This document shows, in pieces, positions 1 to 59,811 of a DNA stretch of 59,811 bases (position 1 is its first letter; every line of letters starts with the position of its first letter). A model generated the notes under the pieces. It had not been told where the DNA came from. It worked only from the letters and a program-made list of their open reading frames with translations, and made no database searches. The DNA is from Deltaproteobacteria bacterium (GTDB lineage Bacteria; Myxococcota_A; JAADFL01). Position numbers and translations under genes: made by a program. The stretch lies in assembly GCA_013152945.1 (NCBI GenBank), contig JAADFL010000108.1, forward strand, positions 1-59,811, in the 5' to 3' direction.

Positions 1-245
1 AGCTCTGGCAGGCGCTGCACCTCATCGATTACCATGCCGGAGGTCTTGGCCTGGCCAAGAAAGCCGCGAGGGTCTGCAGCAGCAGCAGCGCGCACGTCCG
101 GTGCTTCCAAGGAGTAATAGGCTTTTTCAGGAAAGGTCATGCGAACCAGGGTGGTCTTTCCCGACTGCCTGGAGCCGAAGACCGTAACCACTGGATATTC
201 CCGGGCCGCATCCTTGAGCTCTTGGGTCATCTGTCTGACGATCAT
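1..245 (-). CDS. ATP-binding protein (AAA_14/DUF4143-type), N-terminal part only
   Basis: This is the first 81 codons of a gene that runs off the left edge of the window. The translation begins MIVRQMTQELKDAAREYPVV and carries a Walker A loop, GSRQSGKTT, at about residues 24-32. The window ends just after a stretch MVIDEVQRLPEL, which looks like a Walker B strand (hydrophobics then DE). This N-terminal pattern is that of AAA_14 ATPases, usually followed by a DUF4143 domain that is not visible here. The ATG is preceded by a good AGGAG at 6-8 nt, which fixes the start. Such ATPases are often scattered accessory genes of unknown substrate; no partner gene is visible. The family call is fairly safe, the role is unknown. 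Confidence 0.8.
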   Translation of the reverse strand, partial: MIVRQMTQELKDAAREYPVVTVFGSRQSGKTTLVRMTFPEKAYYSLEAPDVRAAAAADPRGFLGQAKTSGMVIDEVQRLPE

Positions 246-689
246 GGCTCTTCTCCTTTGAACATGCTATGCAATTATGCAATACAATTTCAAATTTGCA
301 TAGCTTTTTGGCTTTTACATTATGCAGTTTAGCATATGGACTTCAAAAGAAGCAAGGACAGTGGTAACAGGGCAACCACAGGGCAAGGGGACCATCCGAA
401 CGAAGGGAGGGTCCGAACGAAGGGGACGGAGGCAGGTACCCTATTGATAATACCGGCAATTTGAGCCGCGAGTGTAAGCCGAAGGGATAAGCGAAAAGCA
501 CTAAGGTGGTAGTTCGTAGCTGGTAGCTGAAATCCCGAATCCCAAATCCAATCTGTACGGAGTTTCAACATGTAGATAGTTTTGTTTTATTTGGATTGAG
601 CATGGTGCGAGTGACCAATGTTTGTATGTTAATGGATTTTTTGCTGATGGGAAACTTCCTGAAATGACTACACGTTTTTGATGCCCCCC
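246..689. other. Intergenic stretch with repeat-like debris, no gene
   Basis: I see no credible gene here. The open frame on the minus strand at 329-571 has low-complexity, non-protein-like composition. Positions 390-436 hold two close copies of GTCCGAACGAAGG followed by GGGGACGGAGG. The latter string recurs at 10548-10558, so this looks like decayed dispersed-repeat material. The AT-rich part near 260-330 could hold the promoter of the ATPase gene, but I could not pick a convincing pair of boxes. Confidence 0.5.
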
Positions 690-812
690 TGAAAATCAAC
701 CTGGGTGGGGAGGCCGAGGCCGAAAATCAACCTGGGTGGGGAGGCCGGGTGGGGAGGCCGAGAGAAAAATCAACCTGGGTGGGGAGGCCAGGCCGGTGGG
801 GAGGCCGGGCCG
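690..812 (+). repeat. Family A G-rich tandem array (three copies)
   Basis: Three tandem units each contain AATCAACCTGGGTGGGG followed by AGGCC, at about 691, 722 and 764, with extra GGTGGGGAGGCC half-units. Positions 734-754 read GGG-T-GGGG-AGGCC-GGG-T-GGGG, a canonical G-quadruplex motif. The same core recurs, single copy, near 20074-20145 and 52093-52165 (inverted) and 59757-59787. The array begins about 20 bp past the 3' end of the DUF4185 gene. Confidence 0.85.
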
Positions 813-832
813 AACGGGGAATCTGGGATATT

Positions 833-2365
833 CTAGGGTCCTACGAGATGAAGTGTGGCTTTCATCAGGTTGAACTGGTCGCCCCTGTCCGACATGTGCC
901 ATATCGTGATGCCGTCATTGCTCATCCAGGACTGTGGAAACTGGTGCATGTACGCAGGCCTGTTCCTGCTGGCGCCGTCAGGATCCGGGGTATATGTCCA
1001 GCCCGGGAAGTCTGCTCCATAAGCAACCGTTGTCCATGGTCCCCAGGGCTCGGCAGCGTCGAAGAGACCCCAGTCACCGCTTTCCCCATTGTGCCGTACT
1101 GCCAGAAGGTACCGCCTGACATAAGGATCGTACACAGCCGTCACACCCCACTCGGTTCCCTTTGAATCCTTGAATACCGGCTTGATCTTGGAAATATCAC
1201 CAGACCAGGTCGGATTGCCATTTATGTCCAGGCCTGTGAAAAATTCGTACTTTGAACGTGTCTCAATGTCCCGGGCCGCAACTCTGAACATTGCAAGGCC
1301 GTTCTTGAAAGCAGATGTGTCATAGCCGTATATGTACGAATCACGTGCTCCCTCATTCCCGGGTCCGAACTGGAGTATTCCGCAACCTGCAAAGGCGCCG
1401 TTTGGTTCATTGAACAACCGTCCGACCTGCACCCAGGTCAAACCGAAGTTTGTGGATTTCCACAACCTGCTGTTCGTCCATACTCCCTGTTCAGCCACGT
1501 TCAGGTAAAGAATGCCGCCGATTGCAACGATTCCGCCGTTGGCCTTGCCCTGTATGGTCTGCTGGGAAGATTCATGGTTGACTCCGCCCCATACATTGTG
1601 AGCTTTCCAATTCGGTGGAACTCCTTCGATTCGCGCCACACCCAGGCTCACTCTTCCCTGGCTGTTCGAACCGCCGAACCCGCCTCCGTCCCCCCAGGCG
1701 AGGTACACATTGTTGTTTGATGCAATGGTCTGGCCGAACTGGTCACTTCCACCCGCAGCCTTGACCCAACTCGATCGGTCAAAGGAAATCCCCGATAATA
1801 TAGGGCTCCGTGGATAAGGAGAACCACTGGGGGGAAGCTCTCTTGATACGCATGCAAAGAACTCGTTGCAGTAGGGACTGCAAGCTCGGACACCCGGCTT
1901 GCCGTCTTTAGTAGTGCAATCTTGTACTTGTCCGTCGCATTTTTCATTGCCTTCTGTCAGTCCGTTACCGCATTGTGCATTGCTTTCGGCCTCGGCCCTG
2001 GTCTCGTTTTCGGCTTCACTGTCACGAGAGTCCGAATGGATCGAATCGTATGCTTCCCATTGCTCCGGCGTTTTTTCGGATTCCTCGTACATTGATGAAT
2101 CACCCGGGGCATCGCCGGCGTCACCATCTATATTTTCCGGCACTATTTCCCCGGAATCGGATAACTCGGATAACTCCACGGAATCATGTTGTTCGCCTGC
2201 ATCTGCGGCATCACGTGCCTCCGGGGTATCACCCGGTGATTCAGCGGTCTCTTCAGGTGAATTTCCGTTTCCCTGGTTGTTGCCGGAGCAACCGCTGACC
2301 AGCAGCATGGCAAAAAATAGCATAAAAGCCTTTCTCGATCCGAAATCCATCTTATCATGGCGCAT
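833..2365 (-). CDS. DUF4185-like secreted lipoprotein with Cys-rich repeat
   Basis: A 510-residue surface lipoprotein. The chosen ATG has GGGAG eight bases upstream. The longer frame adds 29 unlikely residues. A signal segment ends in LLVSGC, a lipobox, near residue 26. A long Asp/Glu/Ser-rich linker follows to about 130. Then comes a short cysteine repeat of the myxococcal type (CGNGLTEGNEKCDG...C...C). The rest, from about 185 to the end, has aromatic and Gly-rich motifs such as WGDGGGFGG, SLGVARIEG and, near the C-terminus, TIWHMSDRGDQFNL, which match DUF4185/BNR-like beta-propeller proteins. The family suggests carbohydrate or surface-polymer interaction, but no catalytic residues can be assigned. 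It is transcribed divergently from the PH-like gene, with a shared promoter region. Confidence 0.7.
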   Translation of the reverse strand: MRHDKMDFGSRKAFMLFFAMLLVSGCSGNNQGNGNSPEETAESPGDTPEARDAADAGEQHDSVELSELSDSGEIVPENIDGDAGDAPGDSSMYEESEKTPEQWEAYDSIHSDSRDSEAENETRAEAESNAQCGNGLTEGNEKCDGQVQDCTTKDGKPGVRACSPYCNEFFACVSRELPPSGSPYPRSPILSGISFDRSSWVKAAGGSDQFGQTIASNNNVYLAWGDGGGFGGSNSQGRVSLGVARIEGVPPNWKAHNVWGGVNHESSQQTIQGKANGGIVAIGGILYLNVAEQGVWTNSRLWKSTNFGLTWVQVGRLFNEPNGAFAGCGILQFGPGNEGARDSYIYGYDTSAFKNGLAMFRVAARDIETRSKYEFFTGLDINGNPTWSGDISKIKPVFKDSKGTEWGVTAVYDPYVRRYLLAVRHNGESGDWGLFDAAEPWGPWTTVAYGADFPGWTYTPDPDGASRNRPAYMHQFPQSWMSNDGITIWHMSDRGDQFNLMKATLHLVGP

Positions 2366-2440
2366 GGCGCTGACTCCCATGAAACGGCTCAGGCCGTTCG
2401 GAAGAACCAATAGAATTGACAAAATTGTTGCTCTTGTTGT

Positions 2441-2468
2441 TTGGAATGTCAAATCTACATGCTATAGT
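2441..2468 (+). promoter_or_regulatory. Candidate promoter for the PH-like gene, within a divergent control region
   Basis: TTGGAA, a 16-nt spacer and TATAGT lie about 30 bp before the PH-like gene's ATG. On the opposite strand the overlapping TTGACA (2452-2447), a 17-nt spacer and AACAAT could serve the DUF4185 gene. The two promoters would therefore interlock. This is assigned by consensus only. Confidence 0.45.
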
Positions 2469-2498
2469 GAAATGCGAGTATGTGACGGGAGGTGGGAA

Positions 2499-2936
2499 AT
2501 GTATCGCCATACACAGGTGGGAAAGACCATGTTATGGATAATGGCGGCCACGGAAGCTGTCATTTTTGGAATATACATGAAAACTTTTCACCAACCGGTC
2601 ATGCTTATAGTATTACTGGTGGTTCCTTTGATAATATTACTTTTCGGATGGCTCACCATTGAAATCGACGGCAATAGGCTGCGTTGGATATTCGGTATAG
2701 GACTTGTACGCAAGTCTTACAAACTTGCAGACATAAAGGGAGCCAAGGCGGTTAGAAACAACTGGATATGGGGTTACGGCATTCACCTTACCCCGCACGG
2801 TTGGCTTTACAATGTTTCGGGATTGGACGCGGTGGAGGTGGAACTGAAGAATAAGAAGAAGTTTCGTCTTGGAACAGACGATCCGCAAGGACTGGAAAAC
2901 GCATTGAAACAATCGATAGGGCATACCATGGCTTGA
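2499..2936 (+). CDS. Membrane protein with PH-like (bPH) domain
   Basis: A 145-residue protein. The ATG is chosen because GGGAGGTG lies just upstream and because residues further upstream in the open frame are only the antisense of the neighbouring lipoprotein. Two hydrophobic segments (about residues 12-25 and 31-53) form a membrane hairpin. They are followed by an all-beta soluble part with the pattern LTIEIDGNRLRWIFGIGL...KLADI, typical of bacterial PH-like (YdbT/DUF304-type) domains. Such domains sit on the cytoplasmic face of the membrane; their ligands are mostly unknown. It lies 31 bp before the ceramidase-like gene and may share its transcript. The family call is tentative; the topology is clear. 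Confidence 0.6.
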   Translation: MYRHTQVGKTMLWIMAATEAVIFGIYMKTFHQPVMLIVLLVVPLIILLFGWLTIEIDGNRLRWIFGIGLVRKSYKLADIKGAKAVRNNWIWGYGIHLTPHGWLYNVSGLDAVEVELKNKKKFRLGTDDPQGLENALKQSIGHTMA

Positions 2937-2967
2937 CAGTTTATCTTGTCTGGGCAATCGTCAACAA

Positions 2968-4503
2968 ATGATAACCGGATTTAGTAGATATTGCTCTGCA
3001 ATCATCCTGACGGGTTTATTTCTCGACTGTTGCAGCCCGGGACAAGGCCCTGAAACCTCCTTGCTCGAAGCCGGAGCTGCCAAGGCGGTCATTACTCCTG
3101 TTGTCGAGACCTTCGAGGATTTGAATGGAAACAATATCCGGGATGAGGGAGAACCGTTTTCCGACTTGAACAGGGACGGCAGGTTCAACCCGGTATGGAT
3201 TGCAGGCTTTGGCGCGAAGCGCCAAGCACTGGGGATACACGACAACCTGTATGCACGGGCGCTCGTCTTGGTCCAGGGCCGGGTGCGCATAGGCATTGTT
3301 GCCGTCGACTGGGTAGGGCTGCTGCGTGACCAGGTGCTCGATATCGGCCTAAGGGCCCGTAGGGCGGGAGTGGCTCTGGACAAGTTGATTATCACTTGCA
3401 CGCACAACCACGAAGGTCCGGACAGCATCGGGCTATGGGGCCCGTTTGGCAAGACAGGTCGTGACGACGGTTACATGGAGTGGGCCGGCGGGCAAATCGT
3501 GTCTGCTCTCTTGAAGGCCCGGGACAGGCTTTCGCCCGTGCACTTGGCAGCAGGAACCGGCAAGACGGAGAACCTCACAAATGACAGTCGCTTGCCAATC
3601 GTAATCCACGAAGAACTGGTGGCATTGCGTTTCGACCGCGTAGACGGAAGCGGACCCGTGGCTGTCGTGACTCACTGGTCCAACCACGTCGAGGCCCTGG
3701 GTGGCAGCAATCACCTGATTAGTGCCGACTTTCCGGCATCCCTGGTCTCCACCCTGGAAGAGGCTTATCCCGGCGCAGTAGGAATTTATTGGCAGGGCAT
3801 GGTGGGCGGGCTGATGACCCCGCTGGGAGTAGAGGTGAAAGACGATAACGGCAAGGTCTTGGAGGAGAACTCTTTTGCCAAGGCCGACAGGCTGGGCCGA
3901 CTTGTGGCGGATGTGGCTCTTTCAGCTCTGGACAGGGGCGAGTACATAGATGGCTCCAGGGCGCTGACCTATCGCGATTCAAGTTTTTTCGTCCCCTTGG
4001 AAAACGAGGATTTCAAGATAGGCGCCTTGATGGGATTGTTCGAGCGAAAGGTCTACGATGACCAGGGCAATGAGCGCTCCTCCTCCGACATCATGAAGTT
4101 TCAGCCTTACCTGGAGACCGAGGCTGATGTAATCGATGTGGGTGGTGTGCAAATTGTAACCGTGCCTGGAGAGCTTTATCCCGAGCTGGCTCTGGAGGGG
4201 CCTTCGGGAGAGACTTATTACCAGGAACCGCAAGATCCCGGGGCCGATTTCTTCCCTTGCGACTGCTCCACGCCCATATATCACAATATGCGCGAAACAC
4301 CCTACAGAATCGTTCTTGGCCTTGCAAACGATGAACTCGGTTACATTATACCGCGCTGCCAGTTCGACAGAGAGCCTCCTTACGCATATGAAAGAGACAC
4401 GCCGCAGTATGGCGAGGATTTCTCGGTTGGTCCACAGGCGGCTCCACTATTGAACCATGAATTGGCCCGTGAACTTGATGCCTCCGCTGCACGGCAGGAG
4501 TGA
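2968..4503 (+). CDS. Neutral/alkaline ceramidase-like lipoprotein
   Basis: A 511-residue exported hydrolase. The N-terminus has a hydrophobic segment ending in LDCC, consistent with a lipobox. After AKAVITP (the usual start of the ceramidase fold) there is an insert with two Asp/Asn/Gly-rich loops, DLNGNNIRDEGEPF and DLNRDGRFNP, resembling EF-hand or dockerin-type calcium loops. The motif TCTHNHEGPD near residue 150 corresponds to the metal-binding THxHxGP motif of neutral ceramidases, and later HWSNHVEALG and GEL(Y)PELALEG fit the family. It is shorter than the usual 600-700 residues and lacks an obvious C-terminal immunoglobulin-like domain. True substrates may be ceramides or other N-acyl compounds. 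The start has no strong ribosome site. Confidence 0.75.
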   Translation: MITGFSRYCSAIILTGLFLDCCSPGQGPETSLLEAGAAKAVITPVVETFEDLNGNNIRDEGEPFSDLNRDGRFNPVWIAGFGAKRQALGIHDNLYARALVLVQGRVRIGIVAVDWVGLLRDQVLDIGLRARRAGVALDKLIITCTHNHEGPDSIGLWGPFGKTGRDDGYMEWAGGQIVSALLKARDRLSPVHLAAGTGKTENLTNDSRLPIVIHEELVALRFDRVDGSGPVAVVTHWSNHVEALGGSNHLISADFPASLVSTLEEAYPGAVGIYWQGMVGGLMTPLGVEVKDDNGKVLEENSFAKADRLGRLVADVALSALDRGEYIDGSRALTYRDSSFFVPLENEDFKIGALMGLFERKVYDDQGNERSSSDIMKFQPYLETEADVIDVGGVQIVTVPGELYPELALEGPSGETYYQEPQDPGADFFPCDCSTPIYHNMRETPYRIVLGLANDELGYIIPRCQFDREPPYAYERDTPQYGEDFSVGPQAAPLLNHELARELDASAARQE

Positions 4504-4509
4504 TTCAAA

Positions 4510-4541
4510 GCGGGTTACCGGCAGTATTCTGCGTATCCCGC
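4510..4541. terminator. Hairpin between convergent genes
   Basis: Arms GCGGGTTAC and GTATCCCGC (one mismatch) enclose an inner GCAG-TATT-CTGC hairpin. It lies between the convergent ceramidase-like and DUF3786 genes. There is no long T-run, so it may be a weak bidirectional terminator or simply an mRNA end-protecting structure. Confidence 0.4.
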
Positions 4542-4574
4542 CGGCTTTCAAAGCGCCTGCACAAATAAGGTTTT

Positions 4575-5495
4575 CTATATGTTATCCTCACTTGCTCCCA
4601 TGGTCAGGCGGCCTGCCAGGAGATTGATTACGTTGGCAATCCCCTCGGCGGGATAGTTGTCGAAGGTGCTCCTGTCGAGAAGAACGTGCGCTCTGGGAGG
4701 AAATTCATCATCACCGGACCAAAGGATTATTTGTATGGGCAGCTTTGGAAAAATATGAAAATGAGCTCCTGCATCTCCGATTTCAATGCTCCTACCGTCC
4801 AGGCTTTCGGCTGCTGCAAGAAAACGGCCGGTATCCGAGCCGAAAACATGTTCGATATCTTTCAAATCTATTTGGGCGTGGCCCCTGAAGTAATCCTGGC
4901 CTTTTCCAAGATCCCTTGGAGATACCATTTCACCGGAGAGACTTCCTTGCCTGGCCAGGACCAGGTAAGCAAGTATCAGGAAGGGCATCTGCCTGTCCCA
5001 TTCACCGCCGAACGAGTCGTCTTCCTTGACAATTGTCTCTTTTCCGGGATCAACGATCCAGGTCTCGTTCAAACAGCGCACGCGATATTTCGTTTCCTGT
5101 ACAACGATGCAGCCGGTCCTGGCTGCGACCGATGGAGGATCCATGGCCTTGAGCCTTTCCCAGAATTCGGGCGTGGCTTCGGGCCATGCAGCCTGCTTGC
5201 CGCTTGCACCGGCTTCATTTCTCCGTCTTGCCTGCATGTCCAGGAATGCCTCTGAAAAGGGATATTCCAGGTCCCTGAAATTGTCGCAGGGAAAGTCGTC
5301 GCAGTCACGCATGCAGTAATGTATTCCCCTTAAAACCGCGCATTCAAGCACTGCGCATGCCCGGCCGAAGAGCCTCTTTTGGGCGTCGAGTTTTTTCTTG
5401 GCCGTGGTGCTCCTGCCCGAGCCGCAGGTACTGCATATTCCAAGAAGATGGAGCCTGCAAATGTTGCAATTTATTCCACAAGCGCCTGTTGCCAT
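4575..5495 (-). CDS. DUF3795-DUF3786 Cys-rich protein
   Basis: A 306-residue cytoplasmic protein. The ATG is preferred over an upstream TTG because GAGAGG stands six bases before it and the family starts with MATGACGINCNIC. The N-terminal third holds ten or more cysteines in CxxC-type pairs (CGINCNIC, CSTCGSG, CAVLEC, CMRDCDDFPC), matching DUF3795, a probable metal or Fe-S binding domain. The C-terminal half, with FHIFPKLPIQIILWSGDDEF followed by PPRAHVLLDRS, matches DUF3786. DUF3786 proteins are widespread in anaerobes and often associate with corrinoid or CODH-type genes, but no function is established. The gene stands alone here, convergent with the ceramidase-like gene and divergent from the DUF4838 gene. 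Confidence 0.75.
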   Translation of the reverse strand: MATGACGINCNICRLHLLGICSTCGSGRSTTAKKKLDAQKRLFGRACAVLECAVLRGIHYCMRDCDDFPCDNFRDLEYPFSEAFLDMQARRRNEAGASGKQAAWPEATPEFWERLKAMDPPSVAARTGCIVVQETKYRVRCLNETWIVDPGKETIVKEDDSFGGEWDRQMPFLILAYLVLARQGSLSGEMVSPRDLGKGQDYFRGHAQIDLKDIEHVFGSDTGRFLAAAESLDGRSIEIGDAGAHFHIFPKLPIQIILWSGDDEFPPRAHVLLDRSTFDNYPAEGIANVINLLAGRLTMGASEDNI

Positions 5496-5629
5496 TTTGA
5501 ACCTCTCAAGTTCATCAAAGTTGAACCAAGGTCTTACATTTTCAACGTTGTTGTCAATAATTACAGGCAATCTGTTTGAGCCCGTAAATTCAATTGGTAA
5601 TAGCGGCTCTAATTGATAAAATTAGATTC

Positions 5630-8476
5630 ATGTTCAAACCGGTTTCACGGAATTCAGCGAGCTTCATTGTTTTACTGACATGGTGGTCTTTTCTAAGCTG
5701 TTCTTCTCAAAAAACATCTTTTGTTAATCCTGCAAGCTGGGTGGTAATCGTGTCTCCTTTGGCTCCCGGACCCGTAAAACAGGCGGCTTCGGATGTAGCA
5801 AGATATCTCGGGAAAATGGGCCTTGATGCAGAGTATGAAGAAACCGGCAGGCTTCGGCACTGTATAGCAGGAATAGGCGTTGCGGCCTTGCTGGGTGACA
5901 GCCTGGGTCAGGTGGACTTTGGAACTATGCAAGGCCCGCAGACCTTTGAGATAGATGAACAACGTTGCGGCAATCCAAAGGAGATTGGAGGCGTGGTGGT
6001 ACGACTTTCAGGCAAAGGTTTGCTTGCCAGACAGTACGCAGCCTATGAATGGCTGCACCGGTTGGGCGTCAGGTTCTTTCACCCAGAGCAGGAATACGTG
6101 CCGGATTCCCCTTGCTGGCCGGTTGACCCCTTGAAGAAACGGGTTGCACCGTCTTTCAAGTATCGCGGAGTTACTTTGCACTTGACTCATCCCCTGGCCC
6201 TTGGTGATGCCTTCAGTTTGCACAAGCAGGAATACTTGAAGGATGCATTGAATTACATGGATTGGGAGATGAAGAACTTTGCATCACTGGGCCATTTTGG
6301 CGTGTCAATCCAGGGATTCGAGGATTACGGCCATAAAAGGGGCTTTCCCTGGTCGACCGGTATCAACCTCTATGGTCAGCAGCAGGGCAACCACGGTATC
6401 ATCGATCCTGATGACCAAAGGAGTGAGAAGGAACAAATAATAGATGCAATAGAGAGCAGGTTGAACCAGGGACAGGGTGAGTTGCCGGATTTTTTCAGTT
6501 TCACTTTCAATCCTACCGAGTTTACCGAGGTGGATGATGTCAAGGTCGTGGAGAATATGAAGGTGATTGCCGATTATATGGCAGAGCATTACCCGTCGGT
6601 CCAGGTAATGACCACCAACCATGGTACACACGGTGAACCCACAAAGCATTACAAGGTGCGGTACTTCGACCTGCCCGAGTTCGCCCCGGCAAACCTTGGT
6701 GTAAAGTGCCATACCTTGATGTTCTACGATTTGTTCAGGCCTGCTCCTGTATATGGAAACAAGGATTTCCATTTCATGTACGACTTCATGGAAAGGGAAT
6801 ACAGGAAACGCAGGTTGTGGTATTTCCCGGAATCAGCCTGGTGGCTCACTTTCGACAACCAGGTACCTCTCTATCTGCCCATAACAATCGAGGCCCGGGA
6901 TCGGGATTTCCAGGGAATAAAACACATGCTGGACAACGGGCTGGAAGGAGCGCTCATTTTCGGCACGGGACACGAGTGGGGGTATTGGCAAAACGAGTAC
7001 TGTTTTTTACATATGGCCCTGGACACGAGTTATAGGTACACGGATTGCCTTAAAGACCTGGTGTCACCCATGGGAAGAGCAAGCCCGGCAGTGTTGCAGG
7101 TAATGGAGGACCTGATAAAACTGCAGGAGAACGAGTTCATATATGGAAACATTCTTCGCTACCTGGTGGGCACGGACCCTGAAACAGAGGCTGCCTATGC
7201 TGTTGGAGTGAAGTTCCATCCCATGCCGCCTGCCCCGCGGGAAATCGGCAAGTGGACAAGGGAGCAGGTAGACGAATGGCTCCGGGGCCCGGGCGTGGAG
7301 CTTCAGGACATGGACGAGAGTTATTCATCTTTACTGGAGCGGATGGATGCCGTCAGGGACGATGTTCCGAAAAAGGGTATTCCCTGGTTCGACGAGGTAC
7401 GGGACGGCATAGCCGTTACCGGACTTCGGGCAAGGCACCAGTATTATGCGTACAATGCCATGGTGACCTTTCGCAAGGCAAAGCTGGAACTCTCGTCAGA
7501 CCTTGAAAAAGAAGCCATGTCATTGTTGGAAAAGGCCAGGGCGGTCACAGGGCAAGCCCTGACCGTCATTCACAGGCGTGAAAAACACTACAGGTACAAA
7601 CCTCTGGATAGGTACATCGCGGGCGGACCCGATTGCAACCGGGACGGGAATTGGACCACCTATCCTTATCGTGTGCATTGCCGCACACATACGGCGTACT
7701 ATTGGACCCGCATAGACGACCTGGCGGAGGAGGCCATACTTGCTCCCGGGGAGGTGGTGACTGTCAAAGATACTATGCTGGTTCCGACGGAAAAACTGGA
7801 GATAAAAGTACGGGATCCTGCGCTGTCGAACGTTTCGATAGATTTTGGAGATGGGAATACGGCGCATGGCGCAAGTATAGAGCATGTGTATTCGACCCCT
7901 GGTATCTATGCAGTGTCTGTAACAGGTGAACGGGATAATAATAATCTCGAAGTCCATTTCTATGTCGCCGTATTGACCCGGGAATACCATACAGGCTTTA
8001 CGGGCAAGGTGCAGAAGCCGGATGGGATGGGCATGGTGGAGCCTTTGATGCCTGCAATGGTTTTCGGCAACGTGGACAATGATACGGCGGTCGTGGGCTT
8101 CAGCGCGGATGATGACGGGAACGTGAAGCAAGGACTCTTCAGTGTGATGAATATGCGGCAAGGGAATGACATGTTCGATGCGTCTGCGGATTACCTGAAT
8201 GTTCCGATGGTGAGCAAAAAGGATGCGGCTGTACTTTCCATGCTCATTGTGGCTGATGCGAGGGGCCATGCAAAGGACGAGAATTCGTCGTTCTACCTTG
8301 AAGGAATGATGTCCGTGGATTCAATCGTGGAGGCATTGGTGGTCGTGGGCGGGGGCGCTTTCGACGAGGAGGGCGCGAGGCGGCTTGTGGCCGGTTTCCT
8401 GGGTTATACTGTAGATACATTGCCTGACCATATAGATTTCACGGCGCAATACGCCATAAGCGAATCCCGGCCATAG
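5630..8476 (+). CDS. DUF4838 glycosidase-like lipoprotein with PKD domain
   Basis: A 948-residue secreted protein. The ATG is selected because it directly begins a signal peptide ending in FLSC (lipobox); an upstream TTG adds residues with no purpose. No clear ribosome site is visible. The N-terminal part has the GH67/DUF4838 signature: an alpha/beta domain (residues about 25-130) followed by AYEWLHRLGVRFFHPEQEYV and a TIM-barrel-like catalytic region with RGVTLHLTHP, PTEFTEVDDVKV and PESAWWLTFDNQVPLY. Near the C-terminus a PKD domain is recognisable (VSIDFGDGNTAHG...YSTPGIYAVSVTG). DUF4838 proteins are presumed polysaccharide hydrolases, related in fold to alpha-glucuronidases. The gene sits among other secreted proteins and is probably monocistronic. 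Confidence 0.75.
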   Translation: MFKPVSRNSASFIVLLTWWSFLSCSSQKTSFVNPASWVVIVSPLAPGPVKQAASDVARYLGKMGLDAEYEETGRLRHCIAGIGVAALLGDSLGQVDFGTMQGPQTFEIDEQRCGNPKEIGGVVVRLSGKGLLARQYAAYEWLHRLGVRFFHPEQEYVPDSPCWPVDPLKKRVAPSFKYRGVTLHLTHPLALGDAFSLHKQEYLKDALNYMDWEMKNFASLGHFGVSIQGFEDYGHKRGFPWSTGINLYGQQQGNHGIIDPDDQRSEKEQIIDAIESRLNQGQGELPDFFSFTFNPTEFTEVDDVKVVENMKVIADYMAEHYPSVQVMTTNHGTHGEPTKHYKVRYFDLPEFAPANLGVKCHTLMFYDLFRPAPVYGNKDFHFMYDFMEREYRKRRLWYFPESAWWLTFDNQVPLYLPITIEARDRDFQGIKHMLDNGLEGALIFGTGHEWGYWQNEYCFLHMALDTSYRYTDCLKDLVSPMGRASPAVLQVMEDLIKLQENEFIYGNILRYLVGTDPETEAAYAVGVKFHPMPPAPREIGKWTREQVDEWLRGPGVELQDMDESYSSLLERMDAVRDDVPKKGIPWFDEVRDGIAVTGLRARHQYYAYNAMVTFRKAKLELSSDLEKEAMSLLEKARAVTGQALTVIHRREKHYRYKPLDRYIAGGPDCNRDGNWTTYPYRVHCRTHTAYYWTRIDDLAEEAILAPGEVVTVKDTMLVPTEKLEIKVRDPALSNVSIDFGDGNTAHGASIEHVYSTPGIYAVSVTGERDNNNLEVHFYVAVLTREYHTGFTGKVQKPDGMGMVEPLMPAMVFGNVDNDTAVVGFSADDDGNVKQGLFSVMNMRQGNDMFDASADYLNVPMVSKKDAAVLSMLIVADARGHAKDENSSFYLEGMMSVDSIVEALVVVGGGAFDEEGARRLVAGFLGYTVDTLPDHIDFTAQYAISESRP

Positions 8477-8687
8477 GCACTGGTCTGTTGCCCGGGGAGT
8501 GCCGGAAAAACGCAGGATTCATATTAGACGAATTGTGCAAAGCACAGTGGAAAAAACAGGTGATGACAGGGAGACAACACGGTATCTACATATATTTCCC
8601 CATGAGCGGACGGCATAACCGGATGGTTGCAAACACAAGCTTTTGAGTGTACTTATTCAACAACAGTTCTTGGCAGGGAGACTGATC

Positions 8688-10520
8688 ATGAAATCAATGA
8701 TTGTTATACCGGTTGCCTGCATTTGTATTTTTTCCACTTTTCAGGCTGCCGGCAGTGCTGCGGGTGGTGACAGTGTATCATCAAGACGAATGTACAAGTT
8801 ATTCGCTTCAGGTGACACCATGCTCGCCAGGTGGGCTCACTACGTATTTTATGACAGGGGACCGAAGTGGATGCTGGGTCCCATAAAGAACCTGATAAAG
8901 GATGCGGACATAGCCCAGACCAATCTGGAGTGCGTGGTCGCAACCACGGGAAAATTCTGGGACAAGGGCGAGAGGAGGCCTTATGCGTACCGGGCCAGGC
9001 CCGAGATGCTCGATGTGCTGACAGACATGGGTTTCGACATTGTCAGTGCAGGTAATAATCATTCCATGGACTATGGCCCCAAGGCCCTCCTGGAGGAATT
9101 CGAACTGTTGAAACAAGCCGGCATTGCTTGGTACGGGGCAGGGGTCGACATAGATGATGCCTTCAGGCCGAGGTACGTCAAGGTGGGCGATTTGATATTG
9201 GCGTTCCTGGGCCTGGAAGACCAGCGTTCTTTGATGGGTGCGAAGAAAGATCAGCCGGGCGCAGCATATGCCCACGGCGTGGACGGTATGCTTCAAGCCT
9301 TGAGGGGGCCGGTGGCGGAAGCCCGGAAACATGCCAATCTGGTGATTTTCAGTCCCCACTGGGGGCCGAACTGGACGGACAGGCCGGACAAGGATCGCAT
9401 TGCCGTTGCGCACGGTTTGGTGGACATGGGAGTGGATTTGATAATAGGCCATAGCGCGCACCAGTTTCATGGAATCGAGATATACAAGGGCTGCCCGATT
9501 ATCTATGACATGGGGAGCTTGCTCTTCGACCGCGTGGGCCAGGGTAGGATGCGTTTTGGTGCGGCGTTTGTGCTCGAGTTCGATATTAGGGGCTTTCACA
9601 AGGTGATAATCCACCCAATACGCCTCCAGAGGAATCGTACGACAATTGCAAGAGGCCGTGATGCAGAACTGGTTCGCAGCAAGATGATAGAACTTAGCCG
9701 GGAGTTCGATAAGAATGTGCGGTTCGAAGAGCAGAAAGACGGCTCATTGACGCTTGCCCTCCGGGGCGGGAACAAGGCCGTGTCCGGGATTACCGATCCA
9801 AAGGAAATTCACATCGCCGGGACGACGAGACGGCTTCCCGACAAGTTTAGAAAGAGATATGCTGCAGATGTTGTCCCTCGATCGCCGTTGCCATGGATCA
9901 AGGGAAAAACTCCTGTCGACATCGGGCACGGCATTACCGTTCTCGGCTGGACCGGTTCCGAGGCTGCAAGGCCGGGCAGGGCCTTTGTTCACCAGGTGGC
10001 TATTAAAGTTTCAATGCCAATCGGAGGAGGATGGTTCAGCCGGCTGGAGGGCAAGCAGAGAAACGGCAAAGGCGCTTTCCACCTTTGGTATCCCTTTGCA
10101 GATGGCGCATACCTGCCGAATCTCTGGAAACCGGGACAGGTTGTGGTTGACCGCACTTTGGCAAGGCCGCCTGTGCTCCCCCCGGGCTTGTATGATTTGT
10201 ACTGGGGCCTCCAGGGGAGTGGAAGCGCACGAATACCGGATCGCAGGATGTACCCTTCCACACCGGGAAACCTCCTCCCTGTCGGAAGCATGCGGATAAT
10301 GGCAAGGGGGATCCCAAAAGGGCCGGCCGGTGTGAGCTGGAACGGCAAGCTGCCGGAAAGGTTCAAAAAGCATCAAAAAAGATCTTCTTCCAAAAAAGGA
10401 GAAGTATCCGGGGCAGGCCTGGCCTGGGGTCTTTCGATAGCTGCGCTCGTGGTTATCGCGGTCGTCGGCCTGATCGTGTTCAAACACCGGAAAGGCGGAA
10501 GTTTGAATGGGCGGAAGTAA
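8688..10520 (+). CDS. CapA-family (PGA_cap) phosphoesterase with C-terminal membrane anchor
   Basis: A 610-residue exported protein. The ATG has GGGAG nine bases upstream and starts a signal peptide (about residues 1-25). Residues about 35-310 form a CapA-type calcineurin-like metallophosphoesterase, with ASGDTMLAR, NLECVV, SAGNNHSMDYG, FSPHWGPNW and GHSAHQFHG supplying the expected Asp, Asn and His metal ligands. CapA-type enzymes act in capsule poly-glutamate synthesis or other cell-surface polymers. The remaining 300 residues are a less familiar extension, ending in a single transmembrane helix (ALVVIAVVGLIVF) and a basic tail, so the enzyme would face outside the inner membrane. No other capsule gene flanks it. 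The extension is the unusual part and its function is unknown. Confidence 0.75.
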   Translation: MKSMIVIPVACICIFSTFQAAGSAAGGDSVSSRRMYKLFASGDTMLARWAHYVFYDRGPKWMLGPIKNLIKDADIAQTNLECVVATTGKFWDKGERRPYAYRARPEMLDVLTDMGFDIVSAGNNHSMDYGPKALLEEFELLKQAGIAWYGAGVDIDDAFRPRYVKVGDLILAFLGLEDQRSLMGAKKDQPGAAYAHGVDGMLQALRGPVAEARKHANLVIFSPHWGPNWTDRPDKDRIAVAHGLVDMGVDLIIGHSAHQFHGIEIYKGCPIIYDMGSLLFDRVGQGRMRFGAAFVLEFDIRGFHKVIIHPIRLQRNRTTIARGRDAELVRSKMIELSREFDKNVRFEEQKDGSLTLALRGGNKAVSGITDPKEIHIAGTTRRLPDKFRKRYAADVVPRSPLPWIKGKTPVDIGHGITVLGWTGSEAARPGRAFVHQVAIKVSMPIGGGWFSRLEGKQRNGKGAFHLWYPFADGAYLPNLWKPGQVVVDRTLARPPVLPPGLYDLYWGLQGSGSARIPDRRMYPSTPGNLLPVGSMRIMARGIPKGPAGVSWNGKLPERFKKHQKRSSSKKGEVSGAGLAWGLSIAALVVIAVVGLIVFKHRKGGSLNGRK

Positions 10521-10523
10521 AGG

Positions 10524-10590
10524 GCTGGCAGACAAGTGGGCAGACAAGTGGGGACGGAGGTGCATCGGCTACCACACAGATGGAAACAAT
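10524..10590. repeat. Short tandem and family-D repeat debris
   Basis: GGCAGACAAGT occurs twice in tandem, followed by GGGGACGGAGGTGCATCGG. The GGGGACGGAGG string also occurs at 416-426. It resembles the REP-like sequences often seen near IS200/IS605-type transposons, but no transposase gene is present. Confidence 0.4.
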
Positions 10591-10635
10591 ACCTTGACTA
10601 GCCGTGGCAAGAGTGATAGGCGGTAAGAATATATT

Positions 10636-10673
10636 GGCCCGGCCCTGAAGTCAGGGCTTGGCCGGTTTTTTTT
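10636..10673 (+). terminator. Intrinsic terminator/attenuator in the greA leader
   Basis: GGCC...CCCTG-AAGT-CAGGG...GGCC forms a stem followed by eight T residues. The T-run ends 14 bases before the greA ATG and abuts its ribosome site TGGAGGAG. It may simply end the capA-like transcript, but its position also fits an attenuator inside the greA leader. Confidence 0.7.
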
Positions 10674-10687
10674 GTGGAGGAGCGGAT

Positions 10688-11173
10688 ATGCCGCGAGATA
10701 GTGTGTTGATGACTCCCAGGGGCAGGGAGGAAATCCAGGTTGAGCTCAAAAGGCTAATGAGCCAGGAAAGGCCCAAGGTGTTGGTGGAACTCGAGACGGC
10801 CAGGGAACATGGCGATTTGTCCGAGAATGCTGAATACCATGCTGCAAAGGAAAAACTGGACTTCATCAAGGGCAAGATTGCGGAACTCGAAGACAAGCTT
10901 GCCAGGGCCGAGGTAATAGATCCAAGTTCATTTTCAGGTGACCGGGTGGTTTTCGGGGCTACTGTTGTATTAGTGGAGCTGGACGATGACGATGAAAAAG
11001 AAGTAATATACCAAATAGTCGGCCAGGACGAGGCTGATGTTAAAAAAGGAAAGATAAATGTCGAGTCACCCCTTGCAAAAGCCTTGATAGGAAAAGAACA
11101 GGGCGACGAGGTGAAGGTAAAGACTCCAAGGGGTGTCAAAGAGTATGAGATCCTGGAAATTAGGTTCGAGTAG
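10688..11173 (+). CDS. greA: Transcription elongation factor GreA
   Basis: A 161-residue protein of normal GreA length. The ATG follows GGAGGAG at ideal spacing; a longer frame would run into the terminator hairpin. The N-terminal coiled coil carries the acidic-tip signature RPKVLVELETAREHGDLSEN followed by AEYHAAKE. The C-terminal FKBP-like domain has INVESPLAKALIGK and GDEVKVKTPRG. GreA rescues backtracked RNA polymerase by stimulating transcript cleavage. It begins a same-strand run with tsaC, the flavin oxidoreductase, a small gene and thiE. An intrinsic terminator in its leader suggests attenuated expression. Confidence 0.96.
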   Translation: MPRDSVLMTPRGREEIQVELKRLMSQERPKVLVELETAREHGDLSENAEYHAAKEKLDFIKGKIAELEDKLARAEVIDPSSFSGDRVVFGATVVLVELDDDDEKEVIYQIVGQDEADVKKGKINVESPLAKALIGKEQGDEVKVKTPRGVKEYEILEIRFE

Positions 11174-11253
11174 ATACGGATAGCCAATGTTGTTCGGGTG
11201 CCGTTGAATGGTTGACATACCGGGGCCCCCGGCTGAAACGGAGAGAGCAGCAA

Positions 11254-11862
11254 ATGTTGATAAAGATCAATCCTGAAAATCCACAAAAGAGGTTGTTGAG
11301 AAATGCCATTGATGTGCTGTCTGCGGGAGGTTTGATAGCCTATCCGACGGACACGGCTTATGGAATAGGGTGTGACCTGTTCAACAAGAAAGCCATTGAG
11401 AGAATTTACAGGATAAAGCAGCAGCCCAAGAACAAGCCGTTTTCGTTCATTTGTTCCGATCTCAAGGATATCAGCACCTTTGCCCAGGTATCCAACTATG
11501 CGTACAAGACCATGAAGAGGCTGTTGCCCGGACCGTATACTTTTATTCTTCAAGCATCTTCAGAGGTGCCGCGGATTATGCTTACAAAACGGAAAACCGT
11601 TGGGATAAGAATACCTGACAACAAGATAGCCTTGACATTGGTCCGTATGTTCGGACATCCGATCATCAGTACAACCGCGAATCTACCGGGCTCACAGGCG
11701 TTTTCGGATCCCATGGACATCGAGGAGAGATTGGGGCACGCCCTTGACCTTGTTGTAGACGGCGGGGCAAAGCTTCCCGAACCTTCCAGCGTGGTGAACA
11801 TGGTGGAAGATATCCCGATAGTGCTTCGTGCCGGTAAGGGTGATGTGAGTATTTTCGAGTAG
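11254..11862 (+). CDS. tsaC: Threonylcarbamoyl-AMP synthase (TsaC/YrdC family)
   Basis: A 202-residue YrdC-domain protein that makes threonylcarbamoyl-AMP from threonine, bicarbonate and ATP for the t6A modification of ANN-decoding tRNAs. Family motifs are clear: GGLIAYPTDTAYGIGCD, KQQPKNKPFS, LLPGPYTFIL, KTVGIRIP, HPIISTTAN and VVDGG near the end. The ATG is preceded by GGAGAG; the longer upstream frame is not supported. There is no C-terminal Sua5 domain, so it is the short bacterial form. It lies 80 bp after greA and 21 bp before the OYE-type gene. Confidence 0.92.
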   Translation: MLIKINPENPQKRLLRNAIDVLSAGGLIAYPTDTAYGIGCDLFNKKAIERIYRIKQQPKNKPFSFICSDLKDISTFAQVSNYAYKTMKRLLPGPYTFILQASSEVPRIMLTKRKTVGIRIPDNKIALTLVRMFGHPIISTTANLPGSQAFSDPMDIEERLGHALDLVVDGGAKLPEPSSVVNMVEDIPIVLRAGKGDVSIFE

Positions 11863-11883
11863 ATTCGGGTCTGCAAGGAAGAC

Positions 11884-12978
11884 ATGGAAGAACTGTTTGA
11901 TCCCATCACCTTGAGGGGCATGAAGTTGCCCAATCGCATTGTTCGGTCTGCCACCTCGGAACGAGCCGCAGATGAACAAGGCAGGGTAACTTTGGATGTC
12001 AGAGAGCTATATAAAAAGCTGGCCCAAGGCGGTTCCGGGCTCGTTATTACCGGCTATACCTTTATCAAGGAAGATGGAAGGTGTAATCCAAGGCAGCTTG
12101 GCTTGAGTGACGATTACCACATCGAGGGAATGAAGGCACTGGTGAAGGACTTTCACGCTTCATCCGGTAATGGCTCGAAATTCTGTGTACAGCTTGTACA
12201 TGGAGGCAGGCAGGTCCCTCCCGATACAAAAAATCCGGTTGCTCCTTCAGCCGTCAAGGAACCCGTGTTGGGCACCGAACCAAGGGAACTTTTCCCGGAA
12301 GAGATTGAAGAGTTGGTGCTTGATTTTGCGGAAGCGGCCAGGAGGGCAAGGGACGCAGGATTTGATGCGGTTCAGATACATGCCGCTCATGGTTACCTCG
12401 TAAGCCAGTTCTTATCTCCGTATACCAACAAGAGGGATGATGACTGGGGAGGAGATCCAATGCGGCGAGCCAGGTTCCTGACAGAAATAATAGACAGGAC
12501 GAGACACGAGGTCGGTGATATTCCGATCCTGGTCAAGTTGAACGTGGAAGACGGAATAGAGGGGGGATTGACCATAGAAGAGGGAATCGGCCATGCCGTT
12601 GCCGCTTTCGAGGCAGGGGCCGACGCATTGGAAATCTCGGTCGGCATGCTGCAGACTCCCAAGGGCAAGGGCGCGGTCAGGGGACCGGAAGGAAGCGGAG
12701 GCGAGGGTTACCTCCTCGGTCTGGCGGCAATGGTCAAGGAACGTGTGAAAATACCCGTAATAGCGGTCGGCGGTTTCAGATCGAGGCTGGTCATGCAGAC
12801 CGTAATATCGGGTGGACAGGCCGACATGGTAGCCATGGCACGGCCGCTTATCAGGGAACCCGGCTTGCCGAAGAAATTTCTCGAAGGCAAGGAAATAGCC
12901 GATTGTATATCCTGCTCAGGCTGTCACAAGGGCGAAGGGCCTGTTCATTGTGCCAGGTTGGGCAAAGGCCAGGTATGA
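11884..12978 (+). CDS. NADH:flavin oxidoreductase, Old Yellow Enzyme family (barrel-only)
   Basis: A 364-residue FMN-dependent TIM-barrel enzyme of the OYE family. The start MEELFDPITLRGMKLPNRIV is typical, with AGGAA upstream. Other family landmarks are QLVHGGRQ, the active-site-type HAAHGYLVSQFLSPYTNKRDD, VKLNVEDG and ISGGQADMVAMARPLI. The end has CISCSGCHKGEGPVHC, a four-cysteine cluster resembling the [4Fe-4S] site of 2,4-dienoyl-CoA reductase-type members. The protein stops there, without the C-terminal FAD/NAD domain those members carry. It may accept electrons from a separate partner. The substrate cannot be predicted. Its TGA overlaps the ATG of the next small gene. Confidence 0.85.
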   Translation: MEELFDPITLRGMKLPNRIVRSATSERAADEQGRVTLDVRELYKKLAQGGSGLVITGYTFIKEDGRCNPRQLGLSDDYHIEGMKALVKDFHASSGNGSKFCVQLVHGGRQVPPDTKNPVAPSAVKEPVLGTEPRELFPEEIEELVLDFAEAARRARDAGFDAVQIHAAHGYLVSQFLSPYTNKRDDDWGGDPMRRARFLTEIIDRTRHEVGDIPILVKLNVEDGIEGGLTIEEGIGHAVAAFEAGADALEISVGMLQTPKGKGAVRGPEGSGGEGYLLGLAAMVKERVKIPVIAVGGFRSRLVMQTVISGGQADMVAMARPLIREPGLPKKFLEGKEIADCISCSGCHKGEGPVHCARLGKGQV

Positions 12979-13193
12979 GAGCCATGTCCAAGGGCACTGT
13001 TATACCTCATTCGGAAGAGTTGAAGAGAGCGTTGAGGTGGATTTCCGGCTCCCTGGAAAAGGCCCAAGAGAAAAATGACCTGGCTCGTCTGATATCAGAG
13101 GCAGGGGCCCGTTTCAACCTTTCTCCCGCAGAGCAAGATACTCTCCACAGAATGATGTCCGTTGGAAAGAATTCAGAGCCGGCGGAACAGTGA
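12975..13193 (+). CDS. Small hypothetical protein, translationally coupled
   Basis: A 72-residue protein with no recognised family. The ATG overlaps the stop of the flavin oxidoreductase as ATGA, which argues for coupled translation; a second ATG three codons later is also possible. The sequence is charged and mostly helical, with SEELKRALRWISGSLEKAQEK and then a region LISEAGARFNLSPAEQDTL resembling a short helix-turn-helix-like helical bundle, without signal peptide or membrane segment. It lies 16 bp before thiE. Reality as a gene is supported by its position and composition, not by homology. Confidence 0.6.
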   Translation: MRAMSKGTVIPHSEELKRALRWISGSLEKAQEKNDLARLISEAGARFNLSPAEQDTLHRMMSVGKNSEPAEQ

Positions 13194-13209
13194 CCTGACA
13201 GAACTTTCA

Positions 13210-13857
13210 ATGTCTTTATTTAAGCCGGATTTGAGCTTGTACCTGGTCACGGACAAACAATCGGCAAGGGGAAAAGACCTATTGGAAGTGGTGGAATCCG
13301 CCTTGCAAGGGGGAGTGACGACAGTGCAGGTTCGAGATAAGGATTCAGGCGCTTTTGAGATTGTCACATTCTGCAAAGCGGTTAAACTCATGACAGACAG
13401 GTTCGATGCGGCCTTGATTGTGGACGACAGGGTGGATGTTGCGATCGCTGCGGGCGCCGACGGCGTGCATCTCGGTGATCAAGACATTCCACCAGGCCTG
13501 GCTCGCAGCTTGATGGGCCGGGGCGCAATAATCGGCGCAACTGCGGCAAGTATCGAGATGGCCATGGAAGCTGAAGAGCAGGGGGCCGACTACATTGGTG
13601 TGGGACCGTTCAAGCCGACTTCGACAAAGCCGGGACATGCGGACCCTCTTGGTATCGAGGGACTGGCCCGGATAGGATCGAGCGTGTCCATCCCCTGGGT
13701 GGCAATAGGCGGTATCACGGCCCGTGATGCAGAGGCGATCATTCGGGCGGGCGCATCCGGCATTGCTGTTGCAAGTGCAATTTGCGGCGCAGAAGATCCG
13801 AAAACAGCAGCCGAAGAAATAAAACGGGCTATAAAAGAGGGTATCGGAGTTTCTTGA
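13210..13857 (+). CDS. thiE: Thiamine-phosphate synthase
   Basis: A 215-residue TIM-barrel enzyme that joins HMP-pyrophosphate and thiazole phosphate to give thiamine monophosphate. Diagnostic motifs are LYLVTDKQS, GGVTTVQVRDKD, IVDDRVDVAIAAGADGVHLG, a Gly-rich IIGATAAS, GADYIGVGPFKPTSTKPG and WVAIGGI. The ATG of MSLFKPDLSLYLVTD is chosen on family length; the ribosome site is weak and the preceding small gene ends just upstream, suggesting coupled translation. thiL, the next enzyme of the same pathway, lies about 290 bp downstream, separated by a family-B repeat and a strong hairpin. Confidence 0.95.
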   Translation: MSLFKPDLSLYLVTDKQSARGKDLLEVVESALQGGVTTVQVRDKDSGAFEIVTFCKAVKLMTDRFDAALIVDDRVDVAIAAGADGVHLGDQDIPPGLARSLMGRGAIIGATAASIEMAMEAEEQGADYIGVGPFKPTSTKPGHADPLGIEGLARIGSSVSIPWVAIGGITARDAEAIIRAGASGIAVASAICGAEDPKTAAEEIKRAIKEGIGVS

Positions 13858-13884
13858 CATCAGGTATGTGACAATCAATCCGGG

Positions 13885-14058
13885 ACAAAATCGGGGCAGA
13901 GACAGCAGAGCGGGCGAGGGGGATCGTTTGGTGCCAATGATTCCTGGGGCGTTGCCCCAGGAATTGTTGCGAACAGCCTGAATCCGCATGGGACGAATCC
14001 CCTTCCTACTGACATATTCATTCGGCAGTACCACTGACATTTTAATTCGGCTACCACA
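13885..14058. repeat. Family B dispersed repeat, copy 1
   Basis: This gap between thiE and thiL shares a core with 52278-52327: GCAGAGCGGGCGAGGGGGA, then TTTGG..CCAA.GATTCC.GGGGCGTTGCC. Further on are two similar 24-25-nt units, ACTGACATATTCATTCGGCA (14008) and ACTGACATTTTAATTCGGCT (14033). The second is almost identical to 52374-52398. No gene is present. Confidence 0.8.
13940..13964. terminator. Perfect 11-bp hairpin inside repeat B
   Basis: ATTCCTGGGGC-GTT-GCCCCAGGAAT is a perfect stem with a three-base loop, about 80 bp after thiE. It lacks a T-run but is strong enough to block or protect transcripts. The B2 copy keeps a partly paired version (CCAGGGGC-GTT-GCCTCTGG). Confidence 0.55.
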
Positions 14059-14143
14059 TTGGCATAATTATGGCTGGAACAATGGCGGACTTTTGGAGTA
14101 TGGTCATCTCGGGGTGCAAATATTTCAAGGGGTGGAGGTCGAC

Positions 14144-15205
14144 ATGGTTAGAATGTCCGATCTTGGTGAACTCGGTCTCATGGACGAGCTTACGGATATT
14201 TTTCACCAGGACTCCGGCACGGTAAAACAGGGAATCGGTGATGACTGTGCCATAGTGGATATCGGTGGAGCAAAAGACATCCTCTTGACTACCGATCACC
14301 TTGTGGAGGGAATACATTTTCTCAGTGGTACTGATCCGTTCATGCTTGGCAGAAAGAGCATGGCCGCAAACTTGTCGGATGTTTCGGCAATGGGTGGAAC
14401 GGCATTGTTCGCACTGGTGAATATCTTTGTTCCAAGTAATGCGGAAGTGGAATTCGTTCATTCAGCCCTGGCAGGAATCGCCCAATCCGCCGAAGAGCAC
14501 GATTTGGTGGTCGTTGGAGGTGACACCACTGCCTCCCCCGGACCTATCGGAATTTCAGTGACCGTGCTGGGCCAGGTGAGAAAAGGGCAGGCATTATTGC
14601 GCTCGGGTGCAAAACCCGGCGACCTCGTGTACTTGACCAGGAGCATCGGCGAAAGCAGGGCGGGCCTGCAAATACTGTCCGGAATTATTCTGAATCCCCT
14701 GTTCCCCGAGAGGGTTCGTGATTACTTGGTGCGAAGGCACCTGGATCCCGAGCCGGAATGCGGGGCAGGAAATTCCCTTGGTGAAACAGGCGGGGTGTCC
14801 GCATGTATCGATATATCCGATGGCATGGGACTGGACCTGAGCAGGCTTTGCAAGGCGAGCGGTGTAGGTGCCGAAGTGCTGGCTGAATCGCTGCCGATTT
14901 CGCAGGAACTTTCAGCCTTCGCAACCGCTACCAACCAGGAACAGGTGCCAATTGCAGTGTCATCCGGTGAGGAATATGCGTTGATATACACGACTCCGCC
15001 GGAACAAGCGGGCAGGGTCGCCGATGCTGTTTCCCTTGCCTGCGGGCGGCGGCCGGTATGCATAGGAAGGATTACTGCAGGCAAGACGGTGAATATACTT
15101 CTTGCGGATGGCGGAAAGGTGGACCTGAAATCCATGGGCCACAATCATTTCAAGAATGAGGTCGAAAGGGGAACCGGTCCGGTTGAACGGATTCGCGGAT
15201 TCTAG
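14144..15205 (+). CDS. thiL: Thiamine-monophosphate kinase
   Basis: A 353-residue ThiL, which phosphorylates thiamine monophosphate to the active cofactor thiamine diphosphate. The ATG has GGAGG six bases upstream; the longer frame only translates repeat B. Signature blocks of the PurM/ThiL ATP-binding fold are present: KQGIGDDCAIVD, LLTTDHLVEGIHF, RKSMAANLSDVSAMGG, VVVGGDTTASPGPIGISVTV, CIDISDGMGLDLSRLC and SSGEEYALIYT. Three bases separate its stop from the ttcA-like gene, so the two are probably co-transcribed. No TPP riboswitch was recognised upstream. Confidence 0.95.
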   Translation: MVRMSDLGELGLMDELTDIFHQDSGTVKQGIGDDCAIVDIGGAKDILLTTDHLVEGIHFLSGTDPFMLGRKSMAANLSDVSAMGGTALFALVNIFVPSNAEVEFVHSALAGIAQSAEEHDLVVVGGDTTASPGPIGISVTVLGQVRKGQALLRSGAKPGDLVYLTRSIGESRAGLQILSGIILNPLFPERVRDYLVRRHLDPEPECGAGNSLGETGGVSACIDISDGMGLDLSRLCKASGVGAEVLAESLPISQELSAFATATNQEQVPIAVSSGEEYALIYTTPPEQAGRVADAVSLACGRRPVCIGRITAGKTVNILLADGGKVDLKSMGHNHFKNEVERGTGPVERIRGF

Positions 15206-15208
15206 AAG

Positions 15209-15967
15209 ATGGGATCAAGACCGAGGTCGAGGACAGGACTCACAAAATTCCAGTGGAGAGTCACCAAGGATGTCGGCAAGGCAATCCACCACTATTCCAT
15301 GCTGAAACAAGGGGACAGGATCCTGGTTGGGCTTTCAGGCGGAAAGGATTCCACCAGCCTGCTCAAAATTCTCCATGATCGTCTGGAATGGTTGCCCATC
15401 GAGTACACGCTTGTGGCCATGCATATCGTGGGAATCGGCCCCTGCATGGAAAAGGTGGACGTTGACGGCCTTGGTTCCTATTGTGAAAGCATCGGCGTGG
15501 ATTTTCTTATCAGGAAGCCTGACATCGATGAGCCTGCCCCGGGTAAGTCCAGGTGCTGGTGGTGTTCCTGGAACAGACGGAAGGCATTGTTCAAGGCATG
15601 CAGCGAACTTGGATGCAACAAGCTGGCCCTTGCGCACCACATGGACGATATCGTCGAAACGCTGCTCCTGAACATGTTTTGGCACGGTGAAATAAGCACC
15701 ATGCCTCCGAAAGTGGAGATGTTCAAAGGCAGGATGACATTGATAAGGCCGCTTGCACTTGTTACCGAGTCAAGGATGGTGAGATATGCAAAGGAGAGCG
15801 CCTTTCCCGTGAAGCTGCATACATGTGCCTTTGGAGCGATGAACGAACGGGGTTTTGTCAAGAAACTCGTGTCCGATGCAGCCAGGGAAAATCCAAAGAT
15901 GAAAAAGAATCTTTTCAGGGCCATGGAAAGGCTGAAGGACAATGTGAAGGTGGATTACCTCGTATAG
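15209..15967 (+). CDS. TtcA/TtuA-family tRNA thiolation PP-loop ATPase
   Basis: A 252-residue PP-loop enzyme with the ATP-pyrophosphatase motif GLSGGKDSTSLL near residue 45 and a conserved CWWC pair near 115. ALAHHMDDIVETLLLNMFW follows, the hallmark of TtcA-type enzymes, which bind a [4Fe-4S] cluster and insert sulfur into C32 of tRNA. A further Cys (KLHTCAFG) fits the third ligand. It lacks the zinc fingers of TtuA-type enzymes. The family is secure; whether the product is 2-thiocytidine or another thionucleoside is not. The start ATG is three bases after thiL. Confidence 0.85.
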   Translation: MGSRPRSRTGLTKFQWRVTKDVGKAIHHYSMLKQGDRILVGLSGGKDSTSLLKILHDRLEWLPIEYTLVAMHIVGIGPCMEKVDVDGLGSYCESIGVDFLIRKPDIDEPAPGKSRCWWCSWNRRKALFKACSELGCNKLALAHHMDDIVETLLLNMFWHGEISTMPPKVEMFKGRMTLIRPLALVTESRMVRYAKESAFPVKLHTCAFGAMNERGFVKKLVSDAARENPKMKKNLFRAMERLKDNVKVDYLV

Positions 15968-16047
15968 TGCCAAGCTACTACTTGACTGGCGGGAATACTG
16001 AAGCTAGCCTATATCAAAGTAACCTGCAGGGGGCCTGAAAGGGAGGC

Positions 16048-16527
16048 ATGATGAGTGCCGGGCATGGTGAAGATGGCGCTACGGCCAAGACTCCTCCATT
16101 CGAATTGCTTACGATCAGGGAATTTCACATATCGGATTACGAAGATGCCCTGGATGTATGGCGGCGGGCCAATGTGAATTTAAGGCTCGACGGCAGGGAC
16201 AGCCTGGAGTCACTCGAGAGGCAATTGCGATTCATGGGGCCGTTCATGCTTGTGGCTGAAATGGGCGGCAAGGTTGTGGGCGTTGCACTGGGCAGTCATG
16301 ACGGGATGGAGGGCTTCATCAATCGAATTGCAGTACACCCTGACTATCGCCGCCGCAGAATCGCCACGAGACTGATCGAAGAAGCAGAGAGGAGATTAAT
16401 AGACAAGGGCGTGGAAAGTATAATCCTTGTTGCAGAGACTGATAAACAGGAGTCCATAGAGGCATTCAAGAAAATGGGTTTCACTGAAAGACTTCGCGTT
16501 TCTTACATGATGAAAAGGGATATCTGA
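16048..16527 (+). CDS. GNAT-family N-acetyltransferase
   Basis: A 159-residue GNAT protein. The acetyl-CoA-binding motif is RIAVHPDYRRRRIATRLIEE, preceded by GGKVVGVALG and followed by IILVAETDKQESIEAFKKMG. GGGAGGC lies immediately before two adjacent ATG codons; the second (three bases on) has better spacing. The layout is like ribosomal-protein or small-molecule acetylases, but the acceptor cannot be predicted. It stands about 80 bp after the ttcA-like gene and converges with pckA, with a hairpin between them. Confidence 0.85.
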   Translation: MMSAGHGEDGATAKTPPFELLTIREFHISDYEDALDVWRRANVNLRLDGRDSLESLERQLRFMGPFMLVAEMGGKVVGVALGSHDGMEGFINRIAVHPDYRRRRIATRLIEEAERRLIDKGVESIILVAETDKQESIEAFKKMGFTERLRVSYMMKRDI

Positions 16528-16563
16528 AAGATTGTAATCGTAGATGTGATTCAGTGAACCTGT

Positions 16564-16577
16564 CCGGTTAGAACCGG
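16564..16577 (+). terminator. Small hairpin between GNAT and pckA genes
   Basis: CCGGT-TAGA-ACCGG is followed after a few bases by GGTTTTATTT. It is a plausible weak terminator for the plus-strand GNAT gene. The stem is only five pairs. Confidence 0.4.
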
Positions 16578-16585
16578 CAACGGTT

Positions 16586-18244
16586 TTATTTACCCGGGCA
16601 TTGGGATTTTACACTACCGGGAATATGCTTGTCGCCATAGGCCTTATCGAAATGGGCTGAAAATTCGGATGCCAGCTTTTTTGCGCGCTCTTCAAAGGCC
16701 GCCTTGTCCTCCCACGTATTCTTGGGGTCCAGGATGCTTTGGTCGGGCAGGGCCGGACATTCTTTTGGCACAAGCAAGTGAAACATACGATCCTCGTAGT
16801 AATCGACATCCAAAAGCCTTCCCGAAAGCGCTGCATGAACTATTTCCCTGGTGACATTGATGTCTATTCTCTTGCCTGTGCCGTATGGGCCGCCCGACCA
16901 CCCTGTATTGACGAGGTATACGGCGGTTTTGTGACGTTTGAGTTTTTCTCCGAGCATGGTCGCATATACATCGGGATTCCTGGGCATGAAGGGCTCGCCG
17001 AAAAACCTCGAAAACGTGGTTTTGGGCGTGACGATACCTGTCTCGGTGCCGGCCAGTTTGCTCGTGTAACCCATGAGGAACCAGAGCATCGCCCTTTGCT
17101 CGTCGAGCTTGGCCACAGGAGGCAACACGCCGTTTGCATCGGCAGTCAGAAACAGGATTGTCTTCGGATGTCCGGAAACGGGCAATTCCTTGATGTTGCT
17201 TAAATACGAGAGGGGATAGGACGCCCGGGAGTTCTGGGTAAGTCGATCATCGTCCAGGTCGAATTCTCCCCAGGGATACATCATGGTGTTCTCGACGATG
17301 GAACCATGCGTTCGCCAGTCCTGCTCGTGGAAAACGGCATTGTATATTTCCGGTTCCTTGTCCGGATCAAGGTTAATGAGTTTTGCATAGCATCCATTCT
17401 CGAAGTTGGCTATGCCGTTTTCGTTCCACCCGTGTTCGTCGTCACCGAGCAGTGCCCGCCTCGGGTCCGCCGAAAGAGTGGTCTTGCCTGTGCCGGAAAG
17501 GCCCAGCAACAGGGCACAATCCTTGTCCGGCCCTTCATTTGCAGCACAGTGCAAGGGCAGGATTCCTTCCCCGGGAAGGTAGTAGTTCATTACGGTAAAT
17601 ATGAGCTTCTTTATGCTGCCGCCATAGGCCGAGCCATATATGACTCCGCATCGCCTGTCGAAATCCATGGCAACCGCCATGGTGCTGGTTTGCCCGGTTT
17701 CCGGGACTTTGCGAAGCCTGCCTTCGTACCTGGCCGGATCGAGCTTGTCGTACGGGAGCACTATCAATGTAAAGGGCTTGTCCTTGAAACAGCTCTTGTG
17801 CATGTCATCCGGAACCGGCCTGAACATGTTGTCCGAAAACAAGGCTGACAGCGACTTGTCGGAAATGACACGCACAGGCAGGGCGTAGGATGAGTCGGCG
17901 CCGACCACGCGATCGACTGCCAGGACGTTTCTCTTGTCCATCAGTGCCTTGAGCGAGTCATCGACCAGCATGTCGAATGTTTGTTCTTCTATCGGGATGT
18001 TGTTCGGAGAATCCCAGTCTATGTTGGCCTCGCTGGCCGGTCTCTTTACCGTGACCGTGTCCTTTGGGCTCCTGCCGGTGGACTCCGGGGGCGTCCAGGT
18101 AACCAGCGCGCCTGAATTTGATACAAGGGCCTCTTTCGCATCGACCGCCATGGCGATCATGGTTTCCCTGTCCGGGTTTGCTATTACTCTCGGATGACTC
18201 GAAAGCAAGTCGGAAATTCTTCCGGTTACATCAAGGTCCGTCAA
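16586..18244 (-). CDS. pckA: Phosphoenolpyruvate carboxykinase (ATP)
   Basis: A 552-residue ATP-type PEPCK, converting oxaloacetate and ATP to PEP, CO2 and ADP. The start is a TTG: AAAGGAG stands eight bases before it, the resulting length matches the family, and the upstream open frame reads through the cstA end. The kinase P-loop GLSGTGKTTLS is at about 247-257, followed by LLGDDEHGW (metal/nucleotide site). Other family blocks are YGSAYGGSIKK, FENGCYAKLINL and NTGWSGGPYGTG. cstA lies 35 bp upstream on the same strand, so an operon is likely, linking carbon import to gluconeogenesis or anaplerosis. Confidence 0.95.
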   Translation of the reverse strand: MTDLDVTGRISDLLSSHPRVIANPDRETMIAMAVDAKEALVSNSGALVTWTPPESTGRSPKDTVTVKRPASEANIDWDSPNNIPIEEQTFDMLVDDSLKALMDKRNVLAVDRVVGADSSYALPVRVISDKSLSALFSDNMFRPVPDDMHKSCFKDKPFTLIVLPYDKLDPARYEGRLRKVPETGQTSTMAVAMDFDRRCGVIYGSAYGGSIKKLIFTVMNYYLPGEGILPLHCAANEGPDKDCALLLGLSGTGKTTLSADPRRALLGDDEHGWNENGIANFENGCYAKLINLDPDKEPEIYNAVFHEQDWRTHGSIVENTMMYPWGEFDLDDDRLTQNSRASYPLSYLSNIKELPVSGHPKTILFLTADANGVLPPVAKLDEQRAMLWFLMGYTSKLAGTETGIVTPKTTFSRFFGEPFMPRNPDVYATMLGEKLKRHKTAVYLVNTGWSGGPYGTGKRIDINVTREIVHAALSGRLLDVDYYEDRMFHLLVPKECPALPDQSILDPKNTWEDKAAFEERAKKLASEFSAHFDKAYGDKHIPGSVKSQCPGK

Positions 18245-18279
18245 TTCAACTACTCCTTTCAAAACTGGTATTCGATATC

Positions 18280-19965
18280 CTAATGATTTTTTCCAAACCT
18301 GCCGGTCAAGAGCCCGCGTGAACTCCAGGCTATGTAACCTGCCAGTGCCACGAGAAGAATGGCCAGGGTCCCAAGGAGGTGGTTTTTCCATGTGCCCTTG
18401 GAGACGATTAGAAAGTGATAGGCCTGGTAAGCCAATGCAGATACAGTTGTTATCAACATGAACATTCCCGGGGCCAGGGTATACCACTTGGGCTTGTCTC
18501 TCGACATGAGCCACGCCGTGGCGACTAGTATGGACAGGGCGGCCACGAGTTGGTTGGTGGCGCCGAACACCGGCCAGATAACCTTGTACCCACCTGTGGC
18601 TCCGAGCAGGGCCGCCGCAATTACCGTGACGATCGTTCCGATATACCTGTTGGAGAGGAATTTGAATCTTTGGCCGCCCAGTTCGCCTATGATGAATCTT
18701 CCGAGCCTGGTGGAAGTGTCCAGCGAGGTTATGACGAATGCATTCAGCATGAGCATGCCGAAATACAGGCCTGCCGCAAACGTCATGGCGGGTAGTGCCT
18801 TGGTGAGTTGCCCGAAGCCGGTTGCAAAGGCGACTATGGGGCCGCCTCCGAGTTTACCATCCATCAGGTACTGAAAACCGAGGTGGACATTCGTCTTGTC
18901 AGGATTCCAGGTCAGTGCCGCCGCTGCTATTATAACCACGAGACCGGCCAAGAGTGCCTCGGTAATCATGGAGCCATAGCCCACGAACAAGCCTTGTCGT
19001 TCATCTGCAAGCTGTTTTGAAGTAGTGCCGCCCGAGACCAGTGAATGGAAACCTGAAAATGCGCCGCATGCCACAATAACGAAGAGCATCGGCCACAAGG
19101 TTCCCTTGTCCGTATTGAATGAAGTAATGGTAGGTGCCCCGATTTCAGGCCTTGCAAAAAAAACTCCGAGGTAGCCAAGGCCCAAACCCAGAAATAGTAT
19201 CCACGTGGAAAGGTAGTCCCTTGGTTGCAGCAGAATCCATACCGGGAGGACTGATGCGGCAAGGCAATAGAGCATCAGTATCCAGAACCAGGCCTGCTCC
19301 GGACCAATCCCCAATCCGAGGGCATTGTCAGGTATTTCTATGGGATATAACTCGCCGAGATACAAGAAGGCGGCGAGTAACACCAAGGCTATTATGGTGC
19401 CAATCCAGACCGGCAGGCCGCGCCTGTACACCGCCCAACCGAATACCAGCGCAATGAGTACGAGGCCGATTGTCGGGATGACGATCTCCGGTCTCTTGAC
19501 CAAGGTCTTTGCCGTCACATCTCCGAACACGGCTATTACAAGCACAAGGGTCAGCCAAATAAATATGGAAAATACCGTCATTACCTGCCTGCCGAGTTGA
19601 TTTTCGGAGATATGGGCTATTGACTTGCCTTGGTTTCGGACCGATGCCATCAGTGTAATGTAGTCGTGAACCGCTCCTGCAAATATGCTTCCGACGAGTA
19701 TCCACAAAACTACGAAAAACCAGCCAAAGAACAACACTCCGACCAGGGGCCCCACAATCGGTCCTGCTCCGGCAATGGAGCTGAAGTGATGGCCGAAGAG
19801 CAGTTCTTTTTTGGCCGGGTAATAGTCAACACCATCGTTCATGGACACGGCCGGGGTTGGATCACCCTTGGGCTGAATCAACTTTTTTTCAATAAACTTT
19901 CCATATATGAAATACCCGCCGAACAGCCAGACAGCCATGCCGATAGCCAGTAAGATGCCACTCAT
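18280..19965 (-). CDS. cstA: Carbon starvation protein CstA-type transporter
   Basis: A 561-residue inner-membrane transporter with about 14-16 hydrophobic helices. The conserved stretch HHFSSIAGAGPIVGPLVGVL and GAVHDYITLMASVRNQGKSI identify the CstA family, whose members take up peptides or pyruvate. The ATG is chosen by homology; a GTG six codons upstream is possible and neither has a clear Shine-Dalgarno site. Between them lies a 12-bp palindrome, GCTAGCGCTAGC. It is the first gene of a cstA-pckA pair on the minus strand. In the family, expression responds to carbon limitation; here only the palindromes hint at an operator. Confidence 0.93.
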   Translation of the reverse strand: MSGILLAIGMAVWLFGGYFIYGKFIEKKLIQPKGDPTPAVSMNDGVDYYPAKKELLFGHHFSSIAGAGPIVGPLVGVLFFGWFFVVLWILVGSIFAGAVHDYITLMASVRNQGKSIAHISENQLGRQVMTVFSIFIWLTLVLVIAVFGDVTAKTLVKRPEIVIPTIGLVLIALVFGWAVYRRGLPVWIGTIIALVLLAAFLYLGELYPIEIPDNALGLGIGPEQAWFWILMLYCLAASVLPVWILLQPRDYLSTWILFLGLGLGYLGVFFARPEIGAPTITSFNTDKGTLWPMLFVIVACGAFSGFHSLVSGGTTSKQLADERQGLFVGYGSMITEALLAGLVVIIAAAALTWNPDKTNVHLGFQYLMDGKLGGGPIVAFATGFGQLTKALPAMTFAAGLYFGMLMLNAFVITSLDTSTRLGRFIIGELGGQRFKFLSNRYIGTIVTVIAAALLGATGGYKVIWPVFGATNQLVAALSILVATAWLMSRDKPKWYTLAPGMFMLITTVSALAYQAYHFLIVSKGTWKNHLLGTLAILLVALAGYIAWSSRGLLTGRFGKNH

Positions 19966-19969
19966 GAAT

Positions 19970-20003
19970 GCTAGCGCTAGCACTACTCAAACAGGTTTGT
20001 CAA
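19970..20003 (-). promoter_or_regulatory. Candidate operator/promoter region of cstA
   Basis: GCTAGCGCTAGC, a perfect 12-bp palindrome, ends five bases before the cstA ATG. CAAACAGGTTTG, a second inverted repeat, lies at 19988-19999 and overlaps a TTGACA on the minus strand (20003-19998). No good -10 box follows. Binding of a regulator is inferred only from symmetry. Confidence 0.3.
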
Positions 20004-20073
20004 CGCGTATCTGCACCATCAGTATTATTCAAATCAGGCCGGTGAAATCAGGCTATTCAAATCTGGGCAGCCT

Positions 20074-20145
20074 CCCGCCCCAGCCTTCCCACCCCAGCCT
20101 CCCTACCCAGGTTGGTTTTCGGGGTATCAAAAACTTGCTGTTGAA
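20074..20145 (-). repeat. Family A repeat with G4 motif, inverted copy
   Basis: The plus strand reads CCC-G-CCCC-AGCCTT-CCC-A-CCCC-AGCCT-CCC-TA-CCC and then AGGTTGGTTTTCGGGGTATC and AAAAACTTGCTGTTGAATTTTC. On the minus strand this is a canonical G-quadruplex run joined to the A-family core. It fills most of the gap between cstA and the FGE-like gene. Confidence 0.75.
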
Positions 20146-20258
20146 TTTTCGTGGAGCCTTTCACTGGACAAAAGTTTCACAAATGGCTCTAATTATACGG
20201 CCAAACGGTCGGGAATGGATCGCGGTAGAAACTATTTACAATGCGGCGCGGAGGATCC

Positions 20259-21182
20259 ATGTCCAGAGTTCAAGTGATTCTGCAGTCGTTCAATGCCGGG
20301 ATATACTTGGTTTTGGCTGTTGTATTACCTGTAATCCTTGCGGCACAGTCATGTATCGTGAACAGCAAGTGTTACACCGACGCCGATTGCGACCACACCA
20401 ATGTCTGCCGCTCGGGCAAGTGCATATGGATATGTCGGAAGGACACGGATTGCAGGGAAAGGCAATACTGCGAAAAGGCAACCGGTGAATGCGTGGACAT
20501 GGAGTGCACGGTCGACCAGGATTGCAACGACAGCAAGAAGGAATGCAAGGACAGGCATTGCGTCAACAAAGAAGGGCTGGCCTGTCCGGACGACATGGTA
20601 TCGATCAGGGACCAGTACTGCATGGACAAATACGAAGCGTCCAGGCCTGACGCAACTGCCGCAATAAAAGGAATGGACAGCAGCCGGGCGACCAGCAGGA
20701 AAGGCGTGATACCATGGTTCCCGGTTACCCTTGAAGAGGCAAGGGCTGCCTGCAAAGGCGCGGGCAAGAGACTTTGTTCCATAGACGAGTGGATCGTTGC
20801 CTGCAAGGGCAAGGAGAACACGGTGTACGCCTATGGAAACGATTTCAATCCCGTGGTTTGCAATTCCATCGATACCTATTGCTATTGCGACGGCACGGCC
20901 TGTGCTGACAAGGATCCCTGCCCGTTTCCCCATTGCTTCAACGAATGCGGTGCGGATTTCCACGTAATGCCCACAGGGTCCTTTCCAGGATGCGTCGATT
21001 CATGGGGAGTATACGACATCAACGGCAATGTCTGGGAACTCGCAGATTCGAACGATGGTCTCGAGCACTTCAGGGGCGGCGCATACAATTGCAGCGACTC
21101 GGAAAAACTGCACCGGTGCGACCATGACGGTACTTGGGGGCCCAGTGCAAGGGGGTTCAGGTGTTGCAGCGACGGCGAGTGA
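20259..21182 (+). CDS. Cys-rich formylglycine-generating-enzyme (SUMF1)-like lipoprotein
   Basis: A 307-residue exported protein. GGAGGATCC directly precedes the ATG. A hydrophobic signal segment ends in ILAAQSC, probably a lipobox. Residues about 35-105 form a Cys-rich region with repeated CxxDxDC motifs (CYTDADCDHTNVCRSGKC and CTVDQDCNDSKKEC), like Dickkopf-type repeats of myxobacterial proteins. The C-terminal 190 residues are an FGE-sulfatase domain: MVSIRDQYCMDKYEASRP, a start like KRLCSIDEWIVACKG, DINGNVWELADS and an ending GFRCC. More than 25 cysteines imply extensive disulfides. In the family, many such proteins are catalytically inert binding modules. The stop overlaps the start of the next gene. 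Confidence 0.8.
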   Translation: MSRVQVILQSFNAGIYLVLAVVLPVILAAQSCIVNSKCYTDADCDHTNVCRSGKCIWICRKDTDCRERQYCEKATGECVDMECTVDQDCNDSKKECKDRHCVNKEGLACPDDMVSIRDQYCMDKYEASRPDATAAIKGMDSSRATSRKGVIPWFPVTLEEARAACKGAGKRLCSIDEWIVACKGKENTVYAYGNDFNPVVCNSIDTYCYCDGTACADKDPCPFPHCFNECGADFHVMPTGSFPGCVDSWGVYDINGNVWELADSNDGLEHFRGGAYNCSDSEKLHRCDHDGTWGPSARGFRCCSDGE

Positions 21183-22783
21183 TGAAACCCGGAAGAATTC
21201 TATTGGTTCTTTTTGTCTTGATTTCGGCTTTCCTTGCTCCCAAATCCGACTCGGTTGCAAAAGGCTGCCGGGTTTGCAAGGGGCCGGACATAAAGTGCGT
21301 GGTTGCATCGGCAAGATGCATGCTTTCGAATAACAAGGCGGCGAAGGCAATAGAAATCATCAAGAGCGGACTGGTAAAAAACCCCGGCAACCCGGTTCTT
21401 TCCGGACTGTTGGCCAAGGCATACCTTGCGGACAAGAACCCGTTTTGGGCAGAAAAAACCTTGAGGAGATTCCTGCAAGGTCATCCCGAGGATTGCAAGG
21501 CCAGGGCTGCCCTGGCATGGGTTTTCGTAAAGCAGGGAGACATGGAACCGGCACGAGGGGAGTTGGAGCCGGATGAGTGCCGTGCGACCTCTGCCGATCG
21601 GACCAGGTTCGCTCTTATCAGGGCCTTTATTGCAAGGGCTTCAGGCAGGAACTGGGATAAGTATTATTCAGCGGCTATGAGGCAGGAAAAGTTGTACCCG
21701 GGTGACCTGGCCTTTTTACATTACCTTAGGAATCAAAAGGAACCCGCATACATGAAACCATTGAGCCTCAGGCTCGAGCTGGACGGGGGATACACCACAA
21801 ATGCAATGGCAGGTTCTCCGACCGATCCCGGTTGGAGCCAGGGCTCGAGTTTGCTCGGAAAGGTTAATCTCCTGGGCAGGTTCGTGTTTCCCCTGGCCGG
21901 ATGGTTCAAGCCCTCGCTGGAACTGGGTCTCAAGGGCAACGGTGTCTTGAATTCGAAATACCGTGATTTCAGTTATCTCGATCCGTATGTCAGGGCGGGA
22001 TTTTACCTTTTCGCGGGCTATCCCAGGTTGTATTTGGCTTATGCCGGTGACTTGCTGATATTGGCAAGGGAGCGCGACAAGGGAAGGTATTTTTACGAGG
22101 GGCATCGCCTGGAGTTGGAGCTGGATACAAAGACAACTACCATATTTTCAGGCTTTGGCAGGCGCATATTCGACGAAGCCGGTAGAACGAGGTGGGAACT
22201 GGACGGGGGAATCGGGAAAATCGTTCAGTCCGGGGACGTTCGCATAATGGCTGCCGCGGCATTGAGGTACCACGATACCACCGGAGGTGTGTACGACCTT
22301 GCAGGTGGAACAGTCATGCTGGTTTCAAGCGTGGATGTTTGGCGCGGGCTTTATTTGAGGCTGGGTTTGACCACCGGGTTGGATTATTACTTCAATTCAG
22401 GCGGGGAAAAGGCGGCCCTTGTTTTCGGAACCGATGAGAAGAGGAAGGATTTCTTGACCAAGGTGTCAATAGGCCTGTTCAGCCCTCGGTTTGCCGGTAC
22501 AAGGGTGGGCGTATCATACGAGATGTCGTACCGTGACTCGACGGCTGATAATCAAAAAGCGGATTTCGACTACCTGGAGAACAGGATAATGGCTGTCATG
22601 AAGTGGGACCTGTCCGCGGATCCATTCGAACCGGCCGTGGTGCAAACCGGGTTGAAGAATATGGACTACATGCCCATCGACTATGGTATTTCGACAACCA
22701 GGCCGGGTATGGAAGAAGAAAGGATCCAGGACATGCTGCGCCGGGATGAGGAAGCAAGAAGGGGATCTTCGTGCGTGGAATGA
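21182..22783 (+). CDS. TPR-containing outer-membrane beta-barrel protein
   Basis: A 533-residue exported protein. The ATG overlaps the preceding stop (TGATG), and the first 25 residues are a signal peptide (ILLVLFVLISAFLAPKSDSV). Residues about 35-190 show tetratricopeptide-like helices (KAIEIIKSGLVKNPGNPVLS, then GLLAKAYLADKNPFWAEKTL). From about 195 onward the sequence is alternating polar and hydrophobic strands with many aromatic and Gly residues (LRLELDGGYTTNAMAG, PSLELGLKGNGVL, RLELELDTKTTT), as in an outer-membrane barrel. It resembles DUF560/Slam-like TPR-barrel proteins in layout but not convincingly in sequence. Coupling to the Cys-rich protein suggests it exports or anchors that protein. 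Confidence 0.6.
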   Translation: MKPGRILLVLFVLISAFLAPKSDSVAKGCRVCKGPDIKCVVASARCMLSNNKAAKAIEIIKSGLVKNPGNPVLSGLLAKAYLADKNPFWAEKTLRRFLQGHPEDCKARAALAWVFVKQGDMEPARGELEPDECRATSADRTRFALIRAFIARASGRNWDKYYSAAMRQEKLYPGDLAFLHYLRNQKEPAYMKPLSLRLELDGGYTTNAMAGSPTDPGWSQGSSLLGKVNLLGRFVFPLAGWFKPSLELGLKGNGVLNSKYRDFSYLDPYVRAGFYLFAGYPRLYLAYAGDLLILARERDKGRYFYEGHRLELELDTKTTTIFSGFGRRIFDEAGRTRWELDGGIGKIVQSGDVRIMAAAALRYHDTTGGVYDLAGGTVMLVSSVDVWRGLYLRLGLTTGLDYYFNSGGEKAALVFGTDEKRKDFLTKVSIGLFSPRFAGTRVGVSYEMSYRDSTADNQKADFDYLENRIMAVMKWDLSADPFEPAVVQTGLKNMDYMPIDYGISTTRPGMEEERIQDMLRRDEEARRGSSCVE

Positions 22784-22833
22784 GAACTCCGGCTGTTTGG
22801 ATGCCTTGAGGGAGAAGAGGAATCGTCCTGATT

Positions 22834-23394
22834 ATGGCTATGCAGGGCACAGGCGAGGCACAGGTCAACTTGGCCCAAGAACTCAGGCGGGCCCTGGGCC
22901 ACGCGGTCCTGATAACACTTGGCGCCTCTTGCCTCGGCTTGGTGGTAAACCTTTTCCATCCAGAAGGTATTCCATATGTCACGTGGAGTGACTATGAAAC
23001 ACTTGTGCCCTGTCCTGTTCCGGGCGGCAAGGTGAGCGGAATCGGGGCAAGGGATCCTCTGCTCGTTGATGCAAGGAGTCTGCTTGTTGATGCCAGGCCG
23101 AAAAAGGATTACCAGGCTTGGACCATGAAGCAAGCGTTGAACGCCCCGTTCGATTACCTGGATCCCATGCCTGAAAGTGTCTTGAAAGACATGACCCGGA
23201 AGATAGCTGCAAGCAGGGCTGTACGTGTCATTGTGTTCGGTGACGGTGACAAGCCTGACTCAGGAGAGCAACTGGCAAGGGAATTGTCGGGCAGGGGTAT
23301 CAAGCACGTGATGTTCGTAGAGGGAGGAGCCCCTGCCTTGATGAGAGCCGTCAATGCCGGCGGAAAACCCGCAATCAGGAATAAGGCAAGATGA
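22834..23394 (+). CDS. Membrane-anchored rhodanese-like protein without visible active-site Cys
   Basis: A 186-residue protein with one N-terminal transmembrane segment (about residues 24-41) followed by a rhodanese-fold domain. Recognisable parts are LLVDARPKKDYQAWTMKQAL then NAPF, and VIVFGDGDKPDSGEQLAREL then GIKHVMFVEGGAPAL. In active rhodaneses the loop after the central strand begins with Cys; here it reads FGDGDKPDSG, so sulfur transfer looks lost. The phrase LLVDAR occurs twice nearly in tandem (DPLLVDARSLLVDARPK), a small internal duplication. The start has two nearby ATGs and no ideal ribosome site. Its stop overlaps the MauE-like ATG. It is probably a structural or redox-partner domain. 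Confidence 0.7.
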   Translation: MAMQGTGEAQVNLAQELRRALGHAVLITLGASCLGLVVNLFHPEGIPYVTWSDYETLVPCPVPGGKVSGIGARDPLLVDARSLLVDARPKKDYQAWTMKQALNAPFDYLDPMPESVLKDMTRKIAASRAVRVIVFGDGDKPDSGEQLARELSGRGIKHVMFVEGGAPALMRAVNAGGKPAIRNKAR

Positions 23395-23882
23395 GAAGTA
23401 TTCTGACCTGGCAAGGGCATGGGTGGTTATGTCTCCCTGCCCGGATCTATCTTGGCTGTATCTTCCTGCTTGCTTGCGTGCACAAGATAGCTCACCCGGG
23501 CTCCTTTGCAATCGATATAGATACGTACGACATACTCCCAATCCAGGCAGTGAACCTGATGGCAATCACTCTTCCATGGGTCGAACTGGTTGTCGGCCTG
23601 TTTCTCCTGCTTGGTGTCGCAACCAGGGCTGCTGCAATGGCCGGGGCAGGAATGCTGGTCATGTTCCTTGCAGCGGTTTTGGTTGCCTTGGCAAGGGGAA
23701 TGGACATGTCCTGCGGATGTTTCGCCTCCCAGGCCGTGGCCAATGAAGACCCTATTTCCTATTGGACCATATTGAGGGACTCGGCCTGGTTGGTAACAGC
23801 CATGTATATTGCAGTGTTTGACAGGAGAGCTATCGGACTTGCGAGATTGGCTGAAGGTCTGTTGTATAAACCGCACAAGTAG
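23391..23882 (+). CDS. MauE/DoxX-family membrane protein
   Basis: A 163-residue protein with four transmembrane helices. The ATGA overlap with the rhodanese-like gene fixes the start. Family features are ARIYLGCIFLLACVHKIAHP in helix 1, LPWVELVVGLFLLLGVATR in helix 2 and, before helix 4, MDMSCGCFASQ, the CGCF motif of MauE proteins. MauE is needed for maturation of the disulfide-rich methylamine dehydrogenase small subunit and is thought to act in periplasmic thiol oxidation. Next to a DsbA-like gene and downstream of a very Cys-rich protein, it probably re-oxidises or supplies electrons to the DsbA partner. No methylamine genes are present. Confidence 0.8.
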   Translation: MRSILTWQGHGWLCLPARIYLGCIFLLACVHKIAHPGSFAIDIDTYDILPIQAVNLMAITLPWVELVVGLFLLLGVATRAAAMAGAGMLVMFLAAVLVALARGMDMSCGCFASQAVANEDPISYWTILRDSAWLVTAMYIAVFDRRAIGLARLAEGLLYKPHK

Positions 23883-23898
23883 CATGGAGGTGACCGGC

Positions 23899-24756
23899 TT
23901 GTTAAAAGAAAAGTGGATTGTTTCAGCGGCACTGGTGATTGGAATATTCGCCTCTCCCATCGCTTTTGGAGGCATGCCGTCCTGCAAGGCCCTTAAGGAT
24001 CATGACAGGCAGGTAGTGGAAGACCTGTTTTCGAGCTTGCATCCGTATGACTATTGCGACCGGACCTTCAAGGAGTGCTTGTCGAAAAAGCCGGGCTTTT
24101 CCATGGTGGAGAGATTGGCTGACAGGATATGCAAGAAAATCGGGCAAAAACAAGATGCCGGGAAGATAGGGCGCTGGCTTTCCAGGAGGGCGAGAAGCGT
24201 GCTCGGGACAGGTCAAAAGGCTCGCATAAGCCTGGATGGTATACCTTCTGCAGGAGATGAAAAATCTCCGGTCATCCTGGTCGAGTACGCCTGTCCCAGG
24301 TGTCCGTTTTGTTCAAAGATAACCCCGGGATTGCATCACGAGATAGAACAGGGAAGGCTCAAGGGCAAGGTCAGGTTGTATTTCAAACTCTTTCCGTTAA
24401 AGAGCCACGAATATTCCAAGGAGGCGGCCCTTGCCTTCATGGCTGCGGGCAAGCAGGGAAAATTCTGGCAGTACGCCGTCTATTCGTACAGAAACTTTGA
24501 CAAGTTTTGTCCCGGGAAGCTGGCTGCCTGGGCCAAGGATGTCGGACTGGATGAAGCGAAATTTGAAAAAGATATGAAAAACCCGGAACTTATCAAGAGG
24601 CTTGTTGACATGAAAAAGGAAGGCATTTTAAACCATGTAGAGGCCACGCCGACTTTTTACATGGACGGGAAAAAGTACGTGGATGAAATAGATTCGAACG
24701 AGTTGATCGATGTGTTGGAGGAAGAATACGCTCGCATCACCGGGAAATCGGAATGA
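23899..24756 (+). CDS. DsbA-like periplasmic thiol-disulfide oxidoreductase
   Basis: A 285-residue exported protein. I choose the TTG start because GGAGGTGA lies at good spacing before it, while the ATG 15 bases upstream overlaps that site. The first 23 residues are a signal peptide. The thioredoxin fold with helical insert carries the active site CPRCPFC at about 132-138; CPFC is the DsbA-type pair and the extra Cys three residues earlier is unusual. The cis-proline loop is EATPTFYMDG. Residues 25-110 form an extra N-terminal domain with five cysteines. It lies 16 bp after the MauE-like gene and completes the plus-strand cassette. Confidence 0.85.
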   Translation: MLKEKWIVSAALVIGIFASPIAFGGMPSCKALKDHDRQVVEDLFSSLHPYDYCDRTFKECLSKKPGFSMVERLADRICKKIGQKQDAGKIGRWLSRRARSVLGTGQKARISLDGIPSAGDEKSPVILVEYACPRCPFCSKITPGLHHEIEQGRLKGKVRLYFKLFPLKSHEYSKEAALAFMAAGKQGKFWQYAVYSYRNFDKFCPGKLAAWAKDVGLDEAKFEKDMKNPELIKRLVDMKKEGILNHVEATPTFYMDGKKYVDEIDSNELIDVLEEEYARITGKSE

Positions 24757-24850
24757 ACATTGAATTATCCCTTTATAAGTACGGGATTATTCAGAACACT
24801 TATGGCATGCGACGGAATTTGAAAGCTAATTAATCCGGATTTTGCCATCT

Positions 24851-24888
24851 GAAAAACCACCCTGGGTGAAATTGCCTAGGCCCGGCCG
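24851..24888. repeat. Possible decayed family A repeat at the metF 3' end
   Basis: GAAAAACCACCCTGGGTG followed by GCCTAGGCCCGGCC resembles GAAAATCAACCTGGGTG followed by GAGGCCGAGGCC of family A. It spans the metF stop codon. On the minus strand CACC-CAG-GGTG-GTTTTT could also be a small terminator. Both readings are weak. Confidence 0.3.
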
Positions 24889-25841
24889 CTTGGCCTCGGA
24901 ACAAGGCCTGCGCCTTCCACTATTTTCGGCACTGCCTCTTCCCATTCGATAGCCATTATGTGTACCCCGCTGACTCCTGGAATCTCCATCATCTTCTGAA
25001 TCGTCTCGACGGCAATTTTAATGCCTTCTGTTTTTCTTTTTTTCTTTTCAACACCTTTGAGCCTGTCGAGCAACTCCTGCGGAACCGACATGCCCGGCAC
25101 CTTGGATGCCATGTAACGGGCCATCTTCAGGCTCTTGATTGGGGTAATCCCGGCCAGGATGAACAGTTTTTCATGGAGGCCCCTTTCCCTTACGCCCTGC
25201 ATCCATTCTTCGAACCTCGGCACGTCGAACACGCACTGGGTCTGGATAAACCTGGCACCTGCGGCAGCCTTTTTTGCCAATCTCGGCACGCGAATCCTGA
25301 AAGGATCGGCAAACGGGTTCGCCGCAGCTCCAAGGAACAGGGCCGGCCTGCCCTGAACTTCATCGCCGCCGGAAAACCTGCCTTCTGTCTGCATCCTGTC
25401 TATCATGGCCAGGAGTTGTATGGAATCTATGTCGAAAACCCCCTTAGCCATCGGGTGATCTCCGAAAGATTGGTGGTCGCCGGAAAGGCAGAGCAGGTTG
25501 TTTATTCCAAGCGAGTATGCGCCCAGGGCATCACTCTGGGCCGCGATCCGGTTTCGGTCGCGGCACACCATCTGCATGACAGGCTCGATGCCGTGGTCCA
25601 GGAGAATGGAACTTGCCGCCAGGCTGCACATCCTTACCACGCTGGTCTGGTTGTCGGTTACATTGCAGGCATCCACGAACCCCTTTAGTATGGACGCCTT
25701 GTGAGCCATGACTTCCGGTCTTGCGCCCCTTGGAGGGCCTGCCTCGGCGGTGACCGCAAACCGGCCCTGCTCCAAGATGCCTTGGAGTGCGCCCTTTTTT
25801 CTTACTTCTGTGCCTTGGTTGATCTCCATTTCAGTATCCAT
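24876..25841 (-). CDS. metF: Methylenetetrahydrofolate reductase, MetF subunit
   Basis: A 321-residue MetF-type TIM barrel that reduces 5,10-methylene-THF to 5-methyl-THF. The ATG lies one base after the metV stop, so translation is coupled. Family blocks are FAVTAEAGPPRGARP, VDACNVTDNQTSVVRMCSLA, NLLCLSGDH and, for the flavin/folate site, QTQCVFDVPRFEEWM and LAGITPIKS. It is the last gene of a five-gene minus-strand operon. MetF paired with MetV is the acetogen/Wood-Ljungdahl-type arrangement, in which MetF needs MetV and a partner electron donor instead of NADH directly. Confidence 0.93.
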   Translation of the reverse strand: MDTEMEINQGTEVRKKGALQGILEQGRFAVTAEAGPPRGARPEVMAHKASILKGFVDACNVTDNQTSVVRMCSLAASSILLDHGIEPVMQMVCRDRNRIAAQSDALGAYSLGINNLLCLSGDHQSFGDHPMAKGVFDIDSIQLLAMIDRMQTEGRFSGGDEVQGRPALFLGAAANPFADPFRIRVPRLAKKAAAGARFIQTQCVFDVPRFEEWMQGVRERGLHEKLFILAGITPIKSLKMARYMASKVPGMSVPQELLDRLKGVEKKKRKTEGIKIAVETIQKMMEIPGVSGVHIMAIEWEEAVPKIVEGAGLVPRPSGRA

Positions 25842-25842
25842 G

Positions 25843-26502
25843 TCACTTGATATCCCCGCGATCCATACTGGACGGTTTGCCGTATTCGGACCAGTCCGCA
25901 GGCATGATGATTTCTTCGTAACGGTCGAGCATGCCGAGCCTTTCAAGGCGGTCCACGATGAGCTGCCATGCACATGGTATGGATGGATCGACTTCGCATG
26001 CGCCGTTTGACGAGCCGCCGCAAGGTCCGTTCAGCAATCCCTTGGAACACCTGGTCACAGGACAGATTCCGGCGGTCAGGTGAAGCTTGCAATCCCCGCA
26101 AGCCTTGCATCGCTCGACCCACGTGCCCTTTCCCTCGGACACGCCTATGAAAGTGGTGTCAAGCGCAGGGAGCACGATTGCGTCTTGCAGCCTTTCGGCC
26201 ACGAGTTGAACCCCAGCACCACAAGCCATGGACAACACGGCGTCATGGTCATCTCGCGAATACGGCAGTTCGTCCACGAACTCGGGCTCACACTGCCTCT
26301 CTACGACAGCCGTATCAACCCGGATTGGCCGGCCCTGTTCATTTCTTGCAGACTTGAGTAACGATGCAAGGACGCGAACCTCTTTTTCACCACCTGCACC
26401 GCAGACGGTTACACATCCCCTGCAACCGGCCAGCAATACACTGTCTGCGCCTTGAAGGGTCGCCAGGATAGCCTGTATGGGTTTTTGTTCGGCAACGATC
26501 AT
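25843..26502 (-). CDS. metV: MetV-type Zn/Fe-S partner of methylenetetrahydrofolate reductase
   Basis: A 219-residue protein of the methylene-THF reductase C-terminal (MTHFR_C) family. N-terminal cysteines C27, C30 and C34 (AGCRGCVTVCGAGG) and the C-terminal block RCKACGDCKLHLTAGICPVT then RCSKGLLNGPCGG are diagnostic. In acetogens MetV binds zinc and Fe-S and links MetF to its electron supply (RnfC2, or HdrABC-MvhD). The start has GGAG at good spacing, inside a 13-bp tandem duplication that also covers the larA stop codon. It sits 12 bp after larA and 1 bp before metF. Confidence 0.92.
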   Translation of the reverse strand: MIVAEQKPIQAILATLQGADSVLLAGCRGCVTVCGAGGEKEVRVLASLLKSARNEQGRPIRVDTAVVERQCEPEFVDELPYSRDDHDAVLSMACGAGVQLVAERLQDAIVLPALDTTFIGVSEGKGTWVERCKACGDCKLHLTAGICPVTRCSKGLLNGPCGGSSNGACEVDPSIPCAWQLIVDRLERLGMLDRYEEIIMPADWSEYGKPSSMDRGDIK

Positions 26503-26504
26503 TG

Positions 26505-26530
26505 TATTTCTCCGCTATATTTCTCCGCTA
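26505..26530 (-). repeat. 13-bp tandem duplication over larA stop and metV ribosome site
   Basis: The minus-strand unit TAGCGGAGAAATA occurs twice end to end. One copy encodes the last LarA residues (SGEI), the next supplies the TAG stop and the GGAG ribosome site of metV. Because 13 is not a multiple of three, the duplication itself created this stop. Confidence 0.8.
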
Positions 26531-27786
26531 CGTTTCTCCAAAACAGGCACGGTCAATCCGCCGTCCATCAGGACGAGCAACTTTGCATCCCTGCCTTTTT
26601 TTTCAATAGCCGCGCCGATTGCCTGCTCGAGGGAATCAAAAGGCCTTATGTAGATTTGTTCCAGGCTTTCAGGCGCTATATCCGTAACAGCCCATATTTC
26701 AGCCCAGAGGCATATCTCGGCCAACTTGGCCGCCTTATGGTACCCGAGTTTGTATTCTTTCTCTATTTCTTCGAGCGCTCTTGCAGGCGAACCGGCGCTC
26801 GAAAGCAAGCGGGCAAAGGCCTTTTCACCAATGCCGTCCCTGCACTGGGACACCAGGATTATTATTCCGCCTTGCTTTAAAGCATGTTTTGCATTATCGA
26901 TTCCCTTTTGTGACTGGTACAGGTCAATATCTCCGGGGAACTTTACGACCGATATGACGATATCCGCCTTTTCATGGATCTGTACTGCGAATATTTCGTT
27001 CGCCTTCTTTGCAGCCGCATTAAGGGAAGCATGTATTTCTCCCGAGCAGGTCGCGAATATCCTGTGGTCCTTATCAAGGACCGTATTTATTGCAAAGGCC
27101 CGGCTCTTGACATGGGCCAGGGCGTCCACCATGTCTTCGTGAACCGGATTGCCTTTGAGCGCAAGCGTCCTTGCTTCGGGCTTCAGGGCCAGCTTGTGGT
27201 TTTGCTCGATCGTGTCGTACGCGGCTATGCCGGGCAGGAAGGATTTCCTGCCCCCGGTGTAACCCGCAAAGTAATGAGGCTCGACAGAGCTTATCACGAG
27301 TATGCTGTCGGCCCGGGCCCCCAGTTTATTGACACTCATGGGCGTACCGTTCGTGGATTTTCCCAAGTACACCATGTTGTCCCTGTCACGGGCATCATGG
27401 CTGAAGATATGGCTCTTGAACCTGGCATAGTTGCTCTTTCCGAAGATTTGAATGTACTCTTCCTCGGTGGGATGCCTGTGTATTCCGGTAGCCACCAGGA
27501 AATCGGGTTCCTTTGGTGCTATTTCGTCTGCAATAAGGCTAAGGACCCTTGCAGTAGGGGTAGGCCTGGTCGCATCGTTGACCAGTACGAGCAAGCGGTC
27601 GGCATCTTTCAGGAATTCATGCAGTGAAAGCCCGCCTATGGGCCCGGACATGGATTTTTCCAGTATCCGGTCGGGATCCGAATTCTCCGGGTTTACATGG
27701 TTGGGCTCGAGCACGGCCAAAAGGTTACGATCCGGAAGATCAATGTCGAGCTTGCCTTCCCGGCCGTAAGGAATCCAAAGGTTCAT
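26515..27786 (-). CDS. larA: LarA-type nickel-pincer lactate racemase homologue
   Basis: A 423-residue protein of the LarA family, which racemises or epimerises 2-hydroxy acids with the nickel-pincer nucleotide cofactor. All catalytic positions known for Lactobacillus LarA can be matched: D71 and R74 (VNDATRP), H103 (GIHRHP), H171 (EPHYFAGY), pincer-linked K181 (GGRKSFLPG), and Q291 and K294 (YQSQKGID). An active enzyme is thus likely. The cofactor genes larB, larC and larE are not in this window. The ATG overlaps the stop of the Fe-S/MvhD gene and has AGGAG upstream. Lactate is the simplest substrate given the GlcD-like oxidase in the same operon, but malate or other hydroxy acids are possible. 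Confidence 0.88.
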   Translation of the reverse strand: MNLWIPYGREGKLDIDLPDRNLLAVLEPNHVNPENSDPDRILEKSMSGPIGGLSLHEFLKDADRLLVLVNDATRPTPTARVLSLIADEIAPKEPDFLVATGIHRHPTEEEYIQIFGKSNYARFKSHIFSHDARDRDNMVYLGKSTNGTPMSVNKLGARADSILVISSVEPHYFAGYTGGRKSFLPGIAAYDTIEQNHKLALKPEARTLALKGNPVHEDMVDALAHVKSRAFAINTVLDKDHRIFATCSGEIHASLNAAAKKANEIFAVQIHEKADIVISVVKFPGDIDLYQSQKGIDNAKHALKQGGIIILVSQCRDGIGEKAFARLLSSAGSPARALEEIEKEYKLGYHKAAKLAEICLWAEIWAVTDIAPESLEQIYIRPFDSLEQAIGAAIEKKGRDAKLLVLMDGGLTVPVLEKRSGEI

Positions 27787-28751
27787 ACCGAATCTCCTGT
27801 TGCAGCCTTTTTACCAGGGCTGCCAAGGTACCTCAAAAAATCGCTGACAGCGGATGAAAAGGCTTTTGTGTCAAGCCTTGGCGCCTCCGCGGTCCTTACC
27901 CTTTCAGGGTCCATTCCAGCCTGGGACAGGAAATTCCTCAACCTTGTAATTCGTGCCTTTGCCCTGTCGGCGCCTTCATGGTCGCATTGATCCGATGGAC
28001 AATGCACGACCAGAACTCCGTGGGCACCGAGTTCCAGCGCCTTTAGCGGCAATTCCATGGGCAACCTGCCTGCACAGGCCGTAACGAACAACTTGTAAGG
28101 CTCTCTTTCTTTTTCGGCGTTTTCTTGTGCTGAAAAACGTGCATGTTGCAACCCGGGGTACGTGGACCAGTTGCAACTGAACACGACGAGTTTCTTATCA
28201 TTTTTGTGATTTTCAACAAACTCACGAATCTGATCTTCTATCAAGCCCCTGTCTGCCGCCAAGGCTGTTTCGAATTTTATTGCTCCTGCCGAGCAGGTAT
28301 CCACGCAGGAACCGCAACCTCTGCATTTCACGGGATCGGTGAGAACAATGCCGTCTTGGAAATACCTTGCTTCATGGGGACACACGCGGAGGCAATTGAG
28401 GCATGCAACACATTTTTGCGGATCGGTTTCGGCAAGGGTCCCTTTAACCTCGATTCCGGTATCCATGATATCGGCCCTTGCGTCCTGGAATATATCGAGC
28501 AAGGGCACGCCGGAAGAGCATGCCTTTTCGCACTGGCCGCAGCCCAGGCACTGGAAGACCTTTGAACCGGTATCGGTTGTAAGCCCGATCCGCCGGTGAA
28601 GCAGGCCGTGCAGTATTATCAGCTTACCCCTCGGAGCATCGGACTCCCACCCGGTCGCCCTGTATATGGGGCAATGTTCGTAACAGTAACCGCATCTTAT
28701 ACAACTGTTGAGTGCGATTTCCCAAGCCTTCAGTCTCTTGAACTCAAGCAT
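27783..28751 (-). CDS. Fe-S protein with four [4Fe-4S] motifs and C-terminal MvhD domain
   Basis: A 322-residue electron carrier. The ATG overlaps the glcD-like stop and follows AAGGGAAAG. Four CxxCxxCxxxC motifs are at 17-27, 68-78, 114-124 and 143-153: the first pair resembles GlcF/HdrC-type ferredoxin domains, the second a 2x[4Fe-4S] ferredoxin. Residues about 188-285 match the MvhD/FlpD family (VVFSCNWSTYPG...VTACAGRLP...HCPSDQCDHEG); cysteines 193, 226, 251 and 256 could hold its [2Fe-2S] centre, although the usual CNWC reads CNWS. MvhD passes electrons between hydrogenase or other dehydrogenases and heterodisulfide reductase. No CCG domain of GlcF/HdrD is present. The protein probably wires the flavin oxidase to MetV-MetF. 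Confidence 0.85.
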   Translation of the reverse strand: MLEFKRLKAWEIALNSCIRCGYCYEHCPIYRATGWESDAPRGKLIILHGLLHRRIGLTTDTGSKVFQCLGCGQCEKACSSGVPLLDIFQDARADIMDTGIEVKGTLAETDPQKCVACLNCLRVCPHEARYFQDGIVLTDPVKCRGCGSCVDTCSAGAIKFETALAADRGLIEDQIREFVENHKNDKKLVVFSCNWSTYPGLQHARFSAQENAEKEREPYKLFVTACAGRLPMELPLKALELGAHGVLVVHCPSDQCDHEGADRAKARITRLRNFLSQAGMDPERVRTAEAPRLDTKAFSSAVSDFLRYLGSPGKKAATGDSV

Positions 28752-30189
28752 CTTTCCCTTCCTGCGTAACATAACGCAACCGGGCCGCAGACATCCAGTC
28801 GTCCGGTGCGTCCATAAGCTTTCCGGGGTTGAGTATCCCCTTGGGGTCAAAAGCCTTCTTTACCGATCTCATAAGGTCCAGCAGGTCGTGTTTCTCCTGC
28901 TTGAAGGCAGGGGCCTTGGACATGCCGATTCCGTGTTCCGCCGACGTCGTGCCGTCCACGGATCTGACGTGCTCGTAGATTTCCGCTATTGCCTCCCGGG
29001 CCGCCTCCCATTGCGCTCCCTTGGTGGTATCCATGAGGATCTTGGTGTGCATGCAACCTGCGCCGCAATGACCGTATGCAGTCATGATGATACCGTGCTT
29101 GTCGGCTGTTTCGTGTATTTTGCGCGCAGTGTCCGCCATCCTTGAGAACGGAACGGCCATGTCGTCGGCAAGTGAAGTGGATGCCAGGTATTCCCTGTAC
29201 CGGGACAGGGCAGGGAAGAGCTTTTTCCTGCCCGCAAAGATTCGTTCCCTTTCTTTCGCGTCATAGCTGACCTCGATTCCGGAGCCCTGGTGAGCGGCAC
29301 AAATTTCCCTGGCCTTTTCTATCTCGAAATCAACCGCTTCCATGACCATGCCGTCTGCCTCGAATAGCAGTATTGCCTCCACGTCGGGCAGCCCGAGGTT
29401 CATGGATTGGTTGACGGCCGTTATAGCAACCTTGTCGATCAATTCCAACATGGAGGGACTACACCCGGATGCAATAATCTCGGATATCGCATCCCCGGCC
29501 TGTTCCAGCTTGTTGAAGTTTGCAATGCCCATGCACCTGAACTTGGGCAGGGGAACGAACTTCAAGGTGGCCTCGACTATCACGGCCAGGGTGCCCTCGG
29601 AACCGATCATCAGCCTTTCCAATGGATAACCCGAAGAAGCGACCCTTGTCCTTGAGCCCAGGTTCACACAGTCGCCGTTTGCCAGGACCACCTTCATGCC
29701 CAGAACCGAGTCCCGGGCCGCGCCGTACTTTACGGAACGGGTGCCGCTTGCATTGTTGCCGATTTCTCCGCCGATCGTGGCTATCCGGCTGGAAGCCGGG
29801 GTAGGCGGGTAGAAGAAGCCGTGAGGACTCAAGGCCCGGTTAAGGTCGTCGTCGACCACGCCCGGCTCGACCCGGCAGTACGCATCGTTTACGTTTACCT
29901 CCAGGATTCGGTTCAGCCCCTTCATGTCCAGAACAATGCCGCCCTTGACAGGAACCGTCTGCCCGCACATTCCCGAGCCGGAACCTCTCGGAATCACGGG
30001 TATCGAGTTCTTGTCCGCATATGCCATCAACTCCTGTACGGCCGGGATCGTGCGTGGTTTGACCACGACAAAGGCCTTGCCCTCGTAAACCGATGCATCC
30101 GCGCCGTACACGTACAGGTCCGCCTTCGAATCCCTTAGGTTTTCTTCTCCGACTATCTTTTTCAATTCGAGTATATCCGGCGGGTTCAT
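28744..30189 (-). CDS. FAD-linked 2-hydroxyacid oxidase (GlcD/D-lactate dehydrogenase type)
   Basis: A 481-residue flavoprotein with an N-terminal FAD_binding_4 domain (VIPRGSGSGMCGQTVPVKGG, then PPTPASSRIATIGGEIGNNA followed by SGTRSVKYG) and a C-terminal FAD-oxidase domain ending TSAEHGIGMSKAPAFKQEK then FDPKGILNPGKL. Such enzymes oxidise D-lactate, glycolate or similar acids. GGAGGTG seven bases before the ATG defines the start. It opens the five-gene operon with the Fe-S/MvhD protein, LarA, MetV and MetF. The LarA homologue suggests that both lactate enantiomers can be used. No EtfAB, permease or lactate regulator is adjacent. Confidence 0.9.
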   Translation of the reverse strand: MNPPDILELKKIVGEENLRDSKADLYVYGADASVYEGKAFVVVKPRTIPAVQELMAYADKNSIPVIPRGSGSGMCGQTVPVKGGIVLDMKGLNRILEVNVNDAYCRVEPGVVDDDLNRALSPHGFFYPPTPASSRIATIGGEIGNNASGTRSVKYGAARDSVLGMKVVLANGDCVNLGSRTRVASSGYPLERLMIGSEGTLAVIVEATLKFVPLPKFRCMGIANFNKLEQAGDAISEIIASGCSPSMLELIDKVAITAVNQSMNLGLPDVEAILLFEADGMVMEAVDFEIEKAREICAAHQGSGIEVSYDAKERERIFAGRKKLFPALSRYREYLASTSLADDMAVPFSRMADTARKIHETADKHGIIMTAYGHCGAGCMHTKILMDTTKGAQWEAAREAIAEIYEHVRSVDGTTSAEHGIGMSKAPAFKQEKHDLLDLMRSVKKAFDPKGILNPGKLMDAPDDWMSAARLRYVTQEGKDA

Positions 30190-30231
30190 GTATTACACCT
30201 CCATACCCGATAAACCGGGACCGAGTATAGT

Positions 30232-30259
30232 TTGAGATATTTTTGATGGCAATTATAAT
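30232..30259 (+). promoter_or_regulatory. Strong candidate promoter for the DUF5989/glycosyltransferase operon
   Basis: TTGAGA, a 16-nt spacer and a perfect TATAAT. The gene start is about 80 bp downstream. The overlapping imperfect inverted repeat TTTGAGATAT...ATATCAAA (to 30277) lies in the divergent gap and could be an operator shared with the lactate/metVF operon on the other strand. No equally good promoter was found for that operon. Confidence 0.55.
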
Positions 30260-30342
30260 ATGTTTTTCATATCAAATGTGGACATGAAAGATGCATGTAA
30301 ATAGAATGTAATAAATCTTACTGTGCCTTTTGGAGGGCGGCT

Positions 30343-30501
30343 ATGGGCAAACTTGGTATCATGAAAGAGTTCTGGGGTTTTCTTAAGGTCCGGAAAAAGT
30401 ACTGGCTAGGCCCCATTGTTGTGATTTTGCTGCTCTTGGGTTTGCTTATCGTGCTTACAGAGGGTTCTACGGTAGCTCCCTTCGTTTACACGCTGTTCTA
30501 G
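30343..30501 (+). CDS. Small membrane protein, DUF5989 family
   Basis: A 52-residue protein with TGGAGGGCGGCT before its ATG. It reads MGKLGIMKEFWGFLKVRKKY, then a WLGPIVVILLLLGLLIVLTE transmembrane helix, then GSTVAPFVYTLF. This is the DUF5989 pattern (basic amphipathic N-terminus, one helix, short periplasmic tail ending near F/Y). Such proteins accompany polysaccharide or O-carbamoylation gene sets and may be assembly factors. Here it heads a run of two glycosyltransferases and an O-antigen ligase-like gene, with 10 bp to the next. Confidence 0.85.
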   Translation: MGKLGIMKEFWGFLKVRKKYWLGPIVVILLLLGLLIVLTEGSTVAPFVYTLF

Positions 30502-30511
30502 GAGGCGACTT

Positions 30512-31501
30512 CTGTCCTCGATTACCGTGATAATCGTCGGGTACAAGTCCCGGCCCGTTCTTGAAAAATGCCTGGCGTCCATCGAGAAGCAGACCCTGCA
30601 GCCGGATGAAACGATCTTCGTGAACAACGGTTGCGACAATGCCTCGGTCTCATTGATAAGAGAGCGCTTCTCCTTTGTAACCGTGCTCGATCCCGGCCGC
30701 AACCTGGGTTTTGCCGGTGGATGCAACATAGCGATGGAATCCGTTGAAACCGGCATGGTAGCCTTGCTCAACCCGGATACAGAGGCGGAGCCCGGCTGGC
30801 TGGAAGAAATCGTAAAGGCTGCGGACAATCATCCGGACGAGATCGGTGCATTTGCAAGCCGTGTCCACTGGGCCGGGGATCCCACGTTTCTTCAAAGCAC
30901 GGGGGATAGTTACTCGGTGGTGGGAACATCCCTGCCAATCGGCTTCGGTGATGATCCTGCGCTTCATCTCGAACCTGGTTTCGTGTTTGGACCGGCCGGT
31001 TGTGCTGCTGCATTCAGGACCCATGCGATCAGGGAAGCAGGTTTGTTCGATCAGGACTTTTTTGCATATTACGATGATGCGGACCTTTCCTTCAGGTTGA
31101 ACCTGCTGGGATACAAGTGCCTATACGTGCCCGGAGCGATTGTAAGGCACCTTGGCCAGTACGAATGGAAGGGCAGAGAATCTCGGATCGAGAGGTTGAG
31201 TCAGAGGAACATGGAATGGGTATATTTCAGGGATATGCCTTTAATATTGATATTTGCCTTTCTCCCGGAGAAGCTTTTTTTCGAGGCTGTGTCTTTGTTG
31301 AGGTTTGCGGCAAAGGGAGACTTGGAACTTTTTCTCTCGGCAAAGATCGGGGCATTGATCAATGCACCGAAAATCCTGCGCCGGCGTAAAAAGATACAAT
31401 CCGAAAGACGAATTTCATCCATGGAGTTGCTCAAGAGGTTGGATCACAGGTGGATAAGGTCAAGGCTGAAATATGAGAATGCTCTTTCCATAATGAGGTA
31501 A
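30512..31501 (+). CDS. Glycosyltransferase family 2
   Basis: About 329 residues. GT2 hallmarks are ITVIIVGYKSRPVLEKCLAS, FVNNGCDN, GRNLGFAGGCNIAMES, ALLNPDTEAEPGW (DxD-like NPD) and FFAYYDDADLSFRLNLLGYK, as in rhamnosyltransferase-like enzymes. The start is unusual. The only ATG-like codons in frame are far inside; a GTG 15 bases downstream would cut the first beta-strand, while a CTG at this position lies six bases after a perfect GGAGG. I therefore prefer CTG, giving LSSITVIIVGY. The C-terminal 80 residues have a hydrophobic, membrane-associated segment. It acts on surface-glycan assembly with the next two genes. Confidence 0.85.
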   Translation: MSSITVIIVGYKSRPVLEKCLASIEKQTLQPDETIFVNNGCDNASVSLIRERFSFVTVLDPGRNLGFAGGCNIAMESVETGMVALLNPDTEAEPGWLEEIVKAADNHPDEIGAFASRVHWAGDPTFLQSTGDSYSVVGTSLPIGFGDDPALHLEPGFVFGPAGCAAAFRTHAIREAGLFDQDFFAYYDDADLSFRLNLLGYKCLYVPGAIVRHLGQYEWKGRESRIERLSQRNMEWVYFRDMPLILIFAFLPEKLFFEAVSLLRFAAKGDLELFLSAKIGALINAPKILRRRKKIQSERRISSMELLKRLDHRWIRSRLKYENALSIMR

Positions 31502-31506
31502 CGGTG

Positions 31507-32328
31507 ATGTCTTTAGAGAGGGTTTTGACAATCATCGTGACCCGGAACAACGGGGAAGAAATACCGGCTTGCCTGGAAGGCCTGGACAGGGCCGGGACCG
31601 GGTTGGACCTCGAGACCGTTGTGATCGACAATGCCTCGAAAGACCGTACAAAGGCCATACTCTCTTCCTGGCAAGGTCAGGGAGCCGGCAGGGAAGTCGT
31701 TTTCAACAGGAAGAACATCGGTCTTGCGAGGGCAGTCAACATGGGCGCAGCCAAGTTCGATTGGTGCGAGAAAATTGTGGTGCTCAATCCTGATGTCGTG
31801 CCGCATGAAAAATCCATATTCAGGCTTTCAAGGGCCATGGATAGGCTTGAACATGCGGGATTGCTGCTGCCCAAGCTCGTGGACAAGCACGGAAGGCTTC
31901 AGCCTTCGTGCAGGACTTTCTACGATGCTCGTACCATTCTTGCCAGGCGTGCCCCGGTATTGAACAGGTTTTTCGCTTCTTCCGGAATCGTTCGGCGACA
32001 TCTCATGCTCGACAGGGATCATGACAGGGAAATGGAGGTCGACTGGGGCCAGGGTGCTGCATTCATGGTGAGGCGCTCTGCCCTGGAGAGGCGCGACCAG
32101 GTATTCGATCCCGGCTATTTCCTGTACTTCGAAGACGTGGATCTTGCCTGGTCAATGTGGAACCGGGGGTACAAGGTGATGTACGTGCCCTCCTCGGTCA
32201 TGACCCACGGGTACAGGAGATCCAGTGCGGGATTATCCAATATTAGCGCATTCCTGCATTTAAGGAGCGCCGTACGATTCTTCCTGAAGACAAGGTGCAG
32301 GGAGCCGGGCCGGGAGAACAACGCATGA
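31507..32328 (+). CDS. Glycosyltransferase family 2 (second)
   Basis: A 273-residue cytosolic GT2 enzyme. Conserved parts are LTIIVTRNNGEEIPACL, VVIDNASKDRT, RKNIGLARAVNMGA, VVLNPDVVPH, WGQGAAFMVRRSALE and FLYFEDVDLAWSMWNRGYKV. GAGGTAACGGTG precedes the ATG; a GTG directly in front is the alternative. It lies 5 bp after the first glycosyltransferase and overlaps the ligase gene by 4 bp, so all three are translated as one operon. Sugar donor and acceptor cannot be read from the sequence. Confidence 0.9.
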   Translation: MSLERVLTIIVTRNNGEEIPACLEGLDRAGTGLDLETVVIDNASKDRTKAILSSWQGQGAGREVVFNRKNIGLARAVNMGAAKFDWCEKIVVLNPDVVPHEKSIFRLSRAMDRLEHAGLLLPKLVDKHGRLQPSCRTFYDARTILARRAPVLNRFFASSGIVRRHLMLDRDHDREMEVDWGQGAAFMVRRSALERRDQVFDPGYFLYFEDVDLAWSMWNRGYKVMYVPSSVMTHGYRRSSAGLSNISAFLHLRSAVRFFLKTRCREPGRENNA

Positions 32329-33629
32329 ACCCGGGAACCGCAGGTTCAGGCGATTTGCGCCGACGGTTCGTATCCGCCCTTTCAAGGGCCCAGGTCATCG
32401 CCTTCTGGATATTCGTAGTAGCCATTCCCCTGAACCTTATAGCAATGACTGCCGGGGCCGCCATCGGAATTGCAGCGACCCTGGGCCTGTACATATCGGC
32501 TCCGTACAGGCGGCACCGCACTCCACTGGATCTTGCCGTGATAATATACCTGGCTGCAATAGGAGCCAGCCTCCTGCTTGGCAGGACTGATGCGATAACC
32601 TTCAGGACAGCCACTTCCTTTTGGCCGCTTGCCGTTTTCTACTTTTCCTACAGCGTGGCCCGGTACAGGCGGGACAGCGGTGAAAGATGGATCTGGGTCA
32701 TGCTATGTACAGCCCTTGTCCTTTCAATCTACTCTATCGTACAGCATTTTACCGGGATCGATTGGTTCAACACGGCCTTTGGCGGTCAGCCCAAGGTTTA
32801 CAGGCACATGTTGGCGGGTTCGGCTCACAGGTACGTGTCGGTCGGCAGGTACGACAGGCATTCCAACCATGCCTTCGCAGTCATGTTCTTTTTGTCGCTG
32901 GCGCTTTCCGAGGTGCTGTTCGGGAGTCAAAAAACAGGAAACAGAATTGTAAAGACGGTTGGGAAGTGGGGCGCCGGCCTTTTGTTTGCAGCGGAATTGG
33001 TGGTTACCTACGTGAGGGCGGCCTGGATGGGGATGGCGGCCGCCGTCTTTTTTCTTGGAATGGCAAAGGGCAGACGCTGGCTCCTGGCCATGATATTGGG
33101 CGGCGCCGTGCTTTTCGGCGCTGTGTGTGAATTCAGTCCGTCAATAGAAAGCAAGCTCAAGGTTACATTCGATTCGAAATACCCCGCCAACAGGCAGAGG
33201 CTGTTCCTGTGGGCAAGGTCCCTGGAGATGTTCGCCGACCACCCGGTGTTCGGTATCGGGTGGGGAAACTACCAGAAGGTGTGCCCCGAGTACATCGACA
33301 AGGTCGATCCCAAGTTTCCTTTCAAGTTCAGGTCACACAATCTTTTCCTGAACCACCTGGCCGAGACCGGCCTGGTCGGTCTTCTTGCCCTGTTGTTCCT
33401 GTTTTTCAAGATTTTTTCGAGTTTGTACTCGTGTGTGAAAAGGTCCGGGCAAGGGGGATGTCCCGGGTACAGGTTGTGCATGGGAATGCTTGCGGCCATG
33501 ATCGCTTTTGTAATCGGCTCGATTACCACGGATGCATACTACAACGGTGACGTGTCGTTCGTCATGTGGTTTCTCCTGGGCCAGGCTTTGGGCGCACGTA
33601 CGGACAGCGACGATCCTGCGGCGGATTGA
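32325..33629 (+). CDS. O-antigen ligase/polymerase-like (Wzy_C) membrane protein
   Basis: A 434-residue protein with ten to twelve hydrophobic helices. A large periplasmic loop between residues about 250 and 340 contains RLFLWARSLEMFADHPVFGI then GWGNY, and FKFRSHNLFLNHLAETGLVG. This is the Wzy_C signature with the conserved Arg and His of O-antigen ligases (WaaL) and related polymerases. GGGAGAACAACGC and a 4-bp overlap define the ATG start. Family members join undecaprenyl-linked glycans to lipid A-core or to protein, or polymerise repeat units. Here the target is unknown, as no lipid A or pilin gene is nearby. Confidence 0.85.
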   Translation: MNPGTAGSGDLRRRFVSALSRAQVIAFWIFVVAIPLNLIAMTAGAAIGIAATLGLYISAPYRRHRTPLDLAVIIYLAAIGASLLLGRTDAITFRTATSFWPLAVFYFSYSVARYRRDSGERWIWVMLCTALVLSIYSIVQHFTGIDWFNTAFGGQPKVYRHMLAGSAHRYVSVGRYDRHSNHAFAVMFFLSLALSEVLFGSQKTGNRIVKTVGKWGAGLLFAAELVVTYVRAAWMGMAAAVFFLGMAKGRRWLLAMILGGAVLFGAVCEFSPSIESKLKVTFDSKYPANRQRLFLWARSLEMFADHPVFGIGWGNYQKVCPEYIDKVDPKFPFKFRSHNLFLNHLAETGLVGLLALLFLFFKIFSSLYSCVKRSGQGGCPGYRLCMGMLAAMIAFVIGSITTDAYYNGDVSFVMWFLLGQALGARTDSDDPAAD

Positions 33630-33722
33630 GGCATCTTGTCGATTAAGGCGTTTTATTGAGTCGTTTGGGCGTTTAAATGAAATTATGAAACGTACAGGAG
33701 ATGCGGAGCAATGATGACTTGA

Positions 33723-33755
33723 CCGGCAGGATTACGACTTGGCTTAGCCTGCCGG
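33723..33755 (+). terminator. Hairpin after the glycan operon
   Basis: CCGGCAGG and CCTGCCGG form an 8-bp perfect stem around a 17-nt loop in the gap before miaB. It is followed by only three T residues. It could end the upstream operon or lie in the miaB leader. Confidence 0.4.
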
Positions 33756-33822
33756 GTTTCATGTGCCTTGACGCCTGCAGGTGCCGGGACCTATCATCGC
33801 TTCACAAGATGGGACAGGAAGA

Positions 33823-35154
33823 ATGATTGAAAGACCTCGCATGCATATCAAGACTTTCGGCTGCCAGATGAACCGGTACGACAGCGATCGCATGCTCGAG
33901 ATGATGGTTGCCCGGGGTTACGAACTTTCCGACGACCCGAACACGGCCGACCTGGTTATCGTGAATACCTGCTCGGTAAGGGAAAAACCCGAGAGAAAGG
34001 TGCAGAGCTTTGTTTCAAGGATCGTATCGGGCTCGCGGCATGGTGAAAAAGGTTCACGATCAAAGCCGGTCTTCGTGATTGCAGGATGCGTGGCCGAGCA
34101 ACACGGTGGTGAATTTCTGGACATGCAACCGGATGTGGATTTGGTAATAGGGCCGGATCATTTGCACGAGCTGCCGGACTTGGTGGAAAGAGTGAAGAAA
34201 GGGGAAAGGATATCCGCGGTAGGTGAAGAGACTGTGCCGTCCTTTCTACAAGCCAGGCCGTCCGGGCCCGGGGTGAGAGTGTCGGAGGCTGTAACTATTG
34301 CAAAAGGTTGCGACAATTACTGCTCTTATTGCATCGTGCCGTACGTTCGCGGAAGGGAGAGGAGCAGGCCGGCGGTTCAAATCGTGGACGAGGCATCCGG
34401 ACTTGTGGCCCTTGGGGCGAGAGAAATTGTTTTGATCGGACAGAATGTGAATTCTTATTCGGGTGAGGGAGGCTTCCCGTTGCTTTTGGAAAGGGTGTCA
34501 AGAATACCAGGACTTTCCAGGTTGCGCTTTACCACGTCACATCCGAAAGATTTCAGCCGTTCCCTTGCAAGGCAGTTCAAGGAATTGGACAACCTTTGCG
34601 AGTGGTTGCATATGCCGTTTCAATCCGGTTCGGACCGGGTGCTGGAGAACATGAACAGGGGATACACCAGGGCACAGTACCTTGAAAAGGTTGCGATGTA
34701 CCGGGAATATGCGCCAAATGGAGCCATAGGCGCCGACTGCATAGTGGGCTTTCCCGGTGAGACACACAAAGATTTTGAAGATACGATGAAGTTGGTGGAG
34801 GAAGTGTGCTTCGACCAGTTGTTCAGCTTCAAGTATTCTCCAAGACCAGGGACCAGTGCCCTATGCCTGGCGGATGATGTGCCGATGGATGTCAAGACCG
34901 GAAGACTGAAGGAACTTCAGGAGTTGCATACGGCCATGACAAGACGAAAGAACCTGGAACTGGTCGGAACGCGCCAACAGGTACTGGTGGAAGGACCTTC
35001 ATCGAGAGGCGATCAGATGAGCGGAAGGACCCGTTCGAACAAGGTCGTGAACTTTTGTGGAAAAGAAAGCCTTGTAGGTTCTCTTGTCTTGGTGCATATC
35101 GAGGAGGGGTTGGCAAACTCTCTCCGGGGAAGAATCGAAGAGAGTGCTGCCTGA
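33823..35154 (+). CDS. miaB: tRNA-2-methylthio-N6-dimethylallyladenosine synthase
   Basis: A 443-residue radical-SAM methylthiotransferase acting on i6A37 of tRNA. The N-terminal UPF0004 domain starts HIKTFGCQMN and has the cysteines of NTCSVRE and IAGCVAEQ for the auxiliary [4Fe-4S] cluster. The radical-SAM motif CDNYCSYCIVPYVRGRERSR is typical of MiaB over RimO/MtaB. HMPFQSGSDRVLENMNRGYT is also diagnostic. A TRAM domain ends the protein. AGGA lies four bases before the ATG. It is followed closely by the bifunctional-nuclease gene. Confidence 0.95.
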   Translation: MIERPRMHIKTFGCQMNRYDSDRMLEMMVARGYELSDDPNTADLVIVNTCSVREKPERKVQSFVSRIVSGSRHGEKGSRSKPVFVIAGCVAEQHGGEFLDMQPDVDLVIGPDHLHELPDLVERVKKGERISAVGEETVPSFLQARPSGPGVRVSEAVTIAKGCDNYCSYCIVPYVRGRERSRPAVQIVDEASGLVALGAREIVLIGQNVNSYSGEGGFPLLLERVSRIPGLSRLRFTTSHPKDFSRSLARQFKELDNLCEWLHMPFQSGSDRVLENMNRGYTRAQYLEKVAMYREYAPNGAIGADCIVGFPGETHKDFEDTMKLVEEVCFDQLFSFKYSPRPGTSALCLADDVPMDVKTGRLKELQELHTAMTRRKNLELVGTRQQVLVEGPSSRGDQMSGRTRSNKVVNFCGKESLVGSLVLVHIEEGLANSLRGRIEESAA

Positions 35155-35166
35155 AAGGAGGAACTA

Positions 35167-35679
35167 TTGGCTGGGTACATCCAGATGAAGGTTCACGGAA
35201 TGACGGTCGATCCATTCACAAACTCGCCCATAGTAGTACTCAAGGACCTGAACAACGAAAAGGCGGTTCCTATCTGGATCGGGCTTGTCGAGGCCAGTGC
35301 TATAGCCATGGAACTCGAGCACATGAATTTGCCACGGCCCATGACCCACGATTTACTCAAGAATGTGATCGATAAAATGGGAGGAAAAGTAACCAGGGTC
35401 GAAGTCTGCGATATCAAGGACAATACGTTCTATGGGCTGGTTCATATCGAAAAAGACGGACATGTGATGGAAATCGATTCCAGGCCGTCCGATGCCATAG
35501 CCCTTGCATTGCGTGCCGAGGCGCCTATTTTCGTGGCCGAACACGTGATCGAGAAATCGAGGTATATAAAAACCGAGGAAGGGGGAGAACCGGCCGGGGA
35601 TGAAGAGAAAAAGAAGAAGGAACTGCTGGAAATGCTCGAGAACATGGATCCGGATGATTTCGGAAAATACAAGATGTGA
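35167..35679 (+). CDS. Bifunctional nuclease (DUF151) family protein
   Basis: A 170-residue DUF151 protein. The start is TTG, fixed by AAAGGAGGAACTA in front and the family N-terminus MAGYIQMKVHGMTVDPFTNS. Conserved stretches are PIVVLKD, VPIWIGLVEASAIAMELE, PRPMTHDLLKN and IDSRPSDAIALALRAEAPIF. Plant and bacterial members are reported to have nuclease activity, but the physiological role in bacteria is unclear. A Glu/Lys-rich tail follows the domain. It lies 12 bp after miaB; this pairing with miaB is common in deltaproteobacterial-type genomes as far as I recall. Confidence 0.92.
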   Translation: MAGYIQMKVHGMTVDPFTNSPIVVLKDLNNEKAVPIWIGLVEASAIAMELEHMNLPRPMTHDLLKNVIDKMGGKVTRVEVCDIKDNTFYGLVHIEKDGHVMEIDSRPSDAIALALRAEAPIFVAEHVIEKSRYIKTEEGGEPAGDEEKKKKELLEMLENMDPDDFGKYKM

Positions 35680-35715
35680 AGCCTTACTCTGACGAGAACA
35701 GGAGATAGTGCCTGA

Positions 35716-36207
35716 TTGGCCCGTGAACTGACTGATAAACCGAATAACGTGATGACTAGGTTGGTGAATGCCTGGCTGCCGCCTTTTGCATGGGCCGTGT
35801 TGCTTTTTGGTTGCTCTTCTTTTTCCATGAAATCGGTCGGCTGGCTCGTGCATTACGTGCCGGGCCGGGACAAGACCGTGCACTTCATGATGTACGCCGT
35901 ATTGGGAGGCCTGTTGTCAAGGGCCATGCTTGTTACCTCCCTGCACTATTCAAGACTGTTTCTGGTTTTCTTGGCAGGAACGATTGGTTCCATGTACGGA
36001 GCGACCGACGAAATTCACCAGCTTATGGTCAAGGGAAGAACAGCGGAATGGCTCGACTTGTTGGCGGATACACTCGGCTCCATGTCAGGGGCATTTGCAT
36101 GGGGTTTTTTGTTGTTTCATCGCAGGAAGGATGCGGCAGGCGGCTCGGGCAGTACGGAAAAAGGATCAGCAGACCGATCACCAACCCGGGCTGCAAAAGA
36201 GGATTAG
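35716..36207 (+). CDS. VanZ-family membrane protein
   Basis: A 163-residue protein with four hydrophobic helices. The VanZ pattern is clear: PFAWAVLLFGCSSFS, GRDKTVHFMMYAVLGGLLS (conserved Lys-x-x-His) and YGATDEIHQLMVKGRTAEWL followed by DLLADTLGS (conserved Asp-Glu-xx-Gln and Arg). I use a TTG start with GGAG upstream; an ATG 12 codons on is possible. The C-terminal tail is hydrophilic and Ser/Lys-rich. VanZ-like proteins lower teicoplanin susceptibility in Enterococcus, but most chromosomal members have no known role. It is 4 bp from the pssA-like gene. Confidence 0.85.
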   Translation: MARELTDKPNNVMTRLVNAWLPPFAWAVLLFGCSSFSMKSVGWLVHYVPGRDKTVHFMMYAVLGGLLSRAMLVTSLHYSRLFLVFLAGTIGSMYGATDEIHQLMVKGRTAEWLDLLADTLGSMSGAFAWGFLLFHRRKDAAGGSGSTEKGSADRSPTRAAKED

Positions 36208-36211
36208 AATT

Positions 36212-36994
36212 ATGCTGAAGCTGAAAGACTATGTAACCCTGATGAACGGGCTTTGCGGTTTTTTAAGCGTGGTGCTCGTTATCCGTGGCCAGCTTGTCTT
36301 TGCCTCTGTGCTCGTGTTCATAGGTTGGGCATTCGATGCAATGGACGGGGCAGTGGCAAGGTTGACAAAACAGCACAACAAGTTCGGTGGTGAGCTGGAT
36401 AACATGTGTGACATGATTACCTGGGCCATGGCTCCTTCGTTTATAGTGTATGCTTACTACGAACGTTTTTTCTCATCACTGCAAATCCTGCAGAATCCCT
36501 CGTGGCTCCCGTGGGTCTTGGCTTGTGTGCTTGGAGCAATGCCCATAACATTCGGTGCGGTCAGGTTCGCCAGGTTTTCCGCCACAGAACTCAAGGCCGA
36601 AGGCTACTGGATCGGCCTGCCGAGGCCGGTTTCGGCTTTCATAATCGTATCTTTCTTGAATTCACACCTTTTTGCTCATCCCCTTGGACCGTACGTGGGC
36701 ATTGTCCTTTGTTTCATATTGTTTCCGTTGAACATGACCCTCATTCCCTTTATATCTCACCATGCGGGCTGGTGGTCCGGGTTCCTGACAGGCCTGATGA
36801 TAACAGTCGCCGGAACCAGCCTGGCCGGCTTGGCGGCGGGTTTCATCACCGGTGACTTTGGTTTCTTCTTCGATAGCTTTTTCTTCTGGATGACCGGGTA
36901 CCTTTTCCTTGCATGGTCGTATATCCCGGCCCGGGATTGGCACAAGGTAAGGCAGGATCTGGCAGAGTGGCGACATAGGGAACTGACAGGATGA
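36212..36994 (+). CDS. pssA: CDP-diacylglycerol-serine O-phosphatidyltransferase-like
   Basis: A 260-residue integral membrane enzyme with the CDP-alcohol phosphatidyltransferase motif D-G-x2-A-R-x8-G-x3-D-x3-D in DAMDGAVARLTKQHNKFGG then ELDNMCDM. The N-terminal KDYVTLMNGLCGFLSVVLV and the motif APSFIVYAYY match type-II PssA, which makes phosphatidylserine on the way to phosphatidylethanolamine. About eight transmembrane helices follow. GAGG precedes the ATG. No psd gene is adjacent. Serine as the acceptor is inferred from family resemblance; other alcohols cannot be excluded. The end overlaps the next small gene by 4 bp. Confidence 0.82.
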   Translation: MLKLKDYVTLMNGLCGFLSVVLVIRGQLVFASVLVFIGWAFDAMDGAVARLTKQHNKFGGELDNMCDMITWAMAPSFIVYAYYERFFSSLQILQNPSWLPWVLACVLGAMPITFGAVRFARFSATELKAEGYWIGLPRPVSAFIIVSFLNSHLFAHPLGPYVGIVLCFILFPLNMTLIPFISHHAGWWSGFLTGLMITVAGTSLAGLAAGFITGDFGFFFDSFFFWMTGYLFLAWSYIPARDWHKVRQDLAEWRHRELTG

Positions 36995-37332
36995 TAGAGC
37001 CCAGGGCTTGCGCATCGCTTACAATCATGATCGTGACCTGCCTGCCCATGATCACCGGTCCTGCAACGGGTTGTAGTCACAACAACAGGTTCAGGCCGGG
37101 ACACGAAAGGCTTATTGGCAGGGGAAGGGGACTTACCTTGAAATGCGGCCTGCTTGGAGCAGGGATCGGCGCACTTACGGCCGCAGCGATCACCTTCGGC
37201 GGGACGGCGCTCGTAAACGAAAAATGGCCTTTGAACGAACCGGCGGACTTTGTGGAAACTATTCCGATCTGGGGAAGCACGTTGTTTATCGGCATGACCC
37301 TGGGTATGTACATTGCTTGCCTGGGGCCTTGA
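36991..37332 (+). CDS. Small two-helix membrane protein, unknown
   Basis: A 113-residue protein whose ATG overlaps the pssA-like stop as ATGATAG. The N-terminus is a hydrophobic segment ending ITGPATGCSHNN, which could be a lipobox. Two later hydrophobic stretches (CGLLGAGIGALTAAAITFGG and TLFIGMTLGMYIACLG) would span the membrane as a hairpin. I recognise no family. It resembles in layout small lipoproteins with glycine-rich helices. The operon position suggests a role with lipid or envelope synthesis, but that is only inference. Confidence 0.55.
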   Translation: MIEPRACASLTIMIVTCLPMITGPATGCSHNNRFRPGHERLIGRGRGLTLKCGLLGAGIGALTAAAITFGGTALVNEKWPLNEPADFVETIPIWGSTLFIGMTLGMYIACLGP

Positions 37333-37428
37333 TAATTGTTTGCCGGTTTGGTTTTCCTGTTTGCTTGCCTCTACGGTTTCATGAGACAGTGTAAACGTAC
37401 ATTATTGTAAGAACCATCGGCAATGAGT

Positions 37429-38400
37429 CTAATTTCCCCGAAACAGTTTCCACCAAGATTTGAAGTACCAATAAGGGGAACACAACAGGGTGTTCAATGT
37501 GGCAAGTAATTTCCCGGTCACAGACTGGTAAAGTCTCGAATCATCCCAGATATACCTGATAGTCAAGCCAAGGATCCAGAAGGGATAGAAGGGAAGAAAG
37601 ACCATGAATCTCGCCTTCATATACTTGGCGATTACGACGTGGTAGTGCCTGAAATGATTCCAGTATATCTTTTTCGGAGCCATGTTTCTTCGGTCAAGGC
37701 CGCCAGGCAGCCAATTTCTTCTTAATACCGTGGGGCCGGGATCGAAGACGATTCGTTCGGGGTGCTTCAGGACCTTTTTCAGCTTCAGCGAGAAGGAATG
37801 CTCTTCGTGGTCCTCCATTCGCTCGTCCCATTCTCCGGCTAATTCAACGTATTTTTTCCTGATTGAGGAATTGCCTCCCCTAAGCCAGTCGACTCCTTCA
37901 ACCCGTTCGTTTAACCTGGCATAGCAGTGGGCATATCCAAGCATGTTGTATCGACAGCAATGTTTATGCGCCCAGTGAGAATACTTATAGTTGAAGTGCT
38001 CATTTTCCTCATATATATCCCTTCCATTGACTCCGATGATATCCGGGTCCGAGTAATTTGCTACGTGGCTCGCGATCCAGAACTTGTCGGCAGGCAAGTC
38101 GTCGTCATCGATAAACAGGAGGATTTCGCCTTCGGCTTTCCTGCACCCGAGATTCCTGGCTCCGGCAGGGCCCAAGGGCGGGGTTTGAATCACCCGGAGC
38201 CGGGGTTCGCGTTGCTCCATGAGTTGTAATATTTTCACTGTTTCAGGCGGGCGGGTTGTTGATTGCTCTATGACAATCACTTCGAAGTTGTCGTAGTCTT
38301 GAGTGAACAAAGTTTGAAGCAGTTCCACACAGGCCTCCAGCCTGTTGTACGAACGCACAATCACGGAAGCGAATTTCTTTTTTGCGGATGTACGGTTCAC
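37429..38400 (-). CDS. Glycosyltransferase family 2 (paralogue of the 43.1-kb gene)
   Basis: A 323-residue GT2 enzyme. The GTG start has GAGGAG five bases upstream and overlaps the flippase stop (GTGA). The N-terminal GT-A domain shows FASVIVRSYNRLEACVELLQ, LGPAGARNLGCRKAEGEILL then FIDDDDLPADK (DxD-like), and NSSIRKKYVELAGEWDE. The C-terminus has two hydrophobic segments. It is a paralogue of the glycosyltransferase starting at 43134: HVANYS, the FIDDDDLP core and WDE...EEHSFSLK recur in both. It probably acts late in the glycan pathway beside the flippase. Confidence 0.88.
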   Translation of the reverse strand: MNRTSAKKKFASVIVRSYNRLEACVELLQTLFTQDYDNFEVIVIEQSTTRPPETVKILQLMEQREPRLRVIQTPPLGPAGARNLGCRKAEGEILLFIDDDDLPADKFWIASHVANYSDPDIIGVNGRDIYEENEHFNYKYSHWAHKHCCRYNMLGYAHCYARLNERVEGVDWLRGGNSSIRKKYVELAGEWDERMEDHEEHSFSLKLKKVLKHPERIVFDPGPTVLRRNWLPGGLDRRNMAPKKIYWNHFRHYHVVIAKYMKARFMVFLPFYPFWILGLTIRYIWDDSRLYQSVTGKLLATLNTLLCSPYWYFKSWWKLFRGN

Positions 38401-39887
38401 CTTTGCTCCTCATCTTCAACTTTGGGAAAGAGGACTGACCTTCTGATTCCCAGAACAAAACGTATAAAGACCAGGAATCCCGTCATCAGAACTATGAACC
38501 GCGTTGTAAGCCCTATCCAGGGCGACAATGGTTGGAGCGGGTTGAGAAGGCGGTTCAATCCGGCAATCAGGAGTGTCAGAACTATTGTACTTGCGGCCGG
38601 AGCCCACAGGCTCCTGATGAATTCCCACCATCCAAGTGGAATCTGTGTTCTTGCAAACAGCCATAGTATGAAGATGATTAAAGGGTAGGACAGAAGCCAG
38701 GCCCACGCGATTGCAATGAAACCCATGCTCTCGCCAAAGACGGCGGCTGCGCCGAAAAAGGTTATTGCAAGAGAAGTGAAGGTCACTGCAGAGTCATATA
38801 CCGCCAATTCGGGCTTGCCCACTGCATGGAATAGTTGAGGTGTTGCTTGGGCAAGGCAACGTAGAACCGCGGCCCAGCAAAGTATCTGTACCACCGGCAC
38901 GGCGGAAATCCACCGGCCGTCCGCAATGATTGTCAGAAGGTCGTGCGCTGAAAACATGAGAAACACGGGAATGGCGGATACAAGTAGACCGAGACTCCGG
39001 GTGGTCCACAGGTAGGTTTCCTTCAACCGTAGGCGGTTCTTCTGAATCCTGGCGTAAACAGGAAAGGCGGTCCTGTTTATCACGTCCAGCACGGATTGGG
39101 CCGGTAACATGGCGATGTCGAATCCCACCTTGTAGACTCCGACTGCTGAAGTTCCAAAGAACCTTCCAAGCACAAAATAGTCCAGGTTGCGGTAAACATG
39201 GTACAGGATTCCCGATGCCGCTACTTTGAAGCCGAATACGACCATGCCGGAAATGCTTTTCCAGGCAAATGACAATCCCGGTCTGTAGTTGGAGAAGTAG
39301 TATACCCCGACGAAAATGACAAAACCTTCCATGGTGTAGGCAAGCACCAGTGCCCATGCCCCAAAGCCCAAGGCGGCCAGGGTTATCTTTACTGCTGCTG
39401 CTGTTAGTGCGGCAATGGTTTGAGTGAGTGCGAGTTCTTTGAATTTCATGTCCCGAATAAGCAGTTGCATGGGCACGAGGGCCACGGCAAGGAAGAGGAA
39501 ACGGACGATTGAAACAACGATCAGAGGTTGCAATGATGCATCGCCGAAGAATGCGGCAAGATAACCCGAACCAAGGGAGATAGCTGATACAAGGATTCCT
39601 GCGAGGCCAACGGAGAACCAGAAGAGTGAATGTTTTTGAACACTGGTAAGTTCAGGAGCCTGAACCAGGGCCGTACCCACACCCAGGCCATTGAAGGCTT
39701 CAAGAACAACCCCTATACTCCAAGAGAGGGCTGCAAGCCCAAGTTCCTCTTTGGTCAGAAACCACCATATTATTATCGTACTGACCAGTTCTATGACTCG
39801 CATTACGGCACTGGCCGAGCCGAGCCACACTAATCCCTTTTTCATCAAATTCCTGGGATTGGCCAGGTCACGAGACTTTTTGTCCAT
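38397..39887 (-). CDS. Wzx-type oligosaccharide flippase
   Basis: A 496-residue polytopic membrane protein with about 14 helices, of the MOP/polysaccharide-synthase family. Signature parts are KKGLVWLGSASAVMRVIELV, GLAALSWSIGVVLEAFNGLG, the loop RNLDYFVLGRFFGTSAVGVY then KVGFDIAMLPAQSVLDVINR, and FPVYARIQ. These match RfbX/LpsE-type lipopolysaccharide flippases that move undecaprenyl-linked oligosaccharides to the periplasm. The ATG has no strong ribosome site. It overlaps the downstream glycosyltransferase by 4 bp and follows the CDP-alcohol phosphotransferase by 6 bp, indicating one transcript. Confidence 0.9.
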   Translation of the reverse strand: MDKKSRDLANPRNLMKKGLVWLGSASAVMRVIELVSTIIIWWFLTKEELGLAALSWSIGVVLEAFNGLGVGTALVQAPELTSVQKHSLFWFSVGLAGILVSAISLGSGYLAAFFGDASLQPLIVVSIVRFLFLAVALVPMQLLIRDMKFKELALTQTIAALTAAAVKITLAALGFGAWALVLAYTMEGFVIFVGVYYFSNYRPGLSFAWKSISGMVVFGFKVAASGILYHVYRNLDYFVLGRFFGTSAVGVYKVGFDIAMLPAQSVLDVINRTAFPVYARIQKNRLRLKETYLWTTRSLGLLVSAIPVFLMFSAHDLLTIIADGRWISAVPVVQILCWAAVLRCLAQATPQLFHAVGKPELAVYDSAVTFTSLAITFFGAAAVFGESMGFIAIAWAWLLSYPLIIFILWLFARTQIPLGWWEFIRSLWAPAASTIVLTLLIAGLNRLLNPLQPLSPWIGLTTRFIVLMTGFLVFIRFVLGIRRSVLFPKVEDEEQR

Positions 39888-39893
39888 GAAAAC

Positions 39894-41081
39894 TTACCAG
39901 CGGGCCCGCTTTATTCCAATGTGAATGACCAACAGCACAAAGACTATAGCACCGGAAATAACCGAAGCGAAAAGTAGGAGTGATATCCAGTTCAACAGCC
40001 CAAAGATAAGAAAAAGGAAAAGATAACTTTCCTTCCAAAAAAGTTTTTTGAAGTATGCAAAGGGGGAGGTGCTTCGCTGAACCTTTTTTCTTGGTTTGTA
40101 CGCCTCGAACCACCAGTAAAACCCGAGCCCGTGCCTTATATTGCAATGCCAGTCGATCAATGCATAAGTGAAAGCCATAACACCGGCAAAGATTCCTGCA
40201 GCAAGGTAAAGTTCATTACCCGAAGCAGAATACAAATTGTAACCTATTGCTGCGAACAGCATGGCATTGAGCACCTCGTCGCACACAGAATCCAGGTACG
40301 CTCCAAACTTGGACTGTTGCAGACGGATTCTGGCGAGTTCCCCGTCGATTCCGTCAAGCACGGAGTTGATTTGTAGAAGCAGGCCCCCGATTACAGTGTT
40401 GAGCCAACCTCCTGCAAAAACGAATGCAATGCCGGCTGCTCCAACGAAAAATGCAAAAATCGTGGTCATATTGGGTGTAACAGGACTGTTCACCAGGTGG
40501 CGCGAGAACCGTATGGAAATCGGCCTGTTGAGATATTTGGCTATTAGCCCGCCGGGCCGGAACTGCAATGCTTTTAGCATTCCCCATTCCGCTTGCCTGG
40601 CTGAATCTGTATCGGAAACATGTGACCAAAAGGCTGACTTTCTTTCAAGCGGTATGATTTTGACGGTACTGCCGAGATCTTGCAGAATATTCTCCCTTTC
40701 TTCCGGGTGGTATAAAAAACGACCTAGAGCCGCCGCTTCTTTTTCCTGAAAACTGTCTGCGTTGACCACCAGAACCGGACCAGGCTCCGAAGTTTTGGAA
40801 AGTATATAGAATACGTCTCCATCCTGACGCCCGGGAACAGTATCGAGCAGAAAGTCAACGCTGAGAAGGTCATTTGCGTACTCTCCGGCAGCCACGACCA
40901 CAAGTCCCGAAAGATCGGCAAGGATGCCGGGTAGATCCTCCAGGGTCACCGTGCGTACCCGCTCTACTCCCAGAGAATAAAACATCTTTTCCCAGCGCTG
41001 CACGGTGGTAAGCCCGGCGCATGTAGGCAATTCGCCTATCTTTGGTACAACAACCAGGGCCTCTTTCAGTGGATCAGGCAT
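39894..41081 (-). CDS. CDP-alcohol phosphatidyltransferase with degenerate N-terminal nucleotidyltransferase-like domain
   Basis: A 395-residue two-domain protein. The ATG follows AGGAG at eight bases; a TTG just before it is the alternative. Residues about 1-160 form a soluble alpha/beta domain that resembles the NTP-transferase half of bifunctional inositol-phosphate enzymes in arrangement, but no GxG...K nucleotide loop is visible, so it looks inactive or divergent. Residues about 180-395 are the membrane domain with a full D-G-x2-A-R-x8-G-x3-D-x3-D motif (GIDGELARIRLQQSKFGAYL followed by DSVCDE). The layout recalls IPCT-DIPPS fusions or glycan-modifying phosphotransferases. Position among flippase and glycosyltransferases points to a glycolipid head group or phospho-alcohol decoration. 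Confidence 0.75.
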   Translation of the reverse strand: MPDPLKEALVVVPKIGELPTCAGLTTVQRWEKMFYSLGVERVRTVTLEDLPGILADLSGLVVVAAGEYANDLLSVDFLLDTVPGRQDGDVFYILSKTSEPGPVLVVNADSFQEKEAAALGRFLYHPEERENILQDLGSTVKIIPLERKSAFWSHVSDTDSARQAEWGMLKALQFRPGGLIAKYLNRPISIRFSRHLVNSPVTPNMTTIFAFFVGAAGIAFVFAGGWLNTVIGGLLLQINSVLDGIDGELARIRLQQSKFGAYLDSVCDEVLNAMLFAAIGYNLYSASGNELYLAAGIFAGVMAFTYALIDWHCNIRHGLGFYWWFEAYKPRKKVQRSTSPFAYFKKLFWKESYLFLFLIFGLLNWISLLLFASVISGAIVFVLLVIHIGIKRARW

Positions 41082-41224
41082 CAAGGTTTCTCCTGCGAAA
41101 ATTTTCTTGTTCTTATCTGTTGTTCCAATGGCGTTGTATATCCATTGACCAAGGATAACAACACCCGTAAAATAAAGGAAATATCTACCATTGCCACATT
41201 ACAAAAGCAATGAGAATTTCGAAA

Positions 41225-41259
41225 AGGGCATGTTGATCAAGGGCCCGGCTCCATGCCCT
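41225..41259 (-). terminator. Intrinsic terminator after the deacetylase gene
   Basis: Arms AGGGCATG and CATGCCCT form a perfect 8-bp stem around a 19-nt loop. Read on the minus strand it is followed by TTTTC, 11 bp after the deacetylase stop codon. It would separate the glycosyltransferase-deacetylase pair from the downstream CDP-alcohol-transferase operon. Confidence 0.55.
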
Positions 41260-41269
41260 GTCTTTTGGA

Positions 41270-41983
41270 TCATATTGTTTCGTTCATGTTGCCCATCAAC
41301 TGCGATAATGTGACTGCCTTGAGATTGCGCTTTGCCAGAAGCTCGAGAATATCCGGCATTGCTGACACGGTTGCCTTGCGTGTGGACAAGTATGGCGGCG
41401 CAATAGTTTCGGCGTCTGCAACGCCGTCGTGTAATAGTATAATGGCTCCCGGCCGGAGCGCTTCTGAAACGCGATGTACTATGTCCGCCGGCTCGGCCAG
41501 CCGTGAGTCAAGCGAGCTGAATGTCCAATAAACCACAAATAGACCGCGGTCACGCACGTATTTTACCTGCCGCCGTCTGCATTGCCCGTAAGGAAAACGA
41601 AGCAAATTAACCGGTCGTTCCGTTAGATTGGATAGTAGTTGCACGCTGCGTTCCAACTCGTCAAGGAAGATGTCGTCCCGGTTGACTATTCCACGCCGAT
41701 GGGTGAATAGATGGGTTCCCACTTCATGCCCGCGGCTGATTATTTCACGGACCAGGTCCGGGCTTTTCAGTGCCTGTTTCCCCACTACAAAAAAGGTGGC
41801 CTTGACATTTGCATCCTCCAGGGCCTTGAGAATGCCGGGTGTATAAAGTGGATCCGGACCGTCATCAAAGGTCAGTGCTATGTTAGATGATTGCTTCGAA
41901 CCTTGTACTATAATGTCTTTTCGAAAAATACTGCCGACAATTGACAGAACCGTATGGCTGGTGGCAAGGCGTAGGATAGTCAT
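41270..41983 (-). CDS. Polysaccharide deacetylase (NodB-type, CE4)
   Basis: A 237-residue NodB-domain protein. The ATG overlaps the upstream glycosyltransferase stop (ATGA), fixing the start. The five CE4 motifs can be followed: TFDDGPDPLYTP (catalytic Asp and metal Asp), GHEVGTHLFTHRR (two metal His), RFPYG, then YWTFSSLDSR and ILLHDGVADAETI. An N-terminal hydrophobic patch (TVLSIVGSIF) may anchor it. Family members remove N- or O-acetyl groups from chitin-like or exopolysaccharide chains. Here the target is probably the glycan made by this cluster. Confidence 0.9.
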   Translation of the reverse strand: MTILRLATSHTVLSIVGSIFRKDIIVQGSKQSSNIALTFDDGPDPLYTPGILKALEDANVKATFFVVGKQALKSPDLVREIISRGHEVGTHLFTHRRGIVNRDDIFLDELERSVQLLSNLTERPVNLLRFPYGQCRRRQVKYVRDRGLFVVYWTFSSLDSRLAEPADIVHRVSEALRPGAIILLHDGVADAETIAPPYLSTRKATVSAMPDILELLAKRNLKAVTLSQLMGNMNETI

Positions 41984-43134
41984 ATCAAATGATCGATCCT
42001 TGAAACGCGGTTGGATGAACCCTGCCGCCAACGCCGATGAAGTGAAACCGGCAAATGGAGAACTACAGCGGCGCATGCCTTGAATCGTTCCATTGCATCA
42101 CGATTGTTGTTGTCGGGGTCCCAAATCCATTCCCAAACCTGTTCCAAGGTACGCAAGAGGAATATCGGGTATAATAGCCGTACCCGCCAGGGAAAATAAT
42201 AGGCTACGACATCATGGTAATAACTGATTCTGGCATTCAGCTCACGGATGTACCAATCCGGCTTGGAACGCCGGTTGAGCCCTCCCTCGATATTGACTCT
42301 TCTCCATATTATGGGTTTGGGATCATAGATGAACTGTTCGCCCGGTTTCCGGTTTCTCGCGAACTTGAAGGAAAAAGATTGCTCTTCACCCACCGGAATG
42401 CCCTCGTCCCAACCGCCAATCCTTTCGATCAGGCTGCGACGGACAGAGGCGTTCGAACCGATCAGGAAATCTATTCCCTCCTTGCGCAGACTCCCCCATG
42501 CATAAGTCATGGGATCCTTGAAGAACGTGTAACGGAATGCAAGCCGATGAACCAACCGTGGGAAACGCGGTCTTTGAATTTGCCCGGGATTATCGGTCAA
42601 GCGGCCGACGACGCCCATGCACAAGGGATTGGAGTAGTTGGCGACGTGGTTGGTCAACCATTCATCGTCGATCGGAAGATCATCATCATCAATAAAAACC
42701 AAAATGTCGCCGCAGGTATGACGAATTCCTTCGTTGCGTGCCGCCGGTGCACCCAGAGGAGAGCATGCAATCACCTTCAGCCTGCTATCTCGTAGTGATG
42801 CAAGCCGGGCTTCCAGCCCGGGGTTATTGCTCTGTTCGACAACAACAATCTCGAAAGAGGGATAATTTTGTAAACGAAGCCGTTCCACAAGCTCCAACAA
42901 TGCTTCCGGCCGTTGAAACGACCTGACTACTATGGATACAAAAGGCGCATAGCCGGCTAATCCATGTCTCTTGGGTACATCGGTGCGGATTTTATCGATC
43001 TCCATGATGTCCGCCCGGACAGGGCGGCTTTGAGACACTCTCATCCGGCCTGTATGGAAAAAACAACCAAGGGGCAATCTCTTCGTGCGCCGGAGACCAA
43101 AGGTTATTAATTTTTTTACATTCCAACATGACAT
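41980..43134 (-). CDS. Glycosyltransferase family 2
   Basis: A GT2 enzyme of up to 384 residues, paralogous to the one at 37429-38400. Core parts are FVSIVVRSFQRPEALLELVE, LGAPAARNEGIRHTCGDILV then FIDDDDLPIDDEWL, HVANYS and NASVRRSLIERIGGWDEG. The first 43 residues are poorly protein-like and no ATG here has a good ribosome site; an ATG at 43005 (MEIDKIRTDVPK) may be the real start. The C-terminal part includes hydrophobic and Trp-rich segments. It opens the minus-strand glycan region and is coupled to the deacetylase. Confidence 0.85.
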   Translation of the reverse strand: MSCWNVKKLITFGLRRTKRLPLGCFFHTGRMRVSQSRPVRADIMEIDKIRTDVPKRHGLAGYAPFVSIVVRSFQRPEALLELVERLRLQNYPSFEIVVVEQSNNPGLEARLASLRDSRLKVIACSPLGAPAARNEGIRHTCGDILVFIDDDDLPIDDEWLTNHVANYSNPLCMGVVGRLTDNPGQIQRPRFPRLVHRLAFRYTFFKDPMTYAWGSLRKEGIDFLIGSNASVRRSLIERIGGWDEGIPVGEEQSFSFKFARNRKPGEQFIYDPKPIIWRRVNIEGGLNRRSKPDWYIRELNARISYYHDVVAYYFPWRVRLLYPIFLLRTLEQVWEWIWDPDNNNRDAMERFKACAAVVLHLPVSLHRRWRQGSSNRVSRIDHLI

Positions 43135-43294
43135 GGCTATGCTAATCGAAGCAGGTTTTTTTAGTCAAGACAGGTTCGAAAAAGCATTGTTTAAACACTT
43201 GAACTTGACACTGTTTTCGATTCCGCTGTCTACTGTATTGAGGTTTGCACTGGAAACTTGAATGTACCACTAATGCAGGAGGACATTGACAAGC

Positions 43295-44734
43295 ATGAAG
43301 GAATCTTACGACCTCGTTGTGATAGGCGCTGGCCCGGGCGGTTACGTGGCGGCCATCCGGGGAGCAAAACGCGGAATGAAGACAGCTTTGGTGGAAAGGC
43401 GTGACCAACTTGGGGGCACGTGCCTGCTGATAGGGTGTATACCGACCAAGGAATTGCTCGAATCCACGAGATTGTATGAAAGGATGCAAAAGGAAGCCGG
43501 CACGCGGGGAATAGAAATCAAGGACATGGATGCCAACCTGCGCGTTGACCTTGTTGCCATGCAAGAGAGAAAGGATCGAGTGATTCAAAGGCTTTCAAAG
43601 GGCATTTCTTCCCTGATGAAAAAGAACAGGATAGATGTGTTTCAGGGTATGGGCAGGCTGAAGCCCGGTCCGCGGGTCGTGGTCGAGTCGGCCGGAGGCG
43701 GGGATCGCGAGCTGGCTGCAAAAAGGGTCATCCTGGCAACAGGGTCCAGGCCCCTGGAATTGGACGCACTGCCTTTCGACAACCCGGCTGTAATGGGATC
43801 GACCGGCGCACTGTCCCTCGAACGTGTTCCCGGGAGACTTGCGGTAATAGGCGCGGGAGCAGTGGGACTGGAGCTTGGGTTGATTTATAAGCGGCTCGGT
43901 GCAGATGTTACCATAATTGAGATGATGGGGCAGGCAGCGCCCTTTGCCGACCGGCAGATTGCAAGAGCCCTGGAACGCTCGCTGAAGGCACAGGGAATCA
44001 AGCTCAAGCTCAGAACAAAGGTTCAAGGCCTTGAAAGAGCCCGGGGCAATGCCGAGGCCGTTGGTAATGCCCGTAACGTCAATATATTGTTAGCCGGTCC
44101 AGCGGGCGAAGAACGCCTGGAAACAGACTTGGTCTTGTCGGCGGCCGGGAGGGTTCCGAACGTGGCCGGTCTGGGTCTCGATGATTGTGGAGTGAAAATG
44201 AATTCGAGATCCAGGATCGAGGTGAACGAGTATCTGGAGACGAGCCTCGAAGGTGTTTATGCAGTAGGAGACCTTGTGAACGGTCCGATGCTGGCCCACA
44301 AGGCGGAACAGGATGGCGTTGTGGCGGCGGACAATGCTTGGGGAAAGAAAGAAAAGGCGGATTATGCTCTGGTGCCATCTGCTGTATACACGAGCCCTGA
44401 ACTGGCCCAGGTTGGTATGACGGAGGAACAGGCAAGGGAAAAGGGACTCGATTATTCAACAGGTTTGTTTTCCTTCAGGGGAAACCCCAGGGCCGTGACG
44501 GCATCCAGCGACCAGGGTATGGTAAAAGTCTTGGTCGTCAAGGGGTCGGGCGAACTTCTAGGTGTGCACATCCTGGGTCCTCATGCCTCGGAGCTCGTGG
44601 CAGAGGCAGTGGTTGCGATGAAGTTCGGTGCGAATGCAAAAGATCTGGGACACTTGGTACATGCCCACCCATCTCTGTCAGAGGCATTAAAAGAGGCGTG
44701 CTTGGCTGCTATGGGAAATGGGATTCATTCATAG
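43295..44734 (+). CDS. lpdA: Dihydrolipoyl dehydrogenase
   Basis: A 479-residue FAD/NAD flavoprotein that reoxidises dihydrolipoamide of 2-oxoacid dehydrogenases or the glycine cleavage H protein. The N-terminal GxGxxG (VVIGAGPGGYVAA), redox pair GGTCLLIGCIPTK (C43, C48), second Rossmann AVIGAGAVGLELG, FAD block YAVGDLVNGPMLAHKAEQDG and the catalytic HAHPSLSEALKEA are all present. The usual CLNVGC is CLLIGC, a mild variant. The ATG is 12 bases after AGGAGG; a TTG nine bases earlier is closer. No lipoyl-protein or E1/E2 gene is adjacent, so the partner lies elsewhere. Confidence 0.93.
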   Translation: MKESYDLVVIGAGPGGYVAAIRGAKRGMKTALVERRDQLGGTCLLIGCIPTKELLESTRLYERMQKEAGTRGIEIKDMDANLRVDLVAMQERKDRVIQRLSKGISSLMKKNRIDVFQGMGRLKPGPRVVVESAGGGDRELAAKRVILATGSRPLELDALPFDNPAVMGSTGALSLERVPGRLAVIGAGAVGLELGLIYKRLGADVTIIEMMGQAAPFADRQIARALERSLKAQGIKLKLRTKVQGLERARGNAEAVGNARNVNILLAGPAGEERLETDLVLSAAGRVPNVAGLGLDDCGVKMNSRSRIEVNEYLETSLEGVYAVGDLVNGPMLAHKAEQDGVVAADNAWGKKEKADYALVPSAVYTSPELAQVGMTEEQAREKGLDYSTGLFSFRGNPRAVTASSDQGMVKVLVVKGSGELLGVHILGPHASELVAEAVVAMKFGANAKDLGHLVHAHPSLSEALKEACLAAMGNGIHS

Positions 44735-44753
44735 GATTTGTTTCTTTGGAGGC

Positions 44754-45131
44754 ATGTTGAAGTTTCCGGCAGACTCGCTCGTGCAGGAAAAGAAGCTTGA
44801 CGAACTCAAAGCCAGGCTGGAGAGGCTGGGTATCGATCTTTCGCAGGTGATTGAAAAAGCAATCACATCTTCAGGGCCGGGTGGACAAAAGGCTAACAGG
44901 GCCAAGAGTGGTGTTCAACTGAAGTATGAGCCTTCAGGCCTGATAGTGAGATGTGTCCGCGAGAGAGCGAGATCTGTCAACCGCTATATAGCATTAAGAA
45001 AGCTGGCCGATGCAGTCGAAGCCAGAGCCGGGCGCAAGGATTCACTGGCGCAGGCTGAAATCATCAAGGTAAGAAAGCAGAAGGACAGGAGGAAGCGGCG
45101 GAGAAAACAGAAACGTCACCACCCCGTGTAG
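44754..45131 (+). CDS. ArfB-like peptidyl-tRNA hydrolase (RF-1 domain protein)
   Basis: A 125-residue protein with the class-I release factor GGQ motif in SSGPGGQKANRAKSGVQLKY, followed by a basic C-terminal tail RKQKDRRKRRRKQKRHH. This is the ArfB/YaeJ layout, in which the GGQ loop frees peptides from stalled ribosomes and the basic tail enters the empty mRNA channel. Some members of this form (SGPGGQ...RAKSGVQL) may act as general release-factor-like proteins. GGAGG stands just before the ATG, so the adjacent TTG three bases on could also be used. The stop codon TAG lies inside a family-C repeat. Confidence 0.82.
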   Translation: MLKFPADSLVQEKKLDELKARLERLGIDLSQVIEKAITSSGPGGQKANRAKSGVQLKYEPSGLIVRCVRERARSVNRYIALRKLADAVEARAGRKDSLAQAEIIKVRKQKDRRKRRRKQKRHHPV

Positions 45132-45170
45132 GGGCAATCCCATGTGGTTGCCCGAACCTTGAGACAAGAA
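45118..45170. repeat. Family C hairpin repeat at the ArfB stop codon
   Basis: CCCCGTGTAGGGG followed by GGGCAA-TCCCATGTGG-TTGCCC-GAACCTTGAGACAAG. A close relative is at 59592-59645 (CCCTACACCCGTGTAGGG, GGGCAA...TTGCCC-GAAGCTCTGACAAG). The TAG in the first hairpin is the ArfB stop codon. GTGGTTGCCCG in it also fakes an N-terminal extension for the following dehydratase frame. Confidence 0.8.
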
Positions 45171-45206
45171 CGCCGCCGTGTTAATAAGGCCGGGGAGTTT
45201 GGACTC

Positions 45207-45572
45207 ATGGCATGGTTGGACGAGAAAAAGGGAATTGAAATACTGGAAATCGGGAAAAGAGGGGAGAACATCTTTGCATCACTTAAGCTGGAAAAAGATC
45301 TTGATTTCTTCAACGGCCACTTTCCGAAAATCGCAATTCTGCCGGCAGCGGCACAGTTGGAGATCGTGGTTGCATTGGTGGAAAAGGCATCGGCTACAAG
45401 TTTCCGGCTGGGAAAGGTGGAAAGGGTAAAGTTCGGCTCAAAGGTTCGGCCCGGAGACAAGTTGTCATTCAGGGCCAGGTTTGAGCAGGAAAAGGGCAGG
45501 CTCGATTTCACGCTGGCCCACGGCCTTGCCAAGGCTTGCTCGGGCATAATATTCTTGGAGCAGACCAAGTGA
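45207..45572 (+). CDS. ApeI-like hotdog dehydratase
   Basis: A 121-residue hotdog-fold protein of the ApeI/FabA-FabZ superfamily. The core is LDFFNGHFPKIAILPAAAQL then EIV, with the catalytic-type His in NGHFP, followed by KVERVKFGSKVRPGDKLSFR. In aryl-polyene gene sets ApeI dehydrates 3-hydroxyacyl-ACP. The ATG is chosen after GGGGAG because the frame further upstream comes from repeat C. The stop TGA overlaps the GTG of the LolA-like gene, which places it in the plus-strand arm of the polyene-like locus. Confidence 0.78.
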   Translation: MAWLDEKKGIEILEIGKRGENIFASLKLEKDLDFFNGHFPKIAILPAAAQLEIVVALVEKASATSFRLGKVERVKFGSKVRPGDKLSFRARFEQEKGRLDFTLAHGLAKACSGIIFLEQTK

Positions 45573-46255
45573 CTGGCAGGTTGTCTTTAAGTATATTTTT
45601 TATTTGGGCAATCACTCTTGTATTGCCATGCCCCGGAAATGCAGGTTCTGCCGGTAGTCGTGTGAACGAACAACACGCAAACGCAGGGTCGGCGTGTTCC
45701 AAGAGGAAGGACCTGGTCAGGAAGCTTTCTTTACTTCGCACAATGAGATGCAGTTTTAAGGAAGTGAAGACCTTGGAAATGTTGGACGAACCGTTGATTA
45801 CAAGAGGCAGGATGTATTACATGAAACCTGGTTTCGTGCACCAGGACATGACATCACCGGCCAGGCAATCGGTCACGATTGCAGGGGGAAAGCTCAAGGT
45901 AACCAACCTTGATTTGAACAAGAGCGAGATAATGAATTTGTCGAAGAGCAAATCTGCACAGGCGGCGGTACAAAGCGTGGTCCAGGTCATGTCGGGCAGG
46001 GCTGCGCTCCTTGAAGACCAGTACGAATGCATGCTGTCGAATATGGGCAGGATCGTTCGCATAATACTCATTCCAAGAACCGGGTTGTTGAAAAAAATGA
46101 TTTCCAGAATCGTGGTTACTTTTGATTCATCACTGGTGATAAAGAAGGTGGAGATAGACGAAAAAAAAGGAGATAAATCGGTAATGACCTTTACCGATGT
46201 AGTGTATAACAAACCATTTTCCAAAGAAGAGATGAGCAAGTATTTTGATCTCTAA
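45569..46255 (+). CDS. LolA-like outer-membrane lipoprotein carrier
   Basis: A 228-residue exported protein. The GTG overlaps the previous stop. A signal peptide (SLSIFFIWAITLVLPCPGNA) leads into a LolA-type half-barrel: MRCSFKEVKTLEMLDEPLIT then RGRMYYMKPGFVHQD, then ITGGKL-like VTIAGGKLKVTNLD and, near the end, ISRIVVTFDSSLVIKKVEID and FTDV. LolA-like proteins of this branch are typical of aryl-polyene, xanthomonadin and flexirubin loci, where they are thought to carry the lipid to the outer membrane. It overlaps the MMPL exporter start by 11 bp. Confidence 0.82.
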   Translation: MTGRLSLSIFFIWAITLVLPCPGNAGSAGSRVNEQHANAGSACSKRKDLVRKLSLLRTMRCSFKEVKTLEMLDEPLITRGRMYYMKPGFVHQDMTSPARQSVTIAGGKLKVTNLDLNKSEIMNLSKSKSAQAAVQSVVQVMSGRAALLEDQYECMLSNMGRIVRIILIPRTGLLKKMISRIVVTFDSSLVIKKVEIDEKKGDKSVMTFTDVVYNKPFSKEEMSKYFDL

Positions 46256-48698
46256 ACCGATTACGGCTGCAAGGGCGGCTTTGGCTGTCTTGGCGGTGTT
46301 GTCATTGTGGTTTGCTGCCGGTTTGAAGCAGGATTCGGACATCACTTCGTTCATTCCGGAAGGTGAGCAGAAAAAGGCAGTGGCTCTCAAGAATCTCGTT
46401 GTCTCCGGAAACTCGGCCAAAACCATGATCTTTGCCCTGAAATGTCCGAAGGAATGCGGCAGCAAGGCAGGAGCCTGCCTTGACAAGGCAGGTGAAGAAT
46501 TACGCAAGTCAGGGTTGTTCGAGCATGTTGCAACCGGAGTTCCCGCGGATATGGGCAAGGTATTCTTCAAGACATATTTCGACAGCAGGTTCGGCCTGCT
46601 TTCTTCCCAGCCTGAAAAGGACATCCCGGTAATTTTCAACCATGCCCATCTATTAAAGAGATTCGAAAAATTAAGAAAAGTGCTTGCCCTGCCATCGGCC
46701 ATGTTCATGAAAGACATGGTCACAAGAGATCCTCTCTTGCTCTTCCAATCCAGGATGGAAATGCTGGAAAAAGAAGCGGGGAAAAAAACCGCCTTACTTT
46801 GCGGCAAGAGGTTTTGTTCAAAAGACAGGAGGCACCTGCTCCTGATGGCACGCACAAAGGCGCGGCCCATGGATGTCGACAGCCAGTCAAAGGTGCTGGC
46901 CTTGGCTGAAAAGACGGTTGAAAAAATTCGTAAAGAGGCAGGACCGGGATATGACCTCGAGTTCACCGGAATAAACAAGTTTGCAGTGGAGTCATCCTCG
47001 CGGATCAAAAAGGATATAACATTGGCCATGGCACTTTCTTTCATAGGTGTAGCGGCCCTGTTTTTATTGTTCTTTAAGCGGGTACGTTTCATTCCCGTGG
47101 TGATACTGCCTATTTTGTTCGGCATGCTGGTCGCCGTGGGCGTGACCCAGGCCCTGTTCGGCGGTATTCACGGCTTGACACTGGCCTTTGGCAGCACATT
47201 GCTCGGTATAGGCATAGATTTTCCGATTCACTTGTTGAACCATATGATGCTCGATAAGAAGAACCTGGATGATTCCAGGCAGGCCCGGCGAAGCGGGAGG
47301 GCCGGAAAAAGCCTCAACATGAGCCTGTTCATGGGTATGTTCACTACTGTGCTTGGTTTCGGCGCAATGGCCCTGTCGAGCTATCCCGGTGTGAGGCAGA
47401 TTGCCCTGTTTAGCGCAGTGGGCGTGTTTTCAGCATTTGCTTTTTCCATTGCATTCGGGCCGTTGGCCCGGGGATTGTTCAGGTTTGGTGAAAATGCGGG
47501 TTTACGACAAAGGCAGGTCTTTACCGATATCACCAGGACTATAATCACGTTCGCATGGAAAAGAAGAAGGATTATCCAGGCGATATCCGTGGTTCTTTTG
47601 GTTGTCTCGTTTGTGCTTTCCACCGGGTTGAAAGAGGAAAAGGATCTTCGAAACCTGCAGGCTGCGGATCCTGCAACGTTGAAGCAGGACAAGGAAATCC
47701 GCAGCCTGTTGCCCGCGTCATACATGCAACTATTGTTGTTTACCACGAGCCGGGACCTGGAAATGACACTCAGGAAGAATGACGGGTTATACCTTGACCT
47801 TAAGAAACTCAAGGCTTCCGGCAGGATCAAGGGATTCGCTTCTTTGCACTTGCTTTTGCCTTCCTTGGATCTGCAGGAGAGGAACCTGAAGGTCCTGGGA
47901 AGTATCAAGGGATTAGAAGAAAGCATAAGAGAAGCCATGAGGGAGGAGGGAATTAGGCCGGCGGCATTCGGCCCTTTTTTCAAAGATTTGGATGGTGCCC
48001 TGTCAGGGAAATCACCTCTCGTAAAGGCATCGGACTTGCGAAGCGAACCAGGCCTGGCCATGCTTTTGAGTTCCATGCTGTACATCCGGGAAAACAAGAA
48101 ACCCGTAGTAGTGACTACTGCTTCCACAAGCAATCCCGGAGACGACCTGTCCGATGTGTTGCCTGAAGGCACAACGAGTTTCAGTGAAATAGCTTTCGTC
48201 AACCACGCCCTCTCCATGTTTCACAAGGAGGCCTCGATTCTCATATTAGCCGGGCTTTTGATCATAGCGTTGGCTATATTCGGGTATAAGAGGAGTATTC
48301 TGTCCGGCTTGGCTTCCATTGCTCCTGCGTTGATTGCGGGAGTTGTGACATTGGCGTTATTGGCCTTACTGGGAGAGAGGATAAACTTTTTGCATATTTC
48401 ATCTTTGTTGCTGATTCTGTGCATGGGCGTGGACTACGGTATTTTTATATCCGACAGTCTCTCGGCCCGTGACGAAATCGCATTCGAAGTTGCATTGAGA
48501 TCCGTGATTTTATCAGCGCTGACGACCTGCTTTACCTTCGGGGTGCTTGCTGTGTGCAGGAATCCGGCTCTGAAGGCCATCGGCCATACAGTGGGGCCGG
48601 GCATAGTCATTGCCGCTTTGTTGGCAATCGTCTTGACTCCATCTTTGCAGGGGCCGGGGATTTTTCGACAGGAAGAAGGCATACGGAGCAATAGGTGA
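46245..48698 (+). CDS. MMPL/RND-family lipid exporter of the aryl-polyene type
   Basis: An 817-residue RND-superfamily transporter with a TTG start that overlaps the LolA-like gene. It has one N-terminal helix, a periplasmic loop, five helices (about 255-400), another helix, a second loop and five more helices, so about 12 in all. Conserved MMPL parts are FGSTLLGIGIDFPIHLLNHM and LLLILCMGVDYGIFISDSLS, each with the Asp that serves proton coupling. The first periplasmic loop has a Cys-rich patch (KCPKECGSKAGACL). Exporters of this branch accompany LolA-like and DUF3261 proteins in polyene loci. The substrate is probably a polyene lipid or other acyl product of the facing KS genes. Confidence 0.88.
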   Translation: MISKPITAARAALAVLAVLSLWFAAGLKQDSDITSFIPEGEQKKAVALKNLVVSGNSAKTMIFALKCPKECGSKAGACLDKAGEELRKSGLFEHVATGVPADMGKVFFKTYFDSRFGLLSSQPEKDIPVIFNHAHLLKRFEKLRKVLALPSAMFMKDMVTRDPLLLFQSRMEMLEKEAGKKTALLCGKRFCSKDRRHLLLMARTKARPMDVDSQSKVLALAEKTVEKIRKEAGPGYDLEFTGINKFAVESSSRIKKDITLAMALSFIGVAALFLLFFKRVRFIPVVILPILFGMLVAVGVTQALFGGIHGLTLAFGSTLLGIGIDFPIHLLNHMMLDKKNLDDSRQARRSGRAGKSLNMSLFMGMFTTVLGFGAMALSSYPGVRQIALFSAVGVFSAFAFSIAFGPLARGLFRFGENAGLRQRQVFTDITRTIITFAWKRRRIIQAISVVLLVVSFVLSTGLKEEKDLRNLQAADPATLKQDKEIRSLLPASYMQLLLFTTSRDLEMTLRKNDGLYLDLKKLKASGRIKGFASLHLLLPSLDLQERNLKVLGSIKGLEESIREAMREEGIRPAAFGPFFKDLDGALSGKSPLVKASDLRSEPGLAMLLSSMLYIRENKKPVVVTTASTSNPGDDLSDVLPEGTTSFSEIAFVNHALSMFHKEASILILAGLLIIALAIFGYKRSILSGLASIAPALIAGVVTLALLALLGERINFLHISSLLLILCMGVDYGIFISDSLSARDEIAFEVALRSVILSALTTCFTFGVLAVCRNPALKAIGHTVGPGIVIAALLAIVLTPSLQGPGIFRQEEGIRSNR

Positions 48699-49324
48699 CG
48701 GGCTTGTATTTCAGGACCGTGTTTATGTTGATTTTCGCTTTGTCTTTTCAGGGAATAACGGCATGCGAGCACCAGGATTCGGAATATGTCGTGTTGGTAC
48801 ATCCGTGTGTTTTTTTCGGGCCGGACCTTATTATGGAACAGAGTATCGCCGCCGAATTCAAAGGCCGGGAAATACTTGCAAGGGCGGTTGTCGAAAAAAA
48901 GGGTGATACGCTGAAAATCGTACTTTTGACTCCGACAGGCCAGGTCATGGCCGGTCTGGTTCAGGACGGAGCAATAATTAAAAAAAGCAATGCGCGTGGG
49001 CCCTTGAATAGGCTCGATACCAGGCGCATGGCCCGCGATGTGAGATGGATGTTCTTCGAGCGATGTATAACGGCTGGAGATAAATCAAATACGGCATGCA
49101 TTAAAGGTTTGGAAACATTCCATGAAGAGAAAAAAGGCAGGGAAACTTTGCTCTTGAAAATCAAGACGCCACATTCAAAGGCCATGGTGACCAGGAAGGG
49201 AAGGATTGATTGTAATGGTTTCATTGTTCCGAGAGATGTAGTGCTTGATTCTTTGAACAATGACTACCGGATAGACGCAAGAGTCGATCGATGCAGGATT
49301 CTCAAGAAGAGCTCTTTTCCTTGA
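48695..49324 (+). CDS. DUF3261-family lipoprotein
   Basis: A 209-residue exported protein. The GTG has GGAG upstream and overlaps the MMPL stop. The signal segment ends in FQGITAC, a lipobox. The body is all-beta with HPCVFFGPDLIMEQSIAAEF, LVKI-like KIVLLTPTGQVMAGLVQDG and a Cys pair (FFERCITAGDKSNTACIKG). It matches DUF3261, a family almost restricted to aryl-polyene-type loci beside LolA and MMPL, probably a periplasmic acceptor or chaperone. The last 23 bp overlap, tail to tail, the end of the minus-strand dehydratase gene. Confidence 0.8.
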   Translation: MTGLYFRTVFMLIFALSFQGITACEHQDSEYVVLVHPCVFFGPDLIMEQSIAAEFKGREILARAVVEKKGDTLKIVLLTPTGQVMAGLVQDGAIIKKSNARGPLNRLDTRRMARDVRWMFFERCITAGDKSNTACIKGLETFHEEKKGRETLLLKIKTPHSKAMVTRKGRIDCNGFIVPRDVVLDSLNNDYRIDARVDRCRILKKSSFP

Positions 49325-49745
49325 AAACCATCAGGGTGGTGGTGCAAATAATTGTGTCTTCCAGGCGGACATCCCCCTTGTACCATGCAAAGTCGCCCAT
49401 GACATTGTCGAGGTTCGCCTCGATTTCAAGGCTTGTTCCTTCGAGTATGGGCCGGTCAAGATCAATGGATGTATCCTTGACCGAGACCAGGTAACCCATG
49501 GGAGGCACTGCTCCTTGAAGGTATCCATTGTAGCCCATTATCGCCGCTGATGCCTGTGCTACCATTTCTATGAGCGCCGATGGTAGAAGACCCGCGCCGG
49601 GAACCAAGAACGGGTTGTCTTTTGCAACCGATGCCTTCGCATTGATATGGACCTCGTCCACATCCGATATGCTGTCCAGCAACAGCATGGGCGCTTTGTG
49701 CGGCACCAGTTGTTCGGGGCTTGGAAGACGCTTTACCTGTGTCAT
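49302..49745 (-). CDS. ApeP-like 3-hydroxyacyl-ACP dehydratase
   Basis: A 147-residue hotdog-fold protein. It starts RLPSPEQLVPHKAPMLLLDS, with HxxPMLLLD as in the ApeP/FabZ-like group, and has LLPSALIEMVAQASAAIMGY, YLVSVKDTSIDLDRPI and GDVRLEDTIICTTTLMVF. The active-site His and the Glu in ALIEMVAQ are present. AAGGA stands nine bases before the ATG. It is the last of three minus-strand genes, with the two ketosynthases upstream, and would dehydrate the growing polyene chain. Confidence 0.82.
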   Translation of the reverse strand: MTQVKRLPSPEQLVPHKAPMLLLDSISDVDEVHINAKASVAKDNPFLVPGAGLLPSALIEMVAQASAAIMGYNGYLQGAVPPMGYLVSVKDTSIDLDRPILEGTSLEIEANLDNVMGDFAWYKGDVRLEDTIICTTTLMVFKEKSSS

Positions 49746-49762
49746 TGTCGATGATCCTTCTT

Positions 49763-50677
49763 TTATTTCGGTTCTACTGACAATACCATCATGTCTTGGT
49801 CGATATCAGATCTGGAAATCAGCATGGCCTGATCGATGAAATCCCGTTTCATATTCAGCAGGAGATGTGCAATGCCCGCGCTTGGATTGTCGATTTCATC
49901 CAGTGAGCACGGTCCGTTGCATGCCTTGTGATCTCGCAGGATTCGTGCATTATTTTTTTTGATGAGGCTGTTTTCGAATTCCCGCCTCTGCGACTGATTC
50001 CTGGGCTTGAAATGATGTATCCCGGCTATCTTTGCGAGCACGGGTAAATCTTTTGCAGTAGACAACCAAAGAGCTCCGCACAGGTCGAGTGACGAATGAG
50101 CGGGCTCGGCCCACTTGGTCGATATGGCTTCGTCGCCTGCAACGAGCAAAACATTTCTTTCACCGCAGGCAAGCCTGGAGACGGCGTCGAGCAGGCCGTA
50201 TTCGAACGTGAGGTTTCCCCTGGCAATTGTGTTGGAGGCAAACTTTCGGTCTGTGGCTATTGCAAAGTACCCCGTAGGTGCGTTGTACACTGAATTCTGA
50301 AAATCACTTGGTGAAATTCTATGCCTCTTACCCAGGAGGTCGGCCATTATCTTGCCCACTACATTGATCTCGCCATTAGAAGTTGCAAAGCATAAAGGGG
50401 CTTGCTCGTCCTTGATATCAAGCCTTTCCATGCACCTCGAAACAGTGCGCATGAACATCCTGGAAAGCATTGTAAGTCGTCTTTGCATCCAGCCCGGGGC
50501 GTGTTTCATGAAAGGAATTCCGCCCAGGACCGAATCTTGCACCGGCTTGAGTACCAGTTCGTCCTGGTCCAGTTCGTACAGGACATGCCCCTTGCGCATG
50601 CACATGGAGACGGACGATATATTAACCTCGAGGTTTGATTCAGGGCCGGCCGGAACAGTTGAAACAGGGCTTTTCAT
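49763..50677 (-). CDS. Beta-ketoacyl synthase chain-length-factor-like protein (ApeC type)
   Basis: A 304-residue protein of the Ketoacyl-synt_2 type. The block FATSNGEINVVGKIMADLL, DFQNSVYNAPTGYFAIATDR and VLLVAGDEAI corresponds to the half-size KS homologue found in aryl-polyene loci. The catalytic Cys loop of active KS is absent (around NLTFEYGLLDAVSRLACG), so it likely acts as the chain-length-factor half of a heterodimer with the neighbour KS. The start TGATG overlaps the KS stop, so subunits are made in fixed ratio. The end of the gene lies 18 bp before the dehydratase. Confidence 0.8.
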   Translation of the reverse strand: MKSPVSTVPAGPESNLEVNISSVSMCMRKGHVLYELDQDELVLKPVQDSVLGGIPFMKHAPGWMQRRLTMLSRMFMRTVSRCMERLDIKDEQAPLCFATSNGEINVVGKIMADLLGKRHRISPSDFQNSVYNAPTGYFAIATDRKFASNTIARGNLTFEYGLLDAVSRLACGERNVLLVAGDEAISTKWAEPAHSSLDLCGALWLSTAKDLPVLAKIAGIHHFKPRNQSQRREFENSLIKKNNARILRDHKACNGPCSLDEIDNPSAGIAHLLLNMKRDFIDQAMLISRSDIDQDMMVLSVEPK

Positions 50678-51867
50678 CAGGCTCTACCTATAATAATCGA
50701 GGTATTGTTTCCACCGAAGCCGAACGAGTTGGACATTACGAGACTATTCTTGTCGATTGCCGTAGGTTCATCCAATATTTCGATGTCCATTTCCGGGTCG
50801 AGCCTTTCAAGGCCCGTGTTATTGGGAGCGAAACCGCGTTCAAGGGAGATGATGCACAAGACCGTCTCGAATGCCGAGGACGCACCCAGCAGGTGCCCGG
50901 ACATTCCCTTGGTCGAGCTGCACTTTGTCTTGTTTCCGAAAAGCCTGTTTATGGCCGTTGCCTCCGCCGCGTCGTTTAAAATGGTTCCCGTGCCGTGAAG
51001 GTTGATGTACCCGATGTCTTCGGCTGTGACTCCTGCTCTCGCAAGGGCCGCCGCCATGGCTGTCTCTGCCCCGAGTCCACTTGGGTCCGGTGCCGTCATG
51101 TGGTGTGCGTCGAGGCTCGATCCGTATCCTGCAATGAATGCTCCTTGGCCCTTGTCTTGTCCATAGACTCGCTCCATGATTAATACTGCTGCGCCTTCTC
51201 CCAGGTTCATGCCTTTCCTGAAAGCATCGAATGGCCTGCACGGTTCCGGATCAATGACGCGCAAGGATTTGAAACCCATCAGCGTGGTCCTGGCCAGGGC
51301 CTCGAATCCACCGACGACCGCTGCATCGCAAATGCCCGAGTAAATCAGGTTGCATGCAGTGATAATTGCATTGCCGGAAGAAGAGCATGCAGTGGAGCAT
51401 GTCATGGAAGGACCGTCAAAACCAAAGGCCTTGGAGATGAAAGAGGCCACGGAGCCGACCGGAATGGTTGACCTGTAATCGAAATCCCCAAGATCAAGGC
51501 CACCAAGTATCTTGTCTTCCAGGTCCCTGAATCCGGAGCTTGTAGTTCCTGTAACAACGGCGATTCGACTGCTTTCGTGCCTGGATTTCAGATCCCTTAC
51601 CTGCACGGACAGGGATTCAAGGCAGGATGCAGCCAATCGGTTGCACCTGGTGTCGTAATCTTTGAAGGTTGGAGGCAGTTTTGTCAATTCATTCCTGACC
51701 GGGCCGATCGGGCAACCTGCATAATCAGCCAGGGGATGATCCTTGGTGAGGCACGTGACGCCTCTTTCGAGGCTGTGAAGAGTCTCTTGGTTTCCAATAC
51801 CAAGGCTGCTTATGGTCTGAAAGGACGTAACAGCCACCTTGGACCTAAGCTGGTTTCCGTATTTCAT
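50677..51867 (-). CDS. Beta-ketoacyl-ACP synthase (FabF/ApeO type)
   Basis: A 396-residue condensing enzyme with the complete Cys-His-His site: C161 (SMTCSTACSSSG), H291 (NLHGTGTILND) and H325 (STKGMSGHLLGASS), plus K320. The C-terminal NSFGFGGNNTSIII is standard. A weak GAGG-type site stands before the ATG. It is the first gene of the minus-strand arm, followed by its CLF-like partner and a dehydratase. Chain elongation by malonyl-ACP is the family reaction. No ACP, ketoreductase or loading ligase lies nearby, so these must come from elsewhere in the genome. Confidence 0.9.
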   Translation of the reverse strand: MKYGNQLRSKVAVTSFQTISSLGIGNQETLHSLERGVTCLTKDHPLADYAGCPIGPVRNELTKLPPTFKDYDTRCNRLAASCLESLSVQVRDLKSRHESSRIAVVTGTTSSGFRDLEDKILGGLDLGDFDYRSTIPVGSVASFISKAFGFDGPSMTCSTACSSSGNAIITACNLIYSGICDAAVVGGFEALARTTLMGFKSLRVIDPEPCRPFDAFRKGMNLGEGAAVLIMERVYGQDKGQGAFIAGYGSSLDAHHMTAPDPSGLGAETAMAAALARAGVTAEDIGYINLHGTGTILNDAAEATAINRLFGNKTKCSSTKGMSGHLLGASSAFETVLCIISLERGFAPNNTGLERLDPEMDIEILDEPTAIDKNSLVMSNSFGFGGNNTSIIIGRA

Positions 51868-52092
51868 GCAGTGTAATACCTCAAGACTATGGCCGAAAGA
51901 GGCTCAACAACGAAGTAATACCTCCAGGTATTTCCGGGAGGAGCAACGTGTCCAGGCGTTTCGAGAACCAGTGGGATGTGGAAAATATTATTGGCAGCGG
52001 TTCCGGCATTTTCGATTCCTCCCTATCGCGCCCGTGACCGGACAAAATATTGATAAAGAAACTACTAGGTTGATAAAAAAGTTTCAATCCTG

Positions 52093-52165
52093 CCCACCCG
52101 ACTCCCGGCCCTCCCCACCCAGGTTGATTTTCAGGGTACCTAAAATATGCTGTTATTTCATGAAG
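52093..52165 (-). repeat. Family A repeat with G4 motif
   Basis: The plus strand has CCC-A-CCC-GACT-CCC-GG-CCC-T-CCCC-A-CCC, then AGGTTGATTTTCAGGGTACC and TAAAATATGCTGTTATTTC. The last part aligns with the AAAAACTTGCTGTTGAATTTTC flank of the copy at 20074-20145, so the element extends beyond the G-rich core. Confidence 0.75.
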
Positions 52166-52168
52166 TAG

Positions 52169-52188
52169 GGGCGGTTCGCGAACCGCCC
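52169..52188. repeat. 20-bp perfect palindrome, family C-like
   Basis: GGGCGGTTCGCGAACCGCCC is a perfect inverted repeat preceded by GTAG, as GTAGGGGC is in both family C copies. It would form a 10-bp cruciform arm or a strong RNA hairpin. There is no T-run. Confidence 0.75.
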
Positions 52189-52277
52189 ATGCGAGATCCA
52201 ATCCTAATAATTTGTATTTTTTCACCCGGACCAGGCCGGCTTTCCTTCACACTCCCCCCTTTTGTCCCACTGTCCCG

Positions 52278-52398
52278 CAGAGCGGGCGAGGGGGACTATT
52301 TGGCACCAACGATTCCAGGGGCGTTGCCTCTGGCTATTTTATTTCGCCCCTTTGGGGCTTTTTGGGAATTGTTGCTGACATTTTAATTCGGCTATCAC
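52278..52398. repeat. Family B dispersed repeat, copy 2
   Basis: The core GCAGAGCGGGCGAGGGGGA, GATTCCAGGGGCGTTGCC and, at the end, TGACATTTTAATTCGGCTA repeats the thiE-thiL gap (13905-14056) in the same orientation. Between these blocks lies an extra terminator-like hairpin not present in copy 1. Confidence 0.8.
52346..52363. terminator. Intrinsic terminator-like hairpin in repeat B
   Basis: GCCCC-TTT-GGGGC followed by TTTTT. In reverse it is GCCCC-AAA-GGGGC followed by an A/T-rich stretch. It is far from the KS gene start and upstream of the thioredoxin promoter, so it may insulate that promoter. Confidence 0.45.
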
Positions 52399-52415
52399 GT
52401 TCTTTGCTTGGAAGC

Positions 52416-52444
52416 TTGACTTGCAATTTGAATGCATGTATCAA
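52416..52444 (+). promoter_or_regulatory. Candidate promoter of the thioredoxin-like gene
   Basis: TTGACT, 17-nt spacer and TATCAA, about 110 bp before the ATG and just after repeat B. Consensus fit is moderate. Confidence 0.35.
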
Positions 52445-52551
52445 AAACCCAGGAATTCCAAGGAATTCCGATATGATTGGTTGCCTTTTGGTGACTGTTG
52501 TCGATTTTAGCGAAACTGTGGCGATGCATCGATGAATGTGGAGTGTGAAAG

Positions 52552-53268
52552 ATGTCGAAGAAAGCAAAAAAGCAAAAACAAAGGCCTTCAGGATCCCGTA
52601 CCCGTGCGAAAAAGCAGCATGCTCGCGCAAGGGGAAAGCGAACCCATTCTGTCCAGACTCCTTTGAAGAAAACAGGAGATCTCTATCACATTCATTCTCA
52701 ATCCGGGTTGAATTCTCTCTTGAATTCAGGAAGGCCGACACTTGTCGATTTTTGGGCCCCATGGTGTGCTCCATGCCTTCGCATGGGACCGGTTTTCGAA
52801 AAGGTGGCAGCCCGTTACGGCAACCGGATCAATTTCGCAAAGCTTAATACAGAGGCTCTGCCCAAGTTGGGTTCACGCTTCGGCGTCAGGAGTATTCCCA
52901 CTATTATCGCTTTTTCAGGAAGAAACGAGGCAAAGAGAGAAATAGGTGTTATGAATGAACGCAGAATGAGACGTTTTGCCGAGAGCATCTTGCCTGAAGA
53001 AGGAGAGGAAGTAGTGGAAGAAGACGCGACTGAAGAGGAAGAGCCGGAAAGCACTGTTGAAAATATTTCCAAGGAGGATCAGCCGGTCACTACTTTGGTC
53101 GATGGTAAAAATGGCGAAAGCCATGATCCAGGGACAGGACAAGATCCTGCAATGACACCAGCGGATATCGAAAAGTCTGAAGCAAGTATCGACATCGATA
53201 GTCATGGTTCAAAGGGTTTTGTGCAACGGATCAAACGGATTTTCGGCCGGGGGAAAAAAACTGTCTGA
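52552..53268 (+). CDS. Thioredoxin-domain protein with basic N-tail and acidic C-tail
   Basis: A 238-residue cytoplasmic protein. TGGAG is upstream of the ATG. Residues 1-40 are Lys/Arg-rich, with repeated KKAKKQKQ-like and RTRAKK motifs that resemble nucleic-acid-binding tails. Residues about 45-150 are a thioredoxin domain with WAPWCAPC (Cys 72 and 75) and the cis-Pro loop RSIPTIIAFSG. The remaining 85 residues are acidic (EEGEEVVEEDATEEEEPES) and then end in a basic RIKRIFGRGKK. Normal thioredoxins are about 108 residues, so both tails are extra. It may be targeted to nucleic acid or ribosomes, an inference from charge only. It is probably monocistronic. Confidence 0.82.
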   Translation: MSKKAKKQKQRPSGSRTRAKKQHARARGKRTHSVQTPLKKTGDLYHIHSQSGLNSLLNSGRPTLVDFWAPWCAPCLRMGPVFEKVAARYGNRINFAKLNTEALPKLGSRFGVRSIPTIIAFSGRNEAKREIGVMNERRMRRFAESILPEEGEEVVEEDATEEEEPESTVENISKEDQPVTTLVDGKNGESHDPGTGQDPAMTPADIEKSEASIDIDSHGSKGFVQRIKRIFGRGKKTV

Positions 53269-53454
53269 CATTTAATATTCCAATAATTCCATTCGCCCGG
53301 GATATGTGCTTGGATTTCACCCGGAAAAAGCTCGTCAATACACCAGGGCCTCATTATATCGAATGATTCCCGGCACTTGCTCTTGAGTCATTCTTGATGC
53401 CCGGCTCAAGGCAGCGAGATATTGTTTGCATGCACCTTGCTTTGCCGCCTTTCA

Positions 53455-53484
53455 TTGACACTCGAGTCGAGGCTTTGCTATATC
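53455..53484 (+). promoter_or_regulatory. Candidate promoter of the acyl-CoA operon
   Basis: A perfect TTGACA, 18-nt spacer and TATATC. The gap contains CTCGAGTCGAG between the boxes, a short direct/inverted repeat that could bind a regulator. It lies about 70 bp before the enoyl-CoA hydratase ATG. Confidence 0.5.
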
Positions 53485-53555
53485 CTTAAGGCCGTTAGAA
53501 CAATATGATTTCCTGCGGTGTTCGGTAAAGAGTGGATTCAACCGGAGGTGATTTC

Positions 53556-54353
53556 ATGAAAGAATTGTCATATGAGAACCTGATAGTGGAAATCGATGAA
53601 AAAGTGGCAGTCGTGTCTTTCAACAGGCCCAAGGCACTCAATGCATTGAATCCTCCAATGCTCGAGGAACTCGTGGATTGCCTGCAGACTTTGGAAGCAA
53701 AAGAAGACATTCGGGCGGTCATACTCACAGGGGCGGGAGAGAAGGCGTTTGTTGCCGGGGCCGATATCAAGGCAATGGCGGAATTTACGCCTCTTGATGC
53801 AAAGAAATTTTCCGGTTACGGCCAGCACCTGATGCATTTCATCGAGGACATGAGTAAGCCTGTTATAGCTGCGGTGAACGGATTCGCCCTCGGGGGCGGA
53901 ACAGAGATCGCACTTGCGTGCGATTTTATCTACGCAAGTGAAAAGGCATGGTTCGGGCAGCCGGAGATCAATCTCGGGGTCATCCCGGGCTTTGGAGGGA
54001 CACAAAGGCTCTCAAGGGCTTGCGGCAAGGCAAGGGCAATTGAACTCTGTCTTACCGGCGACAGGATAAAGGCTGAAGAGGCATTGCGTTTAGGCTTGGT
54101 CAACCGGGTGGTTCCCCACGAGGAACTGCTCGATGCGGCCAAGGCGGTTGCAAGGAAGATTGCGTCAAAGGGAGCGGTCTCGGTGCGGGCTGCAAAGAGA
54201 GCCGTGCACGCGGGTTTCGACACTGATTTGCGAAATGCATGCCGTATTGAGCGTGACGCATTTGCTCTTTGCTTTGCAGCTAAAGATCAGAAAGAGGGTA
54301 TGGCGGCTTTTATGGAGAAAAGAGAGCCGAACTTCACCGATTCATTGGAATAG
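53556..54353 (+). CDS. Enoyl-CoA hydratase (crotonase family)
   Basis: A 265-residue crotonase-fold protein; GGAGGTG lies six bases before the ATG. Oxyanion-hole and active-site stretches are FVAGADIKAM, NGFALGGGTEIALACDF and EINLGVIPGFGGTQRLSR, with both catalytic Glu positions in family-like contexts. It hydrates crotonyl-CoA-type substrates in butyrate or beta-oxidation pathways. An acyl-CoA dehydrogenase starts 56 bp downstream, giving two consecutive steps. No thiolase, hydroxyacyl-CoA dehydrogenase or EtfAB is close. Confidence 0.92.
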   Translation: MKELSYENLIVEIDEKVAVVSFNRPKALNALNPPMLEELVDCLQTLEAKEDIRAVILTGAGEKAFVAGADIKAMAEFTPLDAKKFSGYGQHLMHFIEDMSKPVIAAVNGFALGGGTEIALACDFIYASEKAWFGQPEINLGVIPGFGGTQRLSRACGKARAIELCLTGDRIKAEEALRLGLVNRVVPHEELLDAAKAVARKIASKGAVSVRAAKRAVHAGFDTDLRNACRIERDAFALCFAAKDQKEGMAAFMEKREPNFTDSLE

Positions 54354-54409
54354 GAAGGGTGTGAACAGAGCCCGTTTTTAATTTCCGGCAAAGAGGAGGC
54401 AATCAGACT

Positions 54410-55558
54410 ATGGATTTCGATCTCAGTGAAGAACAAATAATGGTGCGGGATATGGTCAGGCGGTTCGCAGAGGACAAGATAAAGCCCAATGCAGCAAAGT
54501 GGGACAAGGATCATACCTTTCCAAAGGAAGTTATAAGAGAACTGGGAGGTATGGGGTTGATGGGCGTAACCGTGCCCGAAAAATGGGGCGGTGCAGGCAT
54601 GGACTATGTTACCTATGTCTTGGTGGTCAGCGAGTTGTCCAAGGCATGTGCCGGAGTGGGCGTGATCACCTCGGTTAATAATTCTTTGTATTGTTACCCG
54701 GTCATGAAATACGGCAGCGACAAACAAAGGGAACAATTCCTGAAGCCTGTAGCCTCGGGAAAATACGAAGGCTGTTACGGACTGACCGAAGCGGGTGCGG
54801 GTTCGGATCCGGCGGCGCTTCGGACCACAGCGGTATTGGACGGCGATCATTGGATTGTAAACGGCGAAAAGAAGTTCATAACCAACGGGCGGGATGCGAG
54901 GTACATGGTCTTTGCCGCAGTCACGGACAAGGAAAAGGGGTACAAGGGAATCAGCCAGTTCGTGATTGACCTCGAGAACACTCCGGGGTTTTCGGTCGGA
55001 TATGTAGAGGATAAAATGGGTATCAGGGCATCTTCCACGACCGAGATGGTTTTCGATGATGCAAGGGTCCCAAGAGATGCAATCCTCGGTGAACCGGGCA
55101 ACGGCTTCAGGCAAATGCTGGAGACCCTGGATTCCGGTCGAATAGGTATTGGTTCACAGGCTCTTGGAATTGCCAAGGCCTGCCTGGAAGAGGCCATAGA
55201 ATACACAAAAGAGCGCAAACAGTTCGGGAAGCCGATTGCAGCATTCCAGGCCAACCAGTTCAAGTTGGCCGACATGGGGACCAGGATAGATGCTTCGGAA
55301 TTGCTTTTGTTGAGAGCGGCATGGCTCGAGGACAAGGGGCGAAAGTTCGAAAAGGAATCGGCCATGGCAAAGATGTTTGCCAGTGATACTGCAATGAATG
55401 CTGCCATCGAAGGCGTACAGCTCCTTGGAGGTTACGGGTACTGCTCGGAGTACGCAATGGAACGCCACATGAGAGATGCGAAAATAACCCAGATATACGA
55501 GGGAACCAACGAGATCATGAGGCTGGTCATATCGAGAAACCTGCTTGGAGCCAGGTAG
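54410..55558 (+). CDS. Acyl-CoA dehydrogenase (short-chain/butyryl-CoA type)
   Basis: A 382-residue flavoprotein preceded by GAGGAGG. Family signatures are CYGLTEAGAGSDPAALRT, MGIRASSTTEMVFDDARVP and ERKQFGKPIAAFQANQFKLA. The active-site Glu, E364 in QIYEGTNEIMR, is in the butyryl-CoA-dehydrogenase position. It introduces a trans double bond between C2 and C3 of acyl-CoA, passing electrons to an electron-transfer flavoprotein, which is not encoded nearby. It is 3 bp from a gene of unknown function. Confidence 0.95.
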   Translation: MDFDLSEEQIMVRDMVRRFAEDKIKPNAAKWDKDHTFPKEVIRELGGMGLMGVTVPEKWGGAGMDYVTYVLVVSELSKACAGVGVITSVNNSLYCYPVMKYGSDKQREQFLKPVASGKYEGCYGLTEAGAGSDPAALRTTAVLDGDHWIVNGEKKFITNGRDARYMVFAAVTDKEKGYKGISQFVIDLENTPGFSVGYVEDKMGIRASSTTEMVFDDARVPRDAILGEPGNGFRQMLETLDSGRIGIGSQALGIAKACLEEAIEYTKERKQFGKPIAAFQANQFKLADMGTRIDASELLLLRAAWLEDKGRKFEKESAMAKMFASDTAMNAAIEGVQLLGGYGYCSEYAMERHMRDAKITQIYEGTNEIMRLVISRNLLGAR

Positions 55559-55561
55559 AAC

Positions 55562-56254
55562 ATGAGAAAGCTGACGGCATTCAAGGTCAAGGGATTGACC
55601 AGGCACAAGGAAGAGTTTCTTGATGCAATTTCAAAGGGCCAGCTTTCCGAGAAAAAGGGCATGGGTTTCATAGTCCAGGAAGACTCGGTGTTGTTTTCAT
55701 GCAAGTTCGTGGAAAAGGTCGTGGTGAAGGAAGAGGTTTTCGACCTCGTCAAATTGGATTTTCTGCCGGTCAGCAGGGAAACGGTAATGGTTTGTTCTTT
55801 TTTGGTGGATTTAAAAGGTGGGTGGCTTTACATAAATGGCCCCATGTCGAATGCAAAGGCAATGATGACTTATCTCGTGGAAGCGACCGCTAATTCCGTT
55901 TCGTTTGAGCCATGCACGCTCTCGTTGCCGCGGGTGTTCGATATGTTCATAGATAAGTTCGGAGATTTCGAGGTAATTAAGGTGAGGGTGAACAAGATTC
56001 GCCTGAACAAGAACACGGCATTTACCGGAGACTTGTTGCCGCGTGGCTGGAGTAATGACAGGGTAATCGATCTTGCCCAACATTGGCGATCCTTGACTGT
56101 CATGATTGCCGATGGCGAATCAGAAGGAAAGGTTACTGTTACCAGGAATGCAGCCATGAGTCTTCCGGCGGAAATGTGGGCTCTCAATCAGGGCGGATGG
56201 GCGGGATTACTGGCCGGGTTGGTTCGGGCGTCCAAGGATGATGCGCGCCAATAG
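55562..56254 (+). CDS. Unknown protein coupled to the acyl-CoA dehydrogenase
   Basis: A 230-residue soluble protein with no family that I recognise. It starts 3 bp after the dehydrogenase stop and has GGAG and AGG about ten bases upstream, so it is in the same operon. The sequence is mixed alpha/beta with no signal peptide or membrane helix. The N-terminus (MRKLTAFKVKGLTRHKEEFL) and repeated short strands with VFDLVKLDFLPV and FEVIKVRVNKIRLNK stand out, and the C-terminus is Trp- and Gly-rich (EMWALNQGGWAGLLAGL). Codon use looks like the neighbours. It may belong to the pathway, but no reaction can be proposed. Confidence 0.75.
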   Translation: MRKLTAFKVKGLTRHKEEFLDAISKGQLSEKKGMGFIVQEDSVLFSCKFVEKVVVKEEVFDLVKLDFLPVSRETVMVCSFLVDLKGGWLYINGPMSNAKAMMTYLVEATANSVSFEPCTLSLPRVFDMFIDKFGDFEVIKVRVNKIRLNKNTAFTGDLLPRGWSNDRVIDLAQHWRSLTVMIADGESEGKVTVTRNAAMSLPAEMWALNQGGWAGLLAGLVRASKDDARQ

Positions 56255-56348
56255 GAGAAAGGGTGGGAAGCAGGGGCTGTAGAGGGAGAAACGGGATAAC
56301 CACTACCTTGATTCAGCGGCTCGAATGTCGCTTTCAGGAGTATGGGCA

Positions 56349-57761
56349 ATGAAAAGATTCATCTTGGTAGTATCTTTGCTTGCACTTGTGCCGATTCATG
56401 CCGCAGCGGACAGCGGAGAGGCGATTTTCGCAAGGCTTCCTGAATTGAAGCTGCCGGAACTTTCGCCGGATATCATTGCCATGGGAGATCAGTTGACCTT
56501 CTTCCTGGCGGACATAAACCTGGCTTCGAACACAAATGACAATCAATCTTCTTCTGAACTGGCCGGAGCAGCGCGTAACGGCGGTGATGATGTTTACTTC
56601 AATGCCGGTTTGAAGGCCTTGTTCGACAGTTACAGGGAGTATTCGTCCTACGCCTACAGGTTGACCGGAATTGCGGGATTCAAGACTACTGTTCAGGACA
56701 GTAATTATGACCTTCAGCCTTCAATCCTGTTATCACCCAGGTTCAAGTATTACTTTGTCCAGGAGCCGGCTTTTTTTCTGCATGGTCTGCTGGATTTGAA
56801 TTACAGAACATACAAGATGAAAGGCATTGATGCGATAAACACCCTTGGTCTGCGGGCCGGTGTTGGCTCCGGTTACGGCCGGGTCTTCGACATCGGTCCG
56901 AGGCAGAGACTGATAGCAATGGAAAAGGCATTACTGAAGGCTCGTGCCATTGAAGACGAGATACCTTCCGAGACAGGAGACAAGATTTTGCTTCAATTAT
57001 ACATGTTGCGCAACGAGCTTGGTTATTACAAGCAATTGGCGTACACGCTGAAGCAATTGGCTGCGGATGGTTTGTTGGCCGAGGAAGTGGACTTCGAGCT
57101 GGCTTACAAGTTGTTGCAGATCCTGCGTGATCCTTCTTTTAATTCACGGAGGGAGGGCCTTCAATTTTGGATCGATTTTGCAATGTATGACGAGTTCCTT
57201 GAAGAAAAGGTGTTGTCCCTGGGCCTTGTCGGATACCTTGAATATGCCGCCCCGATATCGGAAGAGAGCCAAGTCGAAGTCAATGCAGACTTGGGCACCG
57301 GGTTCTACAATGCAGAGCACTGGCGTCTTGGCTTGGATGTCTTGTCCGAGAATTACATGCACAACAGTGTGAGCGATCCCATAGGGACCTTTTACTATGG
57401 AGGATTGTTGGACCTGGAATCCGTAAACGGGGATGCCGGCAAGGTCGGTTATTTGGCGGCAGGCCTCATAGGTTATGCAAACAGGTTTACCAGGAACCTG
57501 GAACTCGGCATAGATTTCCTGGTTGGCGTGGGTTCGGCCTGCATGGCCTTGAATCCCGGAGATGGCGTCGGAAGCGGACCATTCGGTTTGCCTGAACGTT
57601 GGTTCGAAAGAACCATGCCTACGGGAAGTGTGGACACGAGGACCCTGGATCCGGCACAGCCCGGTTATTATACGCAGAATTCTTCTGATCCTGGATTAGT
57701 GCTTCTGCTAAGGGCGGGATTCAATTTTGGTCTGGGCAGAGGGAACTTCGTCATTTACTAG
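56349..57761 (+). CDS. Outer-membrane beta-barrel protein, unknown
   Basis: A 470-residue exported protein. AGGAG lies nine bases before the ATG; a signal peptide (FILVVSLLALVPIHAAA) is cleaved after ADS-type residues. The N-terminal part and the end alternate polar and hydrophobic residues with aromatic ends (YFNAGLKALFDSYREYSSY, FFLHGLLDLNYRTY, LLLLRAGFNFGLGRGNFVIY), as in a barrel with a final aromatic residue. Residues about 190-290 form a helical insert (AMEKALLKARAIEDEI...EEVDFELAYKLLQIL). It has no recognised family. A small Cys-rich lipoprotein gene follows 22 bp downstream and may be its partner. Confidence 0.6.
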   Translation: MKRFILVVSLLALVPIHAAADSGEAIFARLPELKLPELSPDIIAMGDQLTFFLADINLASNTNDNQSSSELAGAARNGGDDVYFNAGLKALFDSYREYSSYAYRLTGIAGFKTTVQDSNYDLQPSILLSPRFKYYFVQEPAFFLHGLLDLNYRTYKMKGIDAINTLGLRAGVGSGYGRVFDIGPRQRLIAMEKALLKARAIEDEIPSETGDKILLQLYMLRNELGYYKQLAYTLKQLAADGLLAEEVDFELAYKLLQILRDPSFNSRREGLQFWIDFAMYDEFLEEKVLSLGLVGYLEYAAPISEESQVEVNADLGTGFYNAEHWRLGLDVLSENYMHNSVSDPIGTFYYGGLLDLESVNGDAGKVGYLAAGLIGYANRFTRNLELGIDFLVGVGSACMALNPGDGVGSGPFGLPERWFERTMPTGSVDTRTLDPAQPGYYTQNSSDPGLVLLLRAGFNFGLGRGNFVIY

Positions 57762-57783
57762 GGTAAAGAAGGGGAGATGCACG

Positions 57784-58194
57784 ATGTCGAATAAAAATGA
57801 AATAACACTTACGGCAAGCCTGGCGGCGGGACTCCTGATCTTATTTTATGGACTTGGGTGTGGAAATGACTATTCGAATGGGTACTGGCATGATCCAAGG
57901 GATGATTCAAGCTTCCAGGACTGGCAGGAGCCGGTAGAGCAGGCAAAACCAAAAGTGGTATCCAACTTATGCAAGACTGCCTGTTCGGAGGTGGAACAGT
58001 GCTGGGACAATGATTCCAGACTTGCCGACACTGAGAAACAGATGACAAAGTTTCCCATTCCAAAAGGGCGTTGTGAAGAACTATGCAGTAATGGCCTGCT
58101 CAAGAACTTTGTGTGGACCTGTCTCGGCAATACGCTGCAAAAAGAAAGCAATCCCAAGTATTGCGAAAACAAGGATCTTTGTTTCAGCGACTAA
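57784..58194 (+). CDS. Small Cys-rich lipoprotein
   Basis: A 136-residue protein with GGGGAG before the ATG. A hydrophobic N-terminus ends in FYGLGCGND, a good lipobox. The mature part has eight cysteines in the pattern CKTAC...C...C(EEL)C...C...C...C, so four disulfides are likely. Acidic and Asp/Trp-rich residues (WHDPRDDSSFQDWQEP) follow the lipid anchor. No family is recognised. It closely follows the barrel gene and precedes a palindrome-rich gap. It is plausibly an outer-membrane surface lipoprotein. Confidence 0.7.
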   Translation: MSNKNEITLTASLAAGLLILFYGLGCGNDYSNGYWHDPRDDSSFQDWQEPVEQAKPKVVSNLCKTACSEVEQCWDNDSRLADTEKQMTKFPIPKGRCEELCSNGLLKNFVWTCLGNTLQKESNPKYCENKDLCFSD

Positions 58195-58262
58195 CAGGCC
58201 GGCATCGATGTTAAAGCACTTGTTTAGGTAAACAGGAAACGTTACCGGCAGAATACGGGATG

Positions 58263-58276
58263 CCATGGCGCCATGG
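58263..58276. promoter_or_regulatory. 14-bp perfect palindrome
   Basis: CCATGGCGCCATGG is a perfect palindrome in the 160-bp gap before the GIDE-LemA gene. It could be an operator. No -10/-35 pair is obvious beside it. Confidence 0.25.
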
Positions 58277-58355
58277 GGACATCAGCAGTAATCAAGAGTA
58301 AATAGTTGCTAAGGCCGGGTGCCGGGAACAGTGGTGGTCCCCGACAGGGATAAAT

Positions 58356-59591
58356 ATGGCATACACAGAGATACTAATGATTGCAGGTGCGGTGTTCGCC
58401 TTGATTGGTATGGCTCTGTTGATTGCTGCAAGAAGGGCAGACAGGAAAAACTACATTATCGAGAAGGCAACACCCTTGCCCCTTGCATTGGTCAATGTCA
58501 GAGACGACGTGTGGTTACGCGGAATTGCCGAATGCGATGAACCTCTGGATTCTCCGCATTTCGGAATCTCCTGCCTGTACTATGAATACCGATTGGAAGA
58601 GAAGATCACCAGGACCAGCACGGACAGCAAGGGAAATACAAGGACGGAGACCAGTTGGGTGGTAAGAAAGAGGGACCATAAGGCAGCCTCTTTCAGGTTG
58701 GCCCAGGGGGACCTCTCGATAGGAATCGCCTCTTTGAAGGCGGAATTCAAGAACCTGGAAAAGAAATCGAGACAGGTGGGAAATTTCAGGCACATATTGA
58801 AATATCTTCCATATCCCGCAAAAATATCTGCCGTGGGCAGTGTGTCGGAAGGGAAACGACAGCTCGAACCCTATGCCGGTATTCCATTGATAGTTACTAC
58901 ACTTGATAGGGCGGAGTTCGAGAAGAAATCGGAACGTACCGAGTCCTTGATGCGTTTTTTCGGCTTTGTGGCCCTTTGGCTGGGCTCGGGCTTGTTTTTC
59001 TATGGACTGCTGGACTATTTATCGTATCCCGTTGTCACGAACGCAAAGTTCAACTCGAGTACATTATTGCTTGCTTTATTGTTTGCAACCGGTTTGTACC
59101 TGTCGGCTTGGTCCATGTACATGTATAATACATTCGTGCAATACAGGCACAGGATAGACAATGCCTGGAGCAATATCGATCCTGACCTTCGCATGAGATA
59201 CAACCTGATTCCCAATCTCGTGCAGGTGGTAAAGGCATACATGGCTCATGAAAGTGACTTACTCGAAAGCGTGAGCAATCTTCGTAACCAGGCCGTGCCG
59301 GGAACCAGGGAGGAGAGAGTGGGCGCAGAGGCAAAACTGGCAGGATCAACAGCAAAGCTGTTGGCTGTCATAGAAGCATATCCTGAATTGAAGGCCGACA
59401 GGACGGTTGCCGGGCTGGTAGAACAGCTCAAGGCCTTGGAGGAAAAACTCGCACATTCCAGGGAATTCTACAATCAAACAGTCAGGGAATACAATGATTC
59501 GGTCATGGCTATGCCACGGGGAATTCTTGCCAAAATATTTGGATTCAAAACACATGGTTATTTCGAAATAAATAATAATAATAATAAATAG
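58356..59591 (+). CDS. GIDE-LemA fusion membrane protein
   Basis: A 411-residue protein with AGGGATAAAT before the ATG. An N-terminal helix (about 5-25) is followed by a GIDE domain (about 35-185; PLPLALVNVRDDVWLRG, CDEPLDSPHFGISCLYYEYR), known from eukaryotic MULAN and bacterial membrane proteins. Two further helices (about 200-222, 232-255) lead into a LemA domain (YNTFVQYRHRIDNAWSNIDP, DLRMRYNLIPNLVQVVKAYM, TVREYNDSVMAMPRGILAKI). LemA proteins form helical bundles of unknown role. The tail reads FEINNNNNK, encoded by an AAT microsatellite that may slip. A family C repeat begins two bases after the stop. Confidence 0.85.
   Translation: MAYTEILMIAGAVFALIGMALLIAARRADRKNYIIEKATPLPLALVNVRDDVWLRGIAECDEPLDSPHFGISCLYYEYRLEEKITRTSTDSKGNTRTETSWVVRKRDHKAASFRLAQGDLSIGIASLKAEFKNLEKKSRQVGNFRHILKYLPYPAKISAVGSVSEGKRQLEPYAGIPLIVTTLDRAEFEKKSERTESLMRFFGFVALWLGSGLFFYGLLDYLSYPVVTNAKFNSSTLLLALLFATGLYLSAWSMYMYNTFVQYRHRIDNAWSNIDPDLRMRYNLIPNLVQVVKAYMAHESDLLESVSNLRNQAVPGTREERVGAEAKLAGSTAKLLAVIEAYPELKADRTVAGLVEQLKALEEKLAHSREFYNQTVREYNDSVMAMPRGILAKIFGFKTHGYFEINNNNNK
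59570..59587 (+). repeat. AAT trinucleotide microsatellite
   Basis: Consecutive AAT units code for the Asn run at the C-terminus of the GIDE-LemA protein. A change in unit number would lengthen or shorten the tail in frame. Confidence 0.7.
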
Positions 59592-59645
59592 TCCCTACAC
59601 CCGTGTAGGGGCAAGTCCCTGTGATTGCCCGAAGCTCTGACAAGT
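59592..59645. repeat. Family C hairpin repeat after the GIDE-LemA stop
   Basis: CCCTACAC-CC-GTGTAGGG is a perfect 8-bp inverted repeat, followed by GGGCAA...TTGCCC and GAAGCTCTGACAAG. It matches the copy at 45118-45170. Like that one it sits at a gene's stop codon. Confidence 0.8.
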
Positions 59646-59756
59646 ACAAGATCAGTTGTTCAATTCATAAGAACAAGGACTATTGATCGACTATCCAGGC
59701 CCAGCAGATTCGAGCCCTGCCGCAGGTCTTTGTAATAACAAATAAATCAAGCAGGA

Positions 59757-59790
59757 AGAAAATCAACGTGGGTGGGGGCGGGCAGGGATC
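59757..59790 (+). repeat. Family A repeat with G4 motif, right edge
   Basis: AAAATCAACGTGGGTGGGGG followed by CGGGCAGGG. Positions 59770-59787 read GGG-T-GGGGG-C-GGG-CA-GGG, a canonical G-quadruplex motif. More G-rich sequence (CGGGGTGGGTGG) continues to the window end, so the element may be truncated by it. Confidence 0.75.
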
Positions 59791-59811
59791 AAAGAGATCC
59801 GGGGTGGGTGG

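Follow-up and report, generated by a model that had tools for sequence, protein, structure and literature searches.

A five-gene operon (glcD, FeSD, larA, metV and metF) on the minus strand of the window, the 59,811-nucleotide stretch of a Deltaproteobacteria bacterium genome analysed here, is with slightly better than even confidence a malate-linked methylene-tetrahydrofolate (THF) reductase, in which a D-malate/oxaloacetate oxidoreductase would be wired through an MvhD domain to MetVF. The genes fill positions 24876-30189 almost without gaps (Table 1): glcD and FeSD overlap by 8 bp and FeSD and larA by 4 bp, with 12 bp between larA and metV and 1 bp between metV and metF. The first-pass annotation had described a continuous minus-strand operon with overlaps or gaps of 1-12 bp, an iron-sulfur protein with four [4Fe-4S] motifs plus an MvhD domain, and a LarA with all its catalytic residues. 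Gene coordinates and Pfam domains confirm the first, a motif count with Pfam Fer4 and FlpD matches the second, and a residue alignment the third. A search of openly available literature found no paper describing the operon.

In the proposed mechanism, LarA would use its nickel-pincer cofactor to turn L-malate into D-malate and back, and GlcD, via FAD, would oxidise D-malate to oxaloacetate or reduce oxaloacetate. Electrons would pass through the four [4Fe-4S] clusters of FeSD to its MvhD domain, which would exchange them with MetVF in the role played by MvhD in the HdrA-MvhD-MetVF enzyme. In this way neither NAD nor ferredoxin nor quinone would be needed to couple malate oxidation to methylene-THF reduction, or to run the pair in reverse. 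The standard potentials of malate/oxaloacetate (about -172 mV) and methylene-/methyl-THF (about -200 mV) are close, so the direction would be set by metabolite ratios. From the genomic evidence we infer which acid is used, that FeSD docks physically to MetVF, and which way the electrons flow.

Table 1. Features of the operon, with positions in the window
Feature	Position	Strand	Basis
GlcD-like FAD 2-hydroxyacid oxidoreductase, predicted D-malate:acceptor oxidoreductase	28744..30189	-	481 aa; Pfam FAD_binding_4 + FAD-oxidase_C
Codon of GlcD Lys383, aligned to Asn443 of human D-2-HGDH (distal-carboxylate residue)	29041..29043	-	alignment
FeSD: GlcF-like Fer4 pair, HdrA-like Fer4 pair, MvhD/FlpD domain	27783..28751	-	322 aa, ATG 28751; Pfam Fer4 modules + FlpD
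GlcF/GlpC-type two-cluster ferredoxin segment, FeSD aa 14-82	28506..28712	-	Pfam Fer4_8; GlcF + GlpC matches
HdrA-type two-cluster ferredoxin segment, FeSD aa 109-157	28281..28427	-	HdrA2 C-terminal match over aa 96-309
MvhD/FlpD domain, FeSD aa 189-308	27828..28187	-	FlpD E 7e-22; Foldseek 5odc_D E 2.9e-6, TMt 0.73
LarA homologue, predicted nickel-pincer malate racemase	26515..27786	-	Pfam Lar_N + LarA_C
MetV, Fe-S/Zn subunit of MetVF methylene-THF reductase	25843..26502	-	PF12225 E 4e-37
MetF, flavin subunit of methylene-THF reductase	24876..25841	-	ATG 25841; MTHFR PF02219 E 7.5e-43

Conservation of the operon and structure of FeSD

The same five genes, or four of them without larA or metF, are found in seven metagenome-assembled genomes from several phyla; all five stand in order at loci L034, L037, L040 and L042, metF is missing at L035, and larA at L038 and L039. 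A co-occurrence search for the glcD-FeSD-larA-metVF order thus found it across phyla and not in the window genome alone, which removes the objection that a one-off arrangement would have posed to the earlier coupling of hydroxyacid oxidation to MetVF. The core trio glcD-FeSD-larA is widespread, and FeSD occurs in 52 of the 59 Desulfobacteraceae sampled, but the trio has MetVF beside it at only about one locus in four, which counts against the malate-MetVF reading. No full-length FeSD was found among 139 relatives of the window genome in its own phylum.

FeSD holds exactly four C-x2-C-x2-C-x3-C motifs, all 16 cysteines of which are invariant in a 27-row alignment. Pfam and a Foldseek search with a predicted model (AlphaFold2, mean pLDDT 83.3) both place an FlpD fold in its C-terminal domain, where the family keeps C193, C226, C251 and C256. 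The canonical CNWC of this domain has lost its second cysteine, which is Ser in the window, and every intact family member carries CxW[S/A/G/E] instead. With one canonical cysteine fewer, the cluster of the domain is uncertain, and this counts against the malate-MetVF reading. In-frame TGA flags in the FeSD genes of three genomes (G192, G200, G208) had raised selenocysteine as a candidate, which was rejected as the TGA is an ordinary C-terminal stop; the FeSD of a further genome (G174, L071) is a frameshift.

The electron partner of MetVF

The adjacency of metV (PF12225) and metF (PF02219) is that of a MetVF-type methylene-THF reductase, and MetF is not of the NAD(P)H-type equivalog (TIGR00676, 77 bits against a cut-off of 293.7). 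Comparison of MetV with solved structures found no real homologue. In the MetV tree, the window sequence and those of the seven metagenome-assembled genomes form a distinct clade of eight with 100/100 support, whose members occur only beside glcD-FeSD; the MetVs that these genomes keep beside Hdr genes fall outside it. A second, independent linkage involves three more MetVs in Desulfobacterium/Desulfocicer, where the arrangement MetV-MetF-GlcD-FeSD-LarA parallels MetV-MetF-HdrA'-HdrA''MvhD. Chance adjacency of MetVF and glcD-FeSD is rejected by this clade and the second linkage together. A housekeeping role for MetVF in the Pseudomonadota operons is disfavoured, as both genomes concerned (G144 and G145) also encode a canonical MetF.

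The other MetVFs of the carrier genomes mostly adjoin HdrA/MvhD. MvhD beside MetVF is the known Hdr-type pattern, and in Sporomusa ovata a pull-down revealed contact between MvhD and MetF (PMC9430772). The window operon likewise has an MvhD unit beside MetVF, as the FlpD domain of FeSD. Direct, NAD-free wiring from GlcD through FeSD to MetVF is plausible in view of the gene order kept across phyla, the dedicated MetV clade, the second linkage and the MvhD-MetVF pattern with its pull-down. Five genomes of the glcD-linked MetV clade lack acetyl-CoA synthase and with it an obvious fate for methyl-THF, which is a point against the malate-MetVF reading.

The Hdr-type HdrCBA-MvhD-MetVF system of Moorella thermoacetica and S. 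ovata resembles the window operon in that a single operon pairs a MetVF core with MvhD and an iron-sulfur/flavin module. In contrast, no hdrA, hdrB or hdrC lies between 24876 and 30189; a GlcD-type 2-hydroxyacid oxidoreductase serves as flavin module, four [4Fe-4S] motifs join it to MvhD, and the window operon has a LarA racemase in addition. The RnfC2-MetVF type of Acetobacterium woodii shares MetVF and a dedicated electron-input subunit, but the window has a hydroxyacid oxidoreductase in place of an RnfC-like NADH-oxidising subunit.

It is unlikely, though deserving of serious weight, that GlcD-FeSD and MetVF are instead parallel inputs, each feeding, at similar potentials and by MvhD-type contacts, an acceptor (of HdrA type or in the membrane) whose gene lies outside the operon, with no transfer between them and an operon that only keeps them co-expressed. 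MvhD classically docks to HdrA, the window genome carries HdrA-like and HdrA_MvhD genes beside another MetVF (C186), an HdrA'-HdrA''MvhD-MetVF cluster adjoins the trio at L048 and L056, and GlcD-FeSD also exists in genomes without MetV. However, the operon contains no hdrA and its MetV belongs to another clade than the MetVs that lie by Hdr genes in these genomes, and FeSD brings its own MvhD domain, which MetVF adjoins as it adjoins MvhD in Hdr operons.

The hydroxyacid substrate

The alignment of the window LarA keeps the equivalents of R75, H108, H174, K184, H200, Q295 and K298. As it keeps these catalytic and cofactor residues and the genome encodes LarC (G000:C209), it falls within the LarA superfamily of NPN enzymes; LarC is absent from G144 and G145, both of which have operons without larA. 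In LarA1 numbering, lactate racemases carry F,F,W,E/Q at positions 175, 176, 358 and 359, and malate racemases H/Q,K at 358 and 359 (PMC11770544). The window enzyme has Y,F,H,K and so departs from the lactate signature, and H,K at 358/359 is found in all 34 aligned LarAs (the window and 33 relatives). Its score is below the cut-offs of both equivalogs, lactate racemase NF033504 (311.8 bits against 460) and malate racemase NF052593 (381.4 against 500), yet the latter is the top model among all for LarA. The best solved match is the malate racemase Mar2 (LarAH6; 6d6z, E 2.9e-67), with which it shares the catalytic and cofactor-binding residues, the Gln before the catalytic Lys and the GxHK motif. 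Identity to Mar2 is about 35%. The score below the malate-racemase cut-off and the loop after the catalytic His, which reads Y,F where Mar2 has Y,K, count against the malate-MetVF reading. From this pattern, the window LarA is probably a malate racemase.

GlcD keeps R321, H374, H381, E418 and H419, the equivalents of R386, H434, H441, E475 and H476 in human D-2-hydroxyglutarate dehydrogenase (D-2-HGDH), whose catalytic residue roles, including that of Asn443 at the distal carboxylate of the substrate, are described (PMC7801405). K383 is invariant in 39 of 40 GlcD rows, the fortieth being unreadable at that position, and with Y372 it is counted towards malate, although the key Lys401 of D-2-HGDH is Ala in the window, a point against. 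The protein scores 385.8 bits with the glycolate oxidase equivalog TIGR00387, below the cut-off of 567.9. It shares a GlcD-type flavoprotein with an Fe-S or flavin carrier with LctBCD lactate dehydrogenase/Etf (7qh2) and GlcDEF/GlcDF, but differs from these in the absence of Etf, GlcE and the GlcF CCG domains, in its MvhD output and in the extra Lys383.

Lactate was the acid named in the first-pass annotation, with LarA racemising it and GlcD as a D-lactate oxidase passing electrons to MetVF, and this version is improbable. The nearest solved chain to GlcD is indeed A. woodii LctD (7qh2_C), a lactate dehydrogenase, followed by glycolate oxidase and D-LDH; members of the GlcD flavoprotein family commonly use D-lactate, and the lactate/pyruvate potential almost equals that of methylene-/methyl-THF. 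This near-equipotential argument holds with malate/oxaloacetate in place of lactate. Against lactate stand the malate-type H,K in place of W,E/Q in LarA, the extra cationic residue at the distal-carboxylate site of GlcD, where LctD and D-LDH carry Tyr and Ile, and several relatives in C4-dicarboxylate contexts (L035, L061, L065 and L070), with neighbouring genes that include fumarase, oxaloacetate/pyruvate carboxylase and malic enzyme. The lactate label for GlcD-LarA is therefore probably wrong, and the pair probably handles malate instead.

Partner switching and a possible role in the malate step

FeSD adjoins Mvh-type [NiFe] hydrogenase subunit genes at L070 and L067, and at L069 a first hydrogenase gene is visible after FeSD. 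The MvhD domain is held in common with the MvhAGD/HdrABC hydrogenase-heterodisulfide reductase, but the window has no hydrogenase and its MvhD is a domain of the predicted malate-oxidoreductase wire protein. As FeSD stands beside such hydrogenases or within C4-dicarboxylate clusters in other lineages, its MvhD domain looks like a docking point that accepts MetVF among several exchangeable redox partners. MetV is absent from four of the 38 carrier genomes, where GlcD-FeSD must therefore work with something else (Mvh-type hydrogenase and probably HdrA would serve elsewhere), and MetVF is one option of a modular system. That the genes are only co-regulated, with MetVF drawing on reduced ferredoxin (the Clostridium ljungdahlii mode) while GlcD-FeSD reduces an unrelated acceptor, is very improbable: purified MetVF accepts ferredoxin electrons in vitro (PMC8515935; S. 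ovata MetVF, PMC9430772) and most trio loci lack an adjacent MetVF, but two independent associations with the same module, the dedicated MetV clade and the general MvhD-MetVF pairing speak against it.

More broadly, and at somewhat less than even confidence, GlcD-FeSD-LarA may be an unrecognised kind of malate dehydrogenase (soluble, NAD-independent, nickel-dependent and acting via D-malate). In a large part of the Desulfobacteraceae and in several candidate phyla it would link malate and oxaloacetate in central metabolism, with MvhD plugging into HdrA, Mvh-type [NiFe] hydrogenase or MetVF, the last as a fifth methylene-THF reductase type. Of the 38 carrier genomes, 20 lack three known families of malate dehydrogenase (Ldh_1, Mqo and Ldh_2), and isolates in which no standard malate dehydrogenase was found include Desulfobacter latus and Desulfocicer vacuolatum. 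Among the 59 Desulfobacteraceae, 34 have FeSD only, 18 FeSD with Ldh_1, three Ldh_1 only and four neither; strict replacement of malate dehydrogenase by the trio is not supported, as the two co-occur in 18. A further point against the malate-MetVF reading is that the operon is not the sole source of malate enzymes in the window genome, which has a normal NAD-malate dehydrogenase on C69.

In acetogens, and in sulfate reducers with the Wood-Ljungdahl pathway, the physiological electron partner of MetVF is a long-standing question, and a MetVF paired with its own hydroxyacid-oxidising enzyme would offer a clear case of a defined, assayable donor. The proposal can be put to a direct test in Desulfocicer vacuolatum, a cultured species with the order metV-metF-glcD-FeSD-larA. 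Many anaerobes in which no standard malate dehydrogenase was found may rely on the trio to turn malate into oxaloacetate, which would explain their malate racemase gene. If the proposed wiring is true, anaerobes would have an NAD-free route for exchanging electrons between central carbon and one-carbon metabolism.

Operon and iron-sulfur protein

A compact minus-strand operon of five genes had been reported in the first-pass annotation and is borne out: neighbouring genes overlap by 8 and 4 bp or lie 12 and 1 bp apart. This observation is correct and stronger than sequence alone could tell. No description of a glcD-FeSD-larA-MetVF system, FeSD being our name for the Fe-S protein, was found in the literature searched.

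Genes of the operon, in window coordinates
Gene	Coordinates	Strand	Pfam
glcD	28744-30189	-	FAD_binding_4/FAD-oxidase_C
FeSD	27783-28751	-	Fer4 modules + FlpD
larA	26515-27786	-	Lar_N/LarA_C
metV	25843-26502	-	PF12225 (MetV)
metF	24876-25841	-	MTHFR

FeSD is a composite in which the first ~95 residues are GlcF/GlpC ferredoxin-like and residues ~96-309 match the C-terminal ferredoxin and MvhD part of HdrA2. It holds exactly four C-x2-C-x2-C-x3-C motifs, with 16/16 cysteines invariant in the family alignment, and its AlphaFold2 model (mean pLDDT 83) matches the solved MvhD chains 5odc_D, 8rvu_F, and 7bkb_F. C193, C226, C251, and C256 are kept in the MvhD domain. Canonical MvhD has the motif CNWC, and every intact family member has another residue in place of its second Cys. 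At L069 7476-8434 (Cloacimonadota MAG) and L070 5373-6331 (Armatimonadetes MAG), two genes separated by 2 bp encode the four-cluster ferredoxin part of FeSD (183 aa) and its MvhD part as a free protein (134 aa), a natural fission between the domains.

Scanning one genome per species yielded ~40 FeSD homologues. The gene order, proposed earlier for checking in other genomes, recurs in full at L034 (a MAG labelled Deltaproteobacteria) and at L037, L040, and L042 (Acidobacteriota), without metF at the locus in L035 (Syntrophorhabdaceae), and without larA in L038 and L039 (Pseudomonadota). Remaining loci are mostly glcD-FeSD-larA, chiefly in Desulfobacterales and Dehalococcoidia, and FeSD occurs in 52 of the 59 sampled Desulfobacteraceae. 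Beside this trio, nine Desulfobacterales loci (L048, L050, L051, L052, L055-L058, L063) carry divergent genes for RACo-type proteins (reductive activator of corrinoid protein), one or two per locus, a further one-carbon link. Desulfocicer vacuolatum has two trio copies (L046, L048), one with upstream metVF and the other with a convergent metVF-HdrA'-HdrA''MvhD cluster.

Malate as the probable substrate

Lactate had been proposed as the acid, but the LarA signature, GlcD Lys383, and gene context favour malate, which is probably what the operon handles. The best model for the window LarA is the malate-racemase family LarAH6 (381 bits, under the cut-off of 500) and its best solved match is the malate racemase Mar2. 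LarA1 positions 358/359 separate lactate from malate racemases (PMC11770544, PMC7583248); the window protein and its relatives have H,K at the equivalent positions and Gln before the catalytic Lys (34/34). A loop residue, Phe here and Lys in Mar2, is the sole difference from Mar2 at the compared signature positions. Two further LarA homologues in the window genome (L138 and L139, on G000:C87 and G000:C20) differ at the active site, with I,K,H,R and Q,N,W,K there, which implies other hydroxyacid substrates.

GlcD keeps all catalytic residues of D-2-hydroxyglutarate dehydrogenase; of the four distal-carboxylate residues (human numbering) only Tyr432 is kept, Asn443 being replaced by the invariant Lys383 and Thr390 and Lys401 lost. 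The position of Lys383 is occupied by Tyr and Ile in A. woodii LctD and D-LDH. Throughout the family, GDGN, near-universal in GlcD/D-LDH, gives way to G[A/S/I]G[C/L] and then HTK (window residues 374-384), a family-specific active-site motif.

Elsewhere, the trio is flanked by oxaloacetate/pyruvate carboxylase and by fumarase and an FrdA-like cluster (L061/L065), and malic enzyme and PYC_OADA adjoin the operon at L035. Ldh_1, Mqo, and Ldh_2 gave no match over the cut-off in 20/38 carrier genomes, including isolates of Desulfobacter latus, Desulfocicer vacuolatum, and Desulfamplus. As a pointer to malate this is suggestive only, because 18/59 Desulfobacteraceae carry malate dehydrogenase (MDH) and FeSD together and the window genome also has an NAD-MDH.

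Partners of MetVF and FeSD

The majority of 87 distinct MetV sequences, taken from 34 carrier genomes and labelled by gene context, adjoin HdrA/MvhD. Eight come from glcD-FeSD operons, that of the window among them, and group in a single clade (support 100/100) whose sister is an Hdr-linked MetV (87/90); the window-type MetV is a dedicated lineage. Another three, found in Desulfobacterium and Desulfocicer, have an independent linkage to glcD-FeSD-larA and nest in a clade where MetV-MetF-HdrA'-HdrA''MvhD is the usual arrangement. This is most simply read as two replacements of HdrA-MvhD by GlcD-FeSD as the MetVF partner, and the GlcD tree agrees in setting these two groups apart. In a third context, ten MetVs beside an HdrC-like protein (L136 on G000:C167, L190, L191, L158, L176, L178, L181, L185, L188, L133) form a membrane-type clade (100/97), accompanied at L191 by a NarI-like membrane protein and MetF; this is possibly a quinone-linked methylene-THF reductase.

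Neighbours of FeSD differ in lineages without MetV. L070 encodes SdhB-like, FrdA-like, GlcD, and the ferredoxin and MvhD halves of FeSD, followed by NiFe hydrogenase small and large subunits, maturation protease, succinyl-CoA synthetase, fumarase, and MDH; L069 shares the beginning of this order, as far as its contig reaches. The order at L067 is HdrA, MvhD, hydrogenase small subunit, FeSD, hydrogenase large subunit, which suggests a hydrogenase whose two subunit genes enclose that for FeSD. The hydrogenase subunits beside FeSD or its halves are Mvh-type (L070 3913-8829, L067 2575-6402), suggesting an H2:oxaloacetate/malate oxidoreductase in the Armatimonadetes/Cloacimonadota MAGs.

Proposed coupling of malate to methylene-THF

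L-malate and D-malate would most likely be equilibrated by LarA, for whose cofactor LarC is present in the window genome. GlcD would oxidise D-malate, electrons would pass along FeSD to its MvhD domain, and MetVF would reduce methylene-THF with them, or the whole GlcD-FeSD-MetVF chain could run in reverse. The oxaloacetate/malate couple, at about -172 mV, is close in potential to the methylene-/methyl-THF couple. The latter lies at -200 mV (PMC9430772). Contact between MvhD and MetVF is known in principle, since a pull-down with MvhD in Sporomusa ovata recovered MetF along with HdrA and HdrB (PMC9430772); judging by position and homology, it would come from FeSD in the window operon.

Methyl-THF can pass into or out of the Wood-Ljungdahl pathway in the window genome, since a CODH/ACS cluster that includes a methyltransferase-like gene is present. 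As five glcD-linked relatives have no ACS, the module is not bound to acetogenesis. The coupling of hydroxyacid to MetVF proposed in the first-pass annotation, with no NAD, Etf, or quinone, is plausible and has comparative support, with malate in place of lactate and MetVF as one of several partners; the MvhD domain of FeSD looks like a socket for redox partners.
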